Positions 1 through 64,000 of a DNA stretch of 64,000 bases are shown piece by piece. Both the position numbers and the translations under genes were made by a program. Positions within the stretch are counted from its first letter, which is position 1; every line of letters begins with the position of its first letter. Location: NCBI RefSeq assembly GCF_009733795.1, contig NZ_WNXX01000004.1:124001-188000 (forward strand), read 5' to 3'. Source of the DNA: Actinotalea caeni. Lineage in GTDB: Bacteria; Actinomycetota; Actinomycetes; Actinomycetales; Beutenbergiaceae. A model generated the notes under the pieces. That model saw only the letters and a program-made list of their open reading frames with translations. It did no database searches and was not told the origin of the DNA.

Positions 1-623
1 CCGACCCCGACCGCGACGTCGACGCGCTGCTGACGCGGCTGCACGAGATCAACGCCAGGGCGATCGAGCTGACGGAGTCGCTGCTGCTGCTCAGCCGTGC
101 CGAGCAGGCGGCGTTCGTGCCGGAGCCGGTCGACCTGTCGCTGCTCGCCGAGGAGGCGCTCGAGGAGCTGCTGCCGCTCGCGGAGCGGCGCGGTCTGCAG
201 GTCGCCGCGGGCGGGGACCCGGCGCCGACGCTCGGCTCCCCGGCGCTGCTCGTGCAGCTGGCCTCCAACCTCGTGCTGAACGCGATCGTCCACAACGTCC
301 CCGGCGGGACGGTACAGGTGAGCACGCGGCGGGCCGGCGAGGTCGTGGAGCTGGTCGTGGAGAACACCGGTCCGGTGGTCGCCGACGACCTGGTCGCGCG
401 ACTGGTCGAACCGTTCCAGCGCGGCAGCGAGCGCGTGCGTGCGGAGCAGCGCGGCGATCACGCCGGCGTCGGCCTGGGGCTGGCGATCGTCCGCACGATC
501 ACGCGCGCGCACCGGGGCCGCCTTCGCATCCGGGCACGCGACGGCGGTGGTCTCGTCGTGCGGGTGGAGCTCCCGACCGCCGATGTGGCCGCCGCGCGCG
601 CCCTCCCCGCACGAGTGGACTGA
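1..623 (+). CDS. Sensor histidine kinase, C-terminal part (5' end outside window)
   Basis: The reading frame is open from the window edge, so the sensor, membrane and most of the HisKA region lie outside. What remains begins with a helical stretch (LTESLLLLSRAE) typical of the end of the dimerisation domain. The HATPase_c fold follows: an N box (NLVLNAIVHN), a degenerate G1 region (VENTGP) and a G2 loop (GVGLGLAIVR). The product would be the ATP-binding catalytic half of a two-component kinase. The partner response regulator is expected upstream, outside the window. Its tail ends about 70 bp before the MarR gene, which seems to have its own promoter. Confidence 0.85.
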   Translation, partial: DPDRDVDALLTRLHEINARAIELTESLLLLSRAEQAAFVPEPVDLSLLAEEALEELLPLAERRGLQVAAGGDPAPTLGSPALLVQLASNLVLNAIVHNVPGGTVQVSTRRAGEVVELVVENTGPVVADDLVARLVEPFQRGSERVRAEQRGDHAGVGLGLAIVRTITRAHRGRLRIRARDGGGLVVRVELPTADVAAARALPARVD

Positions 624-652
624 CGAGGGCTGTCGGCTCGCCGCCTCTCGTC

Positions 653-672
653 TACTGTCTGTGCATGTGCAC
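653..672 (+). promoter_or_regulatory. Promoter -10 and operator-like motif of the marR gene
   Basis: A TACTGT -10-like hexamer at 653-658 is followed at 661-672 by GTGCATGTGCAC. An almost identical 12-mer, GTGCATGTACAC, lies just after a TATAGG hexamer at 1183-1188, ahead of the SMR genes. The same spacing from the putative -10 at both places suggests one repressor controls both transcripts. The promoter assignment is inference. Confidence 0.45.
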
Positions 673-696
673 ACAACTAGTCGAACGACGGCGAGC

Positions 697-1143
697 GTGA
701 GCACCAGCGACGCCTGGGCACGGGTCGCGACGTTGGCCGCTGCCGTCGACGGCGCCCTGGACCGCTGGCTGGCCGAGCACCACCGCGTCGGTCTCAGCGA
801 GTACCGGGCACTCGGGCTGCTGGTCGCGGCACCGGCCAAGGAGCTGCGGATCGCGGAGCTGGCCCACGCCGTCGGGCTGACCTCGACCTCGACGACGCGG
901 CTGGTGTCGCGGTTGGAGAGCAAGGGGCTCGCCCGGCGTGACCTCTGCGAGGACGACGGCCGCGGCGTGTACGCGGTCGTCACCGACGCGGGCGAGACGC
1001 TCGTCCGCGAGGTGCGCGCACCGTACGAGGAGCGGCTGCGCGCGATCCTGACCGACCCCGCCACCGTGGTCCCGCACCTCGACGTCGACACGCTCGGCGC
1101 CTCCCTGCAGGAGGTCGCCGCGCTCGTCGCGCCGCCGCGCTGA
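697..1143 (+). CDS. MarR-family transcriptional regulator
   Basis: This is a 148-residue winged-helix regulator. It has the MarR arrangement of an N-terminal dimerisation helix, a recognition helix region (LRIAELAHAVGLTSTSTTRLVSRLESKGL) and a wing (RRDLCEDDGRGVYAVVTDAG). It probably represses the two downstream SMR transporter genes and itself. The frame is also open from GTG codons at 661 and 667, but the likely -10 (653-658) and operator (661-672) overlap those codons. The GTG at 697 is therefore preferred, although no strong ribosome binding site precedes it. The ligand is unknown; MarR proteins near efflux pumps commonly sense toxic cationic or phenolic compounds. Confidence 0.8.
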   Translation: MSTSDAWARVATLAAAVDGALDRWLAEHHRVGLSEYRALGLLVAAPAKELRIAELAHAVGLTSTSTTRLVSRLESKGLARRDLCEDDGRGVYAVVTDAGETLVREVRAPYEERLRAILTDPATVVPHLDVDTLGASLQEVAALVAPPR

Positions 1144-1182
1144 CCGGGTGCCACCTCGCGGACCGACGCCACATGCTCGACA

Positions 1183-1199
1183 TATAGGTGCATGTACAC
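1183..1199 (+). promoter_or_regulatory. Promoter and operator-like motif of the SMR operon
   Basis: TATAGG (1183-1188) is a candidate -10, and GTGCATGTACAC (1188-1199) overlaps its end. The 12-mer differs in one base from the motif at the start of the marR transcript (661-672). It is the probable binding site of the upstream MarR protein. Confidence 0.45.
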
Positions 1200-1258
1200 G
1201 TACTGATCCGCCATCCATCGGCGACCCGGCGTCGCCATCACGAGAGGAACACCCCCGA

Positions 1259-1579
1259 ATGAGCTGGCTCTACCTCGGTGTCGCCGTCGTCTTCGAGATC
1301 GCGGTCGGCATCGCCGCGGGCAAAGCGCGCGGCTTCACCCACCTGGGATGGACGCTTGCCACCCTGGCGAGCGGCGCCGTCGCGACCGTCTTCCTCAGCC
1401 GAGCGCTGCTGACCTTCGACGTCGGCGTCGGCTACGCCCTGTGGACCTCGCTCGCCGGCGTCGGCATCGTCGTCATCGGCGCGCTCTTCCTGTCCCAGCG
1501 CCTCACCTGGCGCAAGCTCCTCGGCGTCGCCGTCGTCATCACCGGCGTCGTGGGGCTCAACCTGGCCGGCGCGGCCTGA
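1259..1579 (+). CDS. SMR family multidrug efflux subunit A
   Basis: This is a 106-residue protein with four predicted transmembrane helices, the normal size of a small multidrug resistance transporter. The membrane-embedded glutamate essential in EmrE is present at about residue 13 (VVFEIAVG). The fourth-helix region around VGYALWTSLAGVGIVVIGALF matches the family. The start is fixed by an AGAGGAAC ribosome binding site 10 bp upstream. It is followed after 26 bp by a second SMR gene, so the functional unit is probably a heterodimeric proton-driven exporter like EbrAB or YkkCD. Confidence 0.88.
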   Translation: MSWLYLGVAVVFEIAVGIAAGKARGFTHLGWTLATLASGAVATVFLSRALLTFDVGVGYALWTSLAGVGIVVIGALFLSQRLTWRKLLGVAVVITGVVGLNLAGAA

Positions 1580-1605
1580 CCCGGCACGATCGAGAGGATC
1601 CCCTG

Positions 1606-2004
1606 ATGACCACGACCACCACCCCCCGTCCGGCCCGGGCCGAGACCACCCGGCGCGCCTGGCTGATGCTGCTCCTCGCGGGCGGCTTCGAGGTCGGCTA
1701 CGCCCTGAGCGTCAACGGCTCGAACGGCTTCACCCAGCCGCTCTGGTCGGGCGTCGCCGTCGTCTTCTTCCTCGGCACCCTCTACTTCCTCAGCGTCGCG
1801 CTCAAGGCGATCGACGTCGGCATCGGCTACGCCGTCTGGGCCGGTATCGGCGCCATAGGCGCCGCGGTGCTGGGGCCGGTGCTCTTCGACGAGCACCTCA
1901 CCCTCGCGAAGGCGGCGTGGCTCGCGGTGATCATCGCCGGCGTCGTCTGGCTGAAGCTCGCCGACCGCCCGGCATCGCGGGCCGCGGCCGAGGCCGCGGG
2001 CTAG
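1606..2004 (+). CDS. SMR family transporter subunit B (SugE/Gdx-like)
   Basis: This 132-residue SMR protein has an N-terminal extension of about 18 residues before the first helix. The conserved glutamate lies in GGFEVGYALS, and the GYAVWAGIGAIGAA stretch resembles the SugE/Gdx guanidinium-exporter branch more than the EmrE branch. AGAGGATC upstream supports the ATG start. It is co-transcribed with the shorter SMR gene. The pair may export quaternary cations or guanidinium compounds, and the actual substrate cannot be read from sequence. No guanidine riboswitch is apparent upstream, and control is more likely by the MarR protein. Confidence 0.87.
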   Translation: MTTTTTPRPARAETTRRAWLMLLLAGGFEVGYALSVNGSNGFTQPLWSGVAVVFFLGTLYFLSVALKAIDVGIGYAVWAGIGAIGAAVLGPVLFDEHLTLAKAAWLAVIIAGVVWLKLADRPASRAAAEAAG

Positions 2005-2027
2005 TCCGTCCCGGCGGCGGACGGACT
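2003..2027 (+). terminator. Hairpin at the end of the SMR operon
   Basis: AGTCCGTCC (2003-2011) pairs perfectly with GGACGGACT (2019-2027) around a 7-nt loop. It begins at the stop codon of the second SMR gene. No U-run follows, as is usual in high-GC actinobacteria. Confidence 0.5.
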
Positions 2028-2156
2028 CGCTCGCCGCGACGGACGATCAGCGCGCGCGGGCATGCGCACGAGCAGGCTGCCATCCCGAGCGGGGCACCGG
2101 CGGCGGGAGCATCAGGTCGAGCAGGGGTCGTGCCGGTCCGCACGTCACGACCGTGG

Positions 2157-2229
2157 TGGAGCCAACGGGACTCGAACCCGTAACCCCCTGCTTGCAAAGC
2201 AGGTGCGCTACCAATTGCGCCATGGCCCC
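2157..2229 (-). tRNA. tRNA-Ala(TGC)
   Basis: A 73-nt cloverleaf reads on the minus strand. It has a GGGGCCA/TGGCTCC acceptor stem, a D-loop with TTGGTAGC, an anticodon loop CTTTGCAAG giving anticodon TGC, and a T-loop GGTTCGAGTCC. The 3' CCA is not encoded. It pairs with tRNA-Ile upstream on the same strand, the usual actinobacterial arrangement downstream of gyrA. Confidence 0.96.
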
Positions 2230-2240
2230 GTGTGGAGTTG

Positions 2241-2357
2241 TCAGACCGGGTCGGTGACCTCGGTCCAGAGGTCGCGCTGCTCGCGCTGATCGGCGAGCGC
2301 CCGGTAGACGGTGACGACCCCTGCGACGACGAGGCCCAGGAGAACGACCTTCTTCAT
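2241..2357 (-). CDS. DLW-39 family micropeptide
   Basis: This is a 38-codon reading frame on the minus strand between the two tRNA genes. The product starts with MKKVVLLGLVVAGVV, a single hydrophobic helix, and contains the DLW motif near its end (QRDLWTEVTDPV) that names this actinobacterial family. A GGGAGG ribosome binding site lies 6 bp upstream of the ATG. Family members sit at this position, near gyrA and tRNA-Ile/Ala, in many Micrococcales. The function is unknown, and the peptide is probably membrane-anchored. Confidence 0.85.
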   Translation of the reverse strand: MKKVVLLGLVVAGVVTVYRALADQREQRDLWTEVTDPV

Positions 2358-2398
2358 CGCACGCCTCCCGATCCGGCGGCCTCGCCCGGACCGCTCGG

Positions 2399-2472
2399 TG
2401 GGCCTAGCTGGACTCGAACCAGCGACCTCTTCCTTATCAGGGAAGCGCTCTAACCGACTGAGCTATAGGCCC
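2399..2472 (-). tRNA. tRNA-Ile(GAT)
   Basis: A 74-nt cloverleaf lies on the minus strand, with acceptor GGGCCTA/TAGGCCC, a D-arm containing GCTCAGTCGGTTAGAGC, an anticodon loop CTGATAA giving GAT, and a T-loop GGTTCGAGTCC. The CCA end is not encoded. It lies 41 bp upstream of the DLW-39 gene and is probably co-transcribed toward tRNA-Ala. Confidence 0.96.
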
Positions 2473-2600
2473 CTACACGTGTGTGCGCCCGAACCTGGGC
2501 GCCGACCGAGGATACCCCAGCCGACCCGCGCGCCCAAACTCGGGTGGCCTGTATCACGCGGCCCTCCCCGTGCTCCTGGTGCGCGGGAAGGGAGTGAGGC

Positions 2601-3029
2601 ATGAGGCGACGTGGAGCCGCCGCGGCGGTCGCCGCCGTGTGCCTGCTCGCGACATCCGCCTGCACGTCCGCCGCCCCGGCCGCCGTCGACGCGACCGCGG
2701 CCACCCCGGCCCTCCACGACGCCGCGGTCCGGCTCGTCGTCGACGACGCCGCGCAGACCTGGCAGGCACCGGGCCTGTGCACCCGGGAGGGCGGCACCCT
2801 GTCGTTCGCGGCCGCCGACGAGCGCACCTCGGTCCGCGGCGAGCTCAGCCACGCCGACGGCCCACGGGTGCGCGACGTCGTCTGGACCGACCTCGCCCGC
2901 ACCTACCTCGCCGACGGCGCGGCGACCGTCACCGGCGAGGGCGACGACTGGACGATCGTGGCGAGCGTCGCCCGCCCGGACGGCCGCGACCGCCACGTGG
3001 TGACGATCGCGCTGACGTGCTCGGCCTGA
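2601..3029 (+). CDS. Small secreted lipoprotein, unknown function
   Basis: This 142-residue product has a lipoprotein signal peptide: an Arg-rich n-region (MRRRG), a hydrophobic core and a lipobox LATSAC with the lipidated Cys at about residue 21. The mature part is about 120 residues with no family I recognise. It has regularly spaced polar strands and two further Cys residues that could form a disulfide. A GGAAGGGAG ribosome binding site precedes the ATG. It is convergent with the DUF3566 gene. It is probably a cell-surface lipoprotein. Confidence 0.7.
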   Translation: MRRRGAAAAVAAVCLLATSACTSAAPAAVDATAATPALHDAAVRLVVDDAAQTWQAPGLCTREGGTLSFAAADERTSVRGELSHADGPRVRDVVWTDLARTYLADGAATVTGEGDDWTIVASVARPDGRDRHVVTIALTCSA

Positions 3030-3039
3030 GACCGGCCGC

Positions 3040-3612
3040 TCAGTCGTCGGTCAGCGTGAGGTGCAGGCCGCCGACCATGGCGGCGACCAGGTTGTAGACG
3101 AACGCGCCGAGCGTGGCGAGCGCCGTGATGAGGACGATGTCGACGACGGCGATCACCGTCGCCACCGACAGCACGCGGGAGAACTCGAGGTACTCCAGGA
3201 TCGTGCCGAACTGGTTCATCGCCTCGGCCTGCTCGATGATGCTGCGGATCTCGGCGAAGACCTCCATCTGGTTGAGCACCGACCAGACGGTCGCGGTGGC
3301 GACCACCAGACCGATGCCCATCGCGATCGCCAGCAGGAACGCGAGCTTCATGACCGACCAGGGGTCGACCCGCGAGACCGCCAGCCGCACGCGGCGCGGG
3401 CCCGGCGGCTTCGCCTTCGGGGCGGCCTTCTCGGCCGGCCGGGCGGTGTCGCGCTTGACCGTCCGCTCGGCCGTCGCCTCCGCGCCGCGCTCCACGGCAG
3501 GCTGCCGACCAGTGGCCGACACCCGGGTGGGGGGCGCGCCGGCGCCGCCCTGACGCGGGGGCACCGAGGGCGGCAGCGTCGAGCTGCCGGGGCTCACGGT
3601 CTTCTCGCTCAT
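3040..3612 (-). CDS. DUF3566 domain transmembrane protein
   Basis: This is a 190-residue protein. The first ~75 residues are low-complexity, rich in Pro, Ala and charged residues. A DUF3566 domain follows, with two transmembrane helices (about residues 88-112 and 153-182) separated by an amphipathic segment. Family members almost always sit immediately downstream of gyrA in Actinobacteria, as here, 60 bp from its stop codon. The function is unknown. The association with the gyrase locus is positional and should not be read as a role in supercoiling. Confidence 0.88.
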   Translation of the reverse strand: MSEKTVSPGSSTLPPSVPPRQGGAGAPPTRVSATGRQPAVERGAEATAERTVKRDTARPAEKAAPKAKPPGPRRVRLAVSRVDPWSVMKLAFLLAIAMGIGLVVATATVWSVLNQMEVFAEIRSIIEQAEAMNQFGTILEYLEFSRVLSVATVIAVVDIVLITALATLGAFVYNLVAAMVGGLHLTLTDD

Positions 3613-3672
3613 GCGTGGTCCTTGTGACGTCGATCGACGGTGGCGGGCCGGCGAGCGGTGACCAGTCGGGTG

Positions 3673-6339
3673 CTAGCCATCGGCGTCCGTCGACTCCGTG
3701 TCGTCAGACGACGGTACGCCATCACCCGCGCCCTCGTCGCCCTCTGCCGTCGAGTCGGCGGCTGCGTCGGCCCCCTCCGTCGCAGCGGAGCCGGCCGCGT
3801 CGGTCGCCTCCGCACCGGCCTCGGCGCCGTCCTCACCGGCGGAATCACCGTTGACGGCGGACTCGACGTTGCGAGCGACGGCGATGATGCGGTCACCCTC
3901 GTCGGGCTTGGCGAACGTCACACCCTGGGTGCTGCGTCCGGTCAGGTTCACCTCGTTGACCGCCGAGCGCACGATCTTGCCGCGCTCCATGATGACGAGC
4001 ACCTCGTCGGTCTCCTGGGTGATGAGCGCACCGACGAGGTCGCCGCGCGCCTCGACCAGCTGCGCGACCTTGATGCCGAGACCACCGCGGCCCTGCACCC
4101 GGTACTCGCTCACCTTCGTGCGCTTCGCGAAGCCACCCTCGGTCACGACGAACAGGTCCGCGCCGTCGGTGACGACGTCCATGCTCAGCAGCGAGTCGTC
4201 GTCGCGGAACTTCATGCCCGTGACGCCGGAGGTCGCCCGACCCATCGGGCGCAGCGCCTCGTCCGTCGCGGTGAAGCGCAGCGACATGCCCTTGCGGGAG
4301 ACCAGCAGCAGGTCGTCGTCGGCGTTGACCAGCCGCGCCGCGACCAGCTCGTCCGGCACGCCGTCGTCGTCCTCGCGCAGGTTGATCGCGATGAGGCCGC
4401 CGCTGCGCGGGGAGTCGTACTCGCCGAGCCGCGTCTTCTTCACCAGACCGCGCGAGGTCGCCAGCGCCAGGTACTCGGCCTGCCCGTAGTCGCGGATCGC
4501 GAGCACCTGGGCGATCCGCTCGTCCGGCTGGAACGCGAGCAGGTTCGCGACGTGCTGGCCCTTGGCGTCACGGCCGCCCTCGGGCAGCTCGTAGCCCTTG
4601 GCCCGGTAGACGCGGCCGAGGTTGGTGAAGAACAGCAGCCAGTGGTGGGTCGTCGTCGTGAGGAAGTGGTCGACGACGTCGTCGCCGCGCAGCTGTGCAC
4701 CGCGCACGCCCTTGCCGCCCCGCCGCTGGGCGCGGTAGGCGTCGACGCGGGTGCGCTTGGCGTACCCGCCGCGCGTGATCGTGACGACCACGTCCTCCTC
4801 GGGGATGAGGTCCTCGACGCTCATGTCGCCGTCGTAGGGGAGGATCGTGGTGCGCCGCTCGTCGCCGAACTTGTCGACGATCGCGGCCAGCTCGGTCTTG
4901 ATGACCTCGCGCTGCCGGGTGGGCGAGGCGAGGATCTCCTCGTACTCGGCGATCTCTCGCTCGAGCTGCGCGTGGTTGTCGAGGATCCGCTGCCGCTCCA
5001 GGGCCGCGAGACGGCGCAGCTGCATCTCGAGGATGGCGTTCGCCTGGTCCTCGTCGATCTCGAGCAGCTCCATCAGCCCGGTGCGTGCGTCGTCGGCGCT
5101 GGCCGAGGCACGGATGAGCGCGATCACCTCGTCGAGCGCGTCGAGCGCCTTGATGAGGGCGTTGAGGATGTGGATCCGCTTCTCGGCCTCCCGCTTGAGG
5201 AAGCGGGTGCGGCGCACGACGACGTCGATCTGGTGCTCCACCCAGTGCCGGATGAAGGCGTCCAGGCTCAGCGTCCGCGGGACGTTGTCGACCAGCGCGA
5301 GCATGTTCGCGCTGAAGTTGTCCTGCAGCTGGGTGTGCTTGTAGAGGTTGTTGAGCACGACCTTCGCGACGGCGTCGCGGCGCAGCACGATCACGAGGCG
5401 CTGGCCGGCGCGGCCGGAGGTCTCGTCACGGATGTCGGAGATGCCCGCGATCCGGCCGTCACGCACCAGCTCGCCGATCTTGGCGGCCAGGTTGTCGGGG
5501 TTGACCTGGTAGGGCAGCTCACCCACGACCAGGCACTGCCGGCCCTGGATCTCCTCGACCTCGACGACCGCGCGCATCGTGATCGAGCCGCGGCCGGTGC
5601 GGTAGGCGTCCTCGATGCCGCGGGTGCCGAGGATCAGCGCGCCCGTCGGGAAGTCGGGGCCCTTGATCCGCATCATGGCGTTCGCCAGCAGCTCCTCGGG
5701 GCCGGCGTCGGGGTGGTCGAGGTACCAGGTGACGGCGTCGGCCACCTCACGCATGTTGTGCGGCGGGATGTTCGTCGCCATGCCGACGGCGATGCCGGCG
5801 GAGCCGTTGACCAGGAGGTTCGGGAACCGCGCCGGCAGCACGGCGGGCTCCTGCGTGTGCCCGTCGTAGTTGTCGCCGAAGTCGACGGTGTCCTTCTCGA
5901 TGTCCCGCACCATCTCCATGGCGAGCGGGGCCATCTTGGTCTCGGTGTACCGCGGCGCCGCGGCCGGGTCGTTGCCGGGGGAGCCGAAGTTGCCCTGGCC
6001 GAGCGCCAGCGGGTACCGCATCGACCACGGCTGCACGAGCCGGACGAGGGCGTCGTAGATCGCGCTGTCGCCGTGCGGGTGGTAGTGCCCCATGACGTCG
6101 CCAACGACGCGCGCGCACTTGGAGAACGCCGAGTCGGGGCGGTAGCCGCCGTCGTACATCGCGTACAGGATCCGGCGGTGCACCGGCTTGAGGCCGTCGC
6201 GGATGTCGGGCAGCGCCCGCCCCACGATCACGCTCATCGCGTAGTCGAGGTAGCTGCGCTGCATCTCCAGCCGCAGGTCGACCTGCTCGACCCGGTCACC
6301 CTCGGGCGTGGGCACGTCAGTGGTGGTGTCGTCGGTCAC
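3673..6339 (-). CDS. gyrA: DNA gyrase subunit A
   Basis: This 888-residue protein is the DNA-cleaving subunit of gyrase (GyrA2GyrB2), which introduces negative supercoils. The catalytic tyrosine is Y131 in AAPRYTETK. The quinolone-determining region reads [14 protein letters not shown] with Ser92 and Asp96, the residues usually linked with intrinsic fluoroquinolone susceptibility, whereas mycobacteria carry Ala at that serine. The C-terminal beta-pinwheel contains the GyrA box (QRRGGKG). An extra tail of about 60 residues rich in Ala, Glu and Asp follows, which is variable in actinobacteria. The stop codon of gyrB lies 17 bp upstream, so the two genes are one operon. Confidence 0.98.
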
Positions 6340-6356
6340 GCGTGGTCCTCGGTCCC

Positions 6357-8390
<2,034 letters not shown>

Positions 8391-8754
8391 TGGCAGGGCT
8401 CCTCGTCCTCGTCCGCACGGGGCCGAACACCCACGTGGACACGCCGCGTCCCGACTGCTGGGCGTGCGCCACCTGCCGCGGTCCATCGTCCCGGTCGCGG
8501 GTCGTCGGACAGTCTCCTGACAGGCCTTGCAATTCTATCGTGACTGGGCCGATCCTCCTAACTATCCACAGGGTTTTCCACACCCGTGTGTCGAGCCGGT
8601 GGGAGCGCTGCCACGCCGCCGCCGGGAACCGGACGACCTCGGCCGGTCCGAGCACCGGCGCCGGTGCCCGCGCAGCGACCGCGAGGTGCCCGAAGGGCTC
8701 TGGGTCAGCGAGTACGCGTGGAGCCGCGCGTCGCCGATGCCGTAGCGGGGCTCG
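8391..8754. promoter_or_regulatory. gyrB leader region with DnaA-box-like pair
   Basis: No gene is evident in these 364 bp. Two DnaA-box-like 9-mers lie close together: CTATCCACA (8562-8570) and TTTTCCACA (8574-8582). They sit in a stretch less GC-rich than its surroundings (8525-8585), which probably holds the gyrB promoter. DnaA or supercoiling-sensitive control of gyrase transcription is possible but not shown. Confidence 0.4.
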
Positions 8755-9375
8755 TCACCCGTAGGTGTCGCGCGGTCCGCGGCCGCCGCGCACCGACCGC
8801 GGCCCCTTGCGCCACGTCGGGCCTCCCGGCCCGAGAACCTGGATCGAGGTGACGGCGCCCTCGCCGACCTCCTCGGCGATGCGGCGCTCGAGCTGCGGCA
8901 GCAGCAGCCGGATCTGCGTCGCCCAGGCGGTGGAGTCCGCGCGCACGACGAGCGCGCCGTCCTCGAAGGTCTCCGGCACGCAGTGGTCGGCGATGCGGTC
9001 GCCGACGACCTCGCGCCACCGGCCGACGACGCCGCCCACCTGCAGCGGTCGGCTCCAGCCGAGCTGCGCGCTCAGCAGGTCGACGGTGTCGCCGAGCGCC
9101 TGCGGGTCGCGGCCGGCACCGTGCACGACGTCGGGAGCGTGGTTGCCGGGGGAGCGCCGCCGACGTCGACCCGGGCTGCCGGGGCGCAGCCCCTTCTCGC
9201 GGGCGGCGTCCCGGGCGCGCGCCAGCGCGAGCCGTGCCGCGTCGGCGGTCGGCTCCTCCGGCGCCTCCGCCGGGTCCGGGGTCTGCGGCCCGAGCCGGCT
9301 CGCCGGCATCTCGGTCGTGTCGGGGGCGGCGTCGTCCGCCCCCGCTGCACGACCGCGAGATCGCTCAGGCGCCAC
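8755..9375 (-). CDS. DUF721 family protein (DciA-like)
   Basis: This is a 206-residue protein. An acidic and basic low-complexity N-terminus of about 110 residues is followed by a DUF721 domain ([21 protein letters not shown]...[25 protein letters not shown]). DUF721 proteins related to DciA load or interact with the replicative helicase DnaB in many bacteria that lack DnaC. The gene starts with GTG and overlaps the end of recF by 11 bp, showing translational coupling within the dnaN-gnd-recF group. The homologue at this position is a standard actinobacterial feature. Confidence 0.9.
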
Positions 9376-10528
9376 GGCCGACCGTTCCGTTCACGACGTC
9401 CAGTCTCGCGCCCGTCAGCGCCGCCGGCACGTCCTCGGCGACCGCGGCGGTGATCAGCACCTGCTGCGCGGGGGCGACCAGCGCCGCGAGCCGCTCCCGA
9501 CGGCGCGCGTCGAGCTCGGCGAACACGTCGTCGAGGATCAGCACCGGCTCGCCGTCGACGTCGAGGTCGTGCTCGGTGCGCAGCACCTCGTAGGAGGCGA
9601 GCCGCAGCGCCAGCGCGAACGACCACGACTCGCCGTGGCTCGCGTACCCCTTCGCGGGCAGCCCACCGAGCGTGAGGTCGACGTCGTCGCGGTGCGGACC
9701 GACGAGGCTGACGCCCCGCTCGATCTCGCGCGACCGCAGCCGGCGCATCGCCTCCAGCAGCCGGGTCTCGACGGCGGCCGCGTCGACCAGCTCGTCCTCC
9801 TCGACCTCCTCGGCGTCGCCCGACCCGACCCGCACCCGGTACGCCACCTCGGCGGTGCCCTGCCCGCCGCTCACCTGCTCGTAGGCGGTCTGCACGTGCG
9901 GGCGGAGCATCCGCAGCAGCCGCACCCGCGCCGCGACGAGCTCGGCACCGATCGCGGCCGCCTTGGCGTCCCACACGTCGAGGGTGCGGATGTCGCCGTC
10001 GGACCCGGCCCGACGCGCGGACGCGGCCGTCTTCAGCAGCGCGTTGCGCTGCTTGACCACCCGCTCGTAGTCGCTGCGCACACCCGCCATCCGCGGGCCG
10101 AGCAGCGTGAGCAGGTCGTCGAGGAACCGGCGTCGGCCGTCCGGGTCACCCTTGACCAGCGCCAGGTCCTCGGGGGCGAACAGCACCGTGCGCAGGTGCC
10201 CGAGCAGGTCCCGGGTGCGCGTGAGCGGGCTGCGGTTCAGCCGCGCCCGGTTCGCGCGGCCCGCCACGATCTCCAGCTCCAGCAGCACCGGCCGGTCCCC
10301 GCGCACCACCTTCGCCTGCACGAACGCGCGCTCGGCACCGGCGCGCACGAGCGCCGCGTCACCAGCCACCCGGTGCGAGGAGAACGTGGCGAGGTAGGCG
10401 ATCGCCTCGACGAGGTTGGTCTTGCCCTGCCCGTTCTGCCCCACGAACGCGGTGATGCCCGGCTCGAGCGAGAGCACCACGTGCTGGTAGGAGCGGAAGT
10501 CGGTGAGCGCGAGGTCGGAGACGTACAC
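9365..10528 (-). CDS. recF: DNA replication and repair protein RecF
   Basis: This 387-residue SMC-like ATPase helps load RecA at gapped DNA through RecFOR. The Walker A motif is GQNGQGKTN near residue 35. The ABC-type signature region lies around [15 protein letters not shown], and Walker B is [13 protein letters not shown]. Length and order agree with RecF. The start [14 protein letters not shown] matches the conserved family N-terminus. It lies 61 bp from gnd and overlaps the DUF721 gene at its 3' end. Confidence 0.97.
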
Positions 10529-10589
10529 GCCTAGGCACGCCCCGCCGTCGAGGTGCCGAGGACGCGCCGACCCAGGGTGCCGGTGCCCG

Positions 10590-11489
<900 letters not shown>

Positions 11490-11530
11490 GTGCGCTCCTC
11501 ACGTGACGGCGTGACGCCGCCGGACCGCGA

Positions 11531-12664
11531 TCAGCTCGCGAACCGGATCGGCTGCAGCAGGTAGCGGAAGGTGTCGGCCGAGTCGGGGCTGTCCCCGCCG
11601 CCGTCCTCCTGGCCGGTCATGACCGCCGGCTTGGTCGGGTGGGTGAACGACAGCCGGGTGTACGGGGTGCCCAGCGCGCCGAGACCGTCGAGCAGGTACT
11701 GCGGGTTGAACGCGGTCGTGATCTCCTCGCCGACCAGCGTCGACTCGAGCACCTCCGACGCCTGCGCGTCGTCGCCCTGACCCGCCTCGAGCACCACCTG
11801 GCCGTCGCTGAACGTCAGCCGGATCGGGGTGTTGCGCTCGGCGACCAGCGCGACGCGCTTGGCGGCCTCGATCAGCGCGGCCGACTCGGTGACCGTGTGC
11901 GTCGAGGTCTGCTCGGGGAACAGCCGCCGGACCGGCGGATACTCGCCGTCGACCAGCAGCGACGTCGTGTGCCGGCCGCCGGCCTCGAAACCGATGATGT
12001 CGGCGTTCTCGGCGAGCGAGATCTCGACCGCACCGGCGGAGGTCAGCGAGCGGGCGACGTCGGAGAGCGTGCGTGCGCGCACCAGCGCCTGCCGCTCGAT
12101 CGTCGGCGACGACGGCCGCCACACCATCTCGCGCATCGCGAGGCGGTACCGGTCGGTCGCCAGCAGCGTGAGCTTCTCACCGCTGATCTCGAGCTTGACG
12201 CCGGTGAGCAGCGGCAGCGTCTCGTCGCGGCCCGCGGCGATCGTGACCTGGCTGATCGCCTCCGCGAAGGCGTCGGCGTCGACCGAGCCGGCGTGCGCGG
12301 GCATCTCCGGCAGCGCCGGGTAGTCCTCGACGGGCATCGTCAGGAGAGTGAACCGCGAGGAGCCGCAGGTGACGTTGACGCGGGTGCCGTCGAGCACGAC
12401 GTCGACCGGCTTGCCCGGCAGCGCGCGGGAGATCTCGGCGAGCAGCCGGCCGGAGACGAGCACCGTGCCGGGCTCGTCGACCTCGGCCGCCACCTCGGAG
12501 CGGGCCGAGACCTCGTAGTCGAACGTGGACAGCGTCAGCGTGCCGTCGGCGGCCGCCTCCAGCCGCACCCCGGCGAGCACCGGCGCCGGCGGGCGGGTCG
12601 GCAGGGTTCGCGCGGTCCACGTGACGGCCTCGGCAAGGACATCGCGCTCGACCCTGAACTTCAC
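11531..12664 (-). CDS. dnaN: DNA polymerase III beta subunit (sliding clamp)
   Basis: This 377-residue clamp has the three repeated DNA-clamp domains. Recognisable stretches include the N-terminal MKFRVERDVLAEAV, the hydrophobic pocket region and the C-terminal RYLLQPIRFAS ending typical of actinobacterial DnaN. The GTG start at 12664 is preceded by GAGAGGTC. The frame extends a further 130 codons into the oriC region, but that part is not homologous. The clamp tethers the polymerase and serves as a hub for RecF-linked and mismatch-repair proteins. Confidence 0.97.
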   Translation of the reverse strand: MKFRVERDVLAEAVTWTARTLPTRPPAPVLAGVRLEAAADGTLTLSTFDYEVSARSEVAAEVDEPGTVLVSGRLLAEISRALPGKPVDVVLDGTRVNVTCGSSRFTLLTMPVEDYPALPEMPAHAGSVDADAFAEAISQVTIAAGRDETLPLLTGVKLEISGEKLTLLATDRYRLAMREMVWRPSSPTIERQALVRARTLSDVARSLTSAGAVEISLAENADIIGFEAGGRHTTSLLVDGEYPPVRRLFPEQTSTHTVTESAALIEAAKRVALVAERNTPIRLTFSDGQVVLEAGQGDDAQASEVLESTLVGEEITTAFNPQYLLDGLGALGTPYTRLSFTHPTKPAVMTGQEDGGGDSPDSADTFRYLLQPIRFAS

Positions 12665-13213
12665 TGTGCCGACCTCTCGTTCGCGGACATGGGGCACGAG
12701 CTCAGCGCCCGTGCCTCGGGACCCCGAGCATAGTGGCCACTCGGTGCCCGGACGCCGTCGTCCTTGGAGCCGAGAGGTGGAGAGTCGGATCGAGAGGTCC
12801 GGGTCGGGCCGGCCGGGCTCAGTTGGTTGTTCACACCCGGTCTTACAAGAAGATGTCATTGTCGTCATCGGTGGTGTGGATCCTGTGGGCAACCGACGTC
12901 GTCGCAGGTCGCGCCGCACGCCGAGGTGTGGACCGAGCTGCGCGCGGGTGTGTGTCGGGGTCGTGTAACTCGTGGACGAGCCAGTTCTGCACCGACGGCG
13001 TCCACCGGTTCGTCGGCCGTCGTCCACGGCGAACGACACGTTCTCCACCGTCATCCACAGCTGTATTCACATCTGTGTGTTTCGCCGCGACACGTGGGGT
13101 TGCTGTGGTAATCGAGGACGACGGGAGCGTCCGGTGGGCGACAGCCGTGAGCGGCCCGCAGGGTGGGTCGGAGCCGGCGGGGGCAGGTGGCGGCGTCCGG
13201 CTCTTCGGGCGCC
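12665..13213. other. oriC, dnaN-dnaA intergenic region
   Basis: This is a 549-bp gene-free region between dnaN and dnaA, the usual actinobacterial origin site. DnaA-box-like 9-mers include TTGTTCACA (12827-12835), the reverse of TTGCCCACA (12884-12892), the reverse of CGGTCCACA (12926-12934), TCATCCACA (13051-13059) and GTATTCACA (13063-13071). The part 12840-12880 (around TCTTACAAGAAGATGTCATT) is among the least GC-rich stretches and could help unwinding. Most boxes have one or more mismatches to TTGTCCACA, as in other high-GC origins. Confidence 0.85.
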
Positions 13214-14650
13214 TCAGGCGCGCTGCTGCTGCTTGATCCGGTTGGTCAGCTCGGTGACCTGGTTGAAGGTCGTGCGGCGCTCGGCCATCTGCTGACGGAT
13301 CTTGCGGTTGGCGTGCATGACCGTCGTGTGGTCGCGGCCGCCGAACAGCTGGCCGATCTTCGGCAGCGACAGCTCGGTGAGCTCGCGGCACAGGTACATC
13401 GCGATCTGGCGCGCGTTGACGAGAACGCGTGAGCGGTCGGCGCTGCACAGCGCGTCGATCGTCACCCCGAAGTAGTTCGCGGTCTGGCCCATGATCACCG
13501 ACGGCGTGATCTCGGCACCCTCGTCGTCGGTGATGAGGTCCTTGAGCACCATCTCCGCCAGCGCCAGGTCCACCGACTGCTGGTTGAGGTTGGCGAACGC
13601 CGTCACCCGGATGAGCGCGCCCTCGAGCTCGCGGATGTTCGAGGAGATCTTCGAGGCGATGTACTCGAGCACCTCCGGCGGCGTCTGCAGCGACTCGGCG
13701 CCCTCCTTCTTGCGGAGGATCGCGATGCGGGTCTCGAGGTCCGGCGGCTTGACGTCGGTGAGCAGCCCCCACTCGAAGCGCGAACGCATCCGGTCGTGGA
13801 ACCCGTCGAGCGCCTTCGGCGGCTGGTCGGAGGTGATGACGACCTGCTTGCGGTCGTTGTGCAGGGTGTTGAACGTGTGGAAGAACTCCTCCATCGTCTG
13901 GTCCTTGCCCTGCAAGAACTGGATGTCGTCGATGAGGAGCACGTCGACCTCGCGGTAGCGGCGCTGGAACGCCTCCGCCTTGTCGTCGCGGATCGAGTTG
14001 ATGAAGTCGTTGGTGAACTCCTCCGAGTTCACGTACCGCACCCGCACCCCGGGGTAGAGGTTGCGCGCGTAGTGCCCGATCGCGTGCAGCAGGTGGGTCT
14101 TGCCCAGCCCGGACTGCCCGTAGATGAACAGCGGGTTGTACGCCTTCGCCGGCGCCTCGGCCACGGCGGTCGCGGCCGCGTGGGCGAACCGGTTGCTCGA
14201 GCCGATGACGAAGGTGTCGAACGTGTAGTTGGGGTTGAGGCGCGCGTTCGGGTCCACGCCGACGCCGTCGATGCGGGCGTCCTGCCGGCGCTCGTGCCGC
14301 TGCTCCGGGCGCGGCTCGACGCGAACCGGCGGCGCCGGTTGCGGTGCGGGCTCGGGCGGCGGTGCGGCCGCGTCCAGGGACGGGTCGACCGTGACCGCGA
14401 CCTTGACGTCGCGAATCAGGGCGTCCGAGAGCGCCGCGGTGATCGACTCGCGCGCCCGGGTCTCGATGAACTCCTTGGCGAACTCGCTCGGCACCGCCAG
14501 CAGGATCGTGTCGTCGATGACGCCGAGCGGCTTCGTCAGCCGGATGAAGCCGAGCTGCGCGCCCGTCACCTCACCGCGGTCCTGGAGGATGTCGACGGCG
14601 CGTGCCCAGCCCTGGGCCAACGCCTCGGTCTCGACTGGCTCCTGACTCAA
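13214..14650 (-). CDS. dnaA: Chromosomal replication initiator protein DnaA
   Basis: This 478-residue initiator has an N-terminal domain I, a Pro-rich linker (about residues 92-135) and an AAA+ domain. Walker A is GQSGLGKTH at about residues 178-186, and Walker B is LLIDDIQ. The C-terminal DNA-binding domain has the signature [16 protein letters not shown] start at 14650 is proposed because GAGG lies 9 bp upstream and the product starts MSQEPVE. The in-frame ATG at 14659 directly abuts that GAGG and would leave no spacing. It is transcribed toward oriC and dnaN. Confidence 0.96.
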
Positions 14651-15160
14651 CCGGCACATCCTCGCTCACGGTTGTGAACACGCGGTCCACAACTCCATCC
14701 ACAGACTGTGGGAAGGTCCCCTCAGCACCGACAGCTCCGCCGACGTCCCCCGGCGCGTGCTGAGCGGCCATGCTAACGCCGCCGTGTTGTCCACAGGTGC
14801 GAGTCGAGCCAGGCGTCCGGATCGTCCACGCGTGTCGGAGATCGAGCACGAGGCTCGCGCCGGCGTCGGCGGGTGCGGCGCGAGGACGGGCAGCCGGACG
14901 AGCGTCGCCGGACCGCCGCGACACGGGCGCGAGCTGTGGCGCAGATCTCCGTGATCTCGCGGGTCGTCGAGGCTGCGGGGTTTGACCGCGGTCGCGACGT
15001 GCACCTATCCTTGTGCGGTTGTGTGCCGGGGTCCCGGTGCCTGCGGAGACCCGAGCCGAACCGGCAGGGCGATCCGCGCGCGGGCCGTCGCACACTCAGA
15101 CCTCGTCGGTCGGGACCCTTCACCCTGCCGGCAACATTCCGAGCATGACGGAGTCGTGAA
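14651..15160. promoter_or_regulatory. dnaA-rpmH divergent promoter region with DnaA boxes
   Basis: This is a 510-bp gene-free interval between divergent dnaA and rpmH. It carries a perfect TTGTCCACA at 14787-14795, CGGTCCACA at 14683-14691, CCATCCACA at 14695-14703, and the reverse of a TGTTCACAA-like box near 14672-14680. These sit close to the dnaA start and suit autoregulation by DnaA. They may also extend the origin, which would then flank dnaA on both sides. Confidence 0.65.
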
Positions 15161-15298
15161 GTGAGCAAGCGGACGTTCCAGCCGAACAACCGGCGCCGGG
15201 CCAAGGTGCACGGCTTCCGGCTGCGCATGCGGACCCGTGCGGGCCGCGCCATCCTCGCCGCGCGCCGCCGCAAGGGTCGCGCCCAGATCTCGGCCTGA
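15161..15298 (+). CDS. rpmH: 50S ribosomal protein L34
   Basis: This is a 45-residue basic protein beginning with a GTG codon and reading [22 protein letters not shown]. It ends in KGRAQISA, the classical L34 sequence. It is a component of the large ribosomal subunit. As in nearly all bacteria it lies beside dnaA and directly upstream of rnpA (9 bp between them). Confidence 0.97.
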
Positions 15299-15307
15299 GC
15301 CGTACCG

Positions 15308-15709
15308 GTGCTGCCCGCGCGGCACCGGATGCGGCACGGCGACGAGTTCGCCCGTGCCATCCGATCGGGGAGCCGAGGCAGCAGCCGCCACGTCGTGGTG
15401 CACCTGCTGCCGGCCTCCCCACCCCACGATCCCACCCCTGCCGACCCGGCACGGGTGGGTTTCGTCGTCTCCAAGGCCGTCGGCGGCGCAGTGCAGCGCA
15501 ACAGGGTGCGACGGCGGTTGCGGGAGATCGTGCGCGCCCGGCTGAGCGAGCTGCCCGACGGCGCGCTCGTCGTCGTCCGGGCGCTGCCGAGCAGCGCGGC
15601 GGCCGATTTCGCGGAACTGAGCGACGCCGTCGGACGTTCCCTGGGCATGGCGATCGGGAAGGCGGCACGCACCGGGCCCGCCCGACGCGACGGCGGGAGC
15701 CGAGGGTGA
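15308..15709 (+). CDS. rnpA: Ribonuclease P protein component
   Basis: This 133-residue basic protein is the protein subunit of RNase P, which trims tRNA 5' leaders. The RNR motif is present as [17 protein letters not shown], with the family start [21 protein letters not shown]. The GTG start follows rpmH closely. The stop overlaps the start of yidD by 4 bp (GTGA), showing translational coupling. Confidence 0.96.
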
Positions 15710-16128
15710 GCGGCGCCGACGGGCGCACCGAGCCGACCCCTCGCGAGGCGCCCGGGCACGTGCACGACGCGGACGACCTCGCGGGCGCCGAGACGCCCCG
15801 ACCCGGGCCGGTGGCCTGGCTGCTCACCGGGCTGGTGCGTGGCTACCAGCTGATCGTGTCGCCCTGGTTCGCCCCCACCTGCCGTTACTACCCGAGCTGC
15901 TCGGCGTACGCGATCGGTGCGCTGCGCACGCACGGCGCGCTCAAGGGCACCGCGCTCGCCGTCTGGCGGGTGCTGCGCTGCAACCCCTGGTCGGCGGGCG
16001 GCGTCGACCACGTACCACCACGACGTCCGCGGCCCGGTCGGGGACCGTCGACGACCCACCCCGGGTCGGAGGGTGAGGCGGAAGGCCGTACCCTCGGAAG
16101 CCGGACCTCGCGCCAGGCCCGTGCCTGA
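15706..16128 (+). CDS. yidD: Membrane protein insertion efficiency factor YidD
   Basis: This is a 140-residue member of the YidD (DUF37) family. The signature Cys cluster is present as [13 protein letters not shown], followed by [15 protein letters not shown]. The domain sits at about residues 37-108. It has an acidic N-terminal extension and a basic C-terminal tail of about 30 residues, making it longer than the usual 70-100. It assists YidC-dependent insertion of membrane proteins. The start GTG overlaps rnpA. Confidence 0.95.
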
Positions 16129-16157
16129 GCGCGCTCGCGGAAGAGACGAAAGACTTC

Positions 16158-17312
16158 ATGGACTGGTTTGACGGGCTCCTGTGGCCGCTCAAGGTCGCCG
16201 TGGCATGGATCATGGTGCGCGCGCACGACGTGCTCACCTGGCTGGGCATGCCGGCCGAGGGCGGCTGGACGTGGCTGCTGTCGATCGTGGCGCTGGTGGT
16301 GGTCATCCGTGTGCTGCTGATCCCGCTGTTCGTGCGCCAGATCAAGGCGTCGCGCGGCATGCAGCTCGTGCAGCCCGAGATCCAGAAGCTGCAGAAGAAG
16401 TACAAGGGCAAGACCGACCCGGCGTCGCGTCAGGCCATGCAGCAGGAGATGATGCAGATCTACAAGGAGGCCGGCACCTCGCCGTTCGCCTCCTGCCTCC
16501 CGCTGCTGGCGCAGATGCCGATCTTCTTCGCGCTGTTCCGGGTGCTGTACTCGCTCGGCCCGCTCGCGAACGGCACCTACGACGACGGCAACCGCACGAG
16601 CATCGGCCCGTTGACGGCGGAGCTCGCGCTGCAGGCCGAGTCCTCGACGATCTTCGGCGCCCGGCTGTCCGACACCTTCCTGCTGTCGGACACGCTCAAC
16701 GTCAAGATCATCTGCGCGGCGCTCGTCGTCATCATGTCGGCGACCACCCTCTTCACGCAGCGCCAGCTGACGATGAAGAACATGCCGCAGTCGGCGCTCG
16801 ACAACCCGATGGCGCGCCAGCAGCGGATCCTCATGTACATCCTGCCGCTGGTGTTCGCGTTCTCCGGCGTGAACTTCCCGATCGGTGTGCTCGTCTACTG
16901 GACGACCTCCAACATCTGGTCGATGGGCCAGCAGTGGTGGGTCATCCACAACAACCCCACGCCCGGGTCCGAGGCGGAGCGGCTCTACCTCGAGCGCAAG
17001 GCACGCCGGGCTGCGCGTCGCGGCGGAGCGCCGCTGGAGGACGAGACCGCCGCCACCTCGACCGCGCTCGAGGACGCGCCGCGGCCGCAGAGCGGGCAGC
17101 GGCAGCAGCCGAAGAAGAGCACGCCGCGCAGCAAGCGCGCCCAGCGCCCCGGGGGCCAGCAGGCGGCGAGCGCCCCGTCGGCCGCGTCGCCCGCCGACGC
17201 CGTGCAGGACGCGCCGATCGAGGACGCCGTCGACCCCGCCAGCAGCGAGGCCGCGCAGGCCCGCACGAGCGGCGGACCCAGCACCAAGCCCAAGAAGAAG
17301 CGCAAGAAGTGA
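16158..17312 (+). CDS. yidC: Membrane protein insertase YidC
   Basis: This 384-residue Oxa1/YidC/Alb3 insertase has a first helix around residues 38-60 and the conserved core (IRVLLIPLFVRQIKASRGMQ, containing the functional Arg in the first core helix). It has the cytoplasmic coiled hairpin (QPEIQKLQKKYKGK) and further helices to about residue 260. The last ~110 residues form a basic, Ala/Gln/Ser-rich tail ending KPKKKRKK, probably ribosome- or RNA-contacting. It lies between yidD and the jag gene in the standard order. Confidence 0.97.
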   Translation: MDWFDGLLWPLKVAVAWIMVRAHDVLTWLGMPAEGGWTWLLSIVALVVVIRVLLIPLFVRQIKASRGMQLVQPEIQKLQKKYKGKTDPASRQAMQQEMMQIYKEAGTSPFASCLPLLAQMPIFFALFRVLYSLGPLANGTYDDGNRTSIGPLTAELALQAESSTIFGARLSDTFLLSDTLNVKIICAALVVIMSATTLFTQRQLTMKNMPQSALDNPMARQQRILMYILPLVFAFSGVNFPIGVLVYWTTSNIWSMGQQWWVIHNNPTPGSEAERLYLERKARRAARRGGAPLEDETAATSTALEDAPRPQSGQRQQPKKSTPRSKRAQRPGGQQAASAPSAASPADAVQDAPIEDAVDPASSEAAQARTSGGPSTKPKKKRKK

Positions 17313-17319
17313 GCCCCCG

Positions 17320-17853
17320 ATGACCGACACCGATATCCCGAGCGTCCCCGCCGAGGACGCGCCCGCCGCCGACTCCGACACCAGCAAGCTCGAGCGCGAG
17401 GGCGACATCGCGGCCGACTACCTCGAGGAGCTGCTCGACATCGCCGACATCGACGGCGACATCGACATCGACGTCGACCACGGCCGTGCCGCGGTCGAGA
17501 TCGTCTCGGACGAGGACGGCGGCCGTGGGCTGCGCCGGCTCGTGGGCGACGCGGGCGAGGTCCTCGACGCGCTCCAGGAGCTGACCCGGCTGGCGGTGCA
17601 GACGCAGACCGGTGAGCGCTCCCGACTCATGCTCGACATCGCAGGTCACCGCCGCGCGCGCCGCAACACGCTGACCGAGATCGCGAACGAGGCGATCGCG
17701 CAGGTCCGCACGAGCGGTCAGGACGTCAGCCTCGAGGCGATGAACCCGTTCGAGCGCAAGGTCGTCCACGACGCCGTCGCCGCGGCGGGGCTGGTGAGCG
17801 ACTCCGAGGGTGTGGAGCCCAACCGGCGCGTCGTCATCCGCGCGCCGCGCTGA
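17320..17853 (+). CDS. Jag/KhpB family R3H RNA-binding protein
   Basis: This is a 177-residue protein with an acidic N-terminus, a KH-like central domain (about residues 35-105) and a C-terminal R3H domain. The R3H motif region reads NPFERKVVHDAV, with ANEAIAQVR upstream. Jag/KhpB proteins bind RNA and are linked with envelope growth and YidC. The N-terminal Jag-N domain of Firmicutes is absent, which is normal for actinobacteria. The ATG at 17320 lies 7 bp after the yidC stop. Confidence 0.93.
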   Translation: MTDTDIPSVPAEDAPAADSDTSKLEREGDIAADYLEELLDIADIDGDIDIDVDHGRAAVEIVSDEDGGRGLRRLVGDAGEVLDALQELTRLAVQTQTGERSRLMLDIAGHRRARRNTLTEIANEAIAQVRTSGQDVSLEAMNPFERKVVHDAVAAAGLVSDSEGVEPNRRVVIRAPR

Positions 17854-17866
17854 CCCGGGGCGCGAG

Positions 17867-18505
17867 GTGTCGGAACCGGCGGCGGACGTCGTCGAGCACG
17901 ACGACCGCAGCGTCGAGATCCTCGGCGCGGGGTTCGACGGCGCGGCCACGTTCGCGCGGATGCTCGCCGCCGAGGGCGAGCTGCGCGGCCTGATCGGTCC
18001 GCGCGAGCTCCCTCGGCTGTGGCGTCGGCACGTGGTGAACAGCGCCGCGGTCGTGCCGTTCCTGCCGGCCGAGGGTGCCCTGGTCGACGTGGGCTCGGGT
18101 GCCGGGCTGCCCGGCGTGGTGGTGGCACTCGTGCGCCCGGACCTCGAGGTGCACCTCGTCGAGCCGATGCAGCGCAGGGTCGCGTGGCTCACCGAGGTGG
18201 TCGACCGTCTCGAGCTGACCAACGTGACGATCCACGGCGCTCGCGCAGAGGAGCTCCACGGGACGCTCGTCGCGGAGGCCGTCACCGCACGTGCGGTCGC
18301 CGCTCTCGACAAGCTCGCGCGGTGGACCCTTCCGATGGTGCGCATGGGCGGTGCGCTGCTCGCGATGAAGGGCGCCCGCGCCGCTGAGGAGGTCGCCAAG
18401 GCTCGCACGGTGATGCGGACCTTCGGCGTGACGGACGTGCAGGTGCACGACGTCGACCTCTACGACGACGGCGACGTCACCCGCGTGGTCGAGGTCCGCA
18501 GGTAG
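17867..18505 (+). CDS. rsmG: 16S rRNA (guanine527-N7)-methyltransferase RsmG
   Basis: This is a 212-residue SAM-dependent methyltransferase (GidB family). It shows the N-terminal LPRLWRRHVVNSAAVVPFLP motif, the SAM-binding loop VDVGSGAGLPGVV and the acidic VHLVEPMQRRVAWL strand. It methylates G527 of 16S rRNA; loss gives low-level streptomycin resistance in other bacteria. A GTG start at 17867 is used, 13 bp after jag. In most relatives parA follows directly, but here an unrelated metabolic segment and a long gene-free stretch intervene. Confidence 0.95.
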   Translation: MSEPAADVVEHDDRSVEILGAGFDGAATFARMLAAEGELRGLIGPRELPRLWRRHVVNSAAVVPFLPAEGALVDVGSGAGLPGVVVALVRPDLEVHLVEPMQRRVAWLTEVVDRLELTNVTIHGARAEELHGTLVAEAVTARAVAALDKLARWTLPMVRMGGALLAMKGARAAEEVAKARTVMRTFGVTDVQVHDVDLYDDGDVTRVVEVRR

Positions 18506-18521
18506 CGACACCGGCGCCGCG

Positions 18522-19211
18522 TCAGCGCTGGACGAAGCGCTGGCAGACGCCTCGGAGGTGCGCCTGCAGCGCTTCTTGGGCGCCGTCGTGGTCATGCTCG
18601 GCGACCCGGAGGGCGATGCTGCCGTGCTCGGCGATCGTCTCGTCGAGGTCGAGGTGCCCACGGCCACGGTCCCAGCTGTGCCGCATGCGGTGCGCGTGCA
18701 CGCCGAGCGAGCTGTGCATGGCGGTCAGGAACTCGTTGGCGGCGAAGGTGAAGAAGGTGCGGTGGAACTCCAGGTCCGCGTCGAAGTACTCCCGCACGAG
18801 CGCGTAGTCCATCGTCTCGCTTCTCCGGAGCCGCTCGGCTGCCTCGACGTGCGCGTGGTGGACCGCGTCGAGCCGGGTGGCGAGGTCCTCCCAGCTGGAA
18901 CGGAACGCCCTGGTGAGTGCGGCCCGCTCGACGACGAGCCGCGCGTCGATGAGCTCCTCGATCTGCTGCTCGTCCAAGGGTGGCGCGGCGACGTAGCCGC
19001 GCTGCGCGCGGTACTGGATGAGACCCGAGCGCTCGAGCGAGACGAGCGCCTCGCGGACGGGCGTCGGCGAGACGCCGAGCTCGCGAGCGAGCGCCTCGAT
19101 GCTCACCCGCTCACCCGGTGCCCATGCTCCGGTCGTCAAGCGGTCGAAGACGACCTGGTGGATGTCCGCGCGCATGGCGCGACGTGACTCCGGCGTGTCC
19201 CGACCCGTCAT
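18522..19211 (-). CDS. GntR-family transcriptional regulator (FCD/FadR type)
   Basis: This 229-residue protein has an N-terminal winged helix (about residues 15-80) containing PGERVSIEALARELGVSPTPVREAL. An all-helical FCD ligand-binding domain follows, with the metal-binding histidine region (DADLEFHRTFF, HGSIALRVAEHD). The ATG at 19211 is chosen since the domain begins 15 residues later. It is convergent with rsmG and divergent from the amidase operon, so it most likely controls the amidase and ABC importer. Effectors of this subfamily are usually small carboxylates. Confidence 0.9.
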   Translation of the reverse strand: MTGRDTPESRRAMRADIHQVVFDRLTTGAWAPGERVSIEALARELGVSPTPVREALVSLERSGLIQYRAQRGYVAAPPLDEQQIEELIDARLVVERAALTRAFRSSWEDLATRLDAVHHAHVEAAERLRRSETMDYALVREYFDADLEFHRTFFTFAANEFLTAMHSSLGVHAHRMRHSWDRGRGHLDLDETIAEHGSIALRVAEHDHDGAQEALQAHLRGVCQRFVQR

Positions 19212-19379
19212 CGGCTCATGGCCGCACGCGGGTCCCCGAGTCGCTGCGGTCGCGTGCCCCTGGTCCGCTGCACAGGCATCGAGTGTAGGCCGCGACGTCG
19301 GACGAGGCCGTGGGCCTGCGTCCGATGACCGCGCGCAGCCCCGTTGGTGCGCGGCGGACGGGGGCGTGTGGAGCACTGT

Positions 19380-19500
19380 GAGGAGCCGTAGATCCTATCG
19401 ATTTGGGTGCTCAATGGCGTGGGCCAGGTGCGGTCATGCCCGTCGTTGCGGGAATCCTCCGAGTTGACATCGGCGCCAACCTATAGGATTCTGCAGTCTC
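19380..19500. promoter_or_regulatory. Divergent control region between GntR and amidase genes
   Basis: Within the 447-bp gap (19212-19658), ATCCTAT (19392-19398) and its complement ATAGGAT (19483-19489) form separated half-sites. The second is part of an 8-bp palindrome CCTATAGG (19480-19487). A TTGACA hexamer lies at 19464-19469, though no -10 stands at ideal spacing. This stretch is less GC-rich than its flanks. It is a plausible binding region for the GntR protein. Nothing gene-like is seen in 19500-19658. Confidence 0.45.
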
Positions 19501-19658
19501 CGACAAGGAGACGATGCGTGATGGATGACGGTGTCCACCGGCTGTGTCGGGCGCGACGGACGCGCCCGCAGTTCGTGATGCCTCGGCCCCGTGCGCGGCG
19601 AGCGAGTCCTCGTCGTGGGTCGCCTACAGGCCTCGGCCTCCGCGTCGGAGGGTGAGCC

Positions 19659-21005
19659 GTGCACGACGCCACCATCGGTGAGGTCGCGCGATCGATCCGC
19701 TCCGGAGCGGTCACCCCGACCGAGCTGCTCGAGCAGGTCCTCGAGCGGATCGACCGTCTCGACCCCGTTCTGCAGAGCTACGCGGCCGTGATGTCCGACG
19801 CGGCGCACCAGGACGCGGCTCGCGCGACCGCGGAGGTGCGCGCCGGCCGCGTCCGAGGGCCGCTGCACGGCGTCCCGGTCGCGGTGAAGGACCTCTACGG
19901 GACCGCCGGCACACCGACGTCGTTCGGGTCGGCGCACCTCTCCCTCGACCTGGACGACGCCGAGGTGGTCACGAGGCTGCGAACGGCCGGGGCCGTCGTC
20001 GTCGGCAAGCTGCGGATGTCGGAGGCGGCGCTCACCGACCACGGGGTCGGCCTGCCGGTGCCGCTCAACCCGTGGGACCACGACACCTGGGTGGGCACCT
20101 CCTCGAGCGGCTGCGGTGCCGCGACGGCGGCAGGTCTGTGCTTCGCCTCCATCGGGTCGGACACCGGCGGGTCCGTGCGCGGACCGGCCACGGCGGCCGG
20201 GCTCACCGGGCTGAAGCCGACGCGCGGGCGTGTCCCGGCCGACGGTGGGCTGCCGTTGTCGCGCTCGCTGGACACGGTGGGCCCCTTCGCGCGCTCGGCG
20301 CAGGACTGCCGGATCGTGCTCGAGGCCATCGCCGATCCTCGCCCGCTCACCGACGAGCTCCCGCAACGACCGCTGCGGATCGGCGTCGACCACCGCCTGC
20401 TCGACTCGGTCGCGGCGGCGACGCGCGCCATGATCCTCGAGACGGCGGAGGTCTTCAGGACGCTGGACGTCCAGGTCGTCGAGGTGACCGTCCCCGACGG
20501 CCGTGGTCTCGCCGACGACTGGGTGACCTACGTCGGAGCCGAGGCCGTCGAGGACATCGGTCACCTCTACCCGGACGACAGGCGCGAGAGCTTCGGACCC
20601 GAGGTGCGTCACGTCCTCGAGCAGGGCGCGCACGCCACCGAGGACGAGCTCGCGCGCATCCGTGCGGACGCGCGCTCCTACCAGCAGTCGCTCGACGCCG
20701 TGCTCGACGTCGTCGACGCCGTCCTGCTGCCGACCGTGAGCAGACCCTCACCGACGCTGGCCGACATCGCAGAGATGCGCCGCGACTACGCCGTCTGGAA
20801 CAGCGAGCTGATGCGACTGACCTGCCCCATGAACTTCTCCGGCCATCCCGCCCTCACGATGCCGACCGGCTTCGGTGACCGCGGCACACCTCTCGGCGCC
20901 CAGCTCGTCGGCCGTCACAACGAGGAGAACCTGCTGCTGCATCTCGGCGAGCTCTTCCAGAGCGTCACCGACCACCACAGCCGCCGACCAGCGGGCTGTC
21001 CCTGA
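19659..21005 (+). CDS. Amidase-signature family amidase
   Basis: This 448-residue amidase-signature hydrolase shows the Ser-cisSer-Lys triad: Lys77 in PVAVKDLYG, the cis-Ser around 148 in VGTSSSGCGAA, and nucleophile Ser172 in SDTGGSVRGP. It hydrolyses an amide to the acid plus ammonia or an amine. It is not GatA: no gatB or gatC is near, and it sits beside a solute importer. The GTG start follows a GGAGGGTGAG ribosome binding site. It probably acts on a substrate delivered by the downstream ABC transporter. Confidence 0.92.
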   Translation: MHDATIGEVARSIRSGAVTPTELLEQVLERIDRLDPVLQSYAAVMSDAAHQDAARATAEVRAGRVRGPLHGVPVAVKDLYGTAGTPTSFGSAHLSLDLDDAEVVTRLRTAGAVVVGKLRMSEAALTDHGVGLPVPLNPWDHDTWVGTSSSGCGAATAAGLCFASIGSDTGGSVRGPATAAGLTGLKPTRGRVPADGGLPLSRSLDTVGPFARSAQDCRIVLEAIADPRPLTDELPQRPLRIGVDHRLLDSVAAATRAMILETAEVFRTLDVQVVEVTVPDGRGLADDWVTYVGAEAVEDIGHLYPDDRRESFGPEVRHVLEQGAHATEDELARIRADARSYQQSLDAVLDVVDAVLLPTVSRPSPTLADIAEMRRDYAVWNSELMRLTCPMNFSGHPALTMPTGFGDRGTPLGAQLVGRHNEENLLLHLGELFQSVTDHHSRRPAGCP

Positions 21006-21296
21006 CACCTCACCGCTGAGCGCCGCGCGCTACCGGCCGGACCCACCGCCGTCCGCCCCCGCAGGCGCCCCACGCGGAGCGCACCGCTGACCGCGGTGCG
21101 TCGTCCGCGCGCACGGATCAACGGTGCCATCTCCGCCACACCAGCGGCGGGGCCGGTACCGCAACGCGCGCCGACCCACGGGTCCGACGCACGTACACCT
21201 CGTCGGCACCGACGTCGTCGCGGTTGAACCCACGCCTCTCCGGCGGCTGCGTCACGCACCGTCCGGCAACGAGGCACACCCAGATTGGAGACACGC

Positions 21297-22709
21297 ATGC
21301 GCAACAACAGATCACGACTGGCCATGGCGGGCGGCCTGCTGTCGCTCGCCCTGGTCGCCACCGCCTGCTCCGGCGGCTTCGGCGGCAACGCCGGCAACGG
21401 CGGCGGCGGGGGCGGCGGCGACAGCGGCAGCGGCTCGACGAACGACGGCGGCGGCACGAGCGGCGTCACCATCGACGTCATCGCCGTCAACCTCCCCGCG
21501 CAGGAGGACCTGGTGGCCATGACCGCCGAGCACTTCACGCCCGCGACCGGTATCACCGTGAACTTCACGCTGCTGCCGGAGAACGACGTCCGCGCGAAGA
21601 TCACGCAGGAGTTCTCCTCGCAGGCCGGTGTCTACGACGTGGCGACGCTGTCCAACTACGAGATCCCGTTCTACGCGGACAACGGCTGGGTCGTCCCGAT
21701 CGACGACTACCTCGCCCAGGACTCCGACTTCGAGCCGGAGGACATGCTGCCGTCGATGATGGCGTCGATGACAGGGTCCGACGGCAAGACCTACGGGATG
21801 CCCTTCGAGGGGCAGTCCTCCTTCACGATGTACCGCAAGAGCGTGTTCGACGAGCTCGGCCTGACGATGCCGTCGAACCCGACGTGGGACGAGGTCGCGG
21901 AGCTCGCGGCGACCATCGACGAGCAGACCGACATGGACGGCATCTGTCTGCGCGGTCTGCCGGGATGGGGCCAGCAGCTCGCCCCGCTCAACACGGTCAT
22001 CAATACCTTCGGCGGGACGTGGTTCGATGAGAACTGGGACGCGCAGCTCACCTCGCCCGAGACGGTCGAGGCCGTCGAGTTCTACGTGAACCTCATCCAG
22101 GAGCACGGCGAGCCGGGCGCTGCGCAGGCGGGCTTCGTCGAGTGCCTCAACCGCTTCATGCAGGGCGACGCCGCGATCTGGGTGGACGCGACGAACGCGG
22201 GTGGACCCGTGGAGGCGGCGGACTCGCCGATCGCCGGCGACATCGGCTACGCCCAGTCCCCCGTCAAGCTCACGGACGCCTCGGGCTGGCTCTGGACCTG
22301 GGCCTGGGGCATCCAGGCAGCGTCCACCGAGCAGGACGCGGCCTGGCAGTTCGTGTCCTGGGCGAGCTCTCGCGAGTACGAGGAGCTCATCGCTGAGAAG
22401 TACGACTGGTCGCGCGTGCCCTACGGCAAGCGCCAGTCCACGTTCGACAACCCCGCCTTCCAGGAGGGTGCCCCGTTCTACGAGGCCGCCATGGAGGCGA
22501 TCACCAGCGTCGACGCCGAAAACCCGGGTGTGCAGCCACGCCCGTACCCCGGTGTGCAGTTCGTCGGCATCCCTGAGTTCATCTCGCTCGGGACCACCGT
22601 GTCCGAGTACATCGCCTCTGCCATCGCCGGCAGCACCTCCGTGCAGGAGGCCCTCGAGGCGGCGCAGGTCGCCGCGCAAGAGGTCGGCGACAAGTACAAG
22701 AACAAGTAG
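21297..22709 (+). CDS. ABC transporter extracellular solute-binding protein (carbohydrate type)
   Basis: This 470-residue family-1 solute-binding protein has a lipoprotein signal with the lipobox LVATAC (Cys24). A flexible Gly/Ser-rich linker of about 35 residues follows, then the binding domains (EHFTPATGITVNFTLLPENDVRAKI and TYGMPFEGQSSFTMYRKSVFDELGL are typical). The ATG at 21297 is preferred because GGAG lies 8 bp upstream; a TTG 4 codons earlier overlaps that site. The gene opens the importer operon 291 bp after the amidase. The closest families bind sugars or sugar alcohols, and the ligand is unknown. Confidence 0.92.
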   Translation: MRNNRSRLAMAGGLLSLALVATACSGGFGGNAGNGGGGGGGDSGSGSTNDGGGTSGVTIDVIAVNLPAQEDLVAMTAEHFTPATGITVNFTLLPENDVRAKITQEFSSQAGVYDVATLSNYEIPFYADNGWVVPIDDYLAQDSDFEPEDMLPSMMASMTGSDGKTYGMPFEGQSSFTMYRKSVFDELGLTMPSNPTWDEVAELAATIDEQTDMDGICLRGLPGWGQQLAPLNTVINTFGGTWFDENWDAQLTSPETVEAVEFYVNLIQEHGEPGAAQAGFVECLNRFMQGDAAIWVDATNAGGPVEAADSPIAGDIGYAQSPVKLTDASGWLWTWAWGIQAASTEQDAAWQFVSWASSREYEELIAEKYDWSRVPYGKRQSTFDNPAFQEGAPFYEAAMEAITSVDAENPGVQPRPYPGVQFVGIPEFISLGTTVSEYIASAIAGSTSVQEALEAAQVAAQEVGDKYKNK

Positions 22710-22722
22710 GTCCGCCTCGGTG

Positions 22723-22756
22723 CCCGGTGGCCCGCGCGCGTGCGCGGGCCACCGGG
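22723..22756 (+). terminator. Perfect 15-bp hairpin after the solute-binding protein gene
   Basis: CCCGGTGGCCCGCGC (22723-22737) pairs completely with GCGCGGGCCACCGGG (22742-22756) around a 4-nt loop. It lies inside the operon, between binding-protein and permease genes. The likely role is an attenuator or 3' mRNA stabiliser that keeps binding-protein mRNA in excess over permease mRNA. Confidence 0.75.
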
Positions 22757-22787
22757 TCCGGCGACCTCAGCGAGCGAAGGACCATCC

Positions 22788-23762
22788 GTGACCACGACTC
22801 AGCACGCGTACCGGCCGGGCCCGGTACGGGATCGCCACCGGGCCAGCGTCGCCGCGCGCGACCAGCGGCCTGGCGCGCTGCGCAGGTGGAGCGTCCGCGC
22901 ACCACTGCTGCCGGCGCTCGTCTTCACCATCCTCTTCACCCAGCTCCCGTTCGTCGGGACGCTCGTCGTCTCGTTCATGGAGTGGAACAGCCTGTTCCCG
23001 AACGAGCGCGGGTTCACCGGCCTGTCCAACTACGCCAAGGTGCTCGCCGACACCGAGCTGCGCCACACGATCGTGTTCACGGTGCAGCTGACGGCGACGG
23101 TCGTCGTCGCCAGCATGGTTCTCGGCCTCGGCCTGGCGCTGCTCGTCAACGAGCGGTTCGTCGGACGCGGCGTCGTCCGCAGCCTTCTCGTGCTCCCGTT
23201 CCTCGTCGTCCCCGTGGCGGGCGCACTCTTCTGGAAGCACGCGATCCTCAACCCCACCTACGGTCTGATGAACGGGACGATCACCGCGATCTGGCGCGTG
23301 CTCGGCCTCGACTCGCCGCCGCAGCCGGACCTGCTGTCGACGGCGCCGCTGCTCGGCATCGCGCTGTCGCTCATCTGGCGGTGGACACCGTTCATGATGC
23401 TGATCCTCCTCGCTGGCCTGCAGTCGCGGCCGCCCGAGGTGATGGAGGCGGCAGCCGTCGACGGCGCGGGCGCCTGGACGTCGTTCAGGTACATGACGTT
23501 GCCGCACATGCGGCGGTACCTGGAGCTGGGAGGGCTGTTCGGAAGCATCTACCTGGTCCAGGAGTTCGACGCGATCTTCATGCTGACCGCGGGCGGGCTG
23601 GGGACCACGAACCTGCCCTACGCGGTCTACAAGACCTTCTACCTGGCGAACGACTACGGCCTGGCGTCGGCGCTCGGTGTCGTCGTCGTCGCCGGGACGT
23701 TCGTGATCGCGATGTTCACGCTGCGCGTGCTGCTGTCGCTGTTCAAGGACAGCGCCCGTTAG
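22788..23762 (+). CDS. ABC transporter permease (carbohydrate type, first subunit)
   Basis: This 324-residue protein has six predicted transmembrane helices and the MalF-type binding-protein-dependent permease signature. The EAA loop reads RPPEVMEAAAVDGAGAWTSFRYMTLPHM. The GTG at 22788 follows GAAGGACC. It forms the channel together with the next gene. No ATP-binding subunit is encoded in this operon, so a shared MsiK/UgpC-type ATPase elsewhere is expected, as is common in actinobacteria. Confidence 0.93.
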   Translation: MTTTQHAYRPGPVRDRHRASVAARDQRPGALRRWSVRAPLLPALVFTILFTQLPFVGTLVVSFMEWNSLFPNERGFTGLSNYAKVLADTELRHTIVFTVQLTATVVVASMVLGLGLALLVNERFVGRGVVRSLLVLPFLVVPVAGALFWKHAILNPTYGLMNGTITAIWRVLGLDSPPQPDLLSTAPLLGIALSLIWRWTPFMMLILLAGLQSRPPEVMEAAAVDGAGAWTSFRYMTLPHMRRYLELGGLFGSIYLVQEFDAIFMLTAGGLGTTNLPYAVYKTFYLANDYGLASALGVVVVAGTFVIAMFTLRVLLSLFKDSAR

Positions 23763-23779
23763 TCGATTGGAGTCCTGAC

Positions 23780-24655
23780 ATGTCTGCCTTCACCATGACG
23801 ACGGGCCGCGGGTCGCCGCGTCGCAGCCCTCGAGGAGCCGCCCGCCGCAGCGTGGTCACGGGCGTCGCGGCGTGGGTCGCGGCGCTGGTGTTCGTGGCGC
23901 CGATCCTGTGGATGGTGCTGACGGCGCTCCACTCGGAGACCGACGCCGCCTCCAACCCGCCGGCGATCTTCGCGCCGCTCACGCTCGACGGCTTCCGAGC
24001 CTTCTTCGGTGGTTCCGGGATCAGCCCCTGGCCACCGCTGCTCAACTCGTTGACGGCGTCGGTCCTGTCCGTCCTGCTCGTCCTCGTGCTGGCCTTCCCA
24101 GCCGCGTTCGCGCTCTCGATCCGACCTGTCGAGAAGTGGCGGGACGTGATGTTCTTCTTCCTCACCACGAAGATGCTGCCGATCGTCGCGGCGCTGCTAC
24201 CGCTGTACCTCTTCGCGAAGACGGTCGGTGCGCTCGACAACATCTTCATGCTCGCCGTCTTCTACACGGTGATGAACATCCCGATCGCCGTGTGGATGCT
24301 GCAGTCCTTCCTCACGGAGGTCCCGCGGGAGCTGATGGAGGCGGCACAGCTGGACGGTGCGCGGGTGCTGACGATCCTGCGGCGGGTCATCCTGCCTGTC
24401 GCCTCGCCGGGGATCGCGGCCACCGCGCTGATCTGCTTCATCTTCAGCTGGAACGATCTCCTGTTCGCGCGGGTGCTGACGGGAACGATCGCGAACACCG
24501 CTCCGGTGTTCCTCACCGGTTTCGTGTCGAGCCAGGGCCTGTTCCTGGCCACCGTGTCCGCGGGTGCGCTCGCGGTGTCGCTGCCCGTGATCGCCGTCGG
24601 CGTGGCCGCGCAGGATCGGCTGGTTCAGGGACTGACGTTCGGCGCGGTCAAGTAG
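23780..24655 (+). CDS. ABC transporter permease (carbohydrate type, second subunit)
   Basis: This 291-residue MalG/LacG-like permease has six membrane helices. The EAA loop is VPRELMEAAQLDGARVLTILRRVILP, and the FFLTTKMLPIVAALLPLYLFAKT region is common in polyol and sugar permeases. A TTGGAG ribosome binding site lies 8 bp before the ATG. It is the last gene before the 4.5-kb gene-free parS region; no clear terminator hairpin is seen right after it. Confidence 0.93.
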   Translation: MSAFTMTTGRGSPRRSPRGAARRSVVTGVAAWVAALVFVAPILWMVLTALHSETDAASNPPAIFAPLTLDGFRAFFGGSGISPWPPLLNSLTASVLSVLLVLVLAFPAAFALSIRPVEKWRDVMFFFLTTKMLPIVAALLPLYLFAKTVGALDNIFMLAVFYTVMNIPIAVWMLQSFLTEVPRELMEAAQLDGARVLTILRRVILPVASPGIAATALICFIFSWNDLLFARVLTGTIANTAPVFLTGFVSSQGLFLATVSAGALAVSLPVIAVGVAAQDRLVQGLTFGAVK

Positions 24656-25383
24656 CGGGAGCGGGCGCCCGAGTCGCGTCCAGGTCGGGCTGCGCCGAGA
24701 TCGGTCGGACGGGCGAGAGGTTCGAGGTGGCCGGCACCGCCTGGCGCGGGTCATCGGGCCCGGCAACCACCAAGTCGTACGGATGTTCGAGCAGGAGTTC
24801 GTCGTCCCCGCACCCAGCCGGGTGGTCGAACCGCTGCACGGCTGCCCCCGCGCGTGCCAAGGGGGTGCGCCGTCCGGCAGGGCGACGGCGGGCGGCGACG
24901 GTCGCGCAGCAGCGACAAGGTGGCTGGACGAGGCCACGGTGTCAGGGCGTCCTGCCCTGCGGTTCCGGGCTCTGGGCGGGCACGGGTGCGCCGGTAGCCC
25001 GACGGGCGAGGGAGCGTGGAGCGTGTGTCGTGGTGACGCCGACAGTGCAGAGAGCACGAGCGCGCGGCGCGGCGCGGCGGGCACGCCCCGGTGTCGTCGG
25101 CTGGTTCTCGCGCGGCCTGCTCGCCACGTCGGCGGTCGGGCGGCGACCGGGGCTCACCGCCCGACCCCATGGAGCGATGTCCGCCCGTGTGGGATGTCAC
25201 CGCACGATCGCGCTCGGACCGCGGCACGGGTGCAGCACGGCGCGAGGCGCTCTCCGAACGCTGAGGTGGTGCCAGCTGGCTATGTCGCAGGCGTGGATCG
25301 TCCTGGAAGCGAGGGCTGGTTGCGGAGCGCCGCGCGTACGAAGGTCCGTGCTGCTCCGTTGCTCTCCACGGATGCGTGGGGGT

Positions 25384-25397
25384 GTTTCACGTGGAAC
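25384..25397. promoter_or_regulatory. parS: Degenerate parS site
   Basis: GTTTCACGTGGAAC differs from the perfect 14-bp palindrome GTTTCACGTGAAAC in one base of the right half. It is the outermost of the six sites and may bind ParB more weakly. Confidence 0.8.
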
Positions 25398-25978
25398 GGC
25401 GCTTCGCGCACGCGCTGCCCGCGCACCCGATCGGCGCGCGGTCCTCGCCCCGCCGGCGCTTCGCGTCTCCGGTGGTCTACGCCGGTGGCGGTGTGTCGGA
25501 GCGATCGGTACCCGGCAGGCGGCCGGGCGTACCTCCGTGGGCACGCGATCGTGTGCGGTGGTGGGGCGACAGCCTGGCTCGGCGAGGACCGCGCTCGGCG
25601 TTCGGTGCGAAGGCACGACGTCGTGCCGTCCGCTGTCGGCGGCCTCGTCGGGTGACGGAAGAGCCGAGCTCGGTGCGGGGTCGGATAGCCAACGGCGGGT
25701 GCCCGAAGACTGTGGCCGCCGTCCGCTCGGCGTCAGCCTGCGCGTCGCGGACGACGGTGTTGGGCATGCGGCCACGGATCGTCAGCAGGGTCGGCAGACG
25801 CACGGTGACAGCGGCATCGGCGCGGCGCGATGCCGTCCTCGCCGCGACTGCGGTGAACGGCTGCGCACCGCGACGCGGCGGGCTAGGACTCTCTCGGCCC
25901 GCGAGGCGTGTGGGGCGCCGACCTCGCATCGCTCCGCTCGGTCGGGGTAGCCGCGGTGACCTGGAGATGGCGGGTCGC

Positions 25979-25992
25979 GTTTCACGTGAAAC
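25979..25992. promoter_or_regulatory. parS: parS site
   Basis: This is the perfect palindrome GTTTCACGTGAAAC, the conserved bacterial parS core. It should nucleate ParB, encoded about 4 kb downstream. Confidence 0.95.
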
Positions 25993-26044
25993 GGCACCTC
26001 GGCATGCTCCTCTCGACAGGACAGGCGCGCGGACGGTGCCTACC

Positions 26045-26070
26045 TGCTGGTGCTGGTGCTGGTGCTGGTG
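26045..26070. repeat. Hexamer tandem repeat (TGCTGG)4
   Basis: Four perfect TGCTGG copies plus two bases stand in the gene-free region between two parS sites. It is a short simple-sequence repeat that could vary in copy number. No function is evident. Confidence 0.8.
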
Positions 26071-26429
26071 CATGCCGTGGCGGCAGCGGGGGATCGCGCC
26101 CGTCCGCGTGCTCGCGAGGGGTTCGGTCATCCGTCATGTGTTGTCCGGGGGCGGGCATGGTGGTTCACCGACATGCCGGTCTTGCAGTCCTTCGAGCCGG
26201 CTACGAGTCGTTGCGGAGGCTGTGCCCGTGGGACGCCACCACCCAAGCGGCGGACGCGGAGTCGCGCTCGCAGGTCGAGACCCCTGACGGATCGCTCCGG
26301 TCCCGTGTGCCTCGGGGGGACACGGGCGGACGGTGCCGTGGGAGCTCACGACGGTGCTGCGGCAGCTCACGGAGCGCGGCGGTGAAGGAGCCGACACCGA
26401 CCTGGCCGGGCTCGCACGCCCGTGTCTCC

Positions 26430-26443
26430 GTTTCACGTGAAAC
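26430..26443. promoter_or_regulatory. parS: parS site
   Basis: Perfect GTTTCACGTGAAAC palindrome, 437 bp from the previous site. Confidence 0.95.
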
Positions 26444-27072
26444 GCGCCGAGACGAGTGCGCCGGTCGTCGGTTCAGCCGCTGGACCTCATTCACGGTCGC
26501 GGGGGACCGCCGCGAGGTGCACGCGGGTGGATGGATGCCGGCGGTCATCAGCCTGCACGGCTGCACACGTTGTCAGCGATCGACGGATCCCAGGCTCCGC
26601 GTGGCGCCCGAGGGCTCAGGTGAGCCACCTGTGGTCACGAGTGATACGCGTCCCGGGCCGGGGGAGCGGGTGGCCGCTCCCGCGGGTGCCGCGACGCCAA
26701 GGTCGGTGGGGCCGAGGACGGACCGGGCAGCCCTTGCGATCGACGCGGTGGGCTCTGGCCAGCGCCGGGGGCTGGGGCGTGGACGCCCGGGGTACGGCGG
26801 CACGTTCCGACCCCGGGAAGGGTGCGTCCGGGTGGCGTGCTCCCGAGTGCGAGCACGTGGGCGTGCCGGGGCGCCGAGGACGCGTCGCGACGTCGACGCC
26901 GGCATGCTGGTGGCGTGGGCCCAGGCGGGTTGTCCGGGCGGCCGCGGTCGTGCTGCAGAGTCTGCGCCGCGACGTGGCAGGTACCGGTGCCTCGAGGATG
27001 CCGCTGCCTGCGGCGTGCCCTCGAGCTGCGCGGCGCAGCGTCGAGCGGGTCGCCCGCGCGCCGATGCCGGAG

Positions 27073-27310
27073 TTGTCCACAGCTCCCAGGAGTCCTGTGG
27101 ACAGCTTTCGCCCTCTAGCTAGAACCCCGCGAGAGGAGTCGAGCTCGGCGTCGCGCGCGTGGGTCGTGCCGCGGCAGCTCAGTGCTGGCGCGGGAAACTG
27201 GCACTCGGTGGGCTGCGCGGCAGGTTGGTCGAGCAGGGTAAGCCGTGGCGGACCGAGCGTCCCCGGTCCACTGGTCAGGCGAGACTGTGGACAAGACGAG
27301 GTTATGCACA
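27073..27310. other. DnaA-box cluster inside the parS region
   Basis: Four DnaA-box-like 9-mers lie within 240 bp. They are a perfect TTGTCCACA (27073-27081), the complement of CTGTCCACA (27096-27104), the complement of a second perfect TTGTCCACA (27286-27294), and TTATGCACA (27302-27310). The first two form an inverted repeat TGTCCACAG...CTGTGGACA (27074-27082 and 27095-27103). The cluster is about 14 kb from oriC and lies between parS sites. It may act as a DnaA-titrating or origin-linked site. Confidence 0.6.
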
Positions 27311-27435
27311 GGGGGTGCACAAGCCAGGATGCAGGGACCGCGGACGTGTGTCGAGCCGGGAACCGTCGACGTGAGCTCGCTGTGCCGGCGGGCTGCTCGC
27401 GGCGGACGGAGCGGGGCGGTGTGGCTGTCATGTCC

Positions 27436-27449
27436 GTTTCACGTGAAAC
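27436..27449. promoter_or_regulatory. parS: parS site
   Basis: Perfect GTTTCACGTGAAAC palindrome, 126 bp after the DnaA-box cluster. Confidence 0.95.
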
Positions 27450-27525
27450 GCCCCGCGCGCGGCTGCACTGGCCGACCCGACCGATCAGGTGAGCCCGGGG
27501 CCCGGGTGGGCGGGACCATCAACCG

Positions 27526-27636
27526 GTGCCGGGTGGTGGCTCCGGACGGGGGTGTGCCGGGTGGTGGTTCCGGACGGGGTGTGCCGGGTGGCGGGCTCCG
27601 GACGGGGTGTGCCAGGTGGCGGGTTCCGGGCGGGCC
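27526..27636. repeat. 27-28-bp tandem repeat, four copies
   Basis: Units begin at 27526, 27554, 27581 and 27609, each starting GTGCCGGGTGG or a close variant and running through TCCGGACGGGG. Copies differ at several positions, the last one most. The array lies between two parS sites. Both strands read as low-complexity peptide, so it is best viewed as a non-coding minisatellite. Confidence 0.85.
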
Positions 27637-27721
27637 GCGCCGATGGCGGCTCCGGGGGTGCCGTCTCGTGCGATCGGGGGTTCTGCTGTGACACCGCTTG
27701 CGGCGAGCCTCGCGATTCATG

Positions 27722-27735
27722 GTTTCACGTGAAAC
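27722..27735. promoter_or_regulatory. parS: parS site
   Basis: Perfect GTTTCACGTGAAAC palindrome, 286 bp from the previous site. Confidence 0.95.
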
Positions 27736-27857
27736 GCCCGCGTGTCCGGCCTGGCCATCAGACGGTGCTGACGACCTCGCGGTCGCGGAAGCCGTCGAGC
27801 GCCTTTGTCGATTGGTGGTGCGGCTGGGACGGTGACGCCGCTCGCGACAAATGCGCC

Positions 27858-27871
27858 GTTTCACGTGAAAC
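27858..27871. promoter_or_regulatory. parS: parS site closest to parA
   Basis: Perfect GTTTCACGTGAAAC palindrome. This and the two preceding sites make the densest parS cluster (three in 436 bp), 1.3 kb upstream of parA. Confidence 0.95.
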
Positions 27872-28346
27872 TCAACCACGGGGATGATGAAGACCCGTTC
27901 CCATCTGCGGGGCCATTCACGGCGACGGCCGCACACCGGCCGTCGGCGGGAGACGGCGCACTGTGCTGCGGTGCCGGTCGGCACGACACGATGCGAGACG
28001 CGGGTTCCTGTCCCCGGATCGTGCATGGCTCGACGCGAAGCTACGACGCAGGCGGTCGGCAAGACTGCTGACCGCCGGCGTGATCGCGGGCTGCTGTGGT
28101 GCCGAGATCTCGATCCAGCCCGGCAGCACGGGCATCGCACGCTGCCACCTCGGTCGGGAGCCCGCACCGGTCGACGGATTCGTGAGACCTCGTGCGCCTG
28201 GGCACCGAGCGGTCGGTGTCGGAGTGAGGCACGGACGTACGGCGGCGACGCGACGCCGCGCCAGAGCGCGATCTGTCGATCTGGGACGTGACGGCGTCGC
28301 CCTGCCTGCGGGTCGGTCGGCGACGTCGCGCGATGGGGGCTCGTAG

Positions 28347-28640
28347 AGCGCAGTCGACGTCGCCCTCGAGCACCTGTCCGGCCAATACCCCTCGCCGCTG
28401 GTCCTGGCCGAGGGTCTGCGGCACTGCGCAGGGGCGTGGCGCGGCGGACGTGGCCGAGTCCGTCGGCACCACCAGCAGGAGTGGCCCGGCAGCTCCCGCG
28501 CCGCGATCGTGTGGCGGCGGCCCGGCCTGGCCGGGTCGATGGACGGCGCCCATGACCTCGTGCGTGACCTGGGCGCCGGGCCCCTCCTGCGCGCCGGCCG
28601 CGAGATCGTACGGACCGGCGGCGAGAACGCGCGACCCCGC
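28347..28640 (+). pseudogene. Possible decayed coding remnant
   Basis: After a TAG at 28344, one plus-strand frame is open for about 100 codons. Its third positions are clearly richer in G and C than the flanks, and it gives a protein-like stretch (VDVALEHLSGQYPSPLVLAE, later GAHDLVRDLGAGPLLRAGRE). There is no convincing start codon or ribosome binding site, the composition becomes random after about 28640, and I recognise no family. It could be the remnant of a gene formerly upstream of parA, or chance. Confidence 0.25.
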
Positions 28641-29155
28641 CAGCAGCCCGCACTCGCCTCGCAGGCATCCGTGCGTCGTCCATCGCGTCCGGCAGCCGGC
28701 GAACCGGTCGCGGTGCGTCGGAGGCGTGGGGGAGGAGCCGGTGCTCGATCGTCGCCTGCGCCACTCAGGGGGCCCGTCTTGTCACCCTGCCCGCCCGGAT
28801 GTCGCCCTCGCGACCGCCGGCTCTGTCCCGGCAAGGCGATTCGTCCTGGACCTCCCATCGTTGCCGTGGGCACGGCCGTCTGCACGCCGACGCGCGCCGA
28901 CGCGCGCCGGCGTCGCGCCGCACGGCACGGTGACTTCAACACGCCACCGCGAGAGTGCACTACATCTGTCGTGCCGCGGTCGGCGCGCGCACACCCTTCC
29001 CACCCCGGCACACGGCCATCCGCCTCCCGGTCACACCCCGCACGCGCTGCCGCGGCTGGAGTAGCGTCGATCACGCCAATGAGGAGGTACGTGCCGAAGG
29101 CGGTACGCCCACCTCGGTCGTAGGCTGTGGTGACTCCACGACCGACTAGGAACCG

Positions 29156-30187
29156 ATGCATCCCGAGACCCCGCTCGACGCCAACCGTCAGGCCCGTCTG
29201 GAAGTGATTCCGCAGGTCGACGACTCGACGCCGTTGCTGGCCGAGCTCGCTGACGAAGCACGCCGACGGGTCGCGCTGCACGGCCACACCTTCGTCCGTC
29301 CCGAGCAGACCCGGGTGTTCACCGTCGCCAACCAGAAGGGTGGCGTCGGGAAGACGACGACGGCGGTCAACCTCGCCGCCGCGCTCGCCTCCGCCGGTCT
29401 GCAGGTCCTCGTCATCGACAACGACCCGCAGGGCAACGCGTCCACCGCGCTGGGCGTCGAGCACCGGGTGGGGACGCCGTCGACCTACGACGTCCTCATC
29501 AACGAGGTGCCGATGGCCGACGTCGCGGTGCCCTCGAGCGCGTTCCCCAACCTCGTGGTCGTGCCTGCCACGATCGACCTGTCGGGCGCCGAGATCGAGC
29601 TGGTCTCGATGGTCGCCCGCGAGAACCGGCTGCGCAACGCGCTCGCGGAGTACCTGCGCCACCGGGTCCGCGAGGGGCAGCCGCGCGTCGACTACGTCTT
29701 CATCGACTGCCCGCCGAGCCTGGGGCTGCTCACCGTCAACGCGTTCGTCGCCGCGCGCGAGGTGCTGATCCCCATCCAGACCGAGTACTACGCGCTCGAG
29801 GGCCTCGGTCAGCTCCTCAACAGCATCGAGCTGATCCGCGCCCACCTCAACCCCGCGCTGCACGTCTCGACGATCCTGCTGACGATGTTCGACGCCCGTA
29901 CCAACCTCGCACGTGAGGTCGCGGACGAGGTGCGCACCCACTTCCCGGACCAGACGCTGCGCACCACCGTGCCGCGCTCGGTCCGCATCTCCGAGGCGCC
30001 GGGCCACGGGCAGACCGTGCTGACCTACGATCCGGGGTCGAGCGGTGCGCTCACCTACCGCGAGGCCGCGCGCGAGCTCAACGAGCGGTCGCCGCGGGCG
30101 CAGGAGAGCAGCACCGGTCAGGGCCAGGCGGCCACCGAGCAGGCAGGCGCCGCCGAGGCGACCGGCGATGGAGGAACAGACGCATGA
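29156..30187 (+). CDS. parA: Chromosome partitioning ATPase ParA
   Basis: This 343-residue Walker-type ATPase has the deviant Walker A KGGVGKTT at residues 61-68, Walker A' (VLVIDNDPQGN) and Walker B (VFIDCPPSLG). A 50-residue N-terminal extension and an acidic, Gln/Ala-rich C-terminal tail frame the core. It binds DNA non-specifically as an ATP dimer and moves ParB-parS complexes, segregating the origin region. The ATG at 29156 follows TAGGAA. The stop overlaps the parB start by 4 bp. Confidence 0.97.
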   Translation: MHPETPLDANRQARLEVIPQVDDSTPLLAELADEARRRVALHGHTFVRPEQTRVFTVANQKGGVGKTTTAVNLAAALASAGLQVLVIDNDPQGNASTALGVEHRVGTPSTYDVLINEVPMADVAVPSSAFPNLVVVPATIDLSGAEIELVSMVARENRLRNALAEYLRHRVREGQPRVDYVFIDCPPSLGLLTVNAFVAAREVLIPIQTEYYALEGLGQLLNSIELIRAHLNPALHVSTILLTMFDARTNLAREVADEVRTHFPDQTLRTTVPRSVRISEAPGHGQTVLTYDPGSSGALTYREAARELNERSPRAQESSTGQGQAATEQAGAAEATGDGGTDA

Positions 30188-31263
30188 ACGAGCGGCGGCA
30201 CGCGCTGGGCCGGGGCCTGGGTGCGCTCATCCCGACCGGCCCGAAGGGCGGCGGGACCGAGCGTCCCGTCGACGTCTTCTTCCCCGACCACCGCAACCCG
30301 TACGCGGACTCCGAGACCGACGGCGTCCCGTCCGAGCCCACCAACGGCGCACCGTCTCCGTCGACCCCCCACGGCGACGACGGACCCGAGCTGGTTCCGG
30401 TGCCCGGCGCGACCTTCGCCGAGGTGCCGATCGACGCGATCGTCCCCAACGCCGTCCAGCCCCGGACGGTGTTCGACGAGGACGCCCTCGCCGAGCTGGC
30501 CGACTCGATCCGCACCGTCGGCGTGCTGCAGCCGGTCGTCGTGCGCTCGACGGGCCGTGCCGAGGACGGCAGCCCGACCTACGAGCTCATCATGGGCGAG
30601 CGCCGCTGGCGCGCCTCCCGGCTCGCAGGCCGCACCACGATCCCCGCGATCGTGCGCGAGACCGAGCAGGTCGACATGCTCCGGGACGCGCTGCTGGAGA
30701 ACCTGCACCGCAGCCAGCTGAACCCGCTGGAGGAGGCCGCCGCCTACACGCAGCTGCTCGAGGACTTCGGCTGCACCCAGGAGGAGCTGGCCACCAAGAT
30801 CGCGCGCTCGCGGCCGCAGATCTCCAACACGCTGCGCCTGCTCAAGCTGCCGCCGCTGGTGCAGCGCCGCGTCGCCGCCGGCGTGCTCTCCGCCGGCCAC
30901 GCGCGCGCCCTCCTCGGGCTCTCGGACGCCGCCGCCATGGAGCGGCTGGCGCAGCGGATCGTCGCCGAGGGGCTCAGCGTGCGGGCCACCGAGGAGATCG
31001 TCGCGCTCGGCGAGGTCGACGGCGAGGAGAAGCCCGCCCGTCGCACCAAGCCGCGCGCCGGCATGCACCGCGCCGCGCTCGACGACCTGTCGGCCCGGCT
31101 GTCGGACCGCCTCGACACGAAGGTCAAGGTCAACCTCGGGCAGCGCAAGGGCACGATCAGCATCGACTTCGCCAACGTGGCCGACCTCAACCGCATCCTC
31201 GCCAGCCTCGCGCCCGACGACCCCGGCGTGCTGCGCAGCAACGACGACGGCGCAGAGGACTGA
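30184..31263 (+). CDS. parB: Chromosome partitioning protein ParB
   Basis: This 359-residue ParB is a CTP-dependent DNA clamp that loads at parS and spreads. The N-terminal CTP-binding fold shows VGVLQPVVVR, GERRWRAS and ENLHRSQLNPLEEA. The helix-turn-helix that reads parS follows (CTQEELATKIARSRPQISNTLRLL), and a C-terminal dimerisation domain closes the protein. The GRGLGALIP start is the ParA-interacting peptide. Its target sites are the six palindromes 2.3-4.8 kb upstream. It is convergent with the ddl-like gene, with 9 bp between stop codons. Confidence 0.97.
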   Translation: MNERRHALGRGLGALIPTGPKGGGTERPVDVFFPDHRNPYADSETDGVPSEPTNGAPSPSTPHGDDGPELVPVPGATFAEVPIDAIVPNAVQPRTVFDEDALAELADSIRTVGVLQPVVVRSTGRAEDGSPTYELIMGERRWRASRLAGRTTIPAIVRETEQVDMLRDALLENLHRSQLNPLEEAAAYTQLLEDFGCTQEELATKIARSRPQISNTLRLLKLPPLVQRRVAAGVLSAGHARALLGLSDAAAMERLAQRIVAEGLSVRATEEIVALGEVDGEEKPARRTKPRAGMHRAALDDLSARLSDRLDTKVKVNLGQRKGTISIDFANVADLNRILASLAPDDPGVLRSNDDGAED

Positions 31264-31272
31264 CCGCCGGCG

Positions 31273-32226
31273 TCAGCGTCCCGCGGCGCGGCGCACGATC
31301 GCGGCGTAGAGCTCCTCGACGCCGTACGGGCTCGCCTCGGCGGCCAGCGGGAACAGCGAGGTCTCGGTCATGCCCGGCGCGACGTTGATGTCGAGCAACC
31401 AGGCGACGCCGTCGCCGTCGACGATCATGTCGGTGCGGGACAGGTGCCGCAGCCCGAGCGTGCGGTGCGCCAGCACCGCGAGGTCGGCGGCGGCGCGCTC
31501 CTGCGCCTCGTCGAGCCGGCCGGGCACGAAGTACTCCGAGCGCCCGGGGTTGTAGCGGGCGTCGTAGTCGTAGGCGCCGTCGGTCGCGATCTCGACGCTC
31601 GGCAGCGCGCGCGGCCCGTCCCCGAGGTCGACGACGGAGACCGCCACCTCGACGCCGTCGACGTACTGCTCGATCAGCGCCTCCTCGCCGTAGGCGAAGC
31701 ACGCGACCATCGCCTGCGGCAGCGCGGCCGCGTCCCGCACCACGGTGACGCCGAGCGCCGACCCGCCCGAGGCGGGCTTGACGACGAGCGGCAGCCCGAG
31801 CACGTCGAGCACCCGCTCCAGCACGCCACGGGTGCCGAGCTCGCGGAACAGCGTCTGCGGCAGCGTCGTGAACCGGGGCGTGCTGGCACCGGCACGCGCC
31901 AGCAGCGTCTTCGCGACCGGCTTGCTCCACGACAGCCGCGACCCCGCCGCATCGGTGCCGACGTAGGGCACCCCCACGAGGTCGAGCACGTCGCGGACCG
32001 AGCCGTCCTCACCGGTGGAGCCGTGCAGGATCGGCCAGACGACGTCCGGCCGGGCCTGGCGCAGCGAGGCGAGCAGGTCGCCGTCGACGTCGTGGACGTG
32101 CGCGGTCATCCCGGCCGAGCGCAGGGCGTCGGCGACACGGCGGCCGGAACGGATCGAGACGTCGCGCTCGTGCGAGAGCCCCCCGGCGAGGACGAGCACG
32201 TCGAGATCGGTGTGGGTGGTGGTCAT
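31273..32226 (-). CDS. D-alanine--D-alanine ligase family protein
   Basis: This 317-residue ATP-grasp ligase has an N-terminal substrate region (LVLAGGLSHERDVSIRSG, ILHGSTGEDGSVRDVLDLVGVPYVG), an ATP-binding core (LPLVVKPASGGSALGV) and the metal-binding end (VAWLLDINVAPGMTETSLFPLAAEA). It matches the short Ddl type, which joins two D-Ala for peptidoglycan. Because actinobacteria often encode the main Ddl elsewhere, a paralogous role cannot be excluded. The ATG overlaps the stop of the upstream aminotransferase by 4 bp, so the two are translationally coupled. Confidence 0.88.
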   Translation of the reverse strand: MTTTHTDLDVLVLAGGLSHERDVSIRSGRRVADALRSAGMTAHVHDVDGDLLASLRQARPDVVWPILHGSTGEDGSVRDVLDLVGVPYVGTDAAGSRLSWSKPVAKTLLARAGASTPRFTTLPQTLFRELGTRGVLERVLDVLGLPLVVKPASGGSALGVTVVRDAAALPQAMVACFAYGEEALIEQYVDGVEVAVSVVDLGDGPRALPSVEIATDGAYDYDARYNPGRSEYFVPGRLDEAQERAAADLAVLAHRTLGLRHLSRTDMIVDGDGVAWLLDINVAPGMTETSLFPLAAEASPYGVEELYAAIVRRAAGR

Positions 32227-33566
32227 GCCTGGTTGGGTCCCGGGTTGAGGGTGCCGGCGAGGCGGGTACCGGCGCCGCCGGTACCGAACATCCTCACCAG
32301 GTCGAGCTCGGCGTTGACGACGTTCGCCAGCCGGCGCACGCCCTCGTGGATGCGCTCCGGCGTCGGGTAGCAGTAGGACAGCCGCATGTAACGGTGACCG
32401 GTGCCGTCGGCGTAGAAGGCCGTGCCCGGGACGTACGCGACGAGCTCGGTGACGGCGCGGGGCAGCATCGCCTGGGCGTCCAGACCCTCGGGCAACGTCA
32501 CCCACGTGTAGAAGCCGCCGGCCGGGCGGGTCCAGGTGGCGTGCGGCATGTGCTCGGCGAGCGCGTGCAGGGTGGCGTCGCGGCGCTCGCGGTAGACCTC
32601 GCGGTAGGACTTGACCTGGCCGCGCCAGTCGCACGTGGACAGGTACGTCGCGATCGACATCTGGCTCATGTTCGACGGGCACAGGATCGCCGACTCGCTC
32701 GCGAGCACCAGCCGCTCCCGGACCGCGTGCGGCGCGAGCGCCCACCCGACCCGGTAGCCGGGCGCGAACGTCTTCGAGAACGACCCGAGGTAGACGACGC
32801 CCTGCGGGTTGTAGCTGTGCAGCGCCGGCATCACCGGGTTCTCGGTGAGGTCGTCGAAACCGAGCAGCCCGTAGGGGTTGTCCTCCAGCACCAGCACGCC
32901 GTGCCGGCGCGCGATCTCGACGACCTGCGGCCGCCGCTCGAGCGACAGCGTCGTGCCGCCCGGGTTGTGGAAGTTCGGGACGGTGTAGAGCAGCTTGACG
33001 CGCCGGCCCTCGGCCGCGAGCCGGGTCAGCGTGGCCTCGAGCGCCTCGGGCACGAGGCCGTCGTCGTCCATCTCGACGTGCACGACGTCGGCCTGGTAGG
33101 CGCGGAACACGCCGAGGGCCCCGACATAGCTGGGTGCCTCCGCGACGACGACGTCGCCCGGGTCGACGAAGATCCGCGTCACCAGGTCGAGGGCCTGCTG
33201 GGAGCCGGTGGTGACGACGACGTCGTCGGGGTGGGAGGTGATGCCCTCCTCCGCCATGACGGTCGTGATCTGCTCGCGCAGCGCGACGTCGCCCTGCCCG
33301 GAGCCGTACTGCAGCGCGACGGCACCCCGCTCGCGCAGCAGCCGGTCGGTGACCTCGGCGACGATCTCCATCGGGAGGCCGGCCAGGTACGGCATGCCGC
33401 CCGCGAGCGACACCACCTCGGGCCGGTTGGCGACCGAGAACAGGGCGCGGATCTCCGACGCCTTCATGCCGTGCGTGCGCTCGGCGTAGCTGGCGTACCA
33501 GGGGTCCAGGCGGGTGCCCCGGCCGGGTGTGAGCGGCTCCTGCGGAGCCGGCGGGCTGGCAGTCAC
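32223..33566 (-). CDS. PLP-dependent aminotransferase (fold type I)
   Basis: This 447-residue enzyme resembles the 2-aminoadipate/aromatic aminotransferase branch without a GntR domain. The PLP-binding lysine is K265 in SFSKTFAPGYRVGW. The cofactor-contacting Asp and Tyr lie in VLEDNPYGLLGFDD, and the substrate-binding Arg in YMRLSYCYP. It transfers amino groups between an amino acid and a 2-oxo acid. Coupling with the downstream ddl-like gene hints at a role in supplying or tuning D-Ala or related precursors, but this is inference. The neighbouring trxA gene has its own terminator. Confidence 0.9.
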   Translation of the reverse strand: MTASPPAPQEPLTPGRGTRLDPWYASYAERTHGMKASEIRALFSVANRPEVVSLAGGMPYLAGLPMEIVAEVTDRLLRERGAVALQYGSGQGDVALREQITTVMAEEGITSHPDDVVVTTGSQQALDLVTRIFVDPGDVVVAEAPSYVGALGVFRAYQADVVHVEMDDDGLVPEALEATLTRLAAEGRRVKLLYTVPNFHNPGGTTLSLERRPQVVEIARRHGVLVLEDNPYGLLGFDDLTENPVMPALHSYNPQGVVYLGSFSKTFAPGYRVGWALAPHAVRERLVLASESAILCPSNMSQMSIATYLSTCDWRGQVKSYREVYRERRDATLHALAEHMPHATWTRPAGGFYTWVTLPEGLDAQAMLPRAVTELVAYVPGTAFYADGTGHRYMRLSYCYPTPERIHEGVRRLANVVNAELDLVRMFGTGGAGTRLAGTLNPGPNQA

Positions 33567-33646
33567 GGTCTCCAGTGTCCCTCACCGCGCGGGGTGAGGG
33601 CGTCGCGCGGGGGTGTCGTGTCGCGCACGGGCACCGCCGGCACGGC

Positions 33647-33673
33647 GACGGCCGCCCACCAGGGGCGGCCGTC
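33647..33673 (-). terminator. Terminator downstream of trxA
   Basis: GACGGCCGCCC (33647-33657) and GGGCGGCCGTC (33663-33673) form a perfect 11-bp stem with a 5-nt loop. It is placed just after the trxA stop codon on the minus strand. No U-tract follows. Confidence 0.8.
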
Positions 33674-33683
33674 ACGGGGCTCG

Positions 33684-34010
33684 TCAGGCCAGGAACTCGG
33701 CGATGTCCTCGAGGAACCGCTTCTTCGGACGCGCGCCGACCAGCGACTTCGCGACCTCGCCGTTGACGTAGACGTTGATCGTCGGGATCGAGATGACGCC
33801 GTAGCGCTGCATCGTCTCGGGGTTCTCGTCGGTGTTGAGCTTGACGACTCGGATCTTGTCCGCGTGGTCGGCCGCGACCTCCTCGAGGATCGGGGCGAAC
33901 TGCAGGCACGGTCCGCACCAGGGCGCCCAGAAGTCGACGACGACAGGCCCCTCGGCCTTGAGGACGTCGTTCTCGAAGGTCTCGTCGGTGGTCTCGTGGA
34001 GTGTGCTCAT
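33684..34010 (-). CDS. trxA: Thioredoxin
   Basis: This is a 108-residue thioredoxin with the active site WCGPC (Cys32, Cys35). The cis-proline loop is SIPTINVYVNGE and the conserved strand VVVDFWAPW. It reduces protein disulfides and takes electrons from the reductase encoded 22 bp upstream. Length and fold are standard. Confidence 0.97.
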   Translation of the reverse strand: MSTLHETTDETFENDVLKAEGPVVVDFWAPWCGPCLQFAPILEEVAADHADKIRVVKLNTDENPETMQRYGVISIPTINVYVNGEVAKSLVGARPKKRFLEDIAEFLA

Positions 34011-34032
34011 CGTGCTCTCAGCCTCGCGGTGG

Positions 34033-35010
34033 TCAGGAGGGGACGCCGACGGCGACGTCCAGGGGCTCGCCGGCGTCCAGCGCGGCCAGGAAGCGCTCGG
34101 CGTCCAGCGCCGCGGCGCACCCGGTGCCCGCGGCGGTGATCGCCTGGCGGTAGTGGTGGTCGACGACGTCGCCGCACGCGAAGACGCCGGGCAGGTTGGT
34201 GCGCGTGGTCGGGTGGTCGACCTTGATGTACCCCTCGGGGTCCAGGTCGACCTGGCCGATGACCAGCTCCGTCCGCGGCACGTGGCCGATGGCGACGAAC
34301 AGGCCCTCGGCGGGGTGCTCGCGGGTCTCGCCGGTGACGGTGTCGCGCAGCGTGACCGACTCGACCTTGGTCTCGCCGGTGATGCCGACGACCTCGGAGT
34401 TCCACGCGAACGAGACCTTCGGGTCGTTGAGGGCGCGGTCGGCCATGATCTTGGACGCGCGCAGCTGGTCGCGCCGGTGCGCGACGGTCACGGTCTTGCC
34501 GAAGCGCGTGAGGAACAGCGCCTCCTCCATCGCGGAGTCGCCCCCGCCGACGACGACGATGTCCTTGTCCTTGAAGAAGAACCCGTCGCACGTGGCGCAC
34601 CAGGACACGCCACGGCCCGAGAGGCGCTTCTCGTCCGGCAGCCCGAGCTCCTTGTAGGCGGAGCCGGTCGCGAGGATGACGGCGCGGGCGCGGTAGGTCT
34701 CGTCGTCGGCGACGACGGTCTTGATGTCGCTGGTGAGCTCGACGGACTCGACGTCCTCGTAGCGCACGTCGGCGCCGAACCGCTCCGCCTGCTCCTGCAG
34801 CTTGGCCATGAGGTCAGGGCCGAGCACGCCGTCGGGGAAGCCCGGAAAGTTCTCGACGTCGGTCGTGTTCATCAGCGCACCGCCCGCGGTGACGGAGCCC
34901 GCGAAGACGATGGGCTCCAAACCCGCCCGGGCCGCGTAGATCGCGGCCGTGTATCCGGCTGGGCCGGAACCGATGATGATGAGGTCGTGCACGGTGTCGG
35001 TGCCGCTCAA
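34033..35010 (-). CDS. trxB: Thioredoxin-disulfide reductase
   Basis: This 325-residue flavoenzyme reduces thioredoxin with NADPH. The FAD-binding motif is [18 protein letters not shown] near the N-terminus. The redox-active pair is Cys138/Cys141 in [10 protein letters not shown], the NADPH-binding loop is [12 protein letters not shown], and the C-terminal FAD motif is [23 protein letters not shown]. It forms an operon with trxA. A 223-bp gap separates its start from the end of the murJ fusion gene, and no gene is visible there. Confidence 0.97.
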
Positions 35011-35233
35011 GTTGTGCCTCCAGAAGTCTGCGCTGGTGCAACGCTACGACGTGTGCGGCTGTTCCCCGGCACGCTCGTGCGAGGCGCGCGTGTTCTCCGG
35101 GCATCGCGAGGCGAGGGCGAGCCCTGTGTCGAGGACGAGTGGTGCACCCCTCGTGGTCGACGCCCGGATCCGTACTCGTCGCTGAGACTCGTCATCGCCG
35201 CCCAGGCGTGTGGAGGGCAGCCGCCGACCGGGG

Positions 35234-38200
35234 TCAGCGCAGCGAGATCTCGGCGAGCTCGATGCGGTTGCGGCCGTCGCTGTCGGCGACCGGCAGCTCG
35301 GGGAACCACAGCGCGATCGTCTCCGCCTCGACGGGCTCGGAGAACGTGTAGGTGACGTCGGGGCCCATCGCGCCGGAGGCCAGCACCGGGCCCTGGTCCG
35401 GCGCGTCCGGGTCCGCGGCACGGATCTCGACCAGGCCGCCCTCGCCGCGCACGTCCAGCGTCACGCTGCTGACGAGCGCCGTCTCCTCGAGCACGACCGT
35501 GTACCCGATGCCGGGCTTCATGCCGTAGGTCGGGCTGTTGTAGCGCAGCGAGTTCCACGTCGTGTCGGGGTTGCCGTCGTAGGCGAGGTAGGCGTTGTCC
35601 TGGTTCTCGCCGCCGCTGACGCTCGGGTCGAACGTGACGCCCTCGGCGATCGGCACGTTCGCCGCGGCCGGCGGGCCGTCCTCGTTCTCGGGCTCCGCCG
35701 ACGGCGGCGGCGGCGTCGTCGGCTCGACGACGACGGTCGTCGGCTCCTCCGCGGCCGGCGGGACCTCGCCCGGGTTCGGGCCGGGCGTGAAGGCGGTCGC
35801 CGCGTCGCGCAGCGTCAGCACCGACATCACCATCCCGAACACGACGAGCGCGATCATCACCGAGAGCACGATCGGTGCCGGGTTGAAGCGCGGCCGGCCG
35901 TCGTCGTCCTCCTCGACCGGACGGAACTCCTCGCGGACCTCGTTGACGTAGGCGCCCGCGCGGCCGGTCAGCGAGCCGAGGCGCTCCCCGGCACCGTGCA
36001 GCAGCTGCCGGGTCGAGCCCGTCACGCGCTCGCCGACCTCGTTGATCCGCCGGTTGGTGCCGCCCAGCCCGGTCGCGAACCGCGTCGCCGCTGCTCCCAG
36101 GCCCACCGCCGCCGCGGTGCCGGTGGCGCCGGCCGTGGGCAGCTCGGCCTCCTCGGCAGCAGCGATGTCCGCGGCCTCGGCGCGCTCGGTCCCGGTGCGC
36201 ATCGCGGGCGAGGCGATCTCGTCGCGCTCCGGCGCCTCCGGCAGCCGCTCGGGGCCCGCGCCGCCGGGCACGTCCCAGCCGCTCGGGGACCGCGTGAGCA
36301 GCGGGAGCCCGGCCAGGATCTGGGCGGGCGAGAGCTCGGTCCGCGGCGCGGCGTCCGCGTCGGCGACCTCGGCGTCGGGCACGGCCGCCCCCGACAGGTC
36401 CGCCTCGGGACCGATCTGCGTCCCGGCCTCGACGGCGTCGGGCGCCTCGGGCTCGGCCGTCTCCGCGACCTCGGGCTCGACGACGACCGCCTCCGCGACC
36501 GCGGGCGCAGCCGTCTCCGGCTCGACGACCTCGGGCTCCACGCTCTCCGGCTCGGCGACCGCAGGCTCGGCGACCTCGGCCGCGGCGACCTCGGGCTCGC
36601 CGTCCTCGGCGACGGATCGTCCGTCCGCCGCTCCGGCGACCGCGCCCGCAGCGGCGACGGCAGCACCTGCGGCGGCAGCGGCGCCGGCCTCGGCCGGCGG
36701 GGTGGCTGCGGGCAGCGGCACGGTCACACCAGGGCGAGGCGCCCGGAGCGGGCTCGCGTGGTGCGGGCGGGTGCGGACCGCCGGGATGGTCCCGGTGTCG
36801 GTGACCAGGTCGGCGAACGGCGTCGGCTCGGCGAGCGTGGGCAGCGGGTGCGGCGCCCAGCCGGAGGTGTCGATCGAGTGGACCGCGGTCTGCTCGAGGT
36901 CGTCGTCGGGCTCCGCGGTGTCGACGACCCCGCCGGCCGCCGGCGCCAGGGGCACGACGGCGTCGAGGCTCGGCGGCAGCACGGGCGGAAGCGGCCCCGC
37001 GGGCGCGTCGACCTCGATCGCGCCCCACGGCGCGAGGTCGGCGACGAGCTCGCCGGGCGTGAACGGCCCGTCGTCGTGCTCGCCGAGCGTGACGGCGCAG
37101 AGCGTGTCCAGGTCGTTGGGGACGTTGGCGACGAGGTCGCCGACCGGCACCGCCGTGGTGCCGTGCGTCGGGGCGACCGGCAGGCCGTCGGCGAGGTCGT
37201 CGGGCCCGGGCCACGCGCCGGTGAGCGCAGCGTAGAGCAGTCGCACGAGACCGACGGCGTCTTCACGGGCGGCGGCGCGCGCGTCACCGCGCTCGATGCC
37301 TCGCACCGCGGCCTCGGTGCCGAGCCCGAGCACGCGCACCGACCCGTCGTCGGTGCGCAGCAGGGCCGCGGGGCGCAGCGCGAGGTGGTGCACACCGCGG
37401 CGCCGCGCCGTCTCGAGCGCGGCGGCGGCCTCGCCCACCAGGGCGCGCGCCTGCGAGGGCGGCAGCGGGCCGGAGCGCACCAGCTCGGCGAGCGTGACGC
37501 CCGGCGTCTCCTCGGTGACGACGTAGCCCTGGTCGCCCTCCACCCCGGCACGGAGCACCCTGGGCAGCCGCGGGTCGCCGATGAGGGCCGCGCGGCGGGT
37601 GGCGTCGACGGCGTGGTCGCGCTGGGGGCCGTCGAGCAGGACCACGCGCACGGGCTCGGTGAGCGTCGTGTCGGTGGCCGCCCACGCCGTCGCGTGCGGG
37701 ACCCGCGCGCTCACGGGGTGCTCGAGGCGGTACCGGCCGGCGACGAGGTCACCGGCATGCAGCGACGTCGCGGAGCCCGTCGTCGTCACGCGACGTTCAC
37801 CACCCCTCACAGATCCGCCCCCGGACTCGGCCATGGTACGCGGCAGGCGTGCTCGCACAGGGGCAGGAAGGCGCGACGTCAGGAGCGACAGCGGGCGCAG
37901 CAGCCGGCCCAGCAGCTCGTCGAGCTCGGCGACCCGCAGCGCCCGGATGAGCAGCAGGTAGGAGACGAGCATCGCGCCGCCGAGCACCACCACCCGCAGC
38001 AGCGCGCCGACGAAGGAGGTCTCGACACCCCACAGGTGCAGCAGCGCCCAGCCGCCCAGCGCCGTCGGGATCGTCGCGAGCAGCACACGCAGGTGGGTGC
38101 GCAGCACGCGAGGGCCGTCGAGGCTCGGCAGGTACTTGCGGGTCGCGAGGTAGCCGACGGTCGCACCGACCGTGTTGGACAGCGTGGTCGCGGCACCGGT

Positions 38201-39562
38201 CCCGACCACCCACCACTGCGGCTCGAGCAGCCACCACGACAACGCCGAGCCGGCGGCGAGGATCGCAGCCATCGGCACCTGGATCCGGAACAGCGTGCGG
38301 GTGTCCTCGTAGGCGTAGAAGACCCGCTGGACCATCGTCCAGACGCCGATGGAGACCAGCCCGAGGGACATCGCGACCAGGACCGCGCCGACCGCGCGGT
38401 AGGACACGAAGTCGGCGCGGTCGAGCAGCACCACCTGCACCAGCGGGATCGCCAGCACCGCGAACGCCGCGGTGGCGAACACCGTGAACACCGCCAGCGT
38501 GCGCAGCCCGCGGGAGAGGTCCTCGCGCACCTTGGCGCCGTCGCGCGCGGCGGCACTGGTCGACAGCCGCGTGAACAGCGCCGTCACCAGCGACACCGTC
38601 ACCAGCGACTGCGGCAGCATGAAGATCAGGAAGGCGTTGTCGTAGGCGAAGTTGCCCGCGTAGTCGCGCGCGCTCGCAGCGGCCGCGACGTTGGAGACCG
38701 CCAGGAACCCGAGCTGCCCGACGGCGAGCGCCGCGAACGCCCACAGCGCCACCGAGCTGGCCTTGCCGAGGCCGTGCCCGCGCAGGCCCCACACCGGGCG
38801 GAACCGGAACCCGCTGCGGTACAGCGGCACGACGAGCACGAGCGCCTGCGCGACCACACCGAGCGTCGCGGTGCCCGCGAGCAGCGTGATCCGGTCCGCC
38901 GTCCACGCCCCGGCCGGCAGACCGCCGTCGGGCAGGCCGCCGAACATGACGAGGAAGGCGACGAGACCGGCGATCGCGACGACGTTGTTGACGGCGGGCG
39001 CCCACATGTACGGGCCGAAGATGCTGCGCGCGTTGAGCACCTGCCCGAGCAGCGTGTAGAGCCCGTAGAAGAACAGCTGCGGGATGCACCAGTAGGCGAG
39101 CGCGACCGCGACCGCCTTCCACTCGGCCGGGAAGGCGCCCGCGTACAGGCTGATGAGCAGGGCCGCCGCGGCGGTGAGCACGACCGTGATGCCGAGCAGC
39201 ACCGCGATCGCGACCGTCAGCAGCCGGTTGACGTGCTCCTCGCCGCCGTCGGGGCGGCGCATCGCGCGCACGACCTGCGGCACGAGGACCGCGTTGAGGA
39301 TGCCGCCCGCCAGCAGCATCGAGATGATGTTCGGGAGCTTGTTGGCCACCGACCAGGAGTCGGCCATGCTGCCGCCCGCGTCGCCGAGCGCGACGACGCC
39401 GACGACCGCGACGAGCAGCGCGTTGCGCAGCAGCCCGAGCACGCGCGAGACGAGGGTGCCGCTGGCCATCACCGCCGCGGAGCTGGCGAGCGTGCGTCGG
39501 GGTGCCGACGGCGTCGCCGCAGCGTCCCCCGTCGGGGCGCTGTGCTCCAGCCGCGCGGTCAT
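35234..39562 (-). CDS. murJ: Lipid II flippase MurJ fused to a pseudokinase and discoidin-like domain
   Basis: This is a 1442-residue protein resembling mycobacterial MviN (Rv3910). Residues about 28-560 form the multi-helix MurJ flippase (MASGTLVSRVLGLLRN start). From about residue 595 a kinase-like domain follows that lacks the VAIK lysine (VRVVLLD), the HRD aspartate (HHLALRPAALL) and DFG (GLGTEA), so it is a pseudokinase. A very long Glu/Ala/Pro-rich linker leads to one transmembrane helix near residue 1230. The outside domain (DNAYLAYDGNPDTTWNSLRY) resembles F5/8-type C domains. The whole frame is uninterrupted; an internal GTG at 37789 could in principle start the kinase part alone. Confidence 0.93.
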   Translation of the reverse strand: MTARLEHSAPTGDAAATPSAPRRTLASSAAVMASGTLVSRVLGLLRNALLVAVVGVVALGDAGGSMADSWSVANKLPNIISMLLAGGILNAVLVPQVVRAMRRPDGGEEHVNRLLTVAIAVLLGITVVLTAAAALLISLYAGAFPAEWKAVAVALAYWCIPQLFFYGLYTLLGQVLNARSIFGPYMWAPAVNNVVAIAGLVAFLVMFGGLPDGGLPAGAWTADRITLLAGTATLGVVAQALVLVVPLYRSGFRFRPVWGLRGHGLGKASSVALWAFAALAVGQLGFLAVSNVAAAASARDYAGNFAYDNAFLIFMLPQSLVTVSLVTALFTRLSTSAAARDGAKVREDLSRGLRTLAVFTVFATAAFAVLAIPLVQVVLLDRADFVSYRAVGAVLVAMSLGLVSIGVWTMVQRVFYAYEDTRTLFRIQVPMAAILAAGSALSWWLLEPQWWVVGTGAATTLSNTVGATVGYLATRKYLPSLDGPRVLRTHLRVLLATIPTALGGWALLHLWGVETSFVGALLRVVVLGGAMLVSYLLLIRALRVAELDELLGRLLRPLSLLTSRLPAPVRARLPRTMAESGGGSVRGGERRVTTTGSATSLHAGDLVAGRYRLEHPVSARVPHATAWAATDTTLTEPVRVVLLDGPQRDHAVDATRRAALIGDPRLPRVLRAGVEGDQGYVVTEETPGVTLAELVRSGPLPPSQARALVGEAAAALETARRRGVHHLALRPAALLRTDDGSVRVLGLGTEAAVRGIERGDARAAAREDAVGLVRLLYAALTGAWPGPDDLADGLPVAPTHGTTAVPVGDLVANVPNDLDTLCAVTLGEHDDGPFTPGELVADLAPWGAIEVDAPAGPLPPVLPPSLDAVVPLAPAAGGVVDTAEPDDDLEQTAVHSIDTSGWAPHPLPTLAEPTPFADLVTDTGTIPAVRTRPHHASPLRAPRPGVTVPLPAATPPAEAGAAAAAGAAVAAAGAVAGAADGRSVAEDGEPEVAAAEVAEPAVAEPESVEPEVVEPETAAPAVAEAVVVEPEVAETAEPEAPDAVEAGTQIGPEADLSGAAVPDAEVADADAAPRTELSPAQILAGLPLLTRSPSGWDVPGGAGPERLPEAPERDEIASPAMRTGTERAEAADIAAAEEAELPTAGATGTAAAVGLGAAATRFATGLGGTNRRINEVGERVTGSTRQLLHGAGERLGSLTGRAGAYVNEVREEFRPVEEDDDGRPRFNPAPIVLSVMIALVVFGMVMSVLTLRDAATAFTPGPNPGEVPPAAEEPTTVVVEPTTPPPPSAEPENEDGPPAAANVPIAEGVTFDPSVSGGENQDNAYLAYDGNPDTTWNSLRYNSPTYGMKPGIGYTVVLEETALVSSVTLDVRGEGGLVEIRAADPDAPDQGPVLASGAMGPDVTYTFSEPVEAETIALWFPELPVADSDGRNRIELAEISLR

Positions 39563-39644
39563 GCCCTGCTGCCCCCTCCCGGCGTGGGTGGCCCGGTGCG
39601 GCCGTCCCCACGTCCCTGATGTGTGCTCAGGTCGTTCGTCGCCC

Positions 39645-41768
39645 TCATTCTGCGGCAGCCCTGCGCCCGCCGCGACGAATCGTGCGGATCAGACCGATGA
39701 CGAAGGCCACGACGAGCAGCCCGGCGACCACGCCGGTGCCGATGTTCTCCCACTCGGCGCGCACGTTGATGACGAAGCTCGCGGGCGGTGCCAGGTCGGG
39801 GCCGCCGGCGCCTGGCAGCACGCGCACGTCGACGGTGACGTTGCCGTTGGCGACGGCGGTGACCGGGATGCGCACCGTCGTCGACCCCTGCGGCGCGAGC
39901 ACCACCTCGGGCACCTCCCGCACCTGCAGCACGGTGCCGGCGGGCGCGAGCTCGACGAGCACGGTCGCCTCGACCGGCAGGTCGTTGGTGATCGTCACCG
40001 GGACGTTGCCGGCGTCGTTGATGAGGAGGACGTCGCTGCCCGCCTCGACGCGGATGCCGTCGCCCAGGGCCGCCACGGCGGTGCCGGTCGTCGCGAGCAG
40101 CTCCCCGCGCAGCCCTGGGGTGAGGGCCGCGGAGAGCGGGGTGAGCAGCAGCGGCGTGTAGACGTCGGTGACCCGGTAGCCAGCGGCGTCGGCGTAGGCG
40201 GCGACGACCTCGCGGTCCTCGAGCAGCCCGGTCACCTCGGCCGGGGAGATCGCGGTCGGGTTCTCGACGGCGTCGGGGACCTCGAGGCTCAGGCCGGACG
40301 GCGTCGTGCGCGCCAGGAGGCCGGCGACGTCGGTCGGCTGCAGCCACGGTGCGTCGAGGAGGGCGGCGACGCGGTCGGCGAGCCCGGCGAGGTCACCGGT
40401 CCCGATGTCGCGCGGCAGCGCTGCGAGCAGGCCGCCGGAGCCCTGCGGGATCGCGCGCGCGAGCACCGCGGACAGTGCGAGCGCCTCCTGGCGGTCGGTG
40501 TCGCCGGTGCCGGCGGTCGCCACCAGCATCGTGCCGAGCTGGGCGTCGGCGAGCAGCACGTCGAGCGGGCCACGGGCGGTCGAGACGCTCGCCCGCGCAC
40601 CGGTGGTGACGGCCGAGGTGACGTCGGCGGCGTCGAGCACGACGGCGTCGGCGCCCTCGCCGACCAGCGTGCCGAGCGCGTCGGTCGTGACGCGCCCGGG
40701 CGGCCAGACGACGTCGGTCACCGTGAGGCCGGCGTCCTGGAGCAGGTCGGCGCCGTGCTCGACGCCGTCGCGCCAGAGATCGTCGCCGCTCGTCGCGGTG
40801 AGCGCGGTGACGTCGGCGTCGGCGTAGCCGAGAGCGACGACGCCCGTGCGGCCCGCGGCAGCCACGATCGCGTCGACCAGCGCCGCCCGGGTGGGTGCCG
40901 GCGGCGCCTCCTCGCCGTCGTCCGAGTCCGCGGTCTCGCCGGTGGGGTCGGTCGCGGCCTCGGTACCGGTCACGTCGGTCGAGGGCGGCTCGTCGGCGGA
41001 CGTCGCGAGGTCGGGCGCGCGGCCGGGAGCGGCGGTCTCCAGCAGTGCGGGGTCGACGGCAAGGGTCACCTGCGGCCCAACGGCGTCGAGCACCTCGAGC
41101 AGCCGCGGCGCCGCCACCTCGCCGACCGGGACCTGCTGGGCGACGGCGTCCGCCCACTCACCGGCGGTCGGGGTGAGCGGGAGCAGCACCGTGAGACCGG
41201 TGGGCTCCTCCAGGGGCGGGTCGGTCGGGTACCACAGCAGCGCGGTGCGCGCCTCGTCGGCGAGGCCGCCGCTGCTGACCTGGATCGCGACGCCGCGCGG
41301 CCCCCAGGCGGAGAACTGGTCGAACGTGCCGTCGGTGGGGATCGTGACCGTGAACGGCACCGAGGCGCCCGCGGCCACCGGGTCCTCCAGGGTGGTCAGC
41401 GACAGCGTGGTGACGTTGAGGGTCGAGGTGCCGTCGAGCCACTGCGCGAGCGCGTCGGTCGACGCCGGCACGTGCCGCTGCATGACCAGCCGCACCGCGG
41501 GCGCGGGGATCTCGTCGTCGCTCGTGTTCTCGATGCGACCGCTGATCGTCAGCTCGTCACCCGTGCGCAGCACCGCGGGGGCGACGGTGGCGATCTCGAC
41601 GACGAGGTCGCCGTCGTCGGCGTGCGCAGGCGGGTCGACGCCCGCCAGGCCGATCACGCCGACCAGCGCGACGAGGGTCGCGAGCAGCGCCCGCGCCCGT
41701 CGGCGGGCGCGGCCGTGCCGGACCGCGAGGGGTCGCGCGGTCGCGGTGCCCCCCGTTCGCGTGCGCAC
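39645..41768 (-). CDS. DUF6049 family exported membrane protein
   Basis: This 707-residue protein has a signal peptide (Arg-rich start, hydrophobic core to about residue 45, then AHA). The long extracellular part starts with Ig-like strands and ends in a fibronectin-like segment and one C-terminal transmembrane helix (VVAGLLVVAFVIGLI) with a basic cytoplasmic end (RRGGRRAAAE). DUF6049 proteins sit between a Nudix gene and murJ in most actinobacteria, as here, suggesting a role in envelope growth. The GTG start immediately follows the Nudix stop codon, indicating coupling. Confidence 0.88.
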   Translation of the reverse strand: MRTRTGGTATARPLAVRHGRARRRARALLATLVALVGVIGLAGVDPPAHADDGDLVVEIATVAPAVLRTGDELTISGRIENTSDDEIPAPAVRLVMQRHVPASTDALAQWLDGTSTLNVTTLSLTTLEDPVAAGASVPFTVTIPTDGTFDQFSAWGPRGVAIQVSSGGLADEARTALLWYPTDPPLEEPTGLTVLLPLTPTAGEWADAVAQQVPVGEVAAPRLLEVLDAVGPQVTLAVDPALLETAAPGRAPDLATSADEPPSTDVTGTEAATDPTGETADSDDGEEAPPAPTRAALVDAIVAAAGRTGVVALGYADADVTALTATSGDDLWRDGVEHGADLLQDAGLTVTDVVWPPGRVTTDALGTLVGEGADAVVLDAADVTSAVTTGARASVSTARGPLDVLLADAQLGTMLVATAGTGDTDRQEALALSAVLARAIPQGSGGLLAALPRDIGTGDLAGLADRVAALLDAPWLQPTDVAGLLARTTPSGLSLEVPDAVENPTAISPAEVTGLLEDREVVAAYADAAGYRVTDVYTPLLLTPLSAALTPGLRGELLATTGTAVAALGDGIRVEAGSDVLLINDAGNVPVTITNDLPVEATVLVELAPAGTVLQVREVPEVVLAPQGSTTVRIPVTAVANGNVTVDVRVLPGAGGPDLAPPASFVINVRAEWENIGTGVVAGLLVVAFVIGLIRTIRRGGRRAAAE

Positions 41769-42284
41769 TCAGGTCCTCCCGATGAGGACGTCGCGCGCCG
41801 TGGCGACGACGCGCCGCTCGTTCGGGTACGCCAGTCGGCTCGCGACCTCGTCGAGCGGCACCCACGCGACGTCCTCGGCCTCCTGGTCGGGGTCGTTCTC
41901 GATGGTGAGCTCGCCGCCGGTGGCGCGCAGCAGGTAGTGGTGCACCACCTTGTGCACACGTCGGTCGGTGCCCGCGAACCAGTAGTCGATCGTGGCGAGG
42001 TGGCGCAGCACCACCCCGTGGATCCCGGTCTCCTCGGCGATCTCGCGGACCGCGGCCTCCTCGGCGGTCTCGTCGCCCTCGAGGTGGCCCTTGGGCAGGC
42101 ACCACTCGAGCCGGCCCGCGCGGTTGCGTCGCGCGATCACCGCCGTGATCGCCCGGCCGTCGACGACGTCGACGACGAGACCGCCCGCCGAGGTCTCGTC
42201 CACCACGGGCAGCGGCTGCGGGTGCAGCCTGCGCGGTGGCGGCGTCGGCACCGGCCTCGAGGGCGGTGTCGGGACGGCGGACAT
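41769..42284 (-). CDS. Nudix hydrolase
   Basis: This 171-residue protein has the Nudix box GHLEGDETAEEAAVREIAEETGI at about residues 66-88, with all catalytic Glu residues present. It matches the MutT/AP4A-hydrolase type. A Pro-rich N-terminus of about 30 residues precedes the domain. The substrate is unknown, probably a nucleoside diphosphate derivative. It heads the Nudix-DUF6049-murJ group conserved in actinobacteria. Confidence 0.92.
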   Translation of the reverse strand: MSAVPTPPSRPVPTPPPRRLHPQPLPVVDETSAGGLVVDVVDGRAITAVIARRNRAGRLEWCLPKGHLEGDETAEEAAVREIAEETGIHGVVLRHLATIDYWFAGTDRRVHKVVHHYLLRATGGELTIENDPDQEAEDVAWVPLDEVASRLAYPNERRVVATARDVLIGRT

Positions 42285-42379
42285 GCTGACACCTTAGGAG
42301 GTTCCGCGCAGCACGCCGCCGCGACGCACGCGGTCGGCCGTCCCCCGGCCGGGGCCCTCGCGGCGGCCCGGGCGCGGGC

Positions 42380-43723
42380 TCAGCGCAGCGACCGGGCGAG
42401 CTCGCGGTACCAGGTGTAGGAGGTCCGGGGCGTGCGTCGCTGGGTGCGCTCGTCGACGTGCACGAGCCCGAACCGCGGGCCGAACCCCTCGGCCCACTCC
42501 CAGTTGTCGAGCAGCGACCAGGTCCAGTAGCCCCGCACGTCCACGCCCTCGGCGACCGCGTCGACGACGGCGCGGAGGTGGCTCTGGAGGTAGTCGACAC
42601 GGAAGGTGTCGTCGAGCGCGGCGTGGGCGCAGCCGTTCTCGGTGACGTGGACCGGCGGCAGGTCGTAGGTGCGCGCAAGGCCGACGAGCACCTCGCGCAG
42701 CCCGTCCGGCACCACCGGCCAGCCCATGTCGGTGCGCGGGTAGCCCTCGACGTCGTGGATCGAGAGGGGCACCTGCGACGCGGCGTCGTCGTCGAAGCCC
42801 TCGGCGCGGCCGCTGGCGGAGACGTGCCCGGGCCGGCCCACGCGCGTGGGGTTGTAGTAGTTGACGCCGTAGAAGTCGAGAGGCGCCGCGATCGTCTCCA
42901 GGTCGCCCGGCTGCACCGGGACGAGCTCGGCGACGAGGTCGGGGTAGCGGCCCGCGAGCACCGGCGCGGCGACCGAGCCGTTGTGGATCGCGTCGTAGAG
43001 CGCGGCGGCCGCGAGATCCTCCTCGGTCTCGGCGACGGGCCACACCGGCGCGTGGTTGTTGGCGGTGCCGACCGCGGCGGCCCCGGCGCCGCGCAGCACC
43101 TCGACGGCGCGGCCGTGACCGAGCAGGAGGTGGTGCACGACGGCGAGCGCCCCGAACAGCAGCCGCTCGCCGGGCGCGTGGACGCCGAGCGCGTGCCCGG
43201 ACAGCGCGTGCACGTTCGGCTCGTTGACCGGGCACCAGTAGGCGACGCGGTCGGCGAGCCGCGCCGTGACCGCCTCGGTGTAGGCGGCGAACGCGTCCAC
43301 GGTCTCGCGGGCGAGCCAGCCGCCACGGTCCTGCAGCGGCTGCGGGAGGTCCCAGTGGTAGAGCGTCGCCATCGGTGCGATCTCGGCGGCCAGCAGCCGG
43401 TCGACCAGCCGGTCGTAGAAGTCCAGACCGGCGGCGTTGACGGCGTCGGGCGACGTGCCGCCGTCGGGCACCACGCGCGGCCACGCGATCGAGAACCGGT
43501 AGCCGCCCAGGCCGAGGTCGGCCATGAGTGCGACGTCCTCCTCGACGCGGTGGTAGTGGTCGCACGCGACGTCGGCGGTGCTGCCGTCGGCGATGCGGCC
43601 GGGCTGCGCGGCGAAGGTGTCCCAGATGCTCGGGCCGCGGCCGTCGGCGCGCACCGCGCCCTCGATCTGCTGCGCGGACGTGCTCGCGCCGAGCACGAAG
43701 CCCTCGGGCAGCGCGATGGACAT
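42380..43723 (-). CDS. GH1 family beta-glucosidase
   Basis: This 447-residue glycoside hydrolase family 1 enzyme has the acid/base Glu168 in PVNEPNVHA and nucleophile Glu362 in VTENGCA. The glycone-binding residues are seen in LGASTSAQQIEG (Gln), YHWDLP and WSLLDNWEWAEGFGPRFGLVHV. It cleaves terminal beta-glucosides such as cellobiose in the cytoplasm, since there is no signal peptide. It is divergent from the CCA-adding enzyme gene. The intervening 180 bp probably hold both promoters, and no transporter or regulator is adjacent. Confidence 0.95.
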   Translation of the reverse strand: MSIALPEGFVLGASTSAQQIEGAVRADGRGPSIWDTFAAQPGRIADGSTADVACDHYHRVEEDVALMADLGLGGYRFSIAWPRVVPDGGTSPDAVNAAGLDFYDRLVDRLLAAEIAPMATLYHWDLPQPLQDRGGWLARETVDAFAAYTEAVTARLADRVAYWCPVNEPNVHALSGHALGVHAPGERLLFGALAVVHHLLLGHGRAVEVLRGAGAAAVGTANNHAPVWPVAETEEDLAAAALYDAIHNGSVAAPVLAGRYPDLVAELVPVQPGDLETIAAPLDFYGVNYYNPTRVGRPGHVSASGRAEGFDDDAASQVPLSIHDVEGYPRTDMGWPVVPDGLREVLVGLARTYDLPPVHVTENGCAHAALDDTFRVDYLQSHLRAVVDAVAEGVDVRGYWTWSLLDNWEWAEGFGPRFGLVHVDERTQRRTPRTSYTWYRELARSLR

Positions 43724-43903
43724 GGCGGCCTCCCGTCCGTCGACCGGGTCGGGGTCGACGCGTCACAGAACCGTATTCGGTTTTCACCGTCCGGTCCGGG
43801 AGTGCCGCGCCCGCAGCGGGCGGCAGCGCAACCGGTCCGCGCCGGCGGTCGCTCATGACCTTGCGCACACCGCAGGCAGCCGCGCCGTCCGGTCGGGCCG
43901 TCC

Positions 43904-45376
43904 ATGGCACCCTATGAGGCTGTGCCCGCCGTCCTTGGAAACCCCGACCCCGCCCTGCTGAGGCGCGCGCTCGGCGTGCTCTCGCAGTACGCCCCCGAGG
44001 CGATCGCGCTGGGGCAGCGGTTCGCCGACGCCGGGCACGAGCTGGCGCTGGTCGGCGGCCCGGTGCGCGACGCGTTCCTGGGCAAGGCCGGCGTCGACCT
44101 CGACTTCGCGACGTCGGCCCGACCCGAGGAGACCGAGCGGATCCTCGCCGCCTGGGGGCAGGCGACGTGGGACATGGGCCGGGAGTTCGGGACGATCGGT
44201 GCCCGCAAGGGCGACGTCGTCGCGGAGGTGACGACCTACCGCTCCGACACCTACGACCCGACGTCCCGCAAGCCCGAGGTCGCCTACGGCGACTCTCTCG
44301 ACGGCGACCTGTCGCGCCGCGACTTCACCGTCAACGCGATGGCCGTGCGGCTGCCGGACCTGACGTTCGTCGACCCGTTCGGGGGGCTGGCCGACCTCGC
44401 CGCGAAGGTGCTGCGCACGCCGGTGGATCCCGAGCAGTCGTTCGCCGACGACCCGCTGCGGATGATGCGGGCCGCGCGGTTCACCGCCCAGCTCGGGTTC
44501 GAGGTCGAGGAGCGCACGCTCGCCGCGATGTCGGTGATGGCTCAGCGGCTCGAGATCGTCTCGGCCGAGCGGGTGCAGGGCGAGCTCGTGCGGCTGCTGC
44601 TCGCGCCCCGACCCCGCGCCGGGCTGGAGCTGATGACCTGGACCGGGCTGGCCGACGTCGTGCTGCCCGAGCTGCCCGGGCTGCAGCTGACGATCGACGA
44701 GCACCACCGCCACAAGGACGTCTACGAGCACACCCTCACCGTGCTCGACCAGGCGATCGCGCTCGAGACCGGCCCCGACGGGCCGGTGCCCGGCCCGGAC
44801 CTCGTGCTGCGGCTCGCGGCGCTGCTGCACGACATCGGCAAGCCCGCGACGCGGCGGCTGGAGCCGGGCGGCGGCGTCAGCTTCCACCACCACGAGGTGG
44901 TCGGCGCGAAGATGGCGCGCAAGCGGTTGCGCGAGCTCCGCTTCGACAAGGCGACGATCGAGGCGGTCTCCAAGCTGGTGTTCCTGCACCTGCGGTTCCA
45001 CGGCTACGGCGAGGCGGCCTGGACCGACTCCGCGGTGCGGCGCTACGTCACCGACGCCGGTGACCAGCTCGAGCGACTGCACCGCCTCACCCGCGCGGAC
45101 TGCACCACCCGCAACCAGCGCAAGGCCGCGCGGCTGTCGCACGCCTACGACGACCTGGAGCGCCGCATCGCCGAGCTCGCCGAGCAGGAGGAGCTCAAGG
45201 CGATCCGCCCGGACCTCGACGGCACCCAGATCATGGAGATCCTGGGCATCCCGCCCGGGCGCGACGTCGGCGCGGCCTACAAGCACCTGCTCGCCCTCCG
45301 GATGGAGCACGGCCCGCTCGGCGAGGACCGCGCTCGCGAGGAGCTCCTCGCCTGGTGGGCCGCCCGCCAGACCTGA
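43904..45376 (+). CDS. CCA tRNA nucleotidyltransferase (poly(A) polymerase family)
   Basis: This 490-residue enzyme adds or repairs the 3' CCA of tRNAs, needed because the tRNA genes here do not encode CCA. The nucleotidyltransferase motif LVGGPVRDAFLG and DLDFATSARP provide the metal-binding Asp residues. RRDFTVNAMAV and the RNA-binding helical part follow, and an HD domain is present (LLHDIGKPATR, HHHEVVGAKMA). The ATG at 43904 is used; a GTG six codons later is an alternative. The gene lies in the standard position beside the murJ group, transcribed divergently. Confidence 0.94.
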   Translation: MAPYEAVPAVLGNPDPALLRRALGVLSQYAPEAIALGQRFADAGHELALVGGPVRDAFLGKAGVDLDFATSARPEETERILAAWGQATWDMGREFGTIGARKGDVVAEVTTYRSDTYDPTSRKPEVAYGDSLDGDLSRRDFTVNAMAVRLPDLTFVDPFGGLADLAAKVLRTPVDPEQSFADDPLRMMRAARFTAQLGFEVEERTLAAMSVMAQRLEIVSAERVQGELVRLLLAPRPRAGLELMTWTGLADVVLPELPGLQLTIDEHHRHKDVYEHTLTVLDQAIALETGPDGPVPGPDLVLRLAALLHDIGKPATRRLEPGGGVSFHHHEVVGAKMARKRLRELRFDKATIEAVSKLVFLHLRFHGYGEAAWTDSAVRRYVTDAGDQLERLHRLTRADCTTRNQRKAARLSHAYDDLERRIAELAEQEELKAIRPDLDGTQIMEILGIPPGRDVGAAYKHLLALRMEHGPLGEDRAREELLAWWAARQT

Positions 45377-45420
45377 GGGCAGAGGGCTGCGGTCCCGGTC
45401 GGCTCAGCCCAGCCAGCCGG

Positions 45421-45912
45421 TCAGTGCGAGGACCTCCTCGACGGACTCGGCGAGCGAGGGGGGTGGGTGGCGACCTGGATGCCGCGGATGCGCTCGTGGT
45501 CGTCGCGCGAGTGGTAGGCGTCGACCCAGGCGTGCAGCGCCGCGGCCCACTCGGGTGTGGGCTCCCGCGCGGTGAGCCGCTCCTTGAGGACCTCGACGGG
45601 CGCCGTCGTCTCGCAGATCGTCACGCGCGCGCCGGGCACGGCGGCGCGGACGAGGTCGACCTCCTCGACGTCGTTGACGACCATCGGGACGATCAGCCTG
45701 CTGTCGGGTGCCGCGGCGAGGTAGTTCGGCCAGACGGCGCGCAGGTTCTCGCGCGCGAATGACGGACCGGGGTGGGGGTGCACGAGGCTCCGCTCGTCCA
45801 TGTCGACGACGCCGTGCGGCACGTCGGCCGCCCGCAGCGCCTCGGCGAGGGCACGTGTGAGCGTGCTCTTGCCGCACCCGGGCGACCCGTGCAGCACCAG
45901 CACCTCTGCCAT
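45421..45912 (-). CDS. P-loop kinase-like ATPase with probable C-terminal frameshift
   Basis: This small P-loop protein is 163 residues as read. Walker A is HGSPGCGKSTLT at about residues 7-18, and a DMDER motif follows. It resembles AAA/adenylylsulfate or shikimate-kinase-like proteins. The last residues (HPPRSPSPSRRSSH) are out of character. The +1-shifted frame continues as SLAESVEEVLALTGWLG to a stop at 45404, with the switch at a run of six C on the minus strand near 45459. One extra C would restore a 169-residue protein. This is either a sequencing error or a recent mutation. The substrate is unknown. Confidence 0.7.
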   Translation of the reverse strand: MAEVLVLHGSPGCGKSTLTRALAEALRAADVPHGVVDMDERSLVHPHPGPSFARENLRAVWPNYLAAAPDSRLIVPMVVNDVEEVDLVRAAVPGARVTICETTAPVEVLKERLTAREPTPEWAAALHAWVDAYHSRDDHERIRGIQVATHPPRSPSPSRRSSH

Positions 45913-45986
45913 GGCAGCCATTGTGGGCCCGGGGTCCAGCGAGTTCTCGCGGCGCCGGCATCGCGCGCGACCGCGCGACGAGGCGG

Positions 45987-47327
45987 TCAGGCGGTGTCGG
46001 GCGTCGCGTCGGGCACCGACACGTCGCGGGGGGTGTCGGCGACCCGGCGGGCCGCGGTGCGGTAGCCGAGGGCCACCAGCAGGTACACCGCAGCCAGCGC
46101 GAGGAACACCAGCGCGGACCAGCCCTCGTTCGGCAGCACGGCGGCGGCGAGGGCGGCGGCACCGGCGAACGCGGCGTTGTAGAGCATGTCGTAGAGCGAG
46201 AACGCGCGGCCGCGGTAGGCGTCGTGGGTGTCGCGCTGCACGATCGTGTCGACGGCGATCTTGGCGCCCTGCACGCTCAGCCCCAGCAGGAACGCCGACA
46301 CCGCGATCACGGCCCACGCCGGCGTGACCGCGAGCAGCGCCTGGCTCGCGGCGCCCACCACCAGGCACACGATGATCCACTGCGACGGCCGCAGCCGCTC
46401 GTGCGCGAACGGCGTCAGCAGGATGCCGGCGCCGTTGCCCGCGAACGAGATCCCGGCCAGCAGGCCGAACGTCGCGAGACCCGCACCGGCGTTCGCCGGG
46501 TCGTTGAGCAGGTTGCGCGAGATGAGGATGAGCGCGATGAAGTTGACGCCGTAGAGGAACCGGTGGATCGCCATCACGCCCAGGCCTAGGCCGGGGGTGC
46601 GCCGCGCGAGGAGGTAACGGGCGCCGTCGACCATGTCCGCGGCGGAGGCGCGCAGGTCGCGCCCGACCTCGGCCCAGCTGCGGCCACGGCCGGTGGCGGC
46701 GCTCTCCGGCCCGAGCCGGTCCTTCGTGAGCCGCAGCGCGAGCGCCGACGCGCACCCGAACAGCGCCGCGGCCAGGGTCAGCGTCAGCCCGTCCTTCATC
46801 ACACCCGCCGGCGACACCAGGCCGACGAGGAACCCCAGGCCCGCACCCGCGACGGCGCTCACCGCGCCCAGCGTCGGCGTCAGCGCGTTCGCGATGAGCA
46901 GCTGCTCGCGCGGCACCACCCGCGGCAGGCCCGCCGAGAGCGCGGCCAGCAGGAACCGGTTGACGCCCAGCGTGACCAGCGCGAGCACGTAGATCGCCAC
47001 GGTCACGCCCTGGGTCACCATGATCGCGGCGATCGCCAGCGTCAGCAGCACCCGCACCGCGTTGCCGAGCAGCAGCACCTGGCGGCGCCGCCAGCGGTCC
47101 AGCAGCGGCCCCGCGAACGGCGCCACGACCGTGAACGGCAGCAGCAGCACCGCGAACGCGCCCGCGACCGCACCCGCCGTCGCCATGTTCTCGGGGCTGA
47201 AGAAGAACAGCGTGGCCAGCCCGGCCTGGAACATGCCGTCGCCGCACTGCGACACCAGCCGCACGGCGAAGAGCTTGCGGAAGTCGCGGTGGACCGCGAC
47301 GGTGCGCAGGTCGGACAGGACGGACAT
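45987..47327 (-). CDS. MFS transporter
   Basis: This 446-residue major facilitator has about 12 transmembrane helices and the loop 2-3 motif GPLLDRWRRRQVLLLGN. A long central cytoplasmic loop (about residues 195-235, rich in charged residues) divides the halves. The sequence resembles uncharacterised actinobacterial drug-efflux-type MFS proteins with no substrate signature. It ends 75 bp upstream of the small kinase gene on the same strand and follows the XRE-cupin gene by about 70 bp, so the three could be co-transcribed. Confidence 0.88.
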   Translation of the reverse strand: MSVLSDLRTVAVHRDFRKLFAVRLVSQCGDGMFQAGLATLFFFSPENMATAGAVAGAFAVLLLPFTVVAPFAGPLLDRWRRRQVLLLGNAVRVLLTLAIAAIMVTQGVTVAIYVLALVTLGVNRFLLAALSAGLPRVVPREQLLIANALTPTLGAVSAVAGAGLGFLVGLVSPAGVMKDGLTLTLAAALFGCASALALRLTKDRLGPESAATGRGRSWAEVGRDLRASAADMVDGARYLLARRTPGLGLGVMAIHRFLYGVNFIALILISRNLLNDPANAGAGLATFGLLAGISFAGNGAGILLTPFAHERLRPSQWIIVCLVVGAASQALLAVTPAWAVIAVSAFLLGLSVQGAKIAVDTIVQRDTHDAYRGRAFSLYDMLYNAAFAGAAALAAAVLPNEGWSALVFLALAAVYLLVALGYRTAARRVADTPRDVSVPDATPDTA

Positions 47328-47396
47328 CGGAAGCAGGCTACGGGAGCGCGGGGACGCGGCTCCTCCTGCATCCGCACCGCGCGGGTCGCGGCGTCG

Positions 47397-47933
47397 TCAG
47401 GGCATCGGGGGCGTGACTGCGAGGAGGATGACGGCGTCGACGTCGCCGTCGTTGCGGAACAGGTGCGGCAGCCGGGAGTCGAACGTGACCGCCTCGCCCG
47501 CGGCGACGGCGTGGTCGACGCCCCCGATCTCCGCGACGATCGCGCCCTCGACGACGTAGACGCACTCGGAGGAGGCGTGGCCGCGGGCCTCGGCGGCGCT
47601 CGCGTCACCGGGTCGCAGCACGCCGCGCAACATCTCGAAGTTGCCGCGCCCCGAGGTCAGCCGCTCGTAGGTGAGCAGACCCGCCGGCGCCTGCATGAGC
47701 AGCCGCTCGCCGGGGCGCGACAGGTGCACCTCGGGCGCGTCCGGCTCTCGGAAGAGGTCGGCGAGGTCGGAGTCGAACACCTTCGCCAGCCGCCGCAGCG
47801 TCTCGATGCTCGGGTCGGTCCGCCCGTTCTCCAGCTGCGACAGCAGCCCGGCGGAGAGGCCGGTCTCGTCAGCGAGCTGGCGCAGCGTCAGCCCCCGCGC
47901 GGCACGCAGGTCGCGCAGTCGGTCCCCCAGCAC
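47397..47933 (-). CDS. XRE-family regulator with cupin domain
   Basis: This 178-residue regulator has an N-terminal helix-turn-helix (LRDLRAARGLTLRQLADETGLSAGLLSQLENGRTDPSIETLRRLAKVF). A C-terminal cupin_2 fold follows (GHASSECVYVVEGAIVAEIGG, FDSRLPHLFRN). Such proteins bind small amines, amino acids or sugars in the cupin. It is divergent from the dpp-like operon with a 107-bp gap, so it most likely controls that operon and itself. The GTG start leaves the HTH at the extreme N-terminus. Confidence 0.92.
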   Translation of the reverse strand: MLGDRLRDLRAARGLTLRQLADETGLSAGLLSQLENGRTDPSIETLRRLAKVFDSDLADLFREPDAPEVHLSRPGERLLMQAPAGLLTYERLTSGRGNFEMLRGVLRPGDASAAEARGHASSECVYVVEGAIVAEIGGVDHAVAAGEAVTFDSRLPHLFRNDGDVDAVILLAVTPPMP

Positions 47934-47956
47934 GGCGCACCCCCTCGTGTTTGGTG

Positions 47957-47985
47957 TTCGTCAACTTGTTCAGCAAGGCTATACA
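47957..47985 (+). promoter_or_regulatory. Promoter candidate of the dpp-like operon
   Basis: TATACA at 47980-47985 is a good -10, with TTCGTC at 47957-47962 at 17-bp spacing as a weak -35. The surrounding stretch is less GC-rich and contains TTG/CAA half-sites that may serve the XRE-cupin regulator. It lies about 55 bp upstream of the first gene. Confidence 0.5.
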
Positions 47986-48040
47986 TTGCTGCCATCCAAC
48001 GGTCCCACCCTCGCCTTCGAGGCTCGTGGAAGGAGACCCC

Positions 48041-49675
48041 ATGAGGGGTTCGGCATCGCGGCGCGTGCGCGTCGCTGGAGCGCTCGCCGTCGCGGCGGCG
48101 CTGACGATCGCGGGCTGCACGGCCGGCGGCGGCGGGGGAGGCGGTGGCGGCGCCACCGGCGGCGGTGACGAGACCGGCGGCCAGGGCGGCACGCTCACGG
48201 TCAGCACGTCCTTCGTCGTCAACCACCTCGACCCCGCGCAGGTGTACGAGGCGACCGGCAACCTCGTCGTGCACGCGATGTACGACACGCTCACCACCTT
48301 CGAGGGCGACGACGTCACGACCCCGGTCGGCCTCCTCGCCGAGTCGTGGGAGTCGAACGACGACGCCACCGAGTTCACCTTCCAGCTGCGCGACGACGCC
48401 ACCTTCGCCGACGGCAGCCCGGTGACCGCCGAGGACGTGGTCTTCAGCCTCAACCGGCTGGTCAACCTCAAGGGCAGCCCGTCGGTGATCGTCGAGGGCT
48501 TCGCGGCGAGCACGCCGTCCGAGGGCGTCGTCGTCGTCACCACCGAGGCGCCGAACCCGAGCGTCCCGACCATCCTCGCGATGCCGTCGACCGGCATCAT
48601 CGACGCCGAGGCCGCCCAGGCCGAGGGCGCGACCGACGCCGAGGACGCGGCCGCTGCCGACGGCGCCACGGCGTTCCTCGACGGCACCTCGCTCGGATCC
48701 GGGCCGTACGTGCTGGAGTCCTTCGACCCGGCGTCGGAGATCGTGCTGACCGCGAACCAGGACTACTGGGGCGGGCAGCCGGGCTACCAGCGCATCGTCG
48801 TCACCAACACCGAGACCGAGACCCAGAAGCTGACGATGCAGCGGGCCGAGGCCGCGCAGCTCGCGCTCGACCTGTCCGGCCGGCTCCTTGAGGGGCTGCC
48901 GGAGACGCTGCAGGTCACGGGCAACCAGGACACGTTCTACTTCGTCTCCTTCCACCAGGACCCGGAGATCTCCGAGGTCACCTCGAACCTCGACTTCGTG
49001 CGTGCGGTGCGCGCCTCGATGGACTACGAGGGCATCGCGGCGCTGTTCGGCTCCGAGGCGCTGCCGGCCGGCGGCATGGTGCCGACCGCGTTCGCCGGTG
49101 CGCTGCCCGCGGAGGAGGCGCAGACGCAGGACCTCGACGCCGCGGCCGACTACCTGGCCGCCTCCGGCATCGAGGACCCGACCGTCAGCCTCATGTACCC
49201 GGCGATCACCTACCAGGGCGTCGACCTCGGCACGATCGCGACCAAGATCCAGAACGACGCCGCGCAGGCCGGCATCACGATCGAGCTCGACCCGCAGCCG
49301 ATCGCGTCGTTCCTCGAGGCGCAGACCGAGGGCCGGGTGCCGTTCCGGTTCAGCCCGCAGTCGCTCAACTACCCGGTGGCGTCGTCGCTCGTGAACAACT
49401 TCGCCCCGGGCCAGCCCTCGGCGATGCGCGTCGACTGGAGCGAGGAGCGCGCCACCCCGGAGATGATCGCGGCGGGCGAGGCGGTCATGGCCGCCACCGA
49501 CGCGGACGAGCAGGCGGCGGCGATGCAGGAGTGGCAGCGGCTGCTCAACGAGCAGAGCCCCTACATCGCGCTCGCGTTCAACTCCGGCACCGTCGTCGCG
49601 ACGCCCGACGTCGCGGGCGCCGTCTACTCCCCGGCCGGCTGGCTCGTCGACCTGCGGGCGGTCGCGCCGCAGTGA
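48041..49675 (+). CDS. ABC transporter substrate-binding protein (Dpp/Opp type)
   Basis: This is a 544-residue family-5 solute-binding lipoprotein. The lipobox is LTIAGC (Cys26), followed by a Gly-rich linker. The domain carries GLLAESWESNDDATEFTFQLRDDATFADGSPVTAEDVVFSLNR, diagnostic of this family. These proteins bind peptides, opines, nickel chelates or other oligomers at the cell surface. AAGGAGA lies 7 bp before the ATG. It is the first gene of a ten-gene operon. Confidence 0.94.
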   Translation: MRGSASRRVRVAGALAVAAALTIAGCTAGGGGGGGGGATGGGDETGGQGGTLTVSTSFVVNHLDPAQVYEATGNLVVHAMYDTLTTFEGDDVTTPVGLLAESWESNDDATEFTFQLRDDATFADGSPVTAEDVVFSLNRLVNLKGSPSVIVEGFAASTPSEGVVVVTTEAPNPSVPTILAMPSTGIIDAEAAQAEGATDAEDAAAADGATAFLDGTSLGSGPYVLESFDPASEIVLTANQDYWGGQPGYQRIVVTNTETETQKLTMQRAEAAQLALDLSGRLLEGLPETLQVTGNQDTFYFVSFHQDPEISEVTSNLDFVRAVRASMDYEGIAALFGSEALPAGGMVPTAFAGALPAEEAQTQDLDAAADYLAASGIEDPTVSLMYPAITYQGVDLGTIATKIQNDAAQAGITIELDPQPIASFLEAQTEGRVPFRFSPQSLNYPVASSLVNNFAPGQPSAMRVDWSEERATPEMIAAGEAVMAATDADEQAAAMQEWQRLLNEQSPYIALAFNSGTVVATPDVAGAVYSPAGWLVDLRAVAPQ

Positions 49676-49682
49676 CGTCGCA

Positions 49683-50789
49683 GTGACCGGCACGAGCACG
49701 CTCGCCGCCCCCTCGCCCACGGACCGCGGTCCGGGGCGGCGGGGGCGGCGGGCGCGTGCCCTGCTCGGGTCGGTGCTGCTCGGGTTCCTCCTCCGGCGGG
49801 CGGTCGTGACGGTCGTGCTGCTGGTCGGCGTCACGCTCGTCTCGTTCCTGCTCATCCAGGCGGTCCCGGGCGACACGATGACGGCGACCCTGTCCGAGCA
49901 GGCGCTCCAGGACCCCGAGGTGGTCGCGGCCTACCGCGCCCGCTGGGGCCTCGACGAGCCGCTGCACGTGCAGTACCTCGTCTACATGCGCAACCTGCTG
50001 CAGGGCGACCTCGGGGTCTCGCAGCAGACCGGCCGGCCCGTGCTCGACGACCTGCTCACCTACGTGCCGGCCACGCTGGAGATCGCGCTGCCGGCGATGC
50101 TGCTGTCGCTGGTGCTCGGGCTCGCGATCGGCCTCTACGCCGCCGTCCGGCACGACCGGTTCGGCGACCACGCGGTGCGCGCCGGCACCCTCGTGGGGCT
50201 CTCGACGCCGCCGTTCTGGCTCGCGCTCGTGGTCCTCTACGTCTTCTTCTACCTGCTCGGGCTGTCGCCGTCCGGCGGGCGGCTGTCCACGTGGATCGTG
50301 CCGCCCGAGAAGGTGACCGGCTCGGTCGTCGTCGACGCCGCCCTCGAGGGACGCTGGGACGTGGTCTGGGACGCGGTGCAGCACACCGCGCTGCCGGTGC
50401 TCGTGCTCACCGTGCTCACGGTCGCGATGCTCGTGCGGTTCGTGCGCTCGGCGATGCTCGAGGTGCTCGACGCCGACTACGTGCGCGCCGCCCGCGCCAA
50501 GGGCCTGCCCACCTCGCGGGTGCTGACGGCGCACGTGCTGCGCGCCGGGCTCGTCCCGGTCATCACCGTCTCGGGCCTCGCCTTCGCCGGGCTGCTGTCC
50601 GGCACCGTGCTCGTCGAGCAGATCTTCAGCTGGCCCGGCGTCGGCCAGTACGCCTTCCGCTCGGCGAGCGCGCTCGACCTGCCCGCGGTGCTCGGCGTCT
50701 CCCTGTTCGTCGCGATCGTCTACACCGCCGTCAACCTGCTCGTCGACCTCGCCTACGGGCTCATCGACCCCCGGATCCGGCTGTCATGA
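49683..50789 (+). CDS. ABC transporter permease (DppB type)
   Basis: This 368-residue permease has six membrane helices and the DppB/OppB N-terminal signature (LVSFLLIQAVPGDTM). The EAA loop is EVLDADYVRAARAKGLPTSRVL. About 35 extra residues precede the first helix. The GTG start lies 7 bp after the binding-protein stop codon. It pairs with the next gene as the channel. Confidence 0.95.
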   Translation: MTGTSTLAAPSPTDRGPGRRGRRARALLGSVLLGFLLRRAVVTVVLLVGVTLVSFLLIQAVPGDTMTATLSEQALQDPEVVAAYRARWGLDEPLHVQYLVYMRNLLQGDLGVSQQTGRPVLDDLLTYVPATLEIALPAMLLSLVLGLAIGLYAAVRHDRFGDHAVRAGTLVGLSTPPFWLALVVLYVFFYLLGLSPSGGRLSTWIVPPEKVTGSVVVDAALEGRWDVVWDAVQHTALPVLVLTVLTVAMLVRFVRSAMLEVLDADYVRAARAKGLPTSRVLTAHVLRAGLVPVITVSGLAFAGLLSGTVLVEQIFSWPGVGQYAFRSASALDLPAVLGVSLFVAIVYTAVNLLVDLAYGLIDPRIRLS

Positions 50790-51745
50790 GCGACACCGCC
50801 CGCGAGACCGTGCCCGACGACGTCACGCCCGCCGAGCCCGCGACGCCCGGCTCTCCGGTGGCCGACCCGGCCGCCGACCGGCTGCTCGCGCGCCGCCGCT
50901 GGCCGCAGCGGCTGCGGCTCGCGCGCGTCCACTCGATCTGGCGGCAGCCCGCGGTCGTCGTCGCCGTCGGCATCCTCGCGGTCTGGGTCGTGCTCGCGCT
51001 GCTCGCACCGGTGCTCACCGCCGACCCGATCGCGCAGTCGCCCGACCTGTACCGGCCGCCGTCGGCCGCGCACTGGTTCGGCACCGACGAGCTCGGGCGC
51101 GACGTGTTCGCCCGCGTCGTGCACGGCGCGCGGCTCTCGCTGCCGCTCGCGGTCGTCATCGTCGGCTGCTCGCTCGCGATCGGCGGCCTGGTCGGGCTGC
51201 TGGCCGGCTACCTCGGCCGCGCGGCCGACGAGATCCTCATGCGGCTCACCGACCTGGTGTTCGCGTTCCCGCAGATCATCCTCGCGATGGCGGTCGCGGC
51301 GGTGTTCGGGCCCAGCACCCGCAACGCCGTCCTCGCGCTCGTCGTCGTGTCGTGGCCGATCTACGCCCGCGTCATCCGCAGCGCGGTGCTCAGCATCCGC
51401 AGCTCCGACTTCCTCGCGTCCTCCCGGCTGCTCGGCGTCGGGCCCTGGCAGGCGCTGCGCCGCGACGTCGTGCCGAACAGCGTCGGGCCGGCGGTCGTGC
51501 TCGCGACGCTGGAGCTGGGCAACGCCGTGCTCATGCTCGCCGCGCTGTCCTTCCTCGGGCTCGGTCCCCGCCCGCCCGCGCCGGAGTGGGGCGCGATGAT
51601 CGCGGCCGGCTCGCGCGACCTGTCGATCTGGTGGGTGAGCGTGTTCCCCGGGCTGGCGATCCTCACCGTCGTGCTGGCGTTCAACATCGTCGGCGACGCG
51701 CTGCGCGACCGGCTCGACCCGCGCTACGCGAGGGGGCTGCGATGA
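50786..51745 (+). CDS. ABC transporter permease (DppC type)
   Basis: This 319-residue permease has the DppC/OppC layout: a long cytoplasmic start, a first helix at about residues 56-78, the conserved HWFGTDELGRDVFARVVHGARLSL stretch and the EAA loop SSDFLASSRLLGVGPWQALRRDVVPN. The ATG overlaps the dppB-like stop by 4 bp. Confidence 0.95.
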   Translation: MSDTARETVPDDVTPAEPATPGSPVADPAADRLLARRRWPQRLRLARVHSIWRQPAVVVAVGILAVWVVLALLAPVLTADPIAQSPDLYRPPSAAHWFGTDELGRDVFARVVHGARLSLPLAVVIVGCSLAIGGLVGLLAGYLGRAADEILMRLTDLVFAFPQIILAMAVAAVFGPSTRNAVLALVVVSWPIYARVIRSAVLSIRSSDFLASSRLLGVGPWQALRRDVVPNSVGPAVVLATLELGNAVLMLAALSFLGLGPRPPAPEWGAMIAAGSRDLSIWWVSVFPGLAILTVVLAFNIVGDALRDRLDPRYARGLR

Positions 51746-52557
51746 GTGCGCTGCTCAGCCTCGATCGGCTCTCGGTCACGCTGCACGGCGGCCAGCGGGT
51801 CGTCGAGGACATCTCGCTCGAGGTGCCCGAGGGCGAGATCGTCGGCGTCGCGGGCGAGTCGGGGTCCGGCAAGTCGATGACGGCGTCCGCGCTGCTCGGG
51901 CTGCTGCCCGACCGCTCGAGCACCGGTGGCCACGCGTGGTGGCGCGGCGGCGGCGACGAGATCGACCTGCTCACGCTCGACCAGCGTGCGTGGAACCGGG
52001 TCCGCGGCACCCAGGTCGCGATGGTGTTCCAGGACGCCACGGCCTCGCTGCACCCGATGCTCACGGTCGGCACCCAGGTCACCGAGCACATGCGCGTGCA
52101 CCTGCGGATGTCGCGCCGGCAGGCGAGGGACCGCGCCGTCGAGCTGCTCGACCGGGTGCGCATCCCCGACCCCGAGCACGCGCTGCGCAGCTACCCGCAC
52201 CAGTTCTCCGGCGGCATGCGGCAGCGCGTCGCGATCGCCGCCGCGCTCGCATGCCAGCCGCGGCTGCTGGTCGCCGACGAGCCGACGACGGCGCTCGACG
52301 TCACCGTGCAGGCCGGCATCCTGCGGCTGCTGGAGGAGCTGCGGGCCGAGACCGGGCTGTCGGTGCTGTTCATCACCCACGACCTCGCGGTGCTGGCGGC
52401 GCTGACCACGCGCGCCTACGTCTTCCGCGAGGGCCGCGTCGTCGAGAGCGGCGCCACCGAGCAGCTGCTGTTCCACCCCGAGCACGAGTACACGCGGACG
52501 CTCGTGGCGGCCCGGCCGCAGGCCGACGACTGGGACGAGTGGGAGGGCCCGGCATGA
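51742..52557 (+). CDS. ABC transporter ATP-binding protein (DppD type)
   Basis: This 271-residue ATPase has Walker [10 protein letters not shown], the Q-loop [11 protein letters not shown], signature [12 protein letters not shown], Walker [14 protein letters not shown] and the H-loop ITHDL. The C-terminal oligopeptide-type extension is short. The start ATG overlaps the permease stop by 4 bp. It powers import as a heterodimer with the next gene product. Confidence 0.95.
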
Positions 52558-53333
52558 GCGCCGCGCTGCAGGTGCAGGACGCCCACGTCGTCTACCGCTC
52601 CCGCGGGCGTGGCGAGGTGCACGCCGTCGACGGCGTCTCGCTCGCGCTCGACCGCGGCGAGATCGTCGGGCTCGTCGGGGAGTCCGGCAGCGGGAAGTCC
52701 TCGCTCGCCCGCGCCGTCGTCGGGCTGGAGCGGCTGCACGCCGGGTCGATCACGCTCGACGGCGTGCCGGTGCAGCCGGTCGGCTGGCGCACCCGCACCG
52801 ACACCCGCTCCCAGATGGTGTTCCAGAGCCCGTACGCCTCCCTCAACCCGCGCCGCACCGTCGGCTCCCAGCTGCGCGACGGCCTGCCCGCCGACGTCGC
52901 CGACCCGGCCGCCGAGGTGGCCGCGCTGCTCGAGCGGGTCGGGCTGCCCGCCGAGGCGGCGGCGCGCTACCCGCACCAGTTCTCGGGCGGCCAGCGGCAG
53001 CGGATCGCGATCGCGCGTGCGATCGCGCCCCGGCCCGAGGTGCTGGTCGCCGACGAGCCGGTCACCGCGCTCGACGCCTCCGCGCAGGCGCAGGTGGTCG
53101 CGCTGCTCGGCTCGCTCGTGCGCGACCTCGGCGTCGGCATGCTCTTCATCTCCCACGACCTGGCGCTCGTGCGCCACATCGCCGACCGGGTCGGCGTCAT
53201 GTACCAGGGCCGGCTCGTCGAGCAGGGCCCCACCGAGCAGGTCTGGCGCGAGCGCCGGCACCCCTACACACGCGAGCTGATCGACGCCGTCCCGCGGCTC
53301 GGCGCGGCCCGCCGCACGAAGGAGTCCGCATGA
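52554..53333 (+). CDS. ABC transporter ATP-binding protein (DppF type)
   Basis: This 259-residue ATPase has Walker [10 protein letters not shown], the Q-loop VFQSPYASLNPRR typical of DppF/OppF, signature FSGGQRQRIAIA, Walker B EVLVADEPVTALD (Val replaces the usual Ser/Thr) and the H-loop ISHDL. It overlaps the preceding gene by 4 bp, and its stop overlaps the amidohydrolase start, giving an unbroken translational chain. Confidence 0.95.
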   Translation: MSAALQVQDAHVVYRSRGRGEVHAVDGVSLALDRGEIVGLVGESGSGKSSLARAVVGLERLHAGSITLDGVPVQPVGWRTRTDTRSQMVFQSPYASLNPRRTVGSQLRDGLPADVADPAAEVAALLERVGLPAEAAARYPHQFSGGQRQRIAIARAIAPRPEVLVADEPVTALDASAQAQVVALLGSLVRDLGVGMLFISHDLALVRHIADRVGVMYQGRLVEQGPTEQVWRERRHPYTRELIDAVPRLGAARRTKESA

Positions 53334-54586
53334 GCATCCCCGCCCCGACGACCGGCTACGTGCTCGCCGGCTGCCGGCTGTGGGACGGCACCGCCGCCAC
53401 CACCACCGACGACCAGGCGGTCTGGGTCGCACCCGACGGGCGCGTGCGCGCGGTCGGCGACGCCCAGCACGTGCTCGACGACGCGCGCGCCGACCGGGTG
53501 CCGGTGCACGACCTGGGCGGCGCCGTCGTCGTCCCCGGCCTCGTCAACATGCACGTCCACCTCAGCCTCGCGCTGCCCGGCCCGATGGAGGCGGCGATCC
53601 AGGGTGCGAACCTCGCCGAGCTGGTGCTGCACATGGCGGGCAACGGTCGCGGCGCGCTGCACGCGGGTGTGACGTCGGCACGGCTGGTCGGGGAGTCCCG
53701 GTTCGCCGACATGGCGCTGCGCAAGGCGATCCGCAACGGGTTCGTCGACGGACCGCGCATCTGGACCGCCGGGCACGCGCTGTGCTGCACCGGCGGTCAC
53801 GGCCACGGCGCGGACGCGCAGGAGGCCGACGGGGCGGACGGCTTCCGCCGCGCCACCCGCGAGCAGCTGCGCGCGGGCGCCGACCTCATCAAGGTCTGCA
53901 TCTCCGGCGGCATCGCGGGCGAGCACGAGGCGATCGACACCCCACAGCTGACCGACGAGGAGATGACCGCGGTCATCGAGACCGCGCACGACTGGGGCCG
54001 CAAGGTCACCGCGCACGCCGGCCCGGCGCCCGTCGTCGAGCGGGCGGTGGCGCTCGGGCTCGACTGCGTCGAGCACGGCTACGAGCTCACCGCCGAGCTG
54101 AGTGCGACGATGGCCGCCCGGGGCGTCAGCTACGTCCCGACGATCACCGTGAGCCGCTGCGAGGACTTCTTCCGCGCCAACGGCATCCCCGAGTGGATGA
54201 TCGAGCGCGCGCTGGGCGCCGGCCCACGGCACTGGGAGAGCCTGCAGCACGCGATCGCCGCCGGCGTCGAGATCCTCATGGGCTCCGACATGCCGCCGCA
54301 CGCCGACTACGACGAGACCAGCGCGACGGTCCGGGAGATGGAGTTCATGGCCGACGCCGGGATGTCGCCCCGCGACGTCCTGGTCTCCGCGACCTCCGCC
54401 GCCGCCCGCTGGCTGGGCGCCGCCGACGAGATCGGCGCGCTCGCGCCGGGCGCGTTCGCCGACCTGCTCGTGCTCGACGCCGACCCGCTCGCCGACGTCG
54501 CGGCGCTGCGGACGCTGCACACGGTCGTGCAGGGCGGCCGGGTGGTCCGCGACGACCGCACCCTGCTGGCCGGGGCGCGACCGTGA
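53330..54586 (+). CDS. Metal-dependent amidohydrolase (imidazolonepropionase/prolidase-like)
   Basis: This 418-residue amidohydrolase-superfamily enzyme has metal ligands His75/His77 (NMHVHL), carbamylated Lys188 (LIKVCISGG), His229 (TAHAG), His249 (VEHGYEL) and Asp320 (MGSDMPPH). The set matches binuclear members such as Xaa-Pro dipeptidases and related carboxypeptidases. It would hydrolyse an amide or peptide-like bond in a compound brought in by the upstream importer. No signal peptide is present, so it is cytoplasmic. It is coupled by 4-bp overlaps on both sides. Confidence 0.92.
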   Translation: MSIPAPTTGYVLAGCRLWDGTAATTTDDQAVWVAPDGRVRAVGDAQHVLDDARADRVPVHDLGGAVVVPGLVNMHVHLSLALPGPMEAAIQGANLAELVLHMAGNGRGALHAGVTSARLVGESRFADMALRKAIRNGFVDGPRIWTAGHALCCTGGHGHGADAQEADGADGFRRATREQLRAGADLIKVCISGGIAGEHEAIDTPQLTDEEMTAVIETAHDWGRKVTAHAGPAPVVERAVALGLDCVEHGYELTAELSATMAARGVSYVPTITVSRCEDFFRANGIPEWMIERALGAGPRHWESLQHAIAAGVEILMGSDMPPHADYDETSATVREMEFMADAGMSPRDVLVSATSAAARWLGAADEIGALAPGAFADLLVLDADPLADVAALRTLHTVVQGGRVVRDDRTLLAGARP

Positions 54587-54900
54587 CCCGCGAGACCCGG
54601 CTGCACGACCTGCGGGTCGTCGTCGACCGCATCGAGGGGCGGTCGGTGTGCGGCATGGAGGTCGGCGACTCCTTCGACGTCACGTGCTCGAGCCGGCTGA
54701 CGCTGCCGGAGGGCAAGCACGTGTGCATCTACGCGCTCGCGGCGGTGCTGCCGCTGCTGCCCGCGATGCAGCGCGCGCTCGACGACGGCGACTGGCTCGC
54801 CCACGAGAACGAGGTCGCCTGCCCGGACCCGCACGAGCGGCTGATCATGCGCATCGAGCGCACCGGGGTCTCCTCGATGCCGATGGAGGACCTCACGTGA
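54583..54900 (+). CDS. TIGR04076 family protein
   Basis: This is a 105-residue protein of the TIGR04076 family. Typical features are the start LHDLRVVVDRIEGRSVCGMEVGDSFDV, a central Cys (KHVCIYALAAVLPLLPAM) and the ACPDPHERLIMRIERT ending. Its conserved cysteines suggest metal or substrate binding, but no biochemical function is established. It occurs in catabolic operons with amidohydrolases and flavin-dependent enzymes. The GTG start overlaps the amidohydrolase stop and its own stop overlaps the next GTG. Confidence 0.85.
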   Translation: MTRETRLHDLRVVVDRIEGRSVCGMEVGDSFDVTCSSRLTLPEGKHVCIYALAAVLPLLPAMQRALDDGDWLAHENEVACPDPHERLIMRIERTGVSSMPMEDLT

Positions 54901-55940
54901 GCACCCCCCGCACGGCACGGCCCGAGGTCACGGTCGCGCTGCAGTCGACCTGGAGCACCGAGTCCTACGGTGCGCTCGGCCGGCTCGTCGAGGACCTCGG
55001 GTTCGACGGTCTCTCGGTCTACGGCGACCTGGGGTTCCAGCCGCCGGTGCCCGCCCTGCTGGCGGCGGCGCGAGCGACCAGCCGGATCCGGCTGGGCCCG
55101 GCCTGCCTCAACCCCTACCTGAGCCACCCGGTCGAGATCGCCGGCCAGGTCGCCGCCCTCGACGAGGCCTCTGGCGGCCGCGCCTACCTCGGGCTCGCGC
55201 GCGGGTCGTGGCTGCAGCAGCTCGGGATCGAGCAGCGCCGCCCGCTGGCGCACCTGGAGGACACGGTCGCGATCGTGCGGCGGCTGCTCGCGGGCGACAC
55301 CAGCGGCTACCAGGGGCGGGCGTTCACGCTCGCGCCCGGCATGCGATGGCACTTCGAGCCGCTGCGGCGCGAGGTCGACGTGCTGCTGGGGGTGTGGGGC
55401 CCGCGCGGCGCCGAGCTCGCCGGCCGGGTCGCGCAGGAGGTCAAGCTCGGCGGCAGCGCCAACCCGGACATGGTGCGGCTGATGCGCTCGCGGCTCGACG
55501 CCTCCTCGGTCGCGGCCGGGCGGGGCGAGCACGCGGTGCGGGTGGCGGCGGGCGCCGTCACCGTCGTCGACCTCGACGGCGACCGGGCCCGCCGGCTGGC
55601 GCGCCGCGAGGTCGCGATGTACGTCGACGTCGTCGGGCAGCTCGACGAGACGGTCGCCGTCGACCCCGAGCTCCAGGCGCGGCTCGGCGCGCTCCTGCGC
55701 GAGGACCGCATCGACGAGGCGGGCGCGCTGCTCCCGGACGACCTGCTGCGGCGGTTCTGCCTGGCGGGCACGCCCGAGGAGGTCGCCGAGCAGACGATCG
55801 AGCTGTTCGGCTCCGGCGCCGACCGCGTCGAGTACGGCACGCCGCACGGCGTCGACTCCGGCGCGGCCGGCATCCGGCTGCTCGGCGAGCGGGTGCTGCC
55901 CGTGGTGCGGCACGCCATCGGGCAGGAGCTGGTCGGATGA
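54897..55940 (+). CDS. LLM-class oxidoreductase (luciferase-like, F420 or FMN dependent)
   Basis: This 347-residue TIM-barrel protein is of the bacterial-luciferase-like superfamily. Features include LVEDLGFDGLSVYGD, TSRIRLGPACLNPYLSHPVEIAGQVAALDEASGGRAYLGLARGSW and PEEVAEQTIELFGSGADRVEYG, which suit F420-dependent members such as Mer-like reductases. It probably oxidises or reduces the transported compound or a breakdown product. The cofactor cannot be decided by eye. It is coupled to both neighbours by 4-bp overlaps. Confidence 0.9.
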   Translation: MSTPRTARPEVTVALQSTWSTESYGALGRLVEDLGFDGLSVYGDLGFQPPVPALLAAARATSRIRLGPACLNPYLSHPVEIAGQVAALDEASGGRAYLGLARGSWLQQLGIEQRRPLAHLEDTVAIVRRLLAGDTSGYQGRAFTLAPGMRWHFEPLRREVDVLLGVWGPRGAELAGRVAQEVKLGGSANPDMVRLMRSRLDASSVAAGRGEHAVRVAAGAVTVVDLDGDRARRLARREVAMYVDVVGQLDETVAVDPELQARLGALLREDRIDEAGALLPDDLLRRFCLAGTPEEVAEQTIELFGSGADRVEYGTPHGVDSGAAGIRLLGERVLPVVRHAIGQELVG

Positions 55941-57580
55941 GGGCCTGCCACGAGATGGACGCGCGCGAGGTCGCCGACATCTACCTGCGGGCGCGCGCCG
56001 CCGTCGACCCCGACGCTGCCGAGGCGCTCGGCGACGCACCCGACCTGCGGTTCCCCGACTACTCGCCCGAGGCCTTCGAGCGCCGGCACTCGATCGACCG
56101 GGCCGCGCTGCGCGCGCTCGGCGACCAGCCGGGGCTGCTGGCCGCCGTCATGCGCGAGCGGCTGACCTCCGAGGTCGAGCTCGACGCGGTGGGCTTCACC
56201 CGCCGGCTGCTCGCGCCGCTGGCGACCCCGGTGCACCTGGTGCGGCAGGTCTTCGACGACCTGCCGAGCGGGACGGCGGCCGAGCGCCGCCGGATCCGCA
56301 TGCACCTGGCCGCTGTGCCCGACACGCTGGCCGAGCTGCAGCGCACGCTGCTGGCCGAGGCCGAGCAGGGCAACGTCGTCGCGGCGCGACAGGTGCGCGT
56401 GGTCGCCGACCAGGTCGACCGCTGGCTCGCGGGCCGGTTCTTCGACGGCGTGCTCGACGGCGCGGCACCGCGCGAGGCCGCCGCCGCGACCGCCGCGTTC
56501 GCGGACCTCTCGGCGACGCTGCGCACGCGGCTGCTGCCGCTCGCCCCCACCGCCGACGGCGTGGGCCGGGACGTCTACTCGGTCACCGCGGGGGCGTTCC
56601 TCGGCGAGCACGTGGACCTCGACGAGCTCTACGTCTTCGGGTGGGACCTCATCGCCCGGCTGCAGGAGCGCGGCCGCGCGCTCGCGACGCAGATCGTCGG
56701 GGAGCCCGACATGGCTGCGGCTGCGGCGCACCTCGACGCCGACCCCGAGGGCCGGGTGGCGGTCGGCGGGCCGCTGGTGGCGTGGCTGCAGCAGCGCATC
56801 GACCTCGCGGCCGGCGTGGCGCACGACCGGATCGCCGCGATGCCCGAGCGCACCCGCGCCGTCGAGGCGAGGCTGACGACGGCGGCATCCGGCGTCATGT
56901 ACTACACGCCCGCCGACGCGGCCTCGACCCGACCGGGCCGGGTGTGGTGGACGGTGCCGGACGGCACCGCCGACGTCGCGACGTGGCGCGAGGTGAGCAC
57001 CGTGCACCACGAGGGCGTGCCCGGGCACCACCTGCAGCACGCGATCACGCACGACCTCGCCCACCTGCACCCGTGGCAGCGGTACCTGTGCCACGTGCAC
57101 GGCTACGCCGAGGGGTGGGCGCACTACGCCGAGGAGCTGGCCGAGGAGGTGGGGCTGCTGCCCACGCCGGGGGAGCAGCTCGGGCTCGTGCTGGCCCGGC
57201 TCTGGCGCGCGTGCCGGATCGTCGTCGACATCGGTCTGCACCTCGACCTGCCGATCCCGGCCGGGGCGCCCGGGCCGTGCGCCGATGCGACGCGCTGGAC
57301 GCCCGAGCTGGGCGCGACGGTGCTGCACGAGATCGCCGGCGTCGAGCCGAAGACGGCGCGGTTCGAGGTGGACCGCTACCTGGGCTGGCCGGGGCAGGCG
57401 CTGGCGTTCGCGGTCGGGGCCCGGCTGTGGCGGCAGGCGCGCGAGACCGCCGAGCGGCGCGCCGGCCCGGCGTTCGACCTGCGGACCTTCCACACCGAGG
57501 CGCTCGCGCTCGGCCCGATGGGACTGGGCCCTCTGCGCGAGGCGCTGCGGGACGCCGTCGACCCCGAGGAGCGGGCATGA
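55937..57580 (+). CDS. DUF885 family hydrolase
   Basis: This is a 547-residue DUF885 protein. The family motif HHEGVPGHHLQHAI (His358, Glu359, His364, His365) and the downstream Glu in EGWAHYAEELAEE resemble a gluzincin metallopeptidase site in which HExxH is replaced by HEGxPGH. No signal peptide is seen, so it is probably cytoplasmic. Known DUF885 proteins are sparsely characterised, and peptidase or amide-hydrolase activity is the best inference. The ATG overlaps the LLM gene stop by 4 bp. Confidence 0.9.
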   Translation: MRACHEMDAREVADIYLRARAAVDPDAAEALGDAPDLRFPDYSPEAFERRHSIDRAALRALGDQPGLLAAVMRERLTSEVELDAVGFTRRLLAPLATPVHLVRQVFDDLPSGTAAERRRIRMHLAAVPDTLAELQRTLLAEAEQGNVVAARQVRVVADQVDRWLAGRFFDGVLDGAAPREAAAATAAFADLSATLRTRLLPLAPTADGVGRDVYSVTAGAFLGEHVDLDELYVFGWDLIARLQERGRALATQIVGEPDMAAAAAHLDADPEGRVAVGGPLVAWLQQRIDLAAGVAHDRIAAMPERTRAVEARLTTAASGVMYYTPADAASTRPGRVWWTVPDGTADVATWREVSTVHHEGVPGHHLQHAITHDLAHLHPWQRYLCHVHGYAEGWAHYAEELAEEVGLLPTPGEQLGLVLARLWRACRIVVDIGLHLDLPIPAGAPGPCADATRWTPELGATVLHEIAGVEPKTARFEVDRYLGWPGQALAFAVGARLWRQARETAERRAGPAFDLRTFHTEALALGPMGLGPLREALRDAVDPEERA

Positions 57581-58011
57581 CCACCCATGACGACGACGCC
57601 GGCGCGGGCGGTGCGGGCGCGGTGCTGAGCGACCCGTACCTCGACGAGGTGGCGGCCGCGATCCGTTCGCTCTACCGGGCGCTCGGCGACCGCCCCGCGT
57701 TCGACGCCCACCTGCACCCCGACATCACGATCTGGGAGAGCGACGCCCTCGGCCTGCTCGGGCTGCCCGAGCTGGACGCGCTGCGCGACGAGCGGGCCGC
57801 GCGCGGCGCGTCCGGTCCCGCGCCGGCGTGGGTGCGCCCGGAGCAGCTGCGCGTGGACCGGTGGCAGGACACCGCGGTCGCCCGGTTCGTGCTGCGGGCG
57901 CACGTCCCCGGCGGCGACGACGAGACCTTCCGGGTCACCGACGTGCTGCGGCGCGACGCCGACGGCTGGCGGATCGTGCACCACCACGCCGAGCGGTGGC
58001 CCGCGCGCTAG
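57577..58011 (+). CDS. NTF2/SnoaL-like protein
   Basis: This is a 144-residue protein with the cone-shaped NTF2-like fold pattern: a helical start (VAAAIRSLYRALGDRPAFDAHLHPDITIWE), strands and the ending RDADGWRIVHHHAERWPAR. Related proteins are SnoaL-like cyclases, isomerases or ligand-binding subunits. As the last gene of the coupled operon it may act on, or chaperone, an intermediate. The function is not known. The stop is followed by an 88-bp gap before a convergent small ORF. Confidence 0.8.
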   Translation: MTTHDDDAGAGGAGAVLSDPYLDEVAAAIRSLYRALGDRPAFDAHLHPDITIWESDALGLLGLPELDALRDERAARGASGPAPAWVRPEQLRVDRWQDTAVARFVLRAHVPGGDDETFRVTDVLRRDADGWRIVHHHAERWPAR

Positions 58012-58099
58012 GGAAGCGTGCGGGGCGGCTGGCAGCGAGACGGGGACGGGTCAGCCGATGCCGCTGGCGTGCGGCCCCGCCTCCCCTGGCGAGGGTGCC

Positions 58100-58264
58100 C
58101 TAGGCGGTCACGTCGCGGTGCATCCACACCGTCGGGTCGCGGTCCTGCGCGGCGCTCTCGGTCGTGCACCACGCGGCGAGTCGGGAGACGAGGCCGGGCC
58201 GAGGTGCGTCGTCGGGCGGGGTGGCCGCGGCGGCGGGTTCTGCGACCGGCTTGACGATCTCCAT
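58100..58264 (-). CDS. Hypothetical 54-residue protein
   Basis: This is a short minus-strand frame convergent with the end of the dpp-like operon. It begins with ATG and reads MEIVKPVAEP and, later, GLVSRLAAWCTTESAAQDRD. Third positions are nearly all G or C, as in real genes of this organism. A weak GGGAC precedes the ATG. I recognise no family. Its single Trp-Cys pair and amphipathic centre give no clear clue. It could be a genuine small protein or a chance ORF. Confidence 0.45.
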   Translation of the reverse strand: MEIVKPVAEPAAAATPPDDAPRPGLVSRLAAWCTTESAAQDRDPTVWMHRDVTA

Positions 58265-58460
58265 GTCCCAGTATGACCACGGGATGACTGTTGTGTCCTG
58301 GGTATCCGGTGCGGGGGCAGCGGTCGATCCCGGTCGCCTCCGTGCGCGAGCGGCGGCAATGCGTCGGTCGGGCCGGGCGACGCGGCTGTGGATGGCGGCG
58401 TCGGCGCATTTTCGCGGGGGCATCCGGCGCCTCCTGGGCACTCCTGCACGCGCCCACCCG

Positions 58461-58530
58461 CCGAGTTCGTGCGCTCGTGCCGAGTTCGGAACGGGCACGG
58501 CACGAACTCGGGAGGGCGGCACGAACTCGG
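58461..58530. repeat. Inverted CCGAGTTCGTGC repeats upstream of kynureninase
   Basis: Two copies run forward (CCGAGTTCGTGC at 58461-58472 and a shorter CCGAGTTCG at 58480-58488). Two run reverse (GCACGAACTCGG at 58500-58511 and 58519-58530). The arms can fold into a long cruciform. It lies in the intergenic region 58265-58582, about 50 bp upstream of the kynureninase start, so it may be an operator or an intergenic repeat element. Confidence 0.75.
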
Positions 58531-58582
58531 CGTACGCGGCGGCGCGTCCGCGGGAGGGTGCCGGGCGCGGGAAGATCGGGGG

Positions 58583-59833
58583 ATGGACGACTCCCGTGAG
58601 GCCGCGCTCGCCCTCGACGCGGCGGACCCGCTCGCCGGCTGCCGCGATCTCGTCACCTACGCCGACGACGTCATCTACCTGGACGGGAACTCCCTCGGGC
58701 GGCGTCCGGTGTCGACGCCGGGTGCGCTCGAGGACCTCGTCGAGCGGCAGTGGGCGCGCGACCTGATCCGGTCCTGGCCGGCCTGGCTCGCCGACGCGAC
58801 CGCAACCGCCGACCTGCTCGGCGAGGCCGTGCTCGGCGTCGCGCCCGGCCAGGTCGCGATCAGCGACTCGACCACCGTCAACCTCTACAAGCTCGCCGTC
58901 GCGGCGGTGCGGGCACGTCAGGGGCGCAGCCGCGTCGTCATCGAGGCCGATGCGTTCCCGACCGACCTCTACGTGATCGACGGCGTCGCGCGGGACCACG
59001 GCCTGGAGGTCACCCGCGTCGAGGCGGACATCGACGACGGCGTCCGCGCGACCGACCTCGCGGCCGTGCTCGACGACGACGTCGCGCTGGTCTGCCTGTC
59101 GCACGTCGGCTACCGGTCCGGGGCGCTGCTCGACATGGTCGAGCTGACGCATCTCGCCCACGACGCCGGTGCGCTCGTGCTGTGGGACCTGTGCCACTCG
59201 GCCGGGTCGGCGCCGACGCCGCTGGCCGAGTCCGGTGCCGACCTCGCGGTGGGGTGCACGTACAAGTACCTCAACGCGGGGCCCGGTGCGCCCGCCTTCC
59301 TCTACGTGCGCGCCGACCTGCAGGCCGAGCTGCGCTCGCCGATCCAGGGCTGGTTCGGGCAGCGCGACCAGTTCGAGATGGCGCCCGAGTACGACCCGGT
59401 GCCCGGGATCGAGCGGTTCCTCGCCGGCACCCCCAACGTGCCGGGCATCGTCGCGGTGCGCGAGGGCGTGCGCACGATCGCCGCCGCCGGGCTGCCCGCG
59501 CTGCGCGACAAGGGCGTCGCGCTGACCTCCTACCTCGTCGACCTCGCCGACGTCTGGCTGCAGCCGCTCGGGTTCCGGCTGGCCAGCCCGCGCGACCCCG
59601 CCCGCCGCGGCTCCCACGTCACGCTCGAGCACCCGCAGGCGTGGCAGGCGTGCCAGGCATGGATCGCGGCCGGCGTCGTCCCGGACTTCCGCACCCCCGA
59701 CCGGCTCCGCATCGGCCCGGCCCCGCTGACCACCTCGTTCGAGGAGGTCTGGATCGCCATGGACCGGCTGCGCGACATCGTCGCCACCGGCCGCCACCTG
59801 GAGTTCCCCACCGAGCGCGCCCGCGTCACCTGA
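58583..59833 (+). CDS. kynU: Kynureninase
   Basis: This 416-residue PLP enzyme cleaves kynurenine to anthranilate and alanine. The PLP lysine is K228 in GCTYKYLNAGPG, and Asp202 in WDLCHSAGS contacts the cofactor. The N-terminal YLDGNSLG and the FGQRDQFEMAPEYDPVPGIERFLAGTP region are diagnostic. The ATG follows a GGGG-rich site with GAAGATC. No tryptophan dioxygenase or formamidase lies within the window, so the rest of the pathway must be elsewhere. Confidence 0.95.
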   Translation: MDDSREAALALDAADPLAGCRDLVTYADDVIYLDGNSLGRRPVSTPGALEDLVERQWARDLIRSWPAWLADATATADLLGEAVLGVAPGQVAISDSTTVNLYKLAVAAVRARQGRSRVVIEADAFPTDLYVIDGVARDHGLEVTRVEADIDDGVRATDLAAVLDDDVALVCLSHVGYRSGALLDMVELTHLAHDAGALVLWDLCHSAGSAPTPLAESGADLAVGCTYKYLNAGPGAPAFLYVRADLQAELRSPIQGWFGQRDQFEMAPEYDPVPGIERFLAGTPNVPGIVAVREGVRTIAAAGLPALRDKGVALTSYLVDLADVWLQPLGFRLASPRDPARRGSHVTLEHPQAWQACQAWIAAGVVPDFRTPDRLRIGPAPLTTSFEEVWIAMDRLRDIVATGRHLEFPTERARVT

Positions 59834-59837
59834 CCAC

Positions 59838-60056
59838 TTTCACCGCAGTGTGCAACACGGCCCGGTTTCACCGCAGTGTGCAACACGGCCCTGGCCTCAC
59901 AGCACGGTGAACAGGGCTGGGAGCTGCTGCGCAGAGCGGCAGGACCGCACCTGTTGCACGGCGGGGTGAAACCCGACCCATGCTCCAAAGTGCGGTGAAA
60001 ACGACGTGTGTTGCAAAGTGCGGTGAAACCAGGGCATGTTGCAAAGTGCGGTGAAA
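59838..60056. repeat. Array of six 20-nt repeats, 28-nt spaced
   Basis: The unit is TGTTGCAAAGTGCGGTGAAA. Two copies lie on the minus strand (59838-59857 and 59866-59885) and four on the plus strand (59952-59971, 59981-60000, 60009-60028, 60037-60056). Starts within each group are 28 or 29 nt apart, so spacers are 8-9 nt. The third and fourth copies are degenerate. A 66-nt unique centre separates the two opposed groups. The array occupies almost the whole space between convergent kynU and arsR-type genes. Confidence 0.9.
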
Positions 60057-60098
60057 CCGGGGCGGGGGCGGCGGGGTGGCGAGGCGCCGTCACGGCGG

Positions 60099-60440
60099 CT
60101 ATCCCCCCTCGCGCTCGCGGCGCGCCCTGCGGCCGCGGGTGATCTCGGTGCCGAGGGCGTCGAGGCGCTGCGACCAGGCGGCGCGCAGGGTGTCCAGGAA
60201 CGCGTCGACCTCCGACAGCCCGGCCGGGTCGAGGCGGTAGAGGCGGCGGGTCCCGACCGGTTGCGCGACGGCGAACCCGCTCTCGCGCAGCACCTTCAGG
60301 TGCTGGCTGACCGCCGGTTGGCTGATGCCGAACTCGGCGCCGATCGTCTCGGCGACCTCGCCCGCCGACATCTCGCCCCCGGCGAGCAGCTCGAGGATGC
60401 GACGGCGGACGGGGTCGCCGAGGACGTCGAACGCGTGCAT
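60099..60440 (-). CDS. ArsR-family transcriptional regulator
   Basis: This 113-residue winged-helix regulator starts MHAFDVLGDPVRRRILELLAGGEMSAGEVAETI, with a recognition helix GISQPAVSQHLKVLRESGFAV. It has no metal-binding Cys motif, so it belongs to the non-metal ArsR group often paired with SRPBCC (AHSA1) proteins. It overlaps the upstream SRPBCC gene by one base (TGATG). In most such pairs the regulator comes first, but here it is second. It probably autoregulates the pair. Confidence 0.92.
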   Translation of the reverse strand: MHAFDVLGDPVRRRILELLAGGEMSAGEVAETIGAEFGISQPAVSQHLKVLRESGFAVAQPVGTRRLYRLDPAGLSEVDAFLDTLRAAWSQRLDALGTEITRGRRARREREGG

Positions 60441-61099
60441 CAGGCGGGGCCGCCCTGCGCCTGGCCGCCGGCGGGCGCCTCCTCGGGGAGGACGGTGAAG
60501 AACGTGACGCAGGCGTCGACGCGCGAGCGGGCCTCGCCGTCCGACGCGCCGGCCGTGACGTCGGCGCGGTACCAGGCCTCGCCGCACTCGCCGACCCACG
60601 CCGTGCCCTCGGGCCCCAGCGTCCAGGTCTCCTCGGTGCCGGGGTCGAGCGAGGCGCCCGTGGACAGGTGCAGGTCGAGCCCGCGGGTCGCGAGGTCCCA
60701 CCCGATGCCGACGGCGGCCGGGCCGAACTGCCGCCAGTGGTCGTTGTCGACGCCGCAGGTGTGGCGCAGCCGCACCGAGGTTCGGTCGTCGCCGTCCGGC
60801 GTGACCTCGACGTCGACCCAGCTGGTGGCGCCTGCGAACTCCCAGGTGAGCGCGAACGAGCGGGGCGGGTCGCACGCGAGGACGGTCCCTCCCGCGTTGC
60901 CCTCGACCTGGTAGCGCCCGCCGAGCCGCAGCTCGCCGGAGACCGGCGCGAACCAGCGGGGCAGGCGTTCGGGGTCGGTCAGCGCACCCCAGACGTCCTC
61001 GGCGGTGCCCGGGTAGCTGCGACGCAGCTCGACGACGGCGACGTCCTCCCCGTCGCGGGTGGTGTAGGTGACCGTGTGCTCGGGGATCTGCGTGGCCAT
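60440..61099 (-). CDS. SRPBCC (AHSA1-like) domain protein
   Basis: This is a 219-residue protein with the START/AHSA1 fold: VAVVELRRSYPGTAEDVWGALTDPERLPRWFAPVSGELRLGGRYQV, then strands ending near residue 150 with a helical end. The C-terminal 60 residues add a region not typical of the smallest members. Such proteins bind hydrophobic ligands or act as Hsp90-type co-chaperones; the ligand is unknown. The upstream sequence CTTATATAAGTCAATATCG (around 61120-61138) is notably AT-rich and probably holds the promoter and ArsR operator. Confidence 0.88.
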   Translation of the reverse strand: MATQIPEHTVTYTTRDGEDVAVVELRRSYPGTAEDVWGALTDPERLPRWFAPVSGELRLGGRYQVEGNAGGTVLACDPPRSFALTWEFAGATSWVDVEVTPDGDDRTSVRLRHTCGVDNDHWRQFGPAAVGIGWDLATRGLDLHLSTGASLDPGTEETWTLGPEGTAWVGECGEAWYRADVTAGASDGEARSRVDACVTFFTVLPEEAPAGGQAQGGPA

Positions 61100-61160
61100 G
61101 CACGCATCCTTCACCCAACGCTTATATAAGTCAATATCGAAGTAACACCTGGCATACGAA

Positions 61161-61194
61161 CGAGGCCCCGGACGGCGTACCGTCCGGGGCCTCG
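61161..61194 (-). terminator. Terminator downstream of inositol-phosphate synthase
   Basis: CGAGGCCCCGGACGG (61161-61175) pairs perfectly over 15 bp with CCGTCCGGGGCCTCG (61180-61194), loop CGTA. It lies 40 bp after the stop codon of the minus-strand ino1 gene. A second shorter stem (61202-61219) lies between. Confidence 0.85.
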
Positions 61195-61233
61195 CTGCGT
61201 CGGCCGCCCTGGGGCGGCCCGTGTCACTCCTTG

Positions 61234-62322
61234 TCACTCCTCGCCGCGGATGAAGGCCTCGACCTTCGCGCGGGCGGTCTCGTCGTCGTACTGCTCCGGC
61301 GGCGACTTCATGAAGTAGCTCGACGCCGACAGGATCGGGCCGCCGATGCCGCGGTCCTTGGCGATCTTCGCGGCGCGCAGGGCGTCGATGATGATGCCGG
61401 CCGAGTTGGGGGAGTCCCACACCTCGAGCTTGTACTCCAGGTTGAGCGGCACCTCGCCGAACGCGCGGCCCTCGAGGCGCACGTAGGCCCACTTGCGGTC
61501 GTCGAGCCAGGCGACGTAGTCGCTCGGCCCGATGTGGACGTTGCGGTCCTCCTTCTTGCCGGCCAGCGGGCCGTCGTGGAGGTTGGAGGTGACCGCCTGG
61601 GTCTTGGAGACCTTCTTCGACTCGAGCCGGTCGCGCTCGAGCATGTTCTTGAAGTCCATGTTGCCGCCGACGTTGAGCTGGTAGGTGCGGTCCAGCACGA
61701 CGCCGCGGTCCTCGAACAGCTTGGCGAGCACGCGGTGCGTGATCGTCGCGCCGACCTGCGACTTGATGTCGTCGCCGACGATCGGCACGCCCGCGGCGCG
61801 GAACTTCTCGGCCCACTCGGGGGTGCCGGCGATGAAGACGGGCAGCGCGTTGACGAACGCGACGCCGGCGTCGATCGCAGCCTGGGCGTAGAACTTCGCC
61901 GCCTCCTCCGACCCGACCGGCAGGTAGCAGATCAGCACGTCGGCCTTGGCGTCGCGCAGGGCCTGGGCGACGTCGACCGGCTCGGCGTCGGACTCCTCGA
62001 TGGTCTCCCGGTAGTACTTGCCGAGGCCGTCGAGGGTGACGCCGCGCTGCACCGGGACGCCCAGCGGCGGCACGTCGGTGATCTTGATCGTGTTGTTCTC
62101 GCTGGCGGTGATCGCCTCGGACAGGTCGAACCCGACCTTCTTGGCGTCGACGTCGAAGGCCGCCACGAACTCGATGTCGCGCACGTGGTACGGGCCGAAC
62201 TCGACGTGCATGAGGCCCGGCACCTTGCTGCGCGGGTCGGCGTCTGCGTAGAAGTGGACGCCCTGCACGAGCGACGCGGCGCAGTTGCCGACGCCCGCGA
62301 TGGCGACTCGGATCGATCCCAT
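61234..62322 (-). CDS. ino1: Inositol-3-phosphate synthase
   Basis: This 362-residue actinobacterial-type myo-inositol-1-phosphate synthase converts glucose 6-phosphate to inositol phosphate with NAD. The Rossmann start is [17 protein letters not shown], and the catalytic core contains [26 protein letters not shown] and KPEYKLE-like [18 protein letters not shown]. It supplies inositol for phosphatidylinositol and mycothiol. AAGGAG inside the upstream PadR gene serves as ribosome binding site, and the ATG touches the PadR stop codon (TGAATG). Confidence 0.96.
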
Positions 62323-62931
62323 TCAGTGCTCCTTCGGTGTCCGACGGCGGTCCTGCGCCCCCGGGGTGGATGTGGGGTGTGACGAGGTGTTGCGCTCGTG
62401 GGTGATGAGGTCCTCGAGCCACCCGACCTCGCGGTCGATCTGCTCCAGGCCGTGCCGCTGCAGCTCGAGCGTCCAGGCGTCGCGGCGCTCGCGGTTGCGC
62501 TGCATCTGCTCGCGCATCGCCTCCCGGCGCTCGAGCATCCGCATCCGCCGCCCCTCGAGGATGCGCAGCCGCACCTGCGGGTCGACCTCGGCGAACAGCG
62601 AGAACCGCACGCCGAAGCTGTCGTCCTCCCAGGAGTCGGGGTCGGCGGTGCCCAGCGTCTGGGCGAGCCGCTCCTTCCCCTCGGCGGTGAGCTGGTAGAC
62701 GATCCGGGTCCGCTTGCCCGCGAGGGCGTGCGGCAGGTCCGCGGTGTCGACCGCCTCGATGAGCCCGGCCGCCGTCAACGACTTCAGCGCGGGGTACAGC
62801 GATCCGTACGACAGCGCGCGCACGGTCCCCAGCGTGGCGTTGAGCCGCTTGCGCAGCTCGTAGCCGTGCAGGGGTGCGTCTTGCAGCTGGCCCAGGATGG
62901 CCAGCTCGAGGACGTCCGATCGTGCGCGCAT
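62323..62931 (-). CDS. PadR-family transcriptional regulator
   Basis: This 202-residue regulator has a PadR winged helix (DVLELAILGQLQDAPLHGYELRKRLNATLGTVRALSYGSLYPALKSLTAAGLIEA) and a C-terminal helical dimerisation domain rich in Arg/Glu. ATG 62931 is used, with GGTGA just upstream; ATG 62952 would add seven residues. It precedes ino1 without a gap, an arrangement conserved in actinobacteria, and presumably represses the operon. The effector is unknown. Confidence 0.92.
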   Translation of the reverse strand: MRARSDVLELAILGQLQDAPLHGYELRKRLNATLGTVRALSYGSLYPALKSLTAAGLIEAVDTADLPHALAGKRTRIVYQLTAEGKERLAQTLGTADPDSWEDDSFGVRFSLFAEVDPQVRLRILEGRRMRMLERREAMREQMQRNRERRDAWTLELQRHGLEQIDREVGWLEDLITHERNTSSHPTSTPGAQDRRRTPKEH

Positions 62932-62975
62932 CGTCACCAGGTCGTTGGGCATGCCCGACGAGATGTCGAGCGGAT

Positions 62976-63012
62976 ATATCGAATTGATACATCGCCGACC
63001 TAACAAAGTCAA
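62976..63012 (-). promoter_or_regulatory. Promoter of the padR-ino1 operon
   Basis: On the minus strand, TTGACT (63012-63007) and TATCAA (62989-62984) are separated by 17 bp, the best sigma-70-type match in the window. The -10 is part of an inverted repeat TATC-N5-GATA overlapping the probable transcript start, a likely binding site for the PadR protein. Confidence 0.7.
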
Positions 63013-63198
63013 CATATGTCAGGTCGGACGGATCGTGCCAGGGTCTGACGAGATCTCGATCGACCGGTTGCGCGCGGGCATGCGAGCGCTCCGCCACGGG
63101 GGTCCGTGCGCGTGCCCAGGACGGCAGGAGCGCGATGACCGCTCGGGCCAGCCGCCCCACGTCGAGGTTGCGCCGTGAGGCAGATGTGGGTCTGACCC

Positions 63199-63804
63199 TC
63201 AGGCGGGCCCGGACCGCCGCACACGCACCTCGAGCCACGGGTCGGCCAGCAGCGCCTCGTCGAACCGGAGGTCCGGCACGAGCGCGGGGTCGGGGAGGAA
63301 GCGCACCGCGGTCCCGGTGCGTCCCGTGGGCGGCACCTCGGTCAGCTCGTCCACCGGGAGACCGTGCCGGTACTCCTGGGTCCAGGACCCCTCGGCGCGG
63401 TGGTTGCTGTGGCGCAGCCAGGTGCTCAGCGCCGCGACCACCGACATCCCCTGCCGGGGCCGGCCGTCGGCGAGCCGGACGGCGTCGGTCCCGAAGAACC
63501 GCACGTCGCGCGTGGCCATGACCGGCTTGCGGACGACGCGGCCGGCGTCGTCGCGGCGGGTCTCGGTGCCCCGGCCGTCGTCGGAGACGGCGACCGAGCC
63601 GTCGTCGTGCACGACGACGGCGCACCGGCCCACCCGGCCGAGCGCCTCGGCCTCCTCGGCCGCGTAGGCGACCACCTCGAGCACCAGGTGGGTGAGGTCG
63701 CCGCCGAGGCGGGCGGCGTCGTCGCGGACGGCCCGCAGGTGCTCGGCATCGACCGGGTGCGCCCAGACGTGCGTCCGGGTGGGCCAGGACGCCGGTCCGG
63801 TCAC
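63199..63804 (-). CDS. GHKL-type ATPase domain protein (gyrase B-like)
   Basis: This 201-residue protein resembles a stand-alone N-terminal ATP-binding region of GyrB. It shows DDGRGTETR (the Asp and Gly of the ATP lid), GRPRQGMSVVAALSTWLRH (second motif) and a helical start (LTHLVLEVVAYAAEEAEAL) in the place of the N box. The Asn box itself is not clear. No topoisomerase core follows, so it is not gyrase. It is coupled by a GTGA overlap to a gene running off the window. Function unknown. Confidence 0.75.
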   Translation of the reverse strand: MTGPASWPTRTHVWAHPVDAEHLRAVRDDAARLGGDLTHLVLEVVAYAAEEAEALGRVGRCAVVVHDDGSVAVSDDGRGTETRRDDAGRVVRKPVMATRDVRFFGTDAVRLADGRPRQGMSVVAALSTWLRHSNHRAEGSWTQEYRHGLPVDELTEVPPTGRTGTAVRFLPDPALVPDLRFDEALLADPWLEVRVRRSGPA

Positions 63805-64000
63805 GCCCGCAGCGGCGCGAGCGCCGCGGTGGTGCGCTCCAGCAGGTCGAGCAGGTTGCGCAGCTCCTGCGGGCGGCGGTCCAGCGGGGCGAAGGCGCCG
63901 TCGTCGTCCCAGTCGAGGAACTCGTACAGCGCGACCTGGTGCCGCACCACGGTGCCCATGACGTTGGCGAGGATGCCGCGCCACTGCTCGGTGGCGCGGG
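63801..64000 (-). CDS. Hypothetical protein, C-terminal part (start outside window)
   Basis: This minus-strand frame enters from the right edge and ends at a TGA overlapping the GHKL gene start. The visible 66 residues (for example GTVVRHQVALYEFLDWDDDG and NLLDLLERTTAALAPLRA) are helical and unfamiliar. Coupling with the GHKL-type ATPase gene suggests the two act together. Confidence 0.6.
   Translation of the reverse strand, partial: RATEQWRGILANVMGTVVRHQVALYEFLDWDDDGAFAPLDRRPQELRNLLDLLERTTAALAPLRA

Follow-up and report, generated by a model that had tools for sequence, protein, structure and literature searches.

In Caulobacter crescentus, DnaA has been reported to bind boxes of the origin-proximal parS locus, triggering centromere movement (excerpts of PMC6399470 and PMC6667618). 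Bacillus subtilis possesses six DnaA-box clusters outside oriC, and removal of all six leads to early initiation (excerpt of PMC5295017). In Escherichia coli, datA and DARS represent DnaA-box clusters outside oriC, with head-to-head DnaA contacts at DARS (excerpt of PMC5742627), while initiator and ParB sites occur together at rctA/parS2 of Vibrio cholerae, affecting replication as well as parAB according to the excerpted source. In the open-licence literature, a scope outside which the study of Smulczyk-Krawczyszyn et al. (2006) falls, we encountered no account of actinomycete DnaA boxes located at parA or parS, nor of several good boxes embedded among the parS sites of an actinomycete and recurring upstream of parA across genera.

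A centromeric DnaA site of C. crescentus was reportedly described by Mera et al. in 2014. In Streptomyces, a DnaA-box cluster outside oriC is said to regulate chromosome replication, reportedly by DnaA titration, as presented by Smulczyk-Krawczyszyn et al. in 2006; clusters of this kind there are named D78, H24 and H69. Beyond such few models (Caulobacter, B. subtilis and V. cholerae), how segregation is made to follow initiation is, to our knowledge, an open question.

The box cluster and its setting in the parS array

The stretch of Actinotalea caeni DNA analysed here (64 kb, referred to as the window) was found to contain the following features, in which parS sites and intervals are given without strand:

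12665..13213: dnaN-dnaA interval, likely oriC, with degenerate boxes (bounds by eye)
13214..14659, minus strand: dnaA (Bac_DnaA and Bac_DnaA_C matches)
24656..29155: stretch with the parS array and the box cluster, with little codon-position bias
25384..25397: parS, one mismatch
25979..25992: parS, perfect
26430..26443: parS, perfect, left of the cluster
27069..27107, plus strand: inverted repeat spanning boxes 1 and 2, hairpin-capable (RNA fold)
27073..27081, plus strand: DnaA box 1, TTGTCCACA, perfect (motif scan)
27096..27104, minus strand: DnaA box 2, CTGTCCACA, one mismatch, converging on box 1 with a gap of 14 bp
27286..27294, minus strand: DnaA box 3, TTGTCCACA, perfect (motif scan)
27302..27310, plus strand: DnaA box 4, TTATGCACA, the sole TTATNCACA site of the genome
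27314..27322, minus strand: weak DnaA box 5, TTGTGCACC, two mismatches, 3 bp from box 4
27436..27449: parS, perfect, right of the cluster
27722..27735: parS, perfect
27858..27871: parS, perfect
29156..30187, plus strand: parA, chromosomal ParA ATPase
30184..31263, plus strand: parB

The two perfect and two near-match boxes that an earlier, sequence-only reading had placed within 240 bp were all recovered at their positions, and the weak fifth box was added to these four. As that reading had also claimed, the cluster lies among parS sites, with a perfect site on either side, and the dnaN-dnaA interval is located ~14 kb away. The parS array consists of five perfect sites and one near-perfect site (25384 to 27871), and all three exact boxes (3/3) are located between its outermost members. 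The surrounding stretch (24656-29155) was read as non-coding based on its little codon-position bias and on the lack of a Pfam match in the eight ORFs scanned from it; a ninth scanned ORF, located outside this stretch (18558-19184), likewise had no Pfam match. A short non-coding segment that lies outside oriC thus contains at least three DnaA boxes, beyond chance expectation (see below), and represents an extra-oriC DnaA-box cluster near oriC.

Two further observations concern the surroundings. Positions 25001-28000 of the window, corresponding to the parS region, exhibit a strong G-skew on the plus strand, up to +98 per kb, unlike the flanks. The usual gene order, in which rsmG is followed by parA, is broken here by an amidase gene and a sugar-type ABC transporter operon (19659-24655), located between rsmG and the parS array.

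The 9-bp inverted repeat that had been noted is present as boxes 1 and 2, but the hairpin to which it belongs is longer than 9 bp. RNA folding assigned this hairpin an energy of -23.9 kcal/mol (z -5.6), and 0/200 shuffles were equally good. Given so stable a prediction, 27069-27107 could be taken as an RNA or terminator element that resembles DnaA boxes by coincidence. This explanation is very improbable, since it would leave boxes 3 and 4 unexplained, neither a terminator-like site nor an Rfam match was found, and convergent box pairs, which form hairpins by themselves, recur in relatives. The scan, whose promoter model fits G+C-rich actinomycetes poorly, identified no promoters or terminators.

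Chance, origin function and other candidate DnaA targets

For a comparison with chance, perfect TTRTCCACA sites were scored as 2 and one-mismatch boxes as 1, and the best 250-bp stretch of each 64-kb window was recorded. The window reached a score of 6, at the cluster, against a maximum of 3 among 3,000 simulated windows (1,000 of 64 kb per Markov order, for orders 1 to 3). The sequence-only reading would have been refuted if clusters of four such 9-mers were common in shuffled sequence of equal composition; with 0/3,000 simulated windows above 3, comparable clusters were not common.

The entire genome (4.0 Mb in 49 contigs, of which the window represents 64 kb) was also scanned. TTGTCCACA was present at 12 sites, two of which are in the cluster, compared with 3 for the backwards pattern, and TTATNCACA at one site (box 4), compared with 1 backwards. 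For TTRTNCACA, 19 sites were identified versus 9 backwards, three of the 19 being situated within 238 bp at the cluster; outside the cluster, the closest other pair is ~1.3 kb apart (none below 1.2 kb). When the 19 sites were placed at random, a triple so tight was obtained in 3 of 200,000 trials. One-mismatch boxes (167 versus 202 backwards) displayed no genome-wide excess, so lone near-matches carry little weight and the evidence lies in the clustering and the perfect boxes. TTRTCCACA exceeded its backwards pattern in 24/24 genomes of the family, indicative of a site that is used in this family.

A chance grouping would agree with the lack of an excess of one-mismatch boxes and with the lack of conservation in congeners (see below); confronted with the simulated windows and the random placements, it is scarcely credible. 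Judged by its sequence, the group is a real extra-oriC DnaA-box cluster, to which DnaA would bind, and not a product of chance. The earlier observation holds, on stronger grounds than its reader could know.

The dnaA product contains a box-binding domain (Bac_DnaA_C match), and the dnaN-dnaA interval was found to harbour zero perfect boxes and two one-mismatch boxes, at 12827 (TTGTTCACA) and 12884 (TTGCCCACA), which bears out the claim that the boxes of the cluster are better than those at oriC. Several good boxes in non-coding DNA could also mark an alternative or remnant replication origin, as the sequence-only reading had suggested. This idea is disfavoured and highly improbable. No AT-rich unwinding element was found beside the boxes: among 40-mers up to 300 bp from the cluster, AT content peaks at 45%, compared with 57.5% between dnaN and dnaA. 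Cumulative GC skew reaches its minimum around 11-12 kb and does not turn again at 27 kb. Positions 27780-27816 (37 bp) resemble a portion of dnaA at 84% and would have suited an origin remnant, but were rejected as such, as matches of control regions were as good or better.

Some 61 kb rightward of the cluster, a second box group was identified ahead of dnaB (NCBIfam DnaB), so that the par cluster represents one of few likely DnaA targets. A corresponding group precedes the same gene start, judged by eye, in Pseudactinotalea suaedae:

L137 1408-1509 (own genome C44, about 212.09-212.19 kb): dnaB-upstream box group of the host
L155 2389-2498: dnaB-upstream box group of P. suaedae

Together, these groups suggest DnaA control of the replicative helicase in both species, and DnaA boxes upstream of dnaB have been reported in Caulobacter (excerpt of PMC8203912).

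Elsewhere in the host genome, a convergent pair of CTGTCCACA and TTGTCCACA (L156 2611-2645; C14, about 25.61-25.64 kb) is apparently intergenic and located upstream of a gene that, judged by eye, resembles methionine aminopeptidase. One-mismatch box-like 9-mers in the same direction and with 28-bp spacing were observed at C2:15113, C3:83253, C8:1470 and C11:340047.

Box groups upstream of parA in relatives

Comparison of the 4.5-kb region with 107 locus sequences yielded 8 weak, scattered matches only, and position and box content were therefore compared instead. Both congeners possess parS arrays, and a one-mismatch box was present in 0/2 of these, indicating that the cluster is not conserved within the genus. 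Retention in close relatives, which we had set ourselves as a mark of a Caulobacter-type site, was accordingly observed in 0/2 congeners. The sequence-only reading had proposed to check the boxes for conservation in relatives; such conservation is absent from the two congeners but is seen, less strictly, in other genera. In P. suaedae, assigned to the same genus, the parS array (L154 8673-12010; G001 C19) is located 17.6 kb from parA, apparently parted from it by other genes. The parA start region common to the three congeners (host included) carries TAGGCT ~35 bp before the start and has no boxes. The cluster is ~1.8 kb from this promoter-like element, so classical promoter control by the cluster would not be direct here; the exact box nearest to parA is at -1854, and none is found within about 450 bp of the gene, the range that the g8 loci (see below), with clusters at the parA promoter region, suggest for a parA promoter controlled by DnaA.

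For the family, the 3.3 kb upstream of parA were evaluated with 1,000 simulations per locus and a cutoff of p<=0.005. The test covered 22 of 24 genomes, the exceptions being P. suaedae, owing to its distant array, and G005, which had no parA match. Ten of the 22 loci passed, namely the window, 8/8 loci of genus g8 and G007 (genus g5), and 12/22 were without a cluster at this cutoff. In all eight g8 loci, the cluster spans ~-440 to -130 relative to parA, beyond or adjoining the last parS, and several box columns are kept in the alignment; in 3/8 loci, boxes at -220, -199, -180 and -159/-158 are evenly spaced and share one direction. Across 4,800 bp preceding parA, 27 exact boxes were counted in g8, whereas 200 permuted motifs averaged 0.1 (at most 5); the last set of this comparison was left unused because of a mis-anchored locus (L024), which was dropped from the 600-bp counts as well. 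In G007, the cluster (TGGTCCACA, TTATGCACA and, on the minus strand, TTGTCCACA, at -837 to -751) is nested between parS sites at -1080 and -703.

Outside the family, 3/40 loci of the order passed the same cutoff and 37/40 were without a cluster, in a sample hand-picked from 192 genomes with a match and comprising nearly always one locus per genus (two for g16; some genera absent). Combined with the 12/22 family loci, this indicates that most lineages manage without the module. Additional f15 and g19 loci were included because a sampled member had a cluster, and their counts represent a follow-up rather than a survey: 4/4 further g48 and 5/8 further g19 loci passed, and no exact boxes were found in the follow-up f15 genera g40, g53, g70 and g24. 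The nine g19 loci comprise two nested clusters (G081 and G146), four near the parA start, with boxes within ~450 bp of the gene, and three loci with none passing. A nested placement like that of the window was thus observed in G007, G081 and G146.

A nested placement was rejected for g48, in which a long N-terminal ParA extension holds parS inside the gene, the boxes being located just upstream of its start. This extension (L209, L219, L220, L221 and L222) encompasses several hundred residues and begins with a conserved V-S-x-L-G-W-P-S; the parS within the coding sequence is translated as VSRET.

In Streptomyces, 13/22 loci were shown to carry one exact box within 600 bp upstream of parA, at -153 or -156; the corresponding count for other named loci was 6/55. 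Clusters that precede parA and lie within or next to the parS array are a real, recurrent and patchy trait.

Box pairs within 20 bp were classified at 30 loci, mostly selected for clusters and with some boxes entering more than one pair, giving 18 convergent, 5 divergent and 24 tandem pairs. Gaps of ~11-15 bp recur across loci in convergent pairs, and a pair with 23 bp from start to start is found alike at boxes 1 and 2 of the window and at two g8 loci. The DnaA domain I dimer is conserved across actinomycetes, and self-interaction of the domain has been proposed to aid cooperative and long-distance contacts (excerpt of PMC13270200); such a dimer would suit box pairs of this kind.

The positions in relatives also bear on the idea that the cluster is a relic, i.e. 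an ancestral DnaA operator of the parA promoter that was displaced by parS-array growth or insertions and has little function now. Such an ancestry would fit the boxes located within ~450 bp of parA in g8, Streptomyces and four of nine g19 loci, as well as the shifted array of P. suaedae. Four good boxes should, however, decay fast in non-coding DNA of 73% G+C, and similarity to the parA-upstream DNA of relatives was not found beyond the weak, scattered matches mentioned above, making a relic unlikely.

A putative link between initiation and segregation

Our preferred reading, to which we assign a probability of about one half, is that the cluster represents a putative DnaA-binding platform that acts in cis on the ParABS locus and couples initiation to segregation. 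We infer both that DnaA binds at the cluster and that it affects the par locus rather than only the level of free DnaA. Boxes 1 and 2 would be bound by DnaA as a convergent pair and boxes 3 to 5, ~190 bp away, as a second group. The par locus would sense DnaA through this complex of boxes and protein, and parAB expression or ParB-parS assembly would thereby follow replication initiation, the cluster region presumably being copied very soon after oriC fires.

The suggestion of the sequence-only reading that the cluster may couple initiation to segregation gains support from the recurrence of DnaA boxes at parS and parA in relatives. As this recurrence is upstream of parA, and mostly near its start, it favours an action on the par locus. 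The distance of ~1.85 kb between cluster and parA makes simple promoter control unlikely in this species; looping, altered ParB-parS assembly or a residual function would be possible over such a distance.

The main rival is a DnaA sink like cluster D78 of Streptomyces or the B. subtilis clusters, a function that the sequence-only reading had also considered. A high-affinity cluster close to oriC would titrate DnaA and limit re-initiation, the parS neighbourhood being merely roomy non-coding DNA near oriC. A position 14 kb from oriC, copied early, boxes better than those of oriC, and the early initiation seen in B. subtilis upon removal of all six clusters (excerpt of PMC5295017) are consistent with this possibility. 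Relatives, however, have their clusters upstream of parA and often right at its start, a placement needless for a pure sink, and we consider this explanation possible but rather doubtful.

With regard to the platform acting on the par locus, the similar box groups at the segregation genes of some relatives hint that copying and segregation of the chromosome are intrinsically linked. A broader, tentative proposal is that actinomycetes possess a DnaA module of variable position upstream of parA that ties ParABS to the initiator. This module would be a parA operator in most carriers and would have moved into the centromere here and in G007, G081 and G146, where DnaA and ParB may share one nucleoprotein structure. 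A compact module beside parS and parA in several actinomycete lineages would offer a direct and testable cis-acting link between copying and segregation, for which its natural losses and shifts in position offer comparisons.

Among known systems, the cluster resembles datA and DARS of E. coli in being a short non-coding DnaA-box cluster outside oriC, although datA and DARS2 require sites for IHF (and Fis). It shares a location outside oriC with the clusters of B. subtilis, for which a link to parS is not described in the excerpt of PMC5295017. Like the extra-oriC cluster of Streptomyces, it represents a group of DnaA boxes in an actinomycete. As at rctA/parS2 of V. cholerae, initiator sites are found together with ParB sites, the initiator there being RctB, not DnaA. 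In C. crescentus, an alphaproteobacterium, DnaA is reported to act at the site, whereas a role of DnaA at the present cluster is predicted from its sequence. The centromeric site of that species shares with this locus the presence of DnaA boxes inside a parS locus near the origin, from which the present cluster differs in that several good boxes are located among six parS sites over 2.5 kb.

Follow-up and report, generated by a model that had tools for sequence, protein, structure and literature searches.

Opposed, phased arrays of a 20-bp unit next to stop codons in three actinobacterial species: candidate sites for a factor that punctuates transcription

The window analyzed here is a stretch of 64,000 nucleotides in which a kynureninase gene (58583..59833, forward strand; KYNU_C, 9e-30) and a gene for an ArsR-type HTH regulator (60099..60440, reverse strand; HTH_20, 7e-15) converge, the gap between them being mostly occupied by an array of six 20-bp units (59838-60056). 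The left arm begins 4 nt past the kynureninase stop codon and consists of two reverse-strand units with 2 mismatches each, the outermost one (TGTTGCACACTGCGGTGAAA; 59838..59857) and a second one (59866..59885). Beyond a centre of 66 nt (59886..59951), for which comparison between loci revealed no counterpart elsewhere, the right arm comprises four forward-strand units, namely a degenerate innermost unit (TGTTGCACGGCGGGGTGAAA; 59952..59971; 4 mismatches), a unit with 2 mismatches (TGCTCCAAAGTGCGGTGAAA; 59981..60000) and two perfect ones, at 60009..60028 and, outermost, at 60037..60056; the 3' end of the regulator gene faces this arm from a distance of 42 nt. The spacing of same-direction units is 28 bp, once 29, and five units are found at ≤3 mismatches compared with 0.00 expected from shuffled sequences. 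The original prediction described precisely this arrangement, with two units facing one way and four the other around a 66-nt centre between convergent genes, and also correctly set aside a CRISPR array, which has a single orientation and unique spacers of ~30 nt and is ruled out by the 8-nt spacers and the change of orientation.

The additional claim that nothing else in the window is organized in this way holds for the 20-mer unit but not for opposed arrays in general: just upstream of the kynureninase start, at 58459-58541, lies an unrelated, degenerate array of opposed CGAGTTCG/CGAACTCG words with a pitch of ~19 nt, which is a degenerate copy of another repeat family of this genome (F3, see below). 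Elsewhere in the window, six parS-like TTTCACGTGAAAC sites are clustered within 2.5 kb (25383-27872; 0.01 expected), and a one-direction tandem repeat of 28/29 nt (27526-27650) is located among them.

The 20-mer family, hereafter F1, has 137 copies (≤3 mismatches) in the 4.0-Mb genome to which the window belongs, that of a soil actinobacterium of the genus Pseudactinotalea, compared with none for the reversed control sequence, and these copies, the surroundings of nearly all of which were inspected, are spread over at least 31 loci, which rules out a local duplication. The clusters are opposed, with reverse-strand copies on the left and forward-strand copies on the right at a pitch of 28 bp; the arms contain one to nine units each, and the centres between them vary in length, the shortest measuring tens of bases and the longest several hundred. 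The same architecture is present in Pseudactinotalea suaedae and Pseudactinotalea terrae, with the shifted unit GGTCGAAAGTGCG[G/T]TGAAA (that is, GGTCGAAAGTGCG[G/T]TGAAATCGG), so an assembly artefact is unlikely given that three species have it in common. Among 70 arrays from the three species, the outward polarity (<>) was observed in 47 and the inward one (><) in a single case, the pitch was exactly 28 in 195 of 220 pairs of same-direction neighbours, and it remained 28 in 126 of the 145 neighbour pairs whose spacers differ.

The sister unit was matched in 3 of 396 Micrococcales genomes, all three of them Pseudactinotalea; a scan of named genomes for the tandem core pattern matched only Pseudactinotalea (P. 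suaedae and P. terrae), and 2.9 million viral contigs yielded 0 matches, results on which we reject a phage or plasmid origin. No comparable family was found in 200 kb scanned from each of three other genera (G022, G004 and G012), and our literature search found no description of these arrays for the genus Pseudactinotalea. An Rfam search with the window array and arrays at five other loci gave no match at the gathering level, the only by-products being nearby riboswitches and one chance match below gathering.

The original prediction placed the array between convergent genes, but the family is not confined to such gaps: the 68 arrays assigned to gaps occupy 39 convergent, 29 tandem and 0 divergent gaps, and the 103 divergent gaps, totalling 20.9 kb, are array-free (genes were called with a simple codon-usage caller, so errors are possible in individual starts and in a small number of gaps, as with the OtnK-like gene discussed below, which was initially missed). 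Instead, the rule is that an arm immediately follows a stop codon and points its TTTCAC end at the gene, a convergent gap holding two such arms. Accordingly oriented single arms predominate, 20 of 22 single-arm arrays running in the sense direction of the adjoining gene. A 3' end is faced by 95 of 118 arms and a 5' end by the other 23; between the stop codon and the start of the outermost unit there are typically 0-20 bp, and the distance from the outermost core to the facing stop has medians of 7 and 16 bp. The flanking genes belong to ordinary metabolism and housekeeping, and no functional theme was apparent among 40 array-neighbouring genes (PEP carboxylase, citrate synthase, DNA ligase, SOD, Ku, Lsr2 and others). 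One array (L035 4807-5302), between an Lsr2 gene and a gene for a RecD-like helicase, has arms that are perfectly inverted over 75 bp, spacers included, unlike those at other loci.

At several orthologous gaps, more than one species has an array (L034/L115, L037/L104, L052/L106 and L056/L112, and, between P. terrae and P. suaedae, L090/L123, L092/L117 and L100/L109). At these shared positions, the unit is always that of the host species, the encoded proteins are only ~70-93% identical, and visual inspection gives no alignment of spacers or centres between species, a combination that fits selection on the units better than it fits relics or gene conversion. Gain or loss also occurs: the P. suaedae kynureninase-ArsR gap is short and contains a GC-rich palindrome and no array, so the window array was either gained in the lineage of the window species or lost in that of its sister; the kynU stop codon is native and common to both species, and in the window's genome, but not in that of P. 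suaedae, an array starts 4 nt later.

Within arms of the window species, the units are layered, TGTTGCA-type units lying outside CGGCA-type units in 25 arms compared with 2 showing the reverse, and core mismatches rise inward from 0.50 to 1.89, the outer units being the cleanest and belonging to the newest type. Neighbouring spacers of one arm are often alike (24% at ≥7/8 identity), spacers of different loci are unrelated, and copying of whole arrays between loci was not found beyond the units themselves, except for a segmental duplicate, L046/L047. The two members of this pair (L046 4778 and L047 4965) share one contig and have similar flanks (TGAAGCCCTGC[AG]CTTCCCAC); they alone hint at an array having been duplicated together with its neighbourhood. 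In P. terrae (L091 5160-5240), a further repeated word, GCCGTTGC[AG]GAAGTGACAGC, recurs at a distance of ~50 nt; a tandem repeat of 31 nt sits just ahead of it, and both follow a short array arm.

In both sister species, an array lies within the coding sequence of an OtnK-like kinase gene (L116 4440-5765; L093), where the reading frame continues through the arms and adds residues to two variable loops of the protein; neither arm is present in homologues from other genera (L138-L142). The segment between the arms, RFVLGSGGLSRALGLG, is conserved, which indicates that native coding DNA forms the centre and that each arm was inserted separately. This layout is difficult to reconcile with one mobile element whose inner DNA is fixed, and a transposon or MITE with multi-site ends is rejected on these grounds and because the centres elsewhere are unrelated.

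The window's genome contains a second opposed, stop-anchored family, F2 (core AAGTGGGTTGAAA, unit GCAGAAGTGGGTTGAAA, pitch 29; for example L144 1440-1700, and L188-L207), with 122 copies at ≤2 mismatches, the first core lying 1-7 bp past the stop in 19 of 24 arms. Beutenbergia cavernae has arrays with a pitch of 22 (L160 7146-7250; L208-L227), mostly single sense arms 3-24 bp past stops, in which the unit GCGCAGARAWCCTCTCG (67-86 copies by pattern) is unrelated to that of F1 and folds into a hairpin. The family F3 (unit GTGCGAACTCGGCG) is of a different kind: it has ~60 unit matches genome-wide, mostly in rigid palindromes of ~74 bp with spacings of 19, 24 and 19 and a conserved centre, and 5 of 16 copies lie in divergent gaps, with no stop-codon anchoring. 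F3 behaves like a REPIN, and because it is unanchored, it shows that repeats in this genome do not all gather at gene 3' ends as F1 and F2 do.

To judge from their layout, the F1 arrays may be protein-binding sites at which transcription is marked or stopped where genes end. Our preferred reading, to which we assign a probability of roughly 40%, is that a putative DNA-binding factor recognizes the arrays in a sequence-specific manner and punctuates transcription at the 3' ends of genes. Under this model, each 20-bp unit would be the binding site of the putative factor and the fixed 28-bp pitch would build up the arm; given that the arm lies directly past the stop with its TTTCAC end toward the gene, transcription exiting the gene would meet the best units first and the bound arm would act as a roadblock or assist termination. 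Two opposed arms between convergent genes would hold both transcripts apart, and in tandem gaps the second arm could act on transcription arriving from the opposite side, termination or insulation being the predicted outcome. We favour a factor binding double-stranded DNA, with Rho as a rival or a helper. The original prediction had likewise proposed bound protein, which is likely for this real, regular and repeated array; the alignment of such protein on one face of the helix does not hold, since 28 bp corresponds to 2.67 turns at 10.5 bp per turn, neighbouring units being rotated by ~120 degrees, and the argument is further undercut by the pitches of 29 and 22 bp in the sister families. Among known systems, the eukaryotic TTF-I/Sal box and Reb1 are factor-bound terminators with tandem asymmetric sites just past the 3' end; the F1 arms may be analogous in that they are tandem polar sites oriented toward the arriving polymerase, but they are bacterial, are located at many unrelated genes, and their factor is putative.

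Several observations count against punctuation of 3' ends. Only ~30 loci per genome carry F1 arrays, so they are not a general terminator; a roadblock within the OtnK-like gene would be expected to do harm; of 118 arms, 23 face 5' ends; and the B. cavernae analogue has an unrelated, hairpin-forming unit.

The most serious alternative, although we consider it unlikely, is that the arrays are REP-like selfish repeats, non-autonomous elements that disperse, favour or are tolerated at gene 3' ends and grow in tandem, with any function absent or secondary. In their distribution, the F1 arrays are REP-like, and in their unit they are not. As in REP, BIME and REPIN families, there are >100 species-specific, intergenic copies, mostly in convergent or tandem gaps after genes (0 of 68 in divergent ones), in opposed pairs (47 <> compared with 1 ><), and some intragenic; spacers within arms are often identical, indicating that tandem duplication occurs, the array at kynU, missing in P. 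suaedae, lies 4 nt past a shared native stop, and the same genome harbours F3, which resembles such an element. The REP unit, however, is a hairpin palindrome of 20-40 bp, whereas the F1 unit is neither palindromic nor able to fold (MFE -1.3 kcal/mol, z -0.93, for the unit alone; the sister and F2 units likewise do not fold), and the terminal GTAG or CGTC tag is missing from the consensus sequences TGTTGCAAAGTGCGGTGAAA and GGTCGAAAGTGCGKTGAAA. F1 also differs in its arms, in which units follow one another head to tail at a strict 28 bp, every end pointing outward and the arm starting a few bp past the stop, and in the positions that species have in common with a changed unit. Searches of the three Pseudactinotalea genomes for the RAYT Y1 tyrosine transposase (PF01797) gave 0 matches with positive controls matched, so a RAYT-driven REP is rejected; there are likewise REP families for which no transposase is known (PMC3733652). 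Matches between loci comprise units alone, except at L046/L047, with neither spacers nor centres in common, and one inserted element cannot yield the two insertions around the native OtnK-like centre.

Another possibility, which appears improbable, is that the arms encode Rho utilisation sites, the first 70-90 nt of their sense transcript past the stop being C-rich, G-poor and unstructured, so that Rho would load there and terminate transcription. This RNA indeed matches the description of a rut site as at least 70-80 nt of C-rich, G-poor, unstructured, ribosome-free RNA (PMC6407284): the 84 nt past the stop at array ends have a C content of 0.44, a G content of 0.20 and a median best 36-nt MFE of -8.8 kcal/mol, compared with ~0.39, ~0.38 and about -17 to -21 at other gene ends. 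Both the composition and the weak folding are seen in 75% of the arms of the window species, 60% of those of P. suaedae and 67% of those of F2, compared with 1.4% of random 84-mers, and a translated intragenic copy would do no harm. Rho, however, needs neither a conserved 20-nt unit nor an exact pitch, and the rut-type property is found in only 6% of P. terrae arms and 0% of those of B. cavernae. A test of spacer skew was negative, the skew being equal in arms facing 5' and 3' ends, and the spacers of F2 are biased towards G, so that no selection on spacer composition at the RNA level is seen.

Still less credible are RNA hairpins formed by the pairing of both arms in the transcript, as terminators or as 3' mRNA stabilisers. 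The unit sequences of the arms are complementary, the innermost units nearly abut as palindromes in P. terrae and at L108 of P. suaedae, and the arms of L035 are perfect over 75 bp. Against this, the variable G/T position agrees between arms at chance level (0.53 compared with 0.54 in P. suaedae), that is, there is no covariation, which makes an RNA stem between the arms unlikely; single arms are common, a lone unit does not fold, and the sense RNA of most arms folds weakly. An intrinsic terminator, with its stable hairpin and U-run, is rejected given the weak folding and the lack of a U-run among the listed arrays. The arms that face 5' ends are about as well kept as the others in the two sister species, and this, together with the missing covariation, favours recognition at the DNA level over the RNA level.

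Finally, it is hardly conceivable that the units are DNA uptake sequences maintained through biased transformation: although the core AAGTGCGGT is identical to the Haemophilus uptake core, although the uptake sequences of Pasteurellaceae and Neisseriaceae are likewise short dispersed words with documented species dialects and inverted pairs at gene 3' ends, and although intragenic copies would be explained, F1 has far fewer copies (~137, nearly all within arrays), the sisters use AAGTGCGTT, neither the fixed 28-bp pitch nor the polarity of the arrays is expected, and the identity of the core is probably a coincidence.

Returning to the preferred reading of a DNA-binding factor, a broader and more doubtful extrapolation is that these arrays exemplify a bacterial class of 3'-end punctuation arrays, in which a dedicated DNA-binding factor would co-evolve with its site, pitched sites would abut stop codons and be renewed on the gene-proximal side, and separate families (with pitches of 28, 29 and perhaps 22) would exist in related actinobacteria. 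Transcript ends in high-GC actinobacteria are only partly understood, and the F1 arrays, being stop-anchored, oriented and phased, with species dialects at common positions, offer a handle on them. If the arrays are selfish instead, they would constitute a REP-like family that lacks both palindrome and RAYT and expands in phase next to stop codons.
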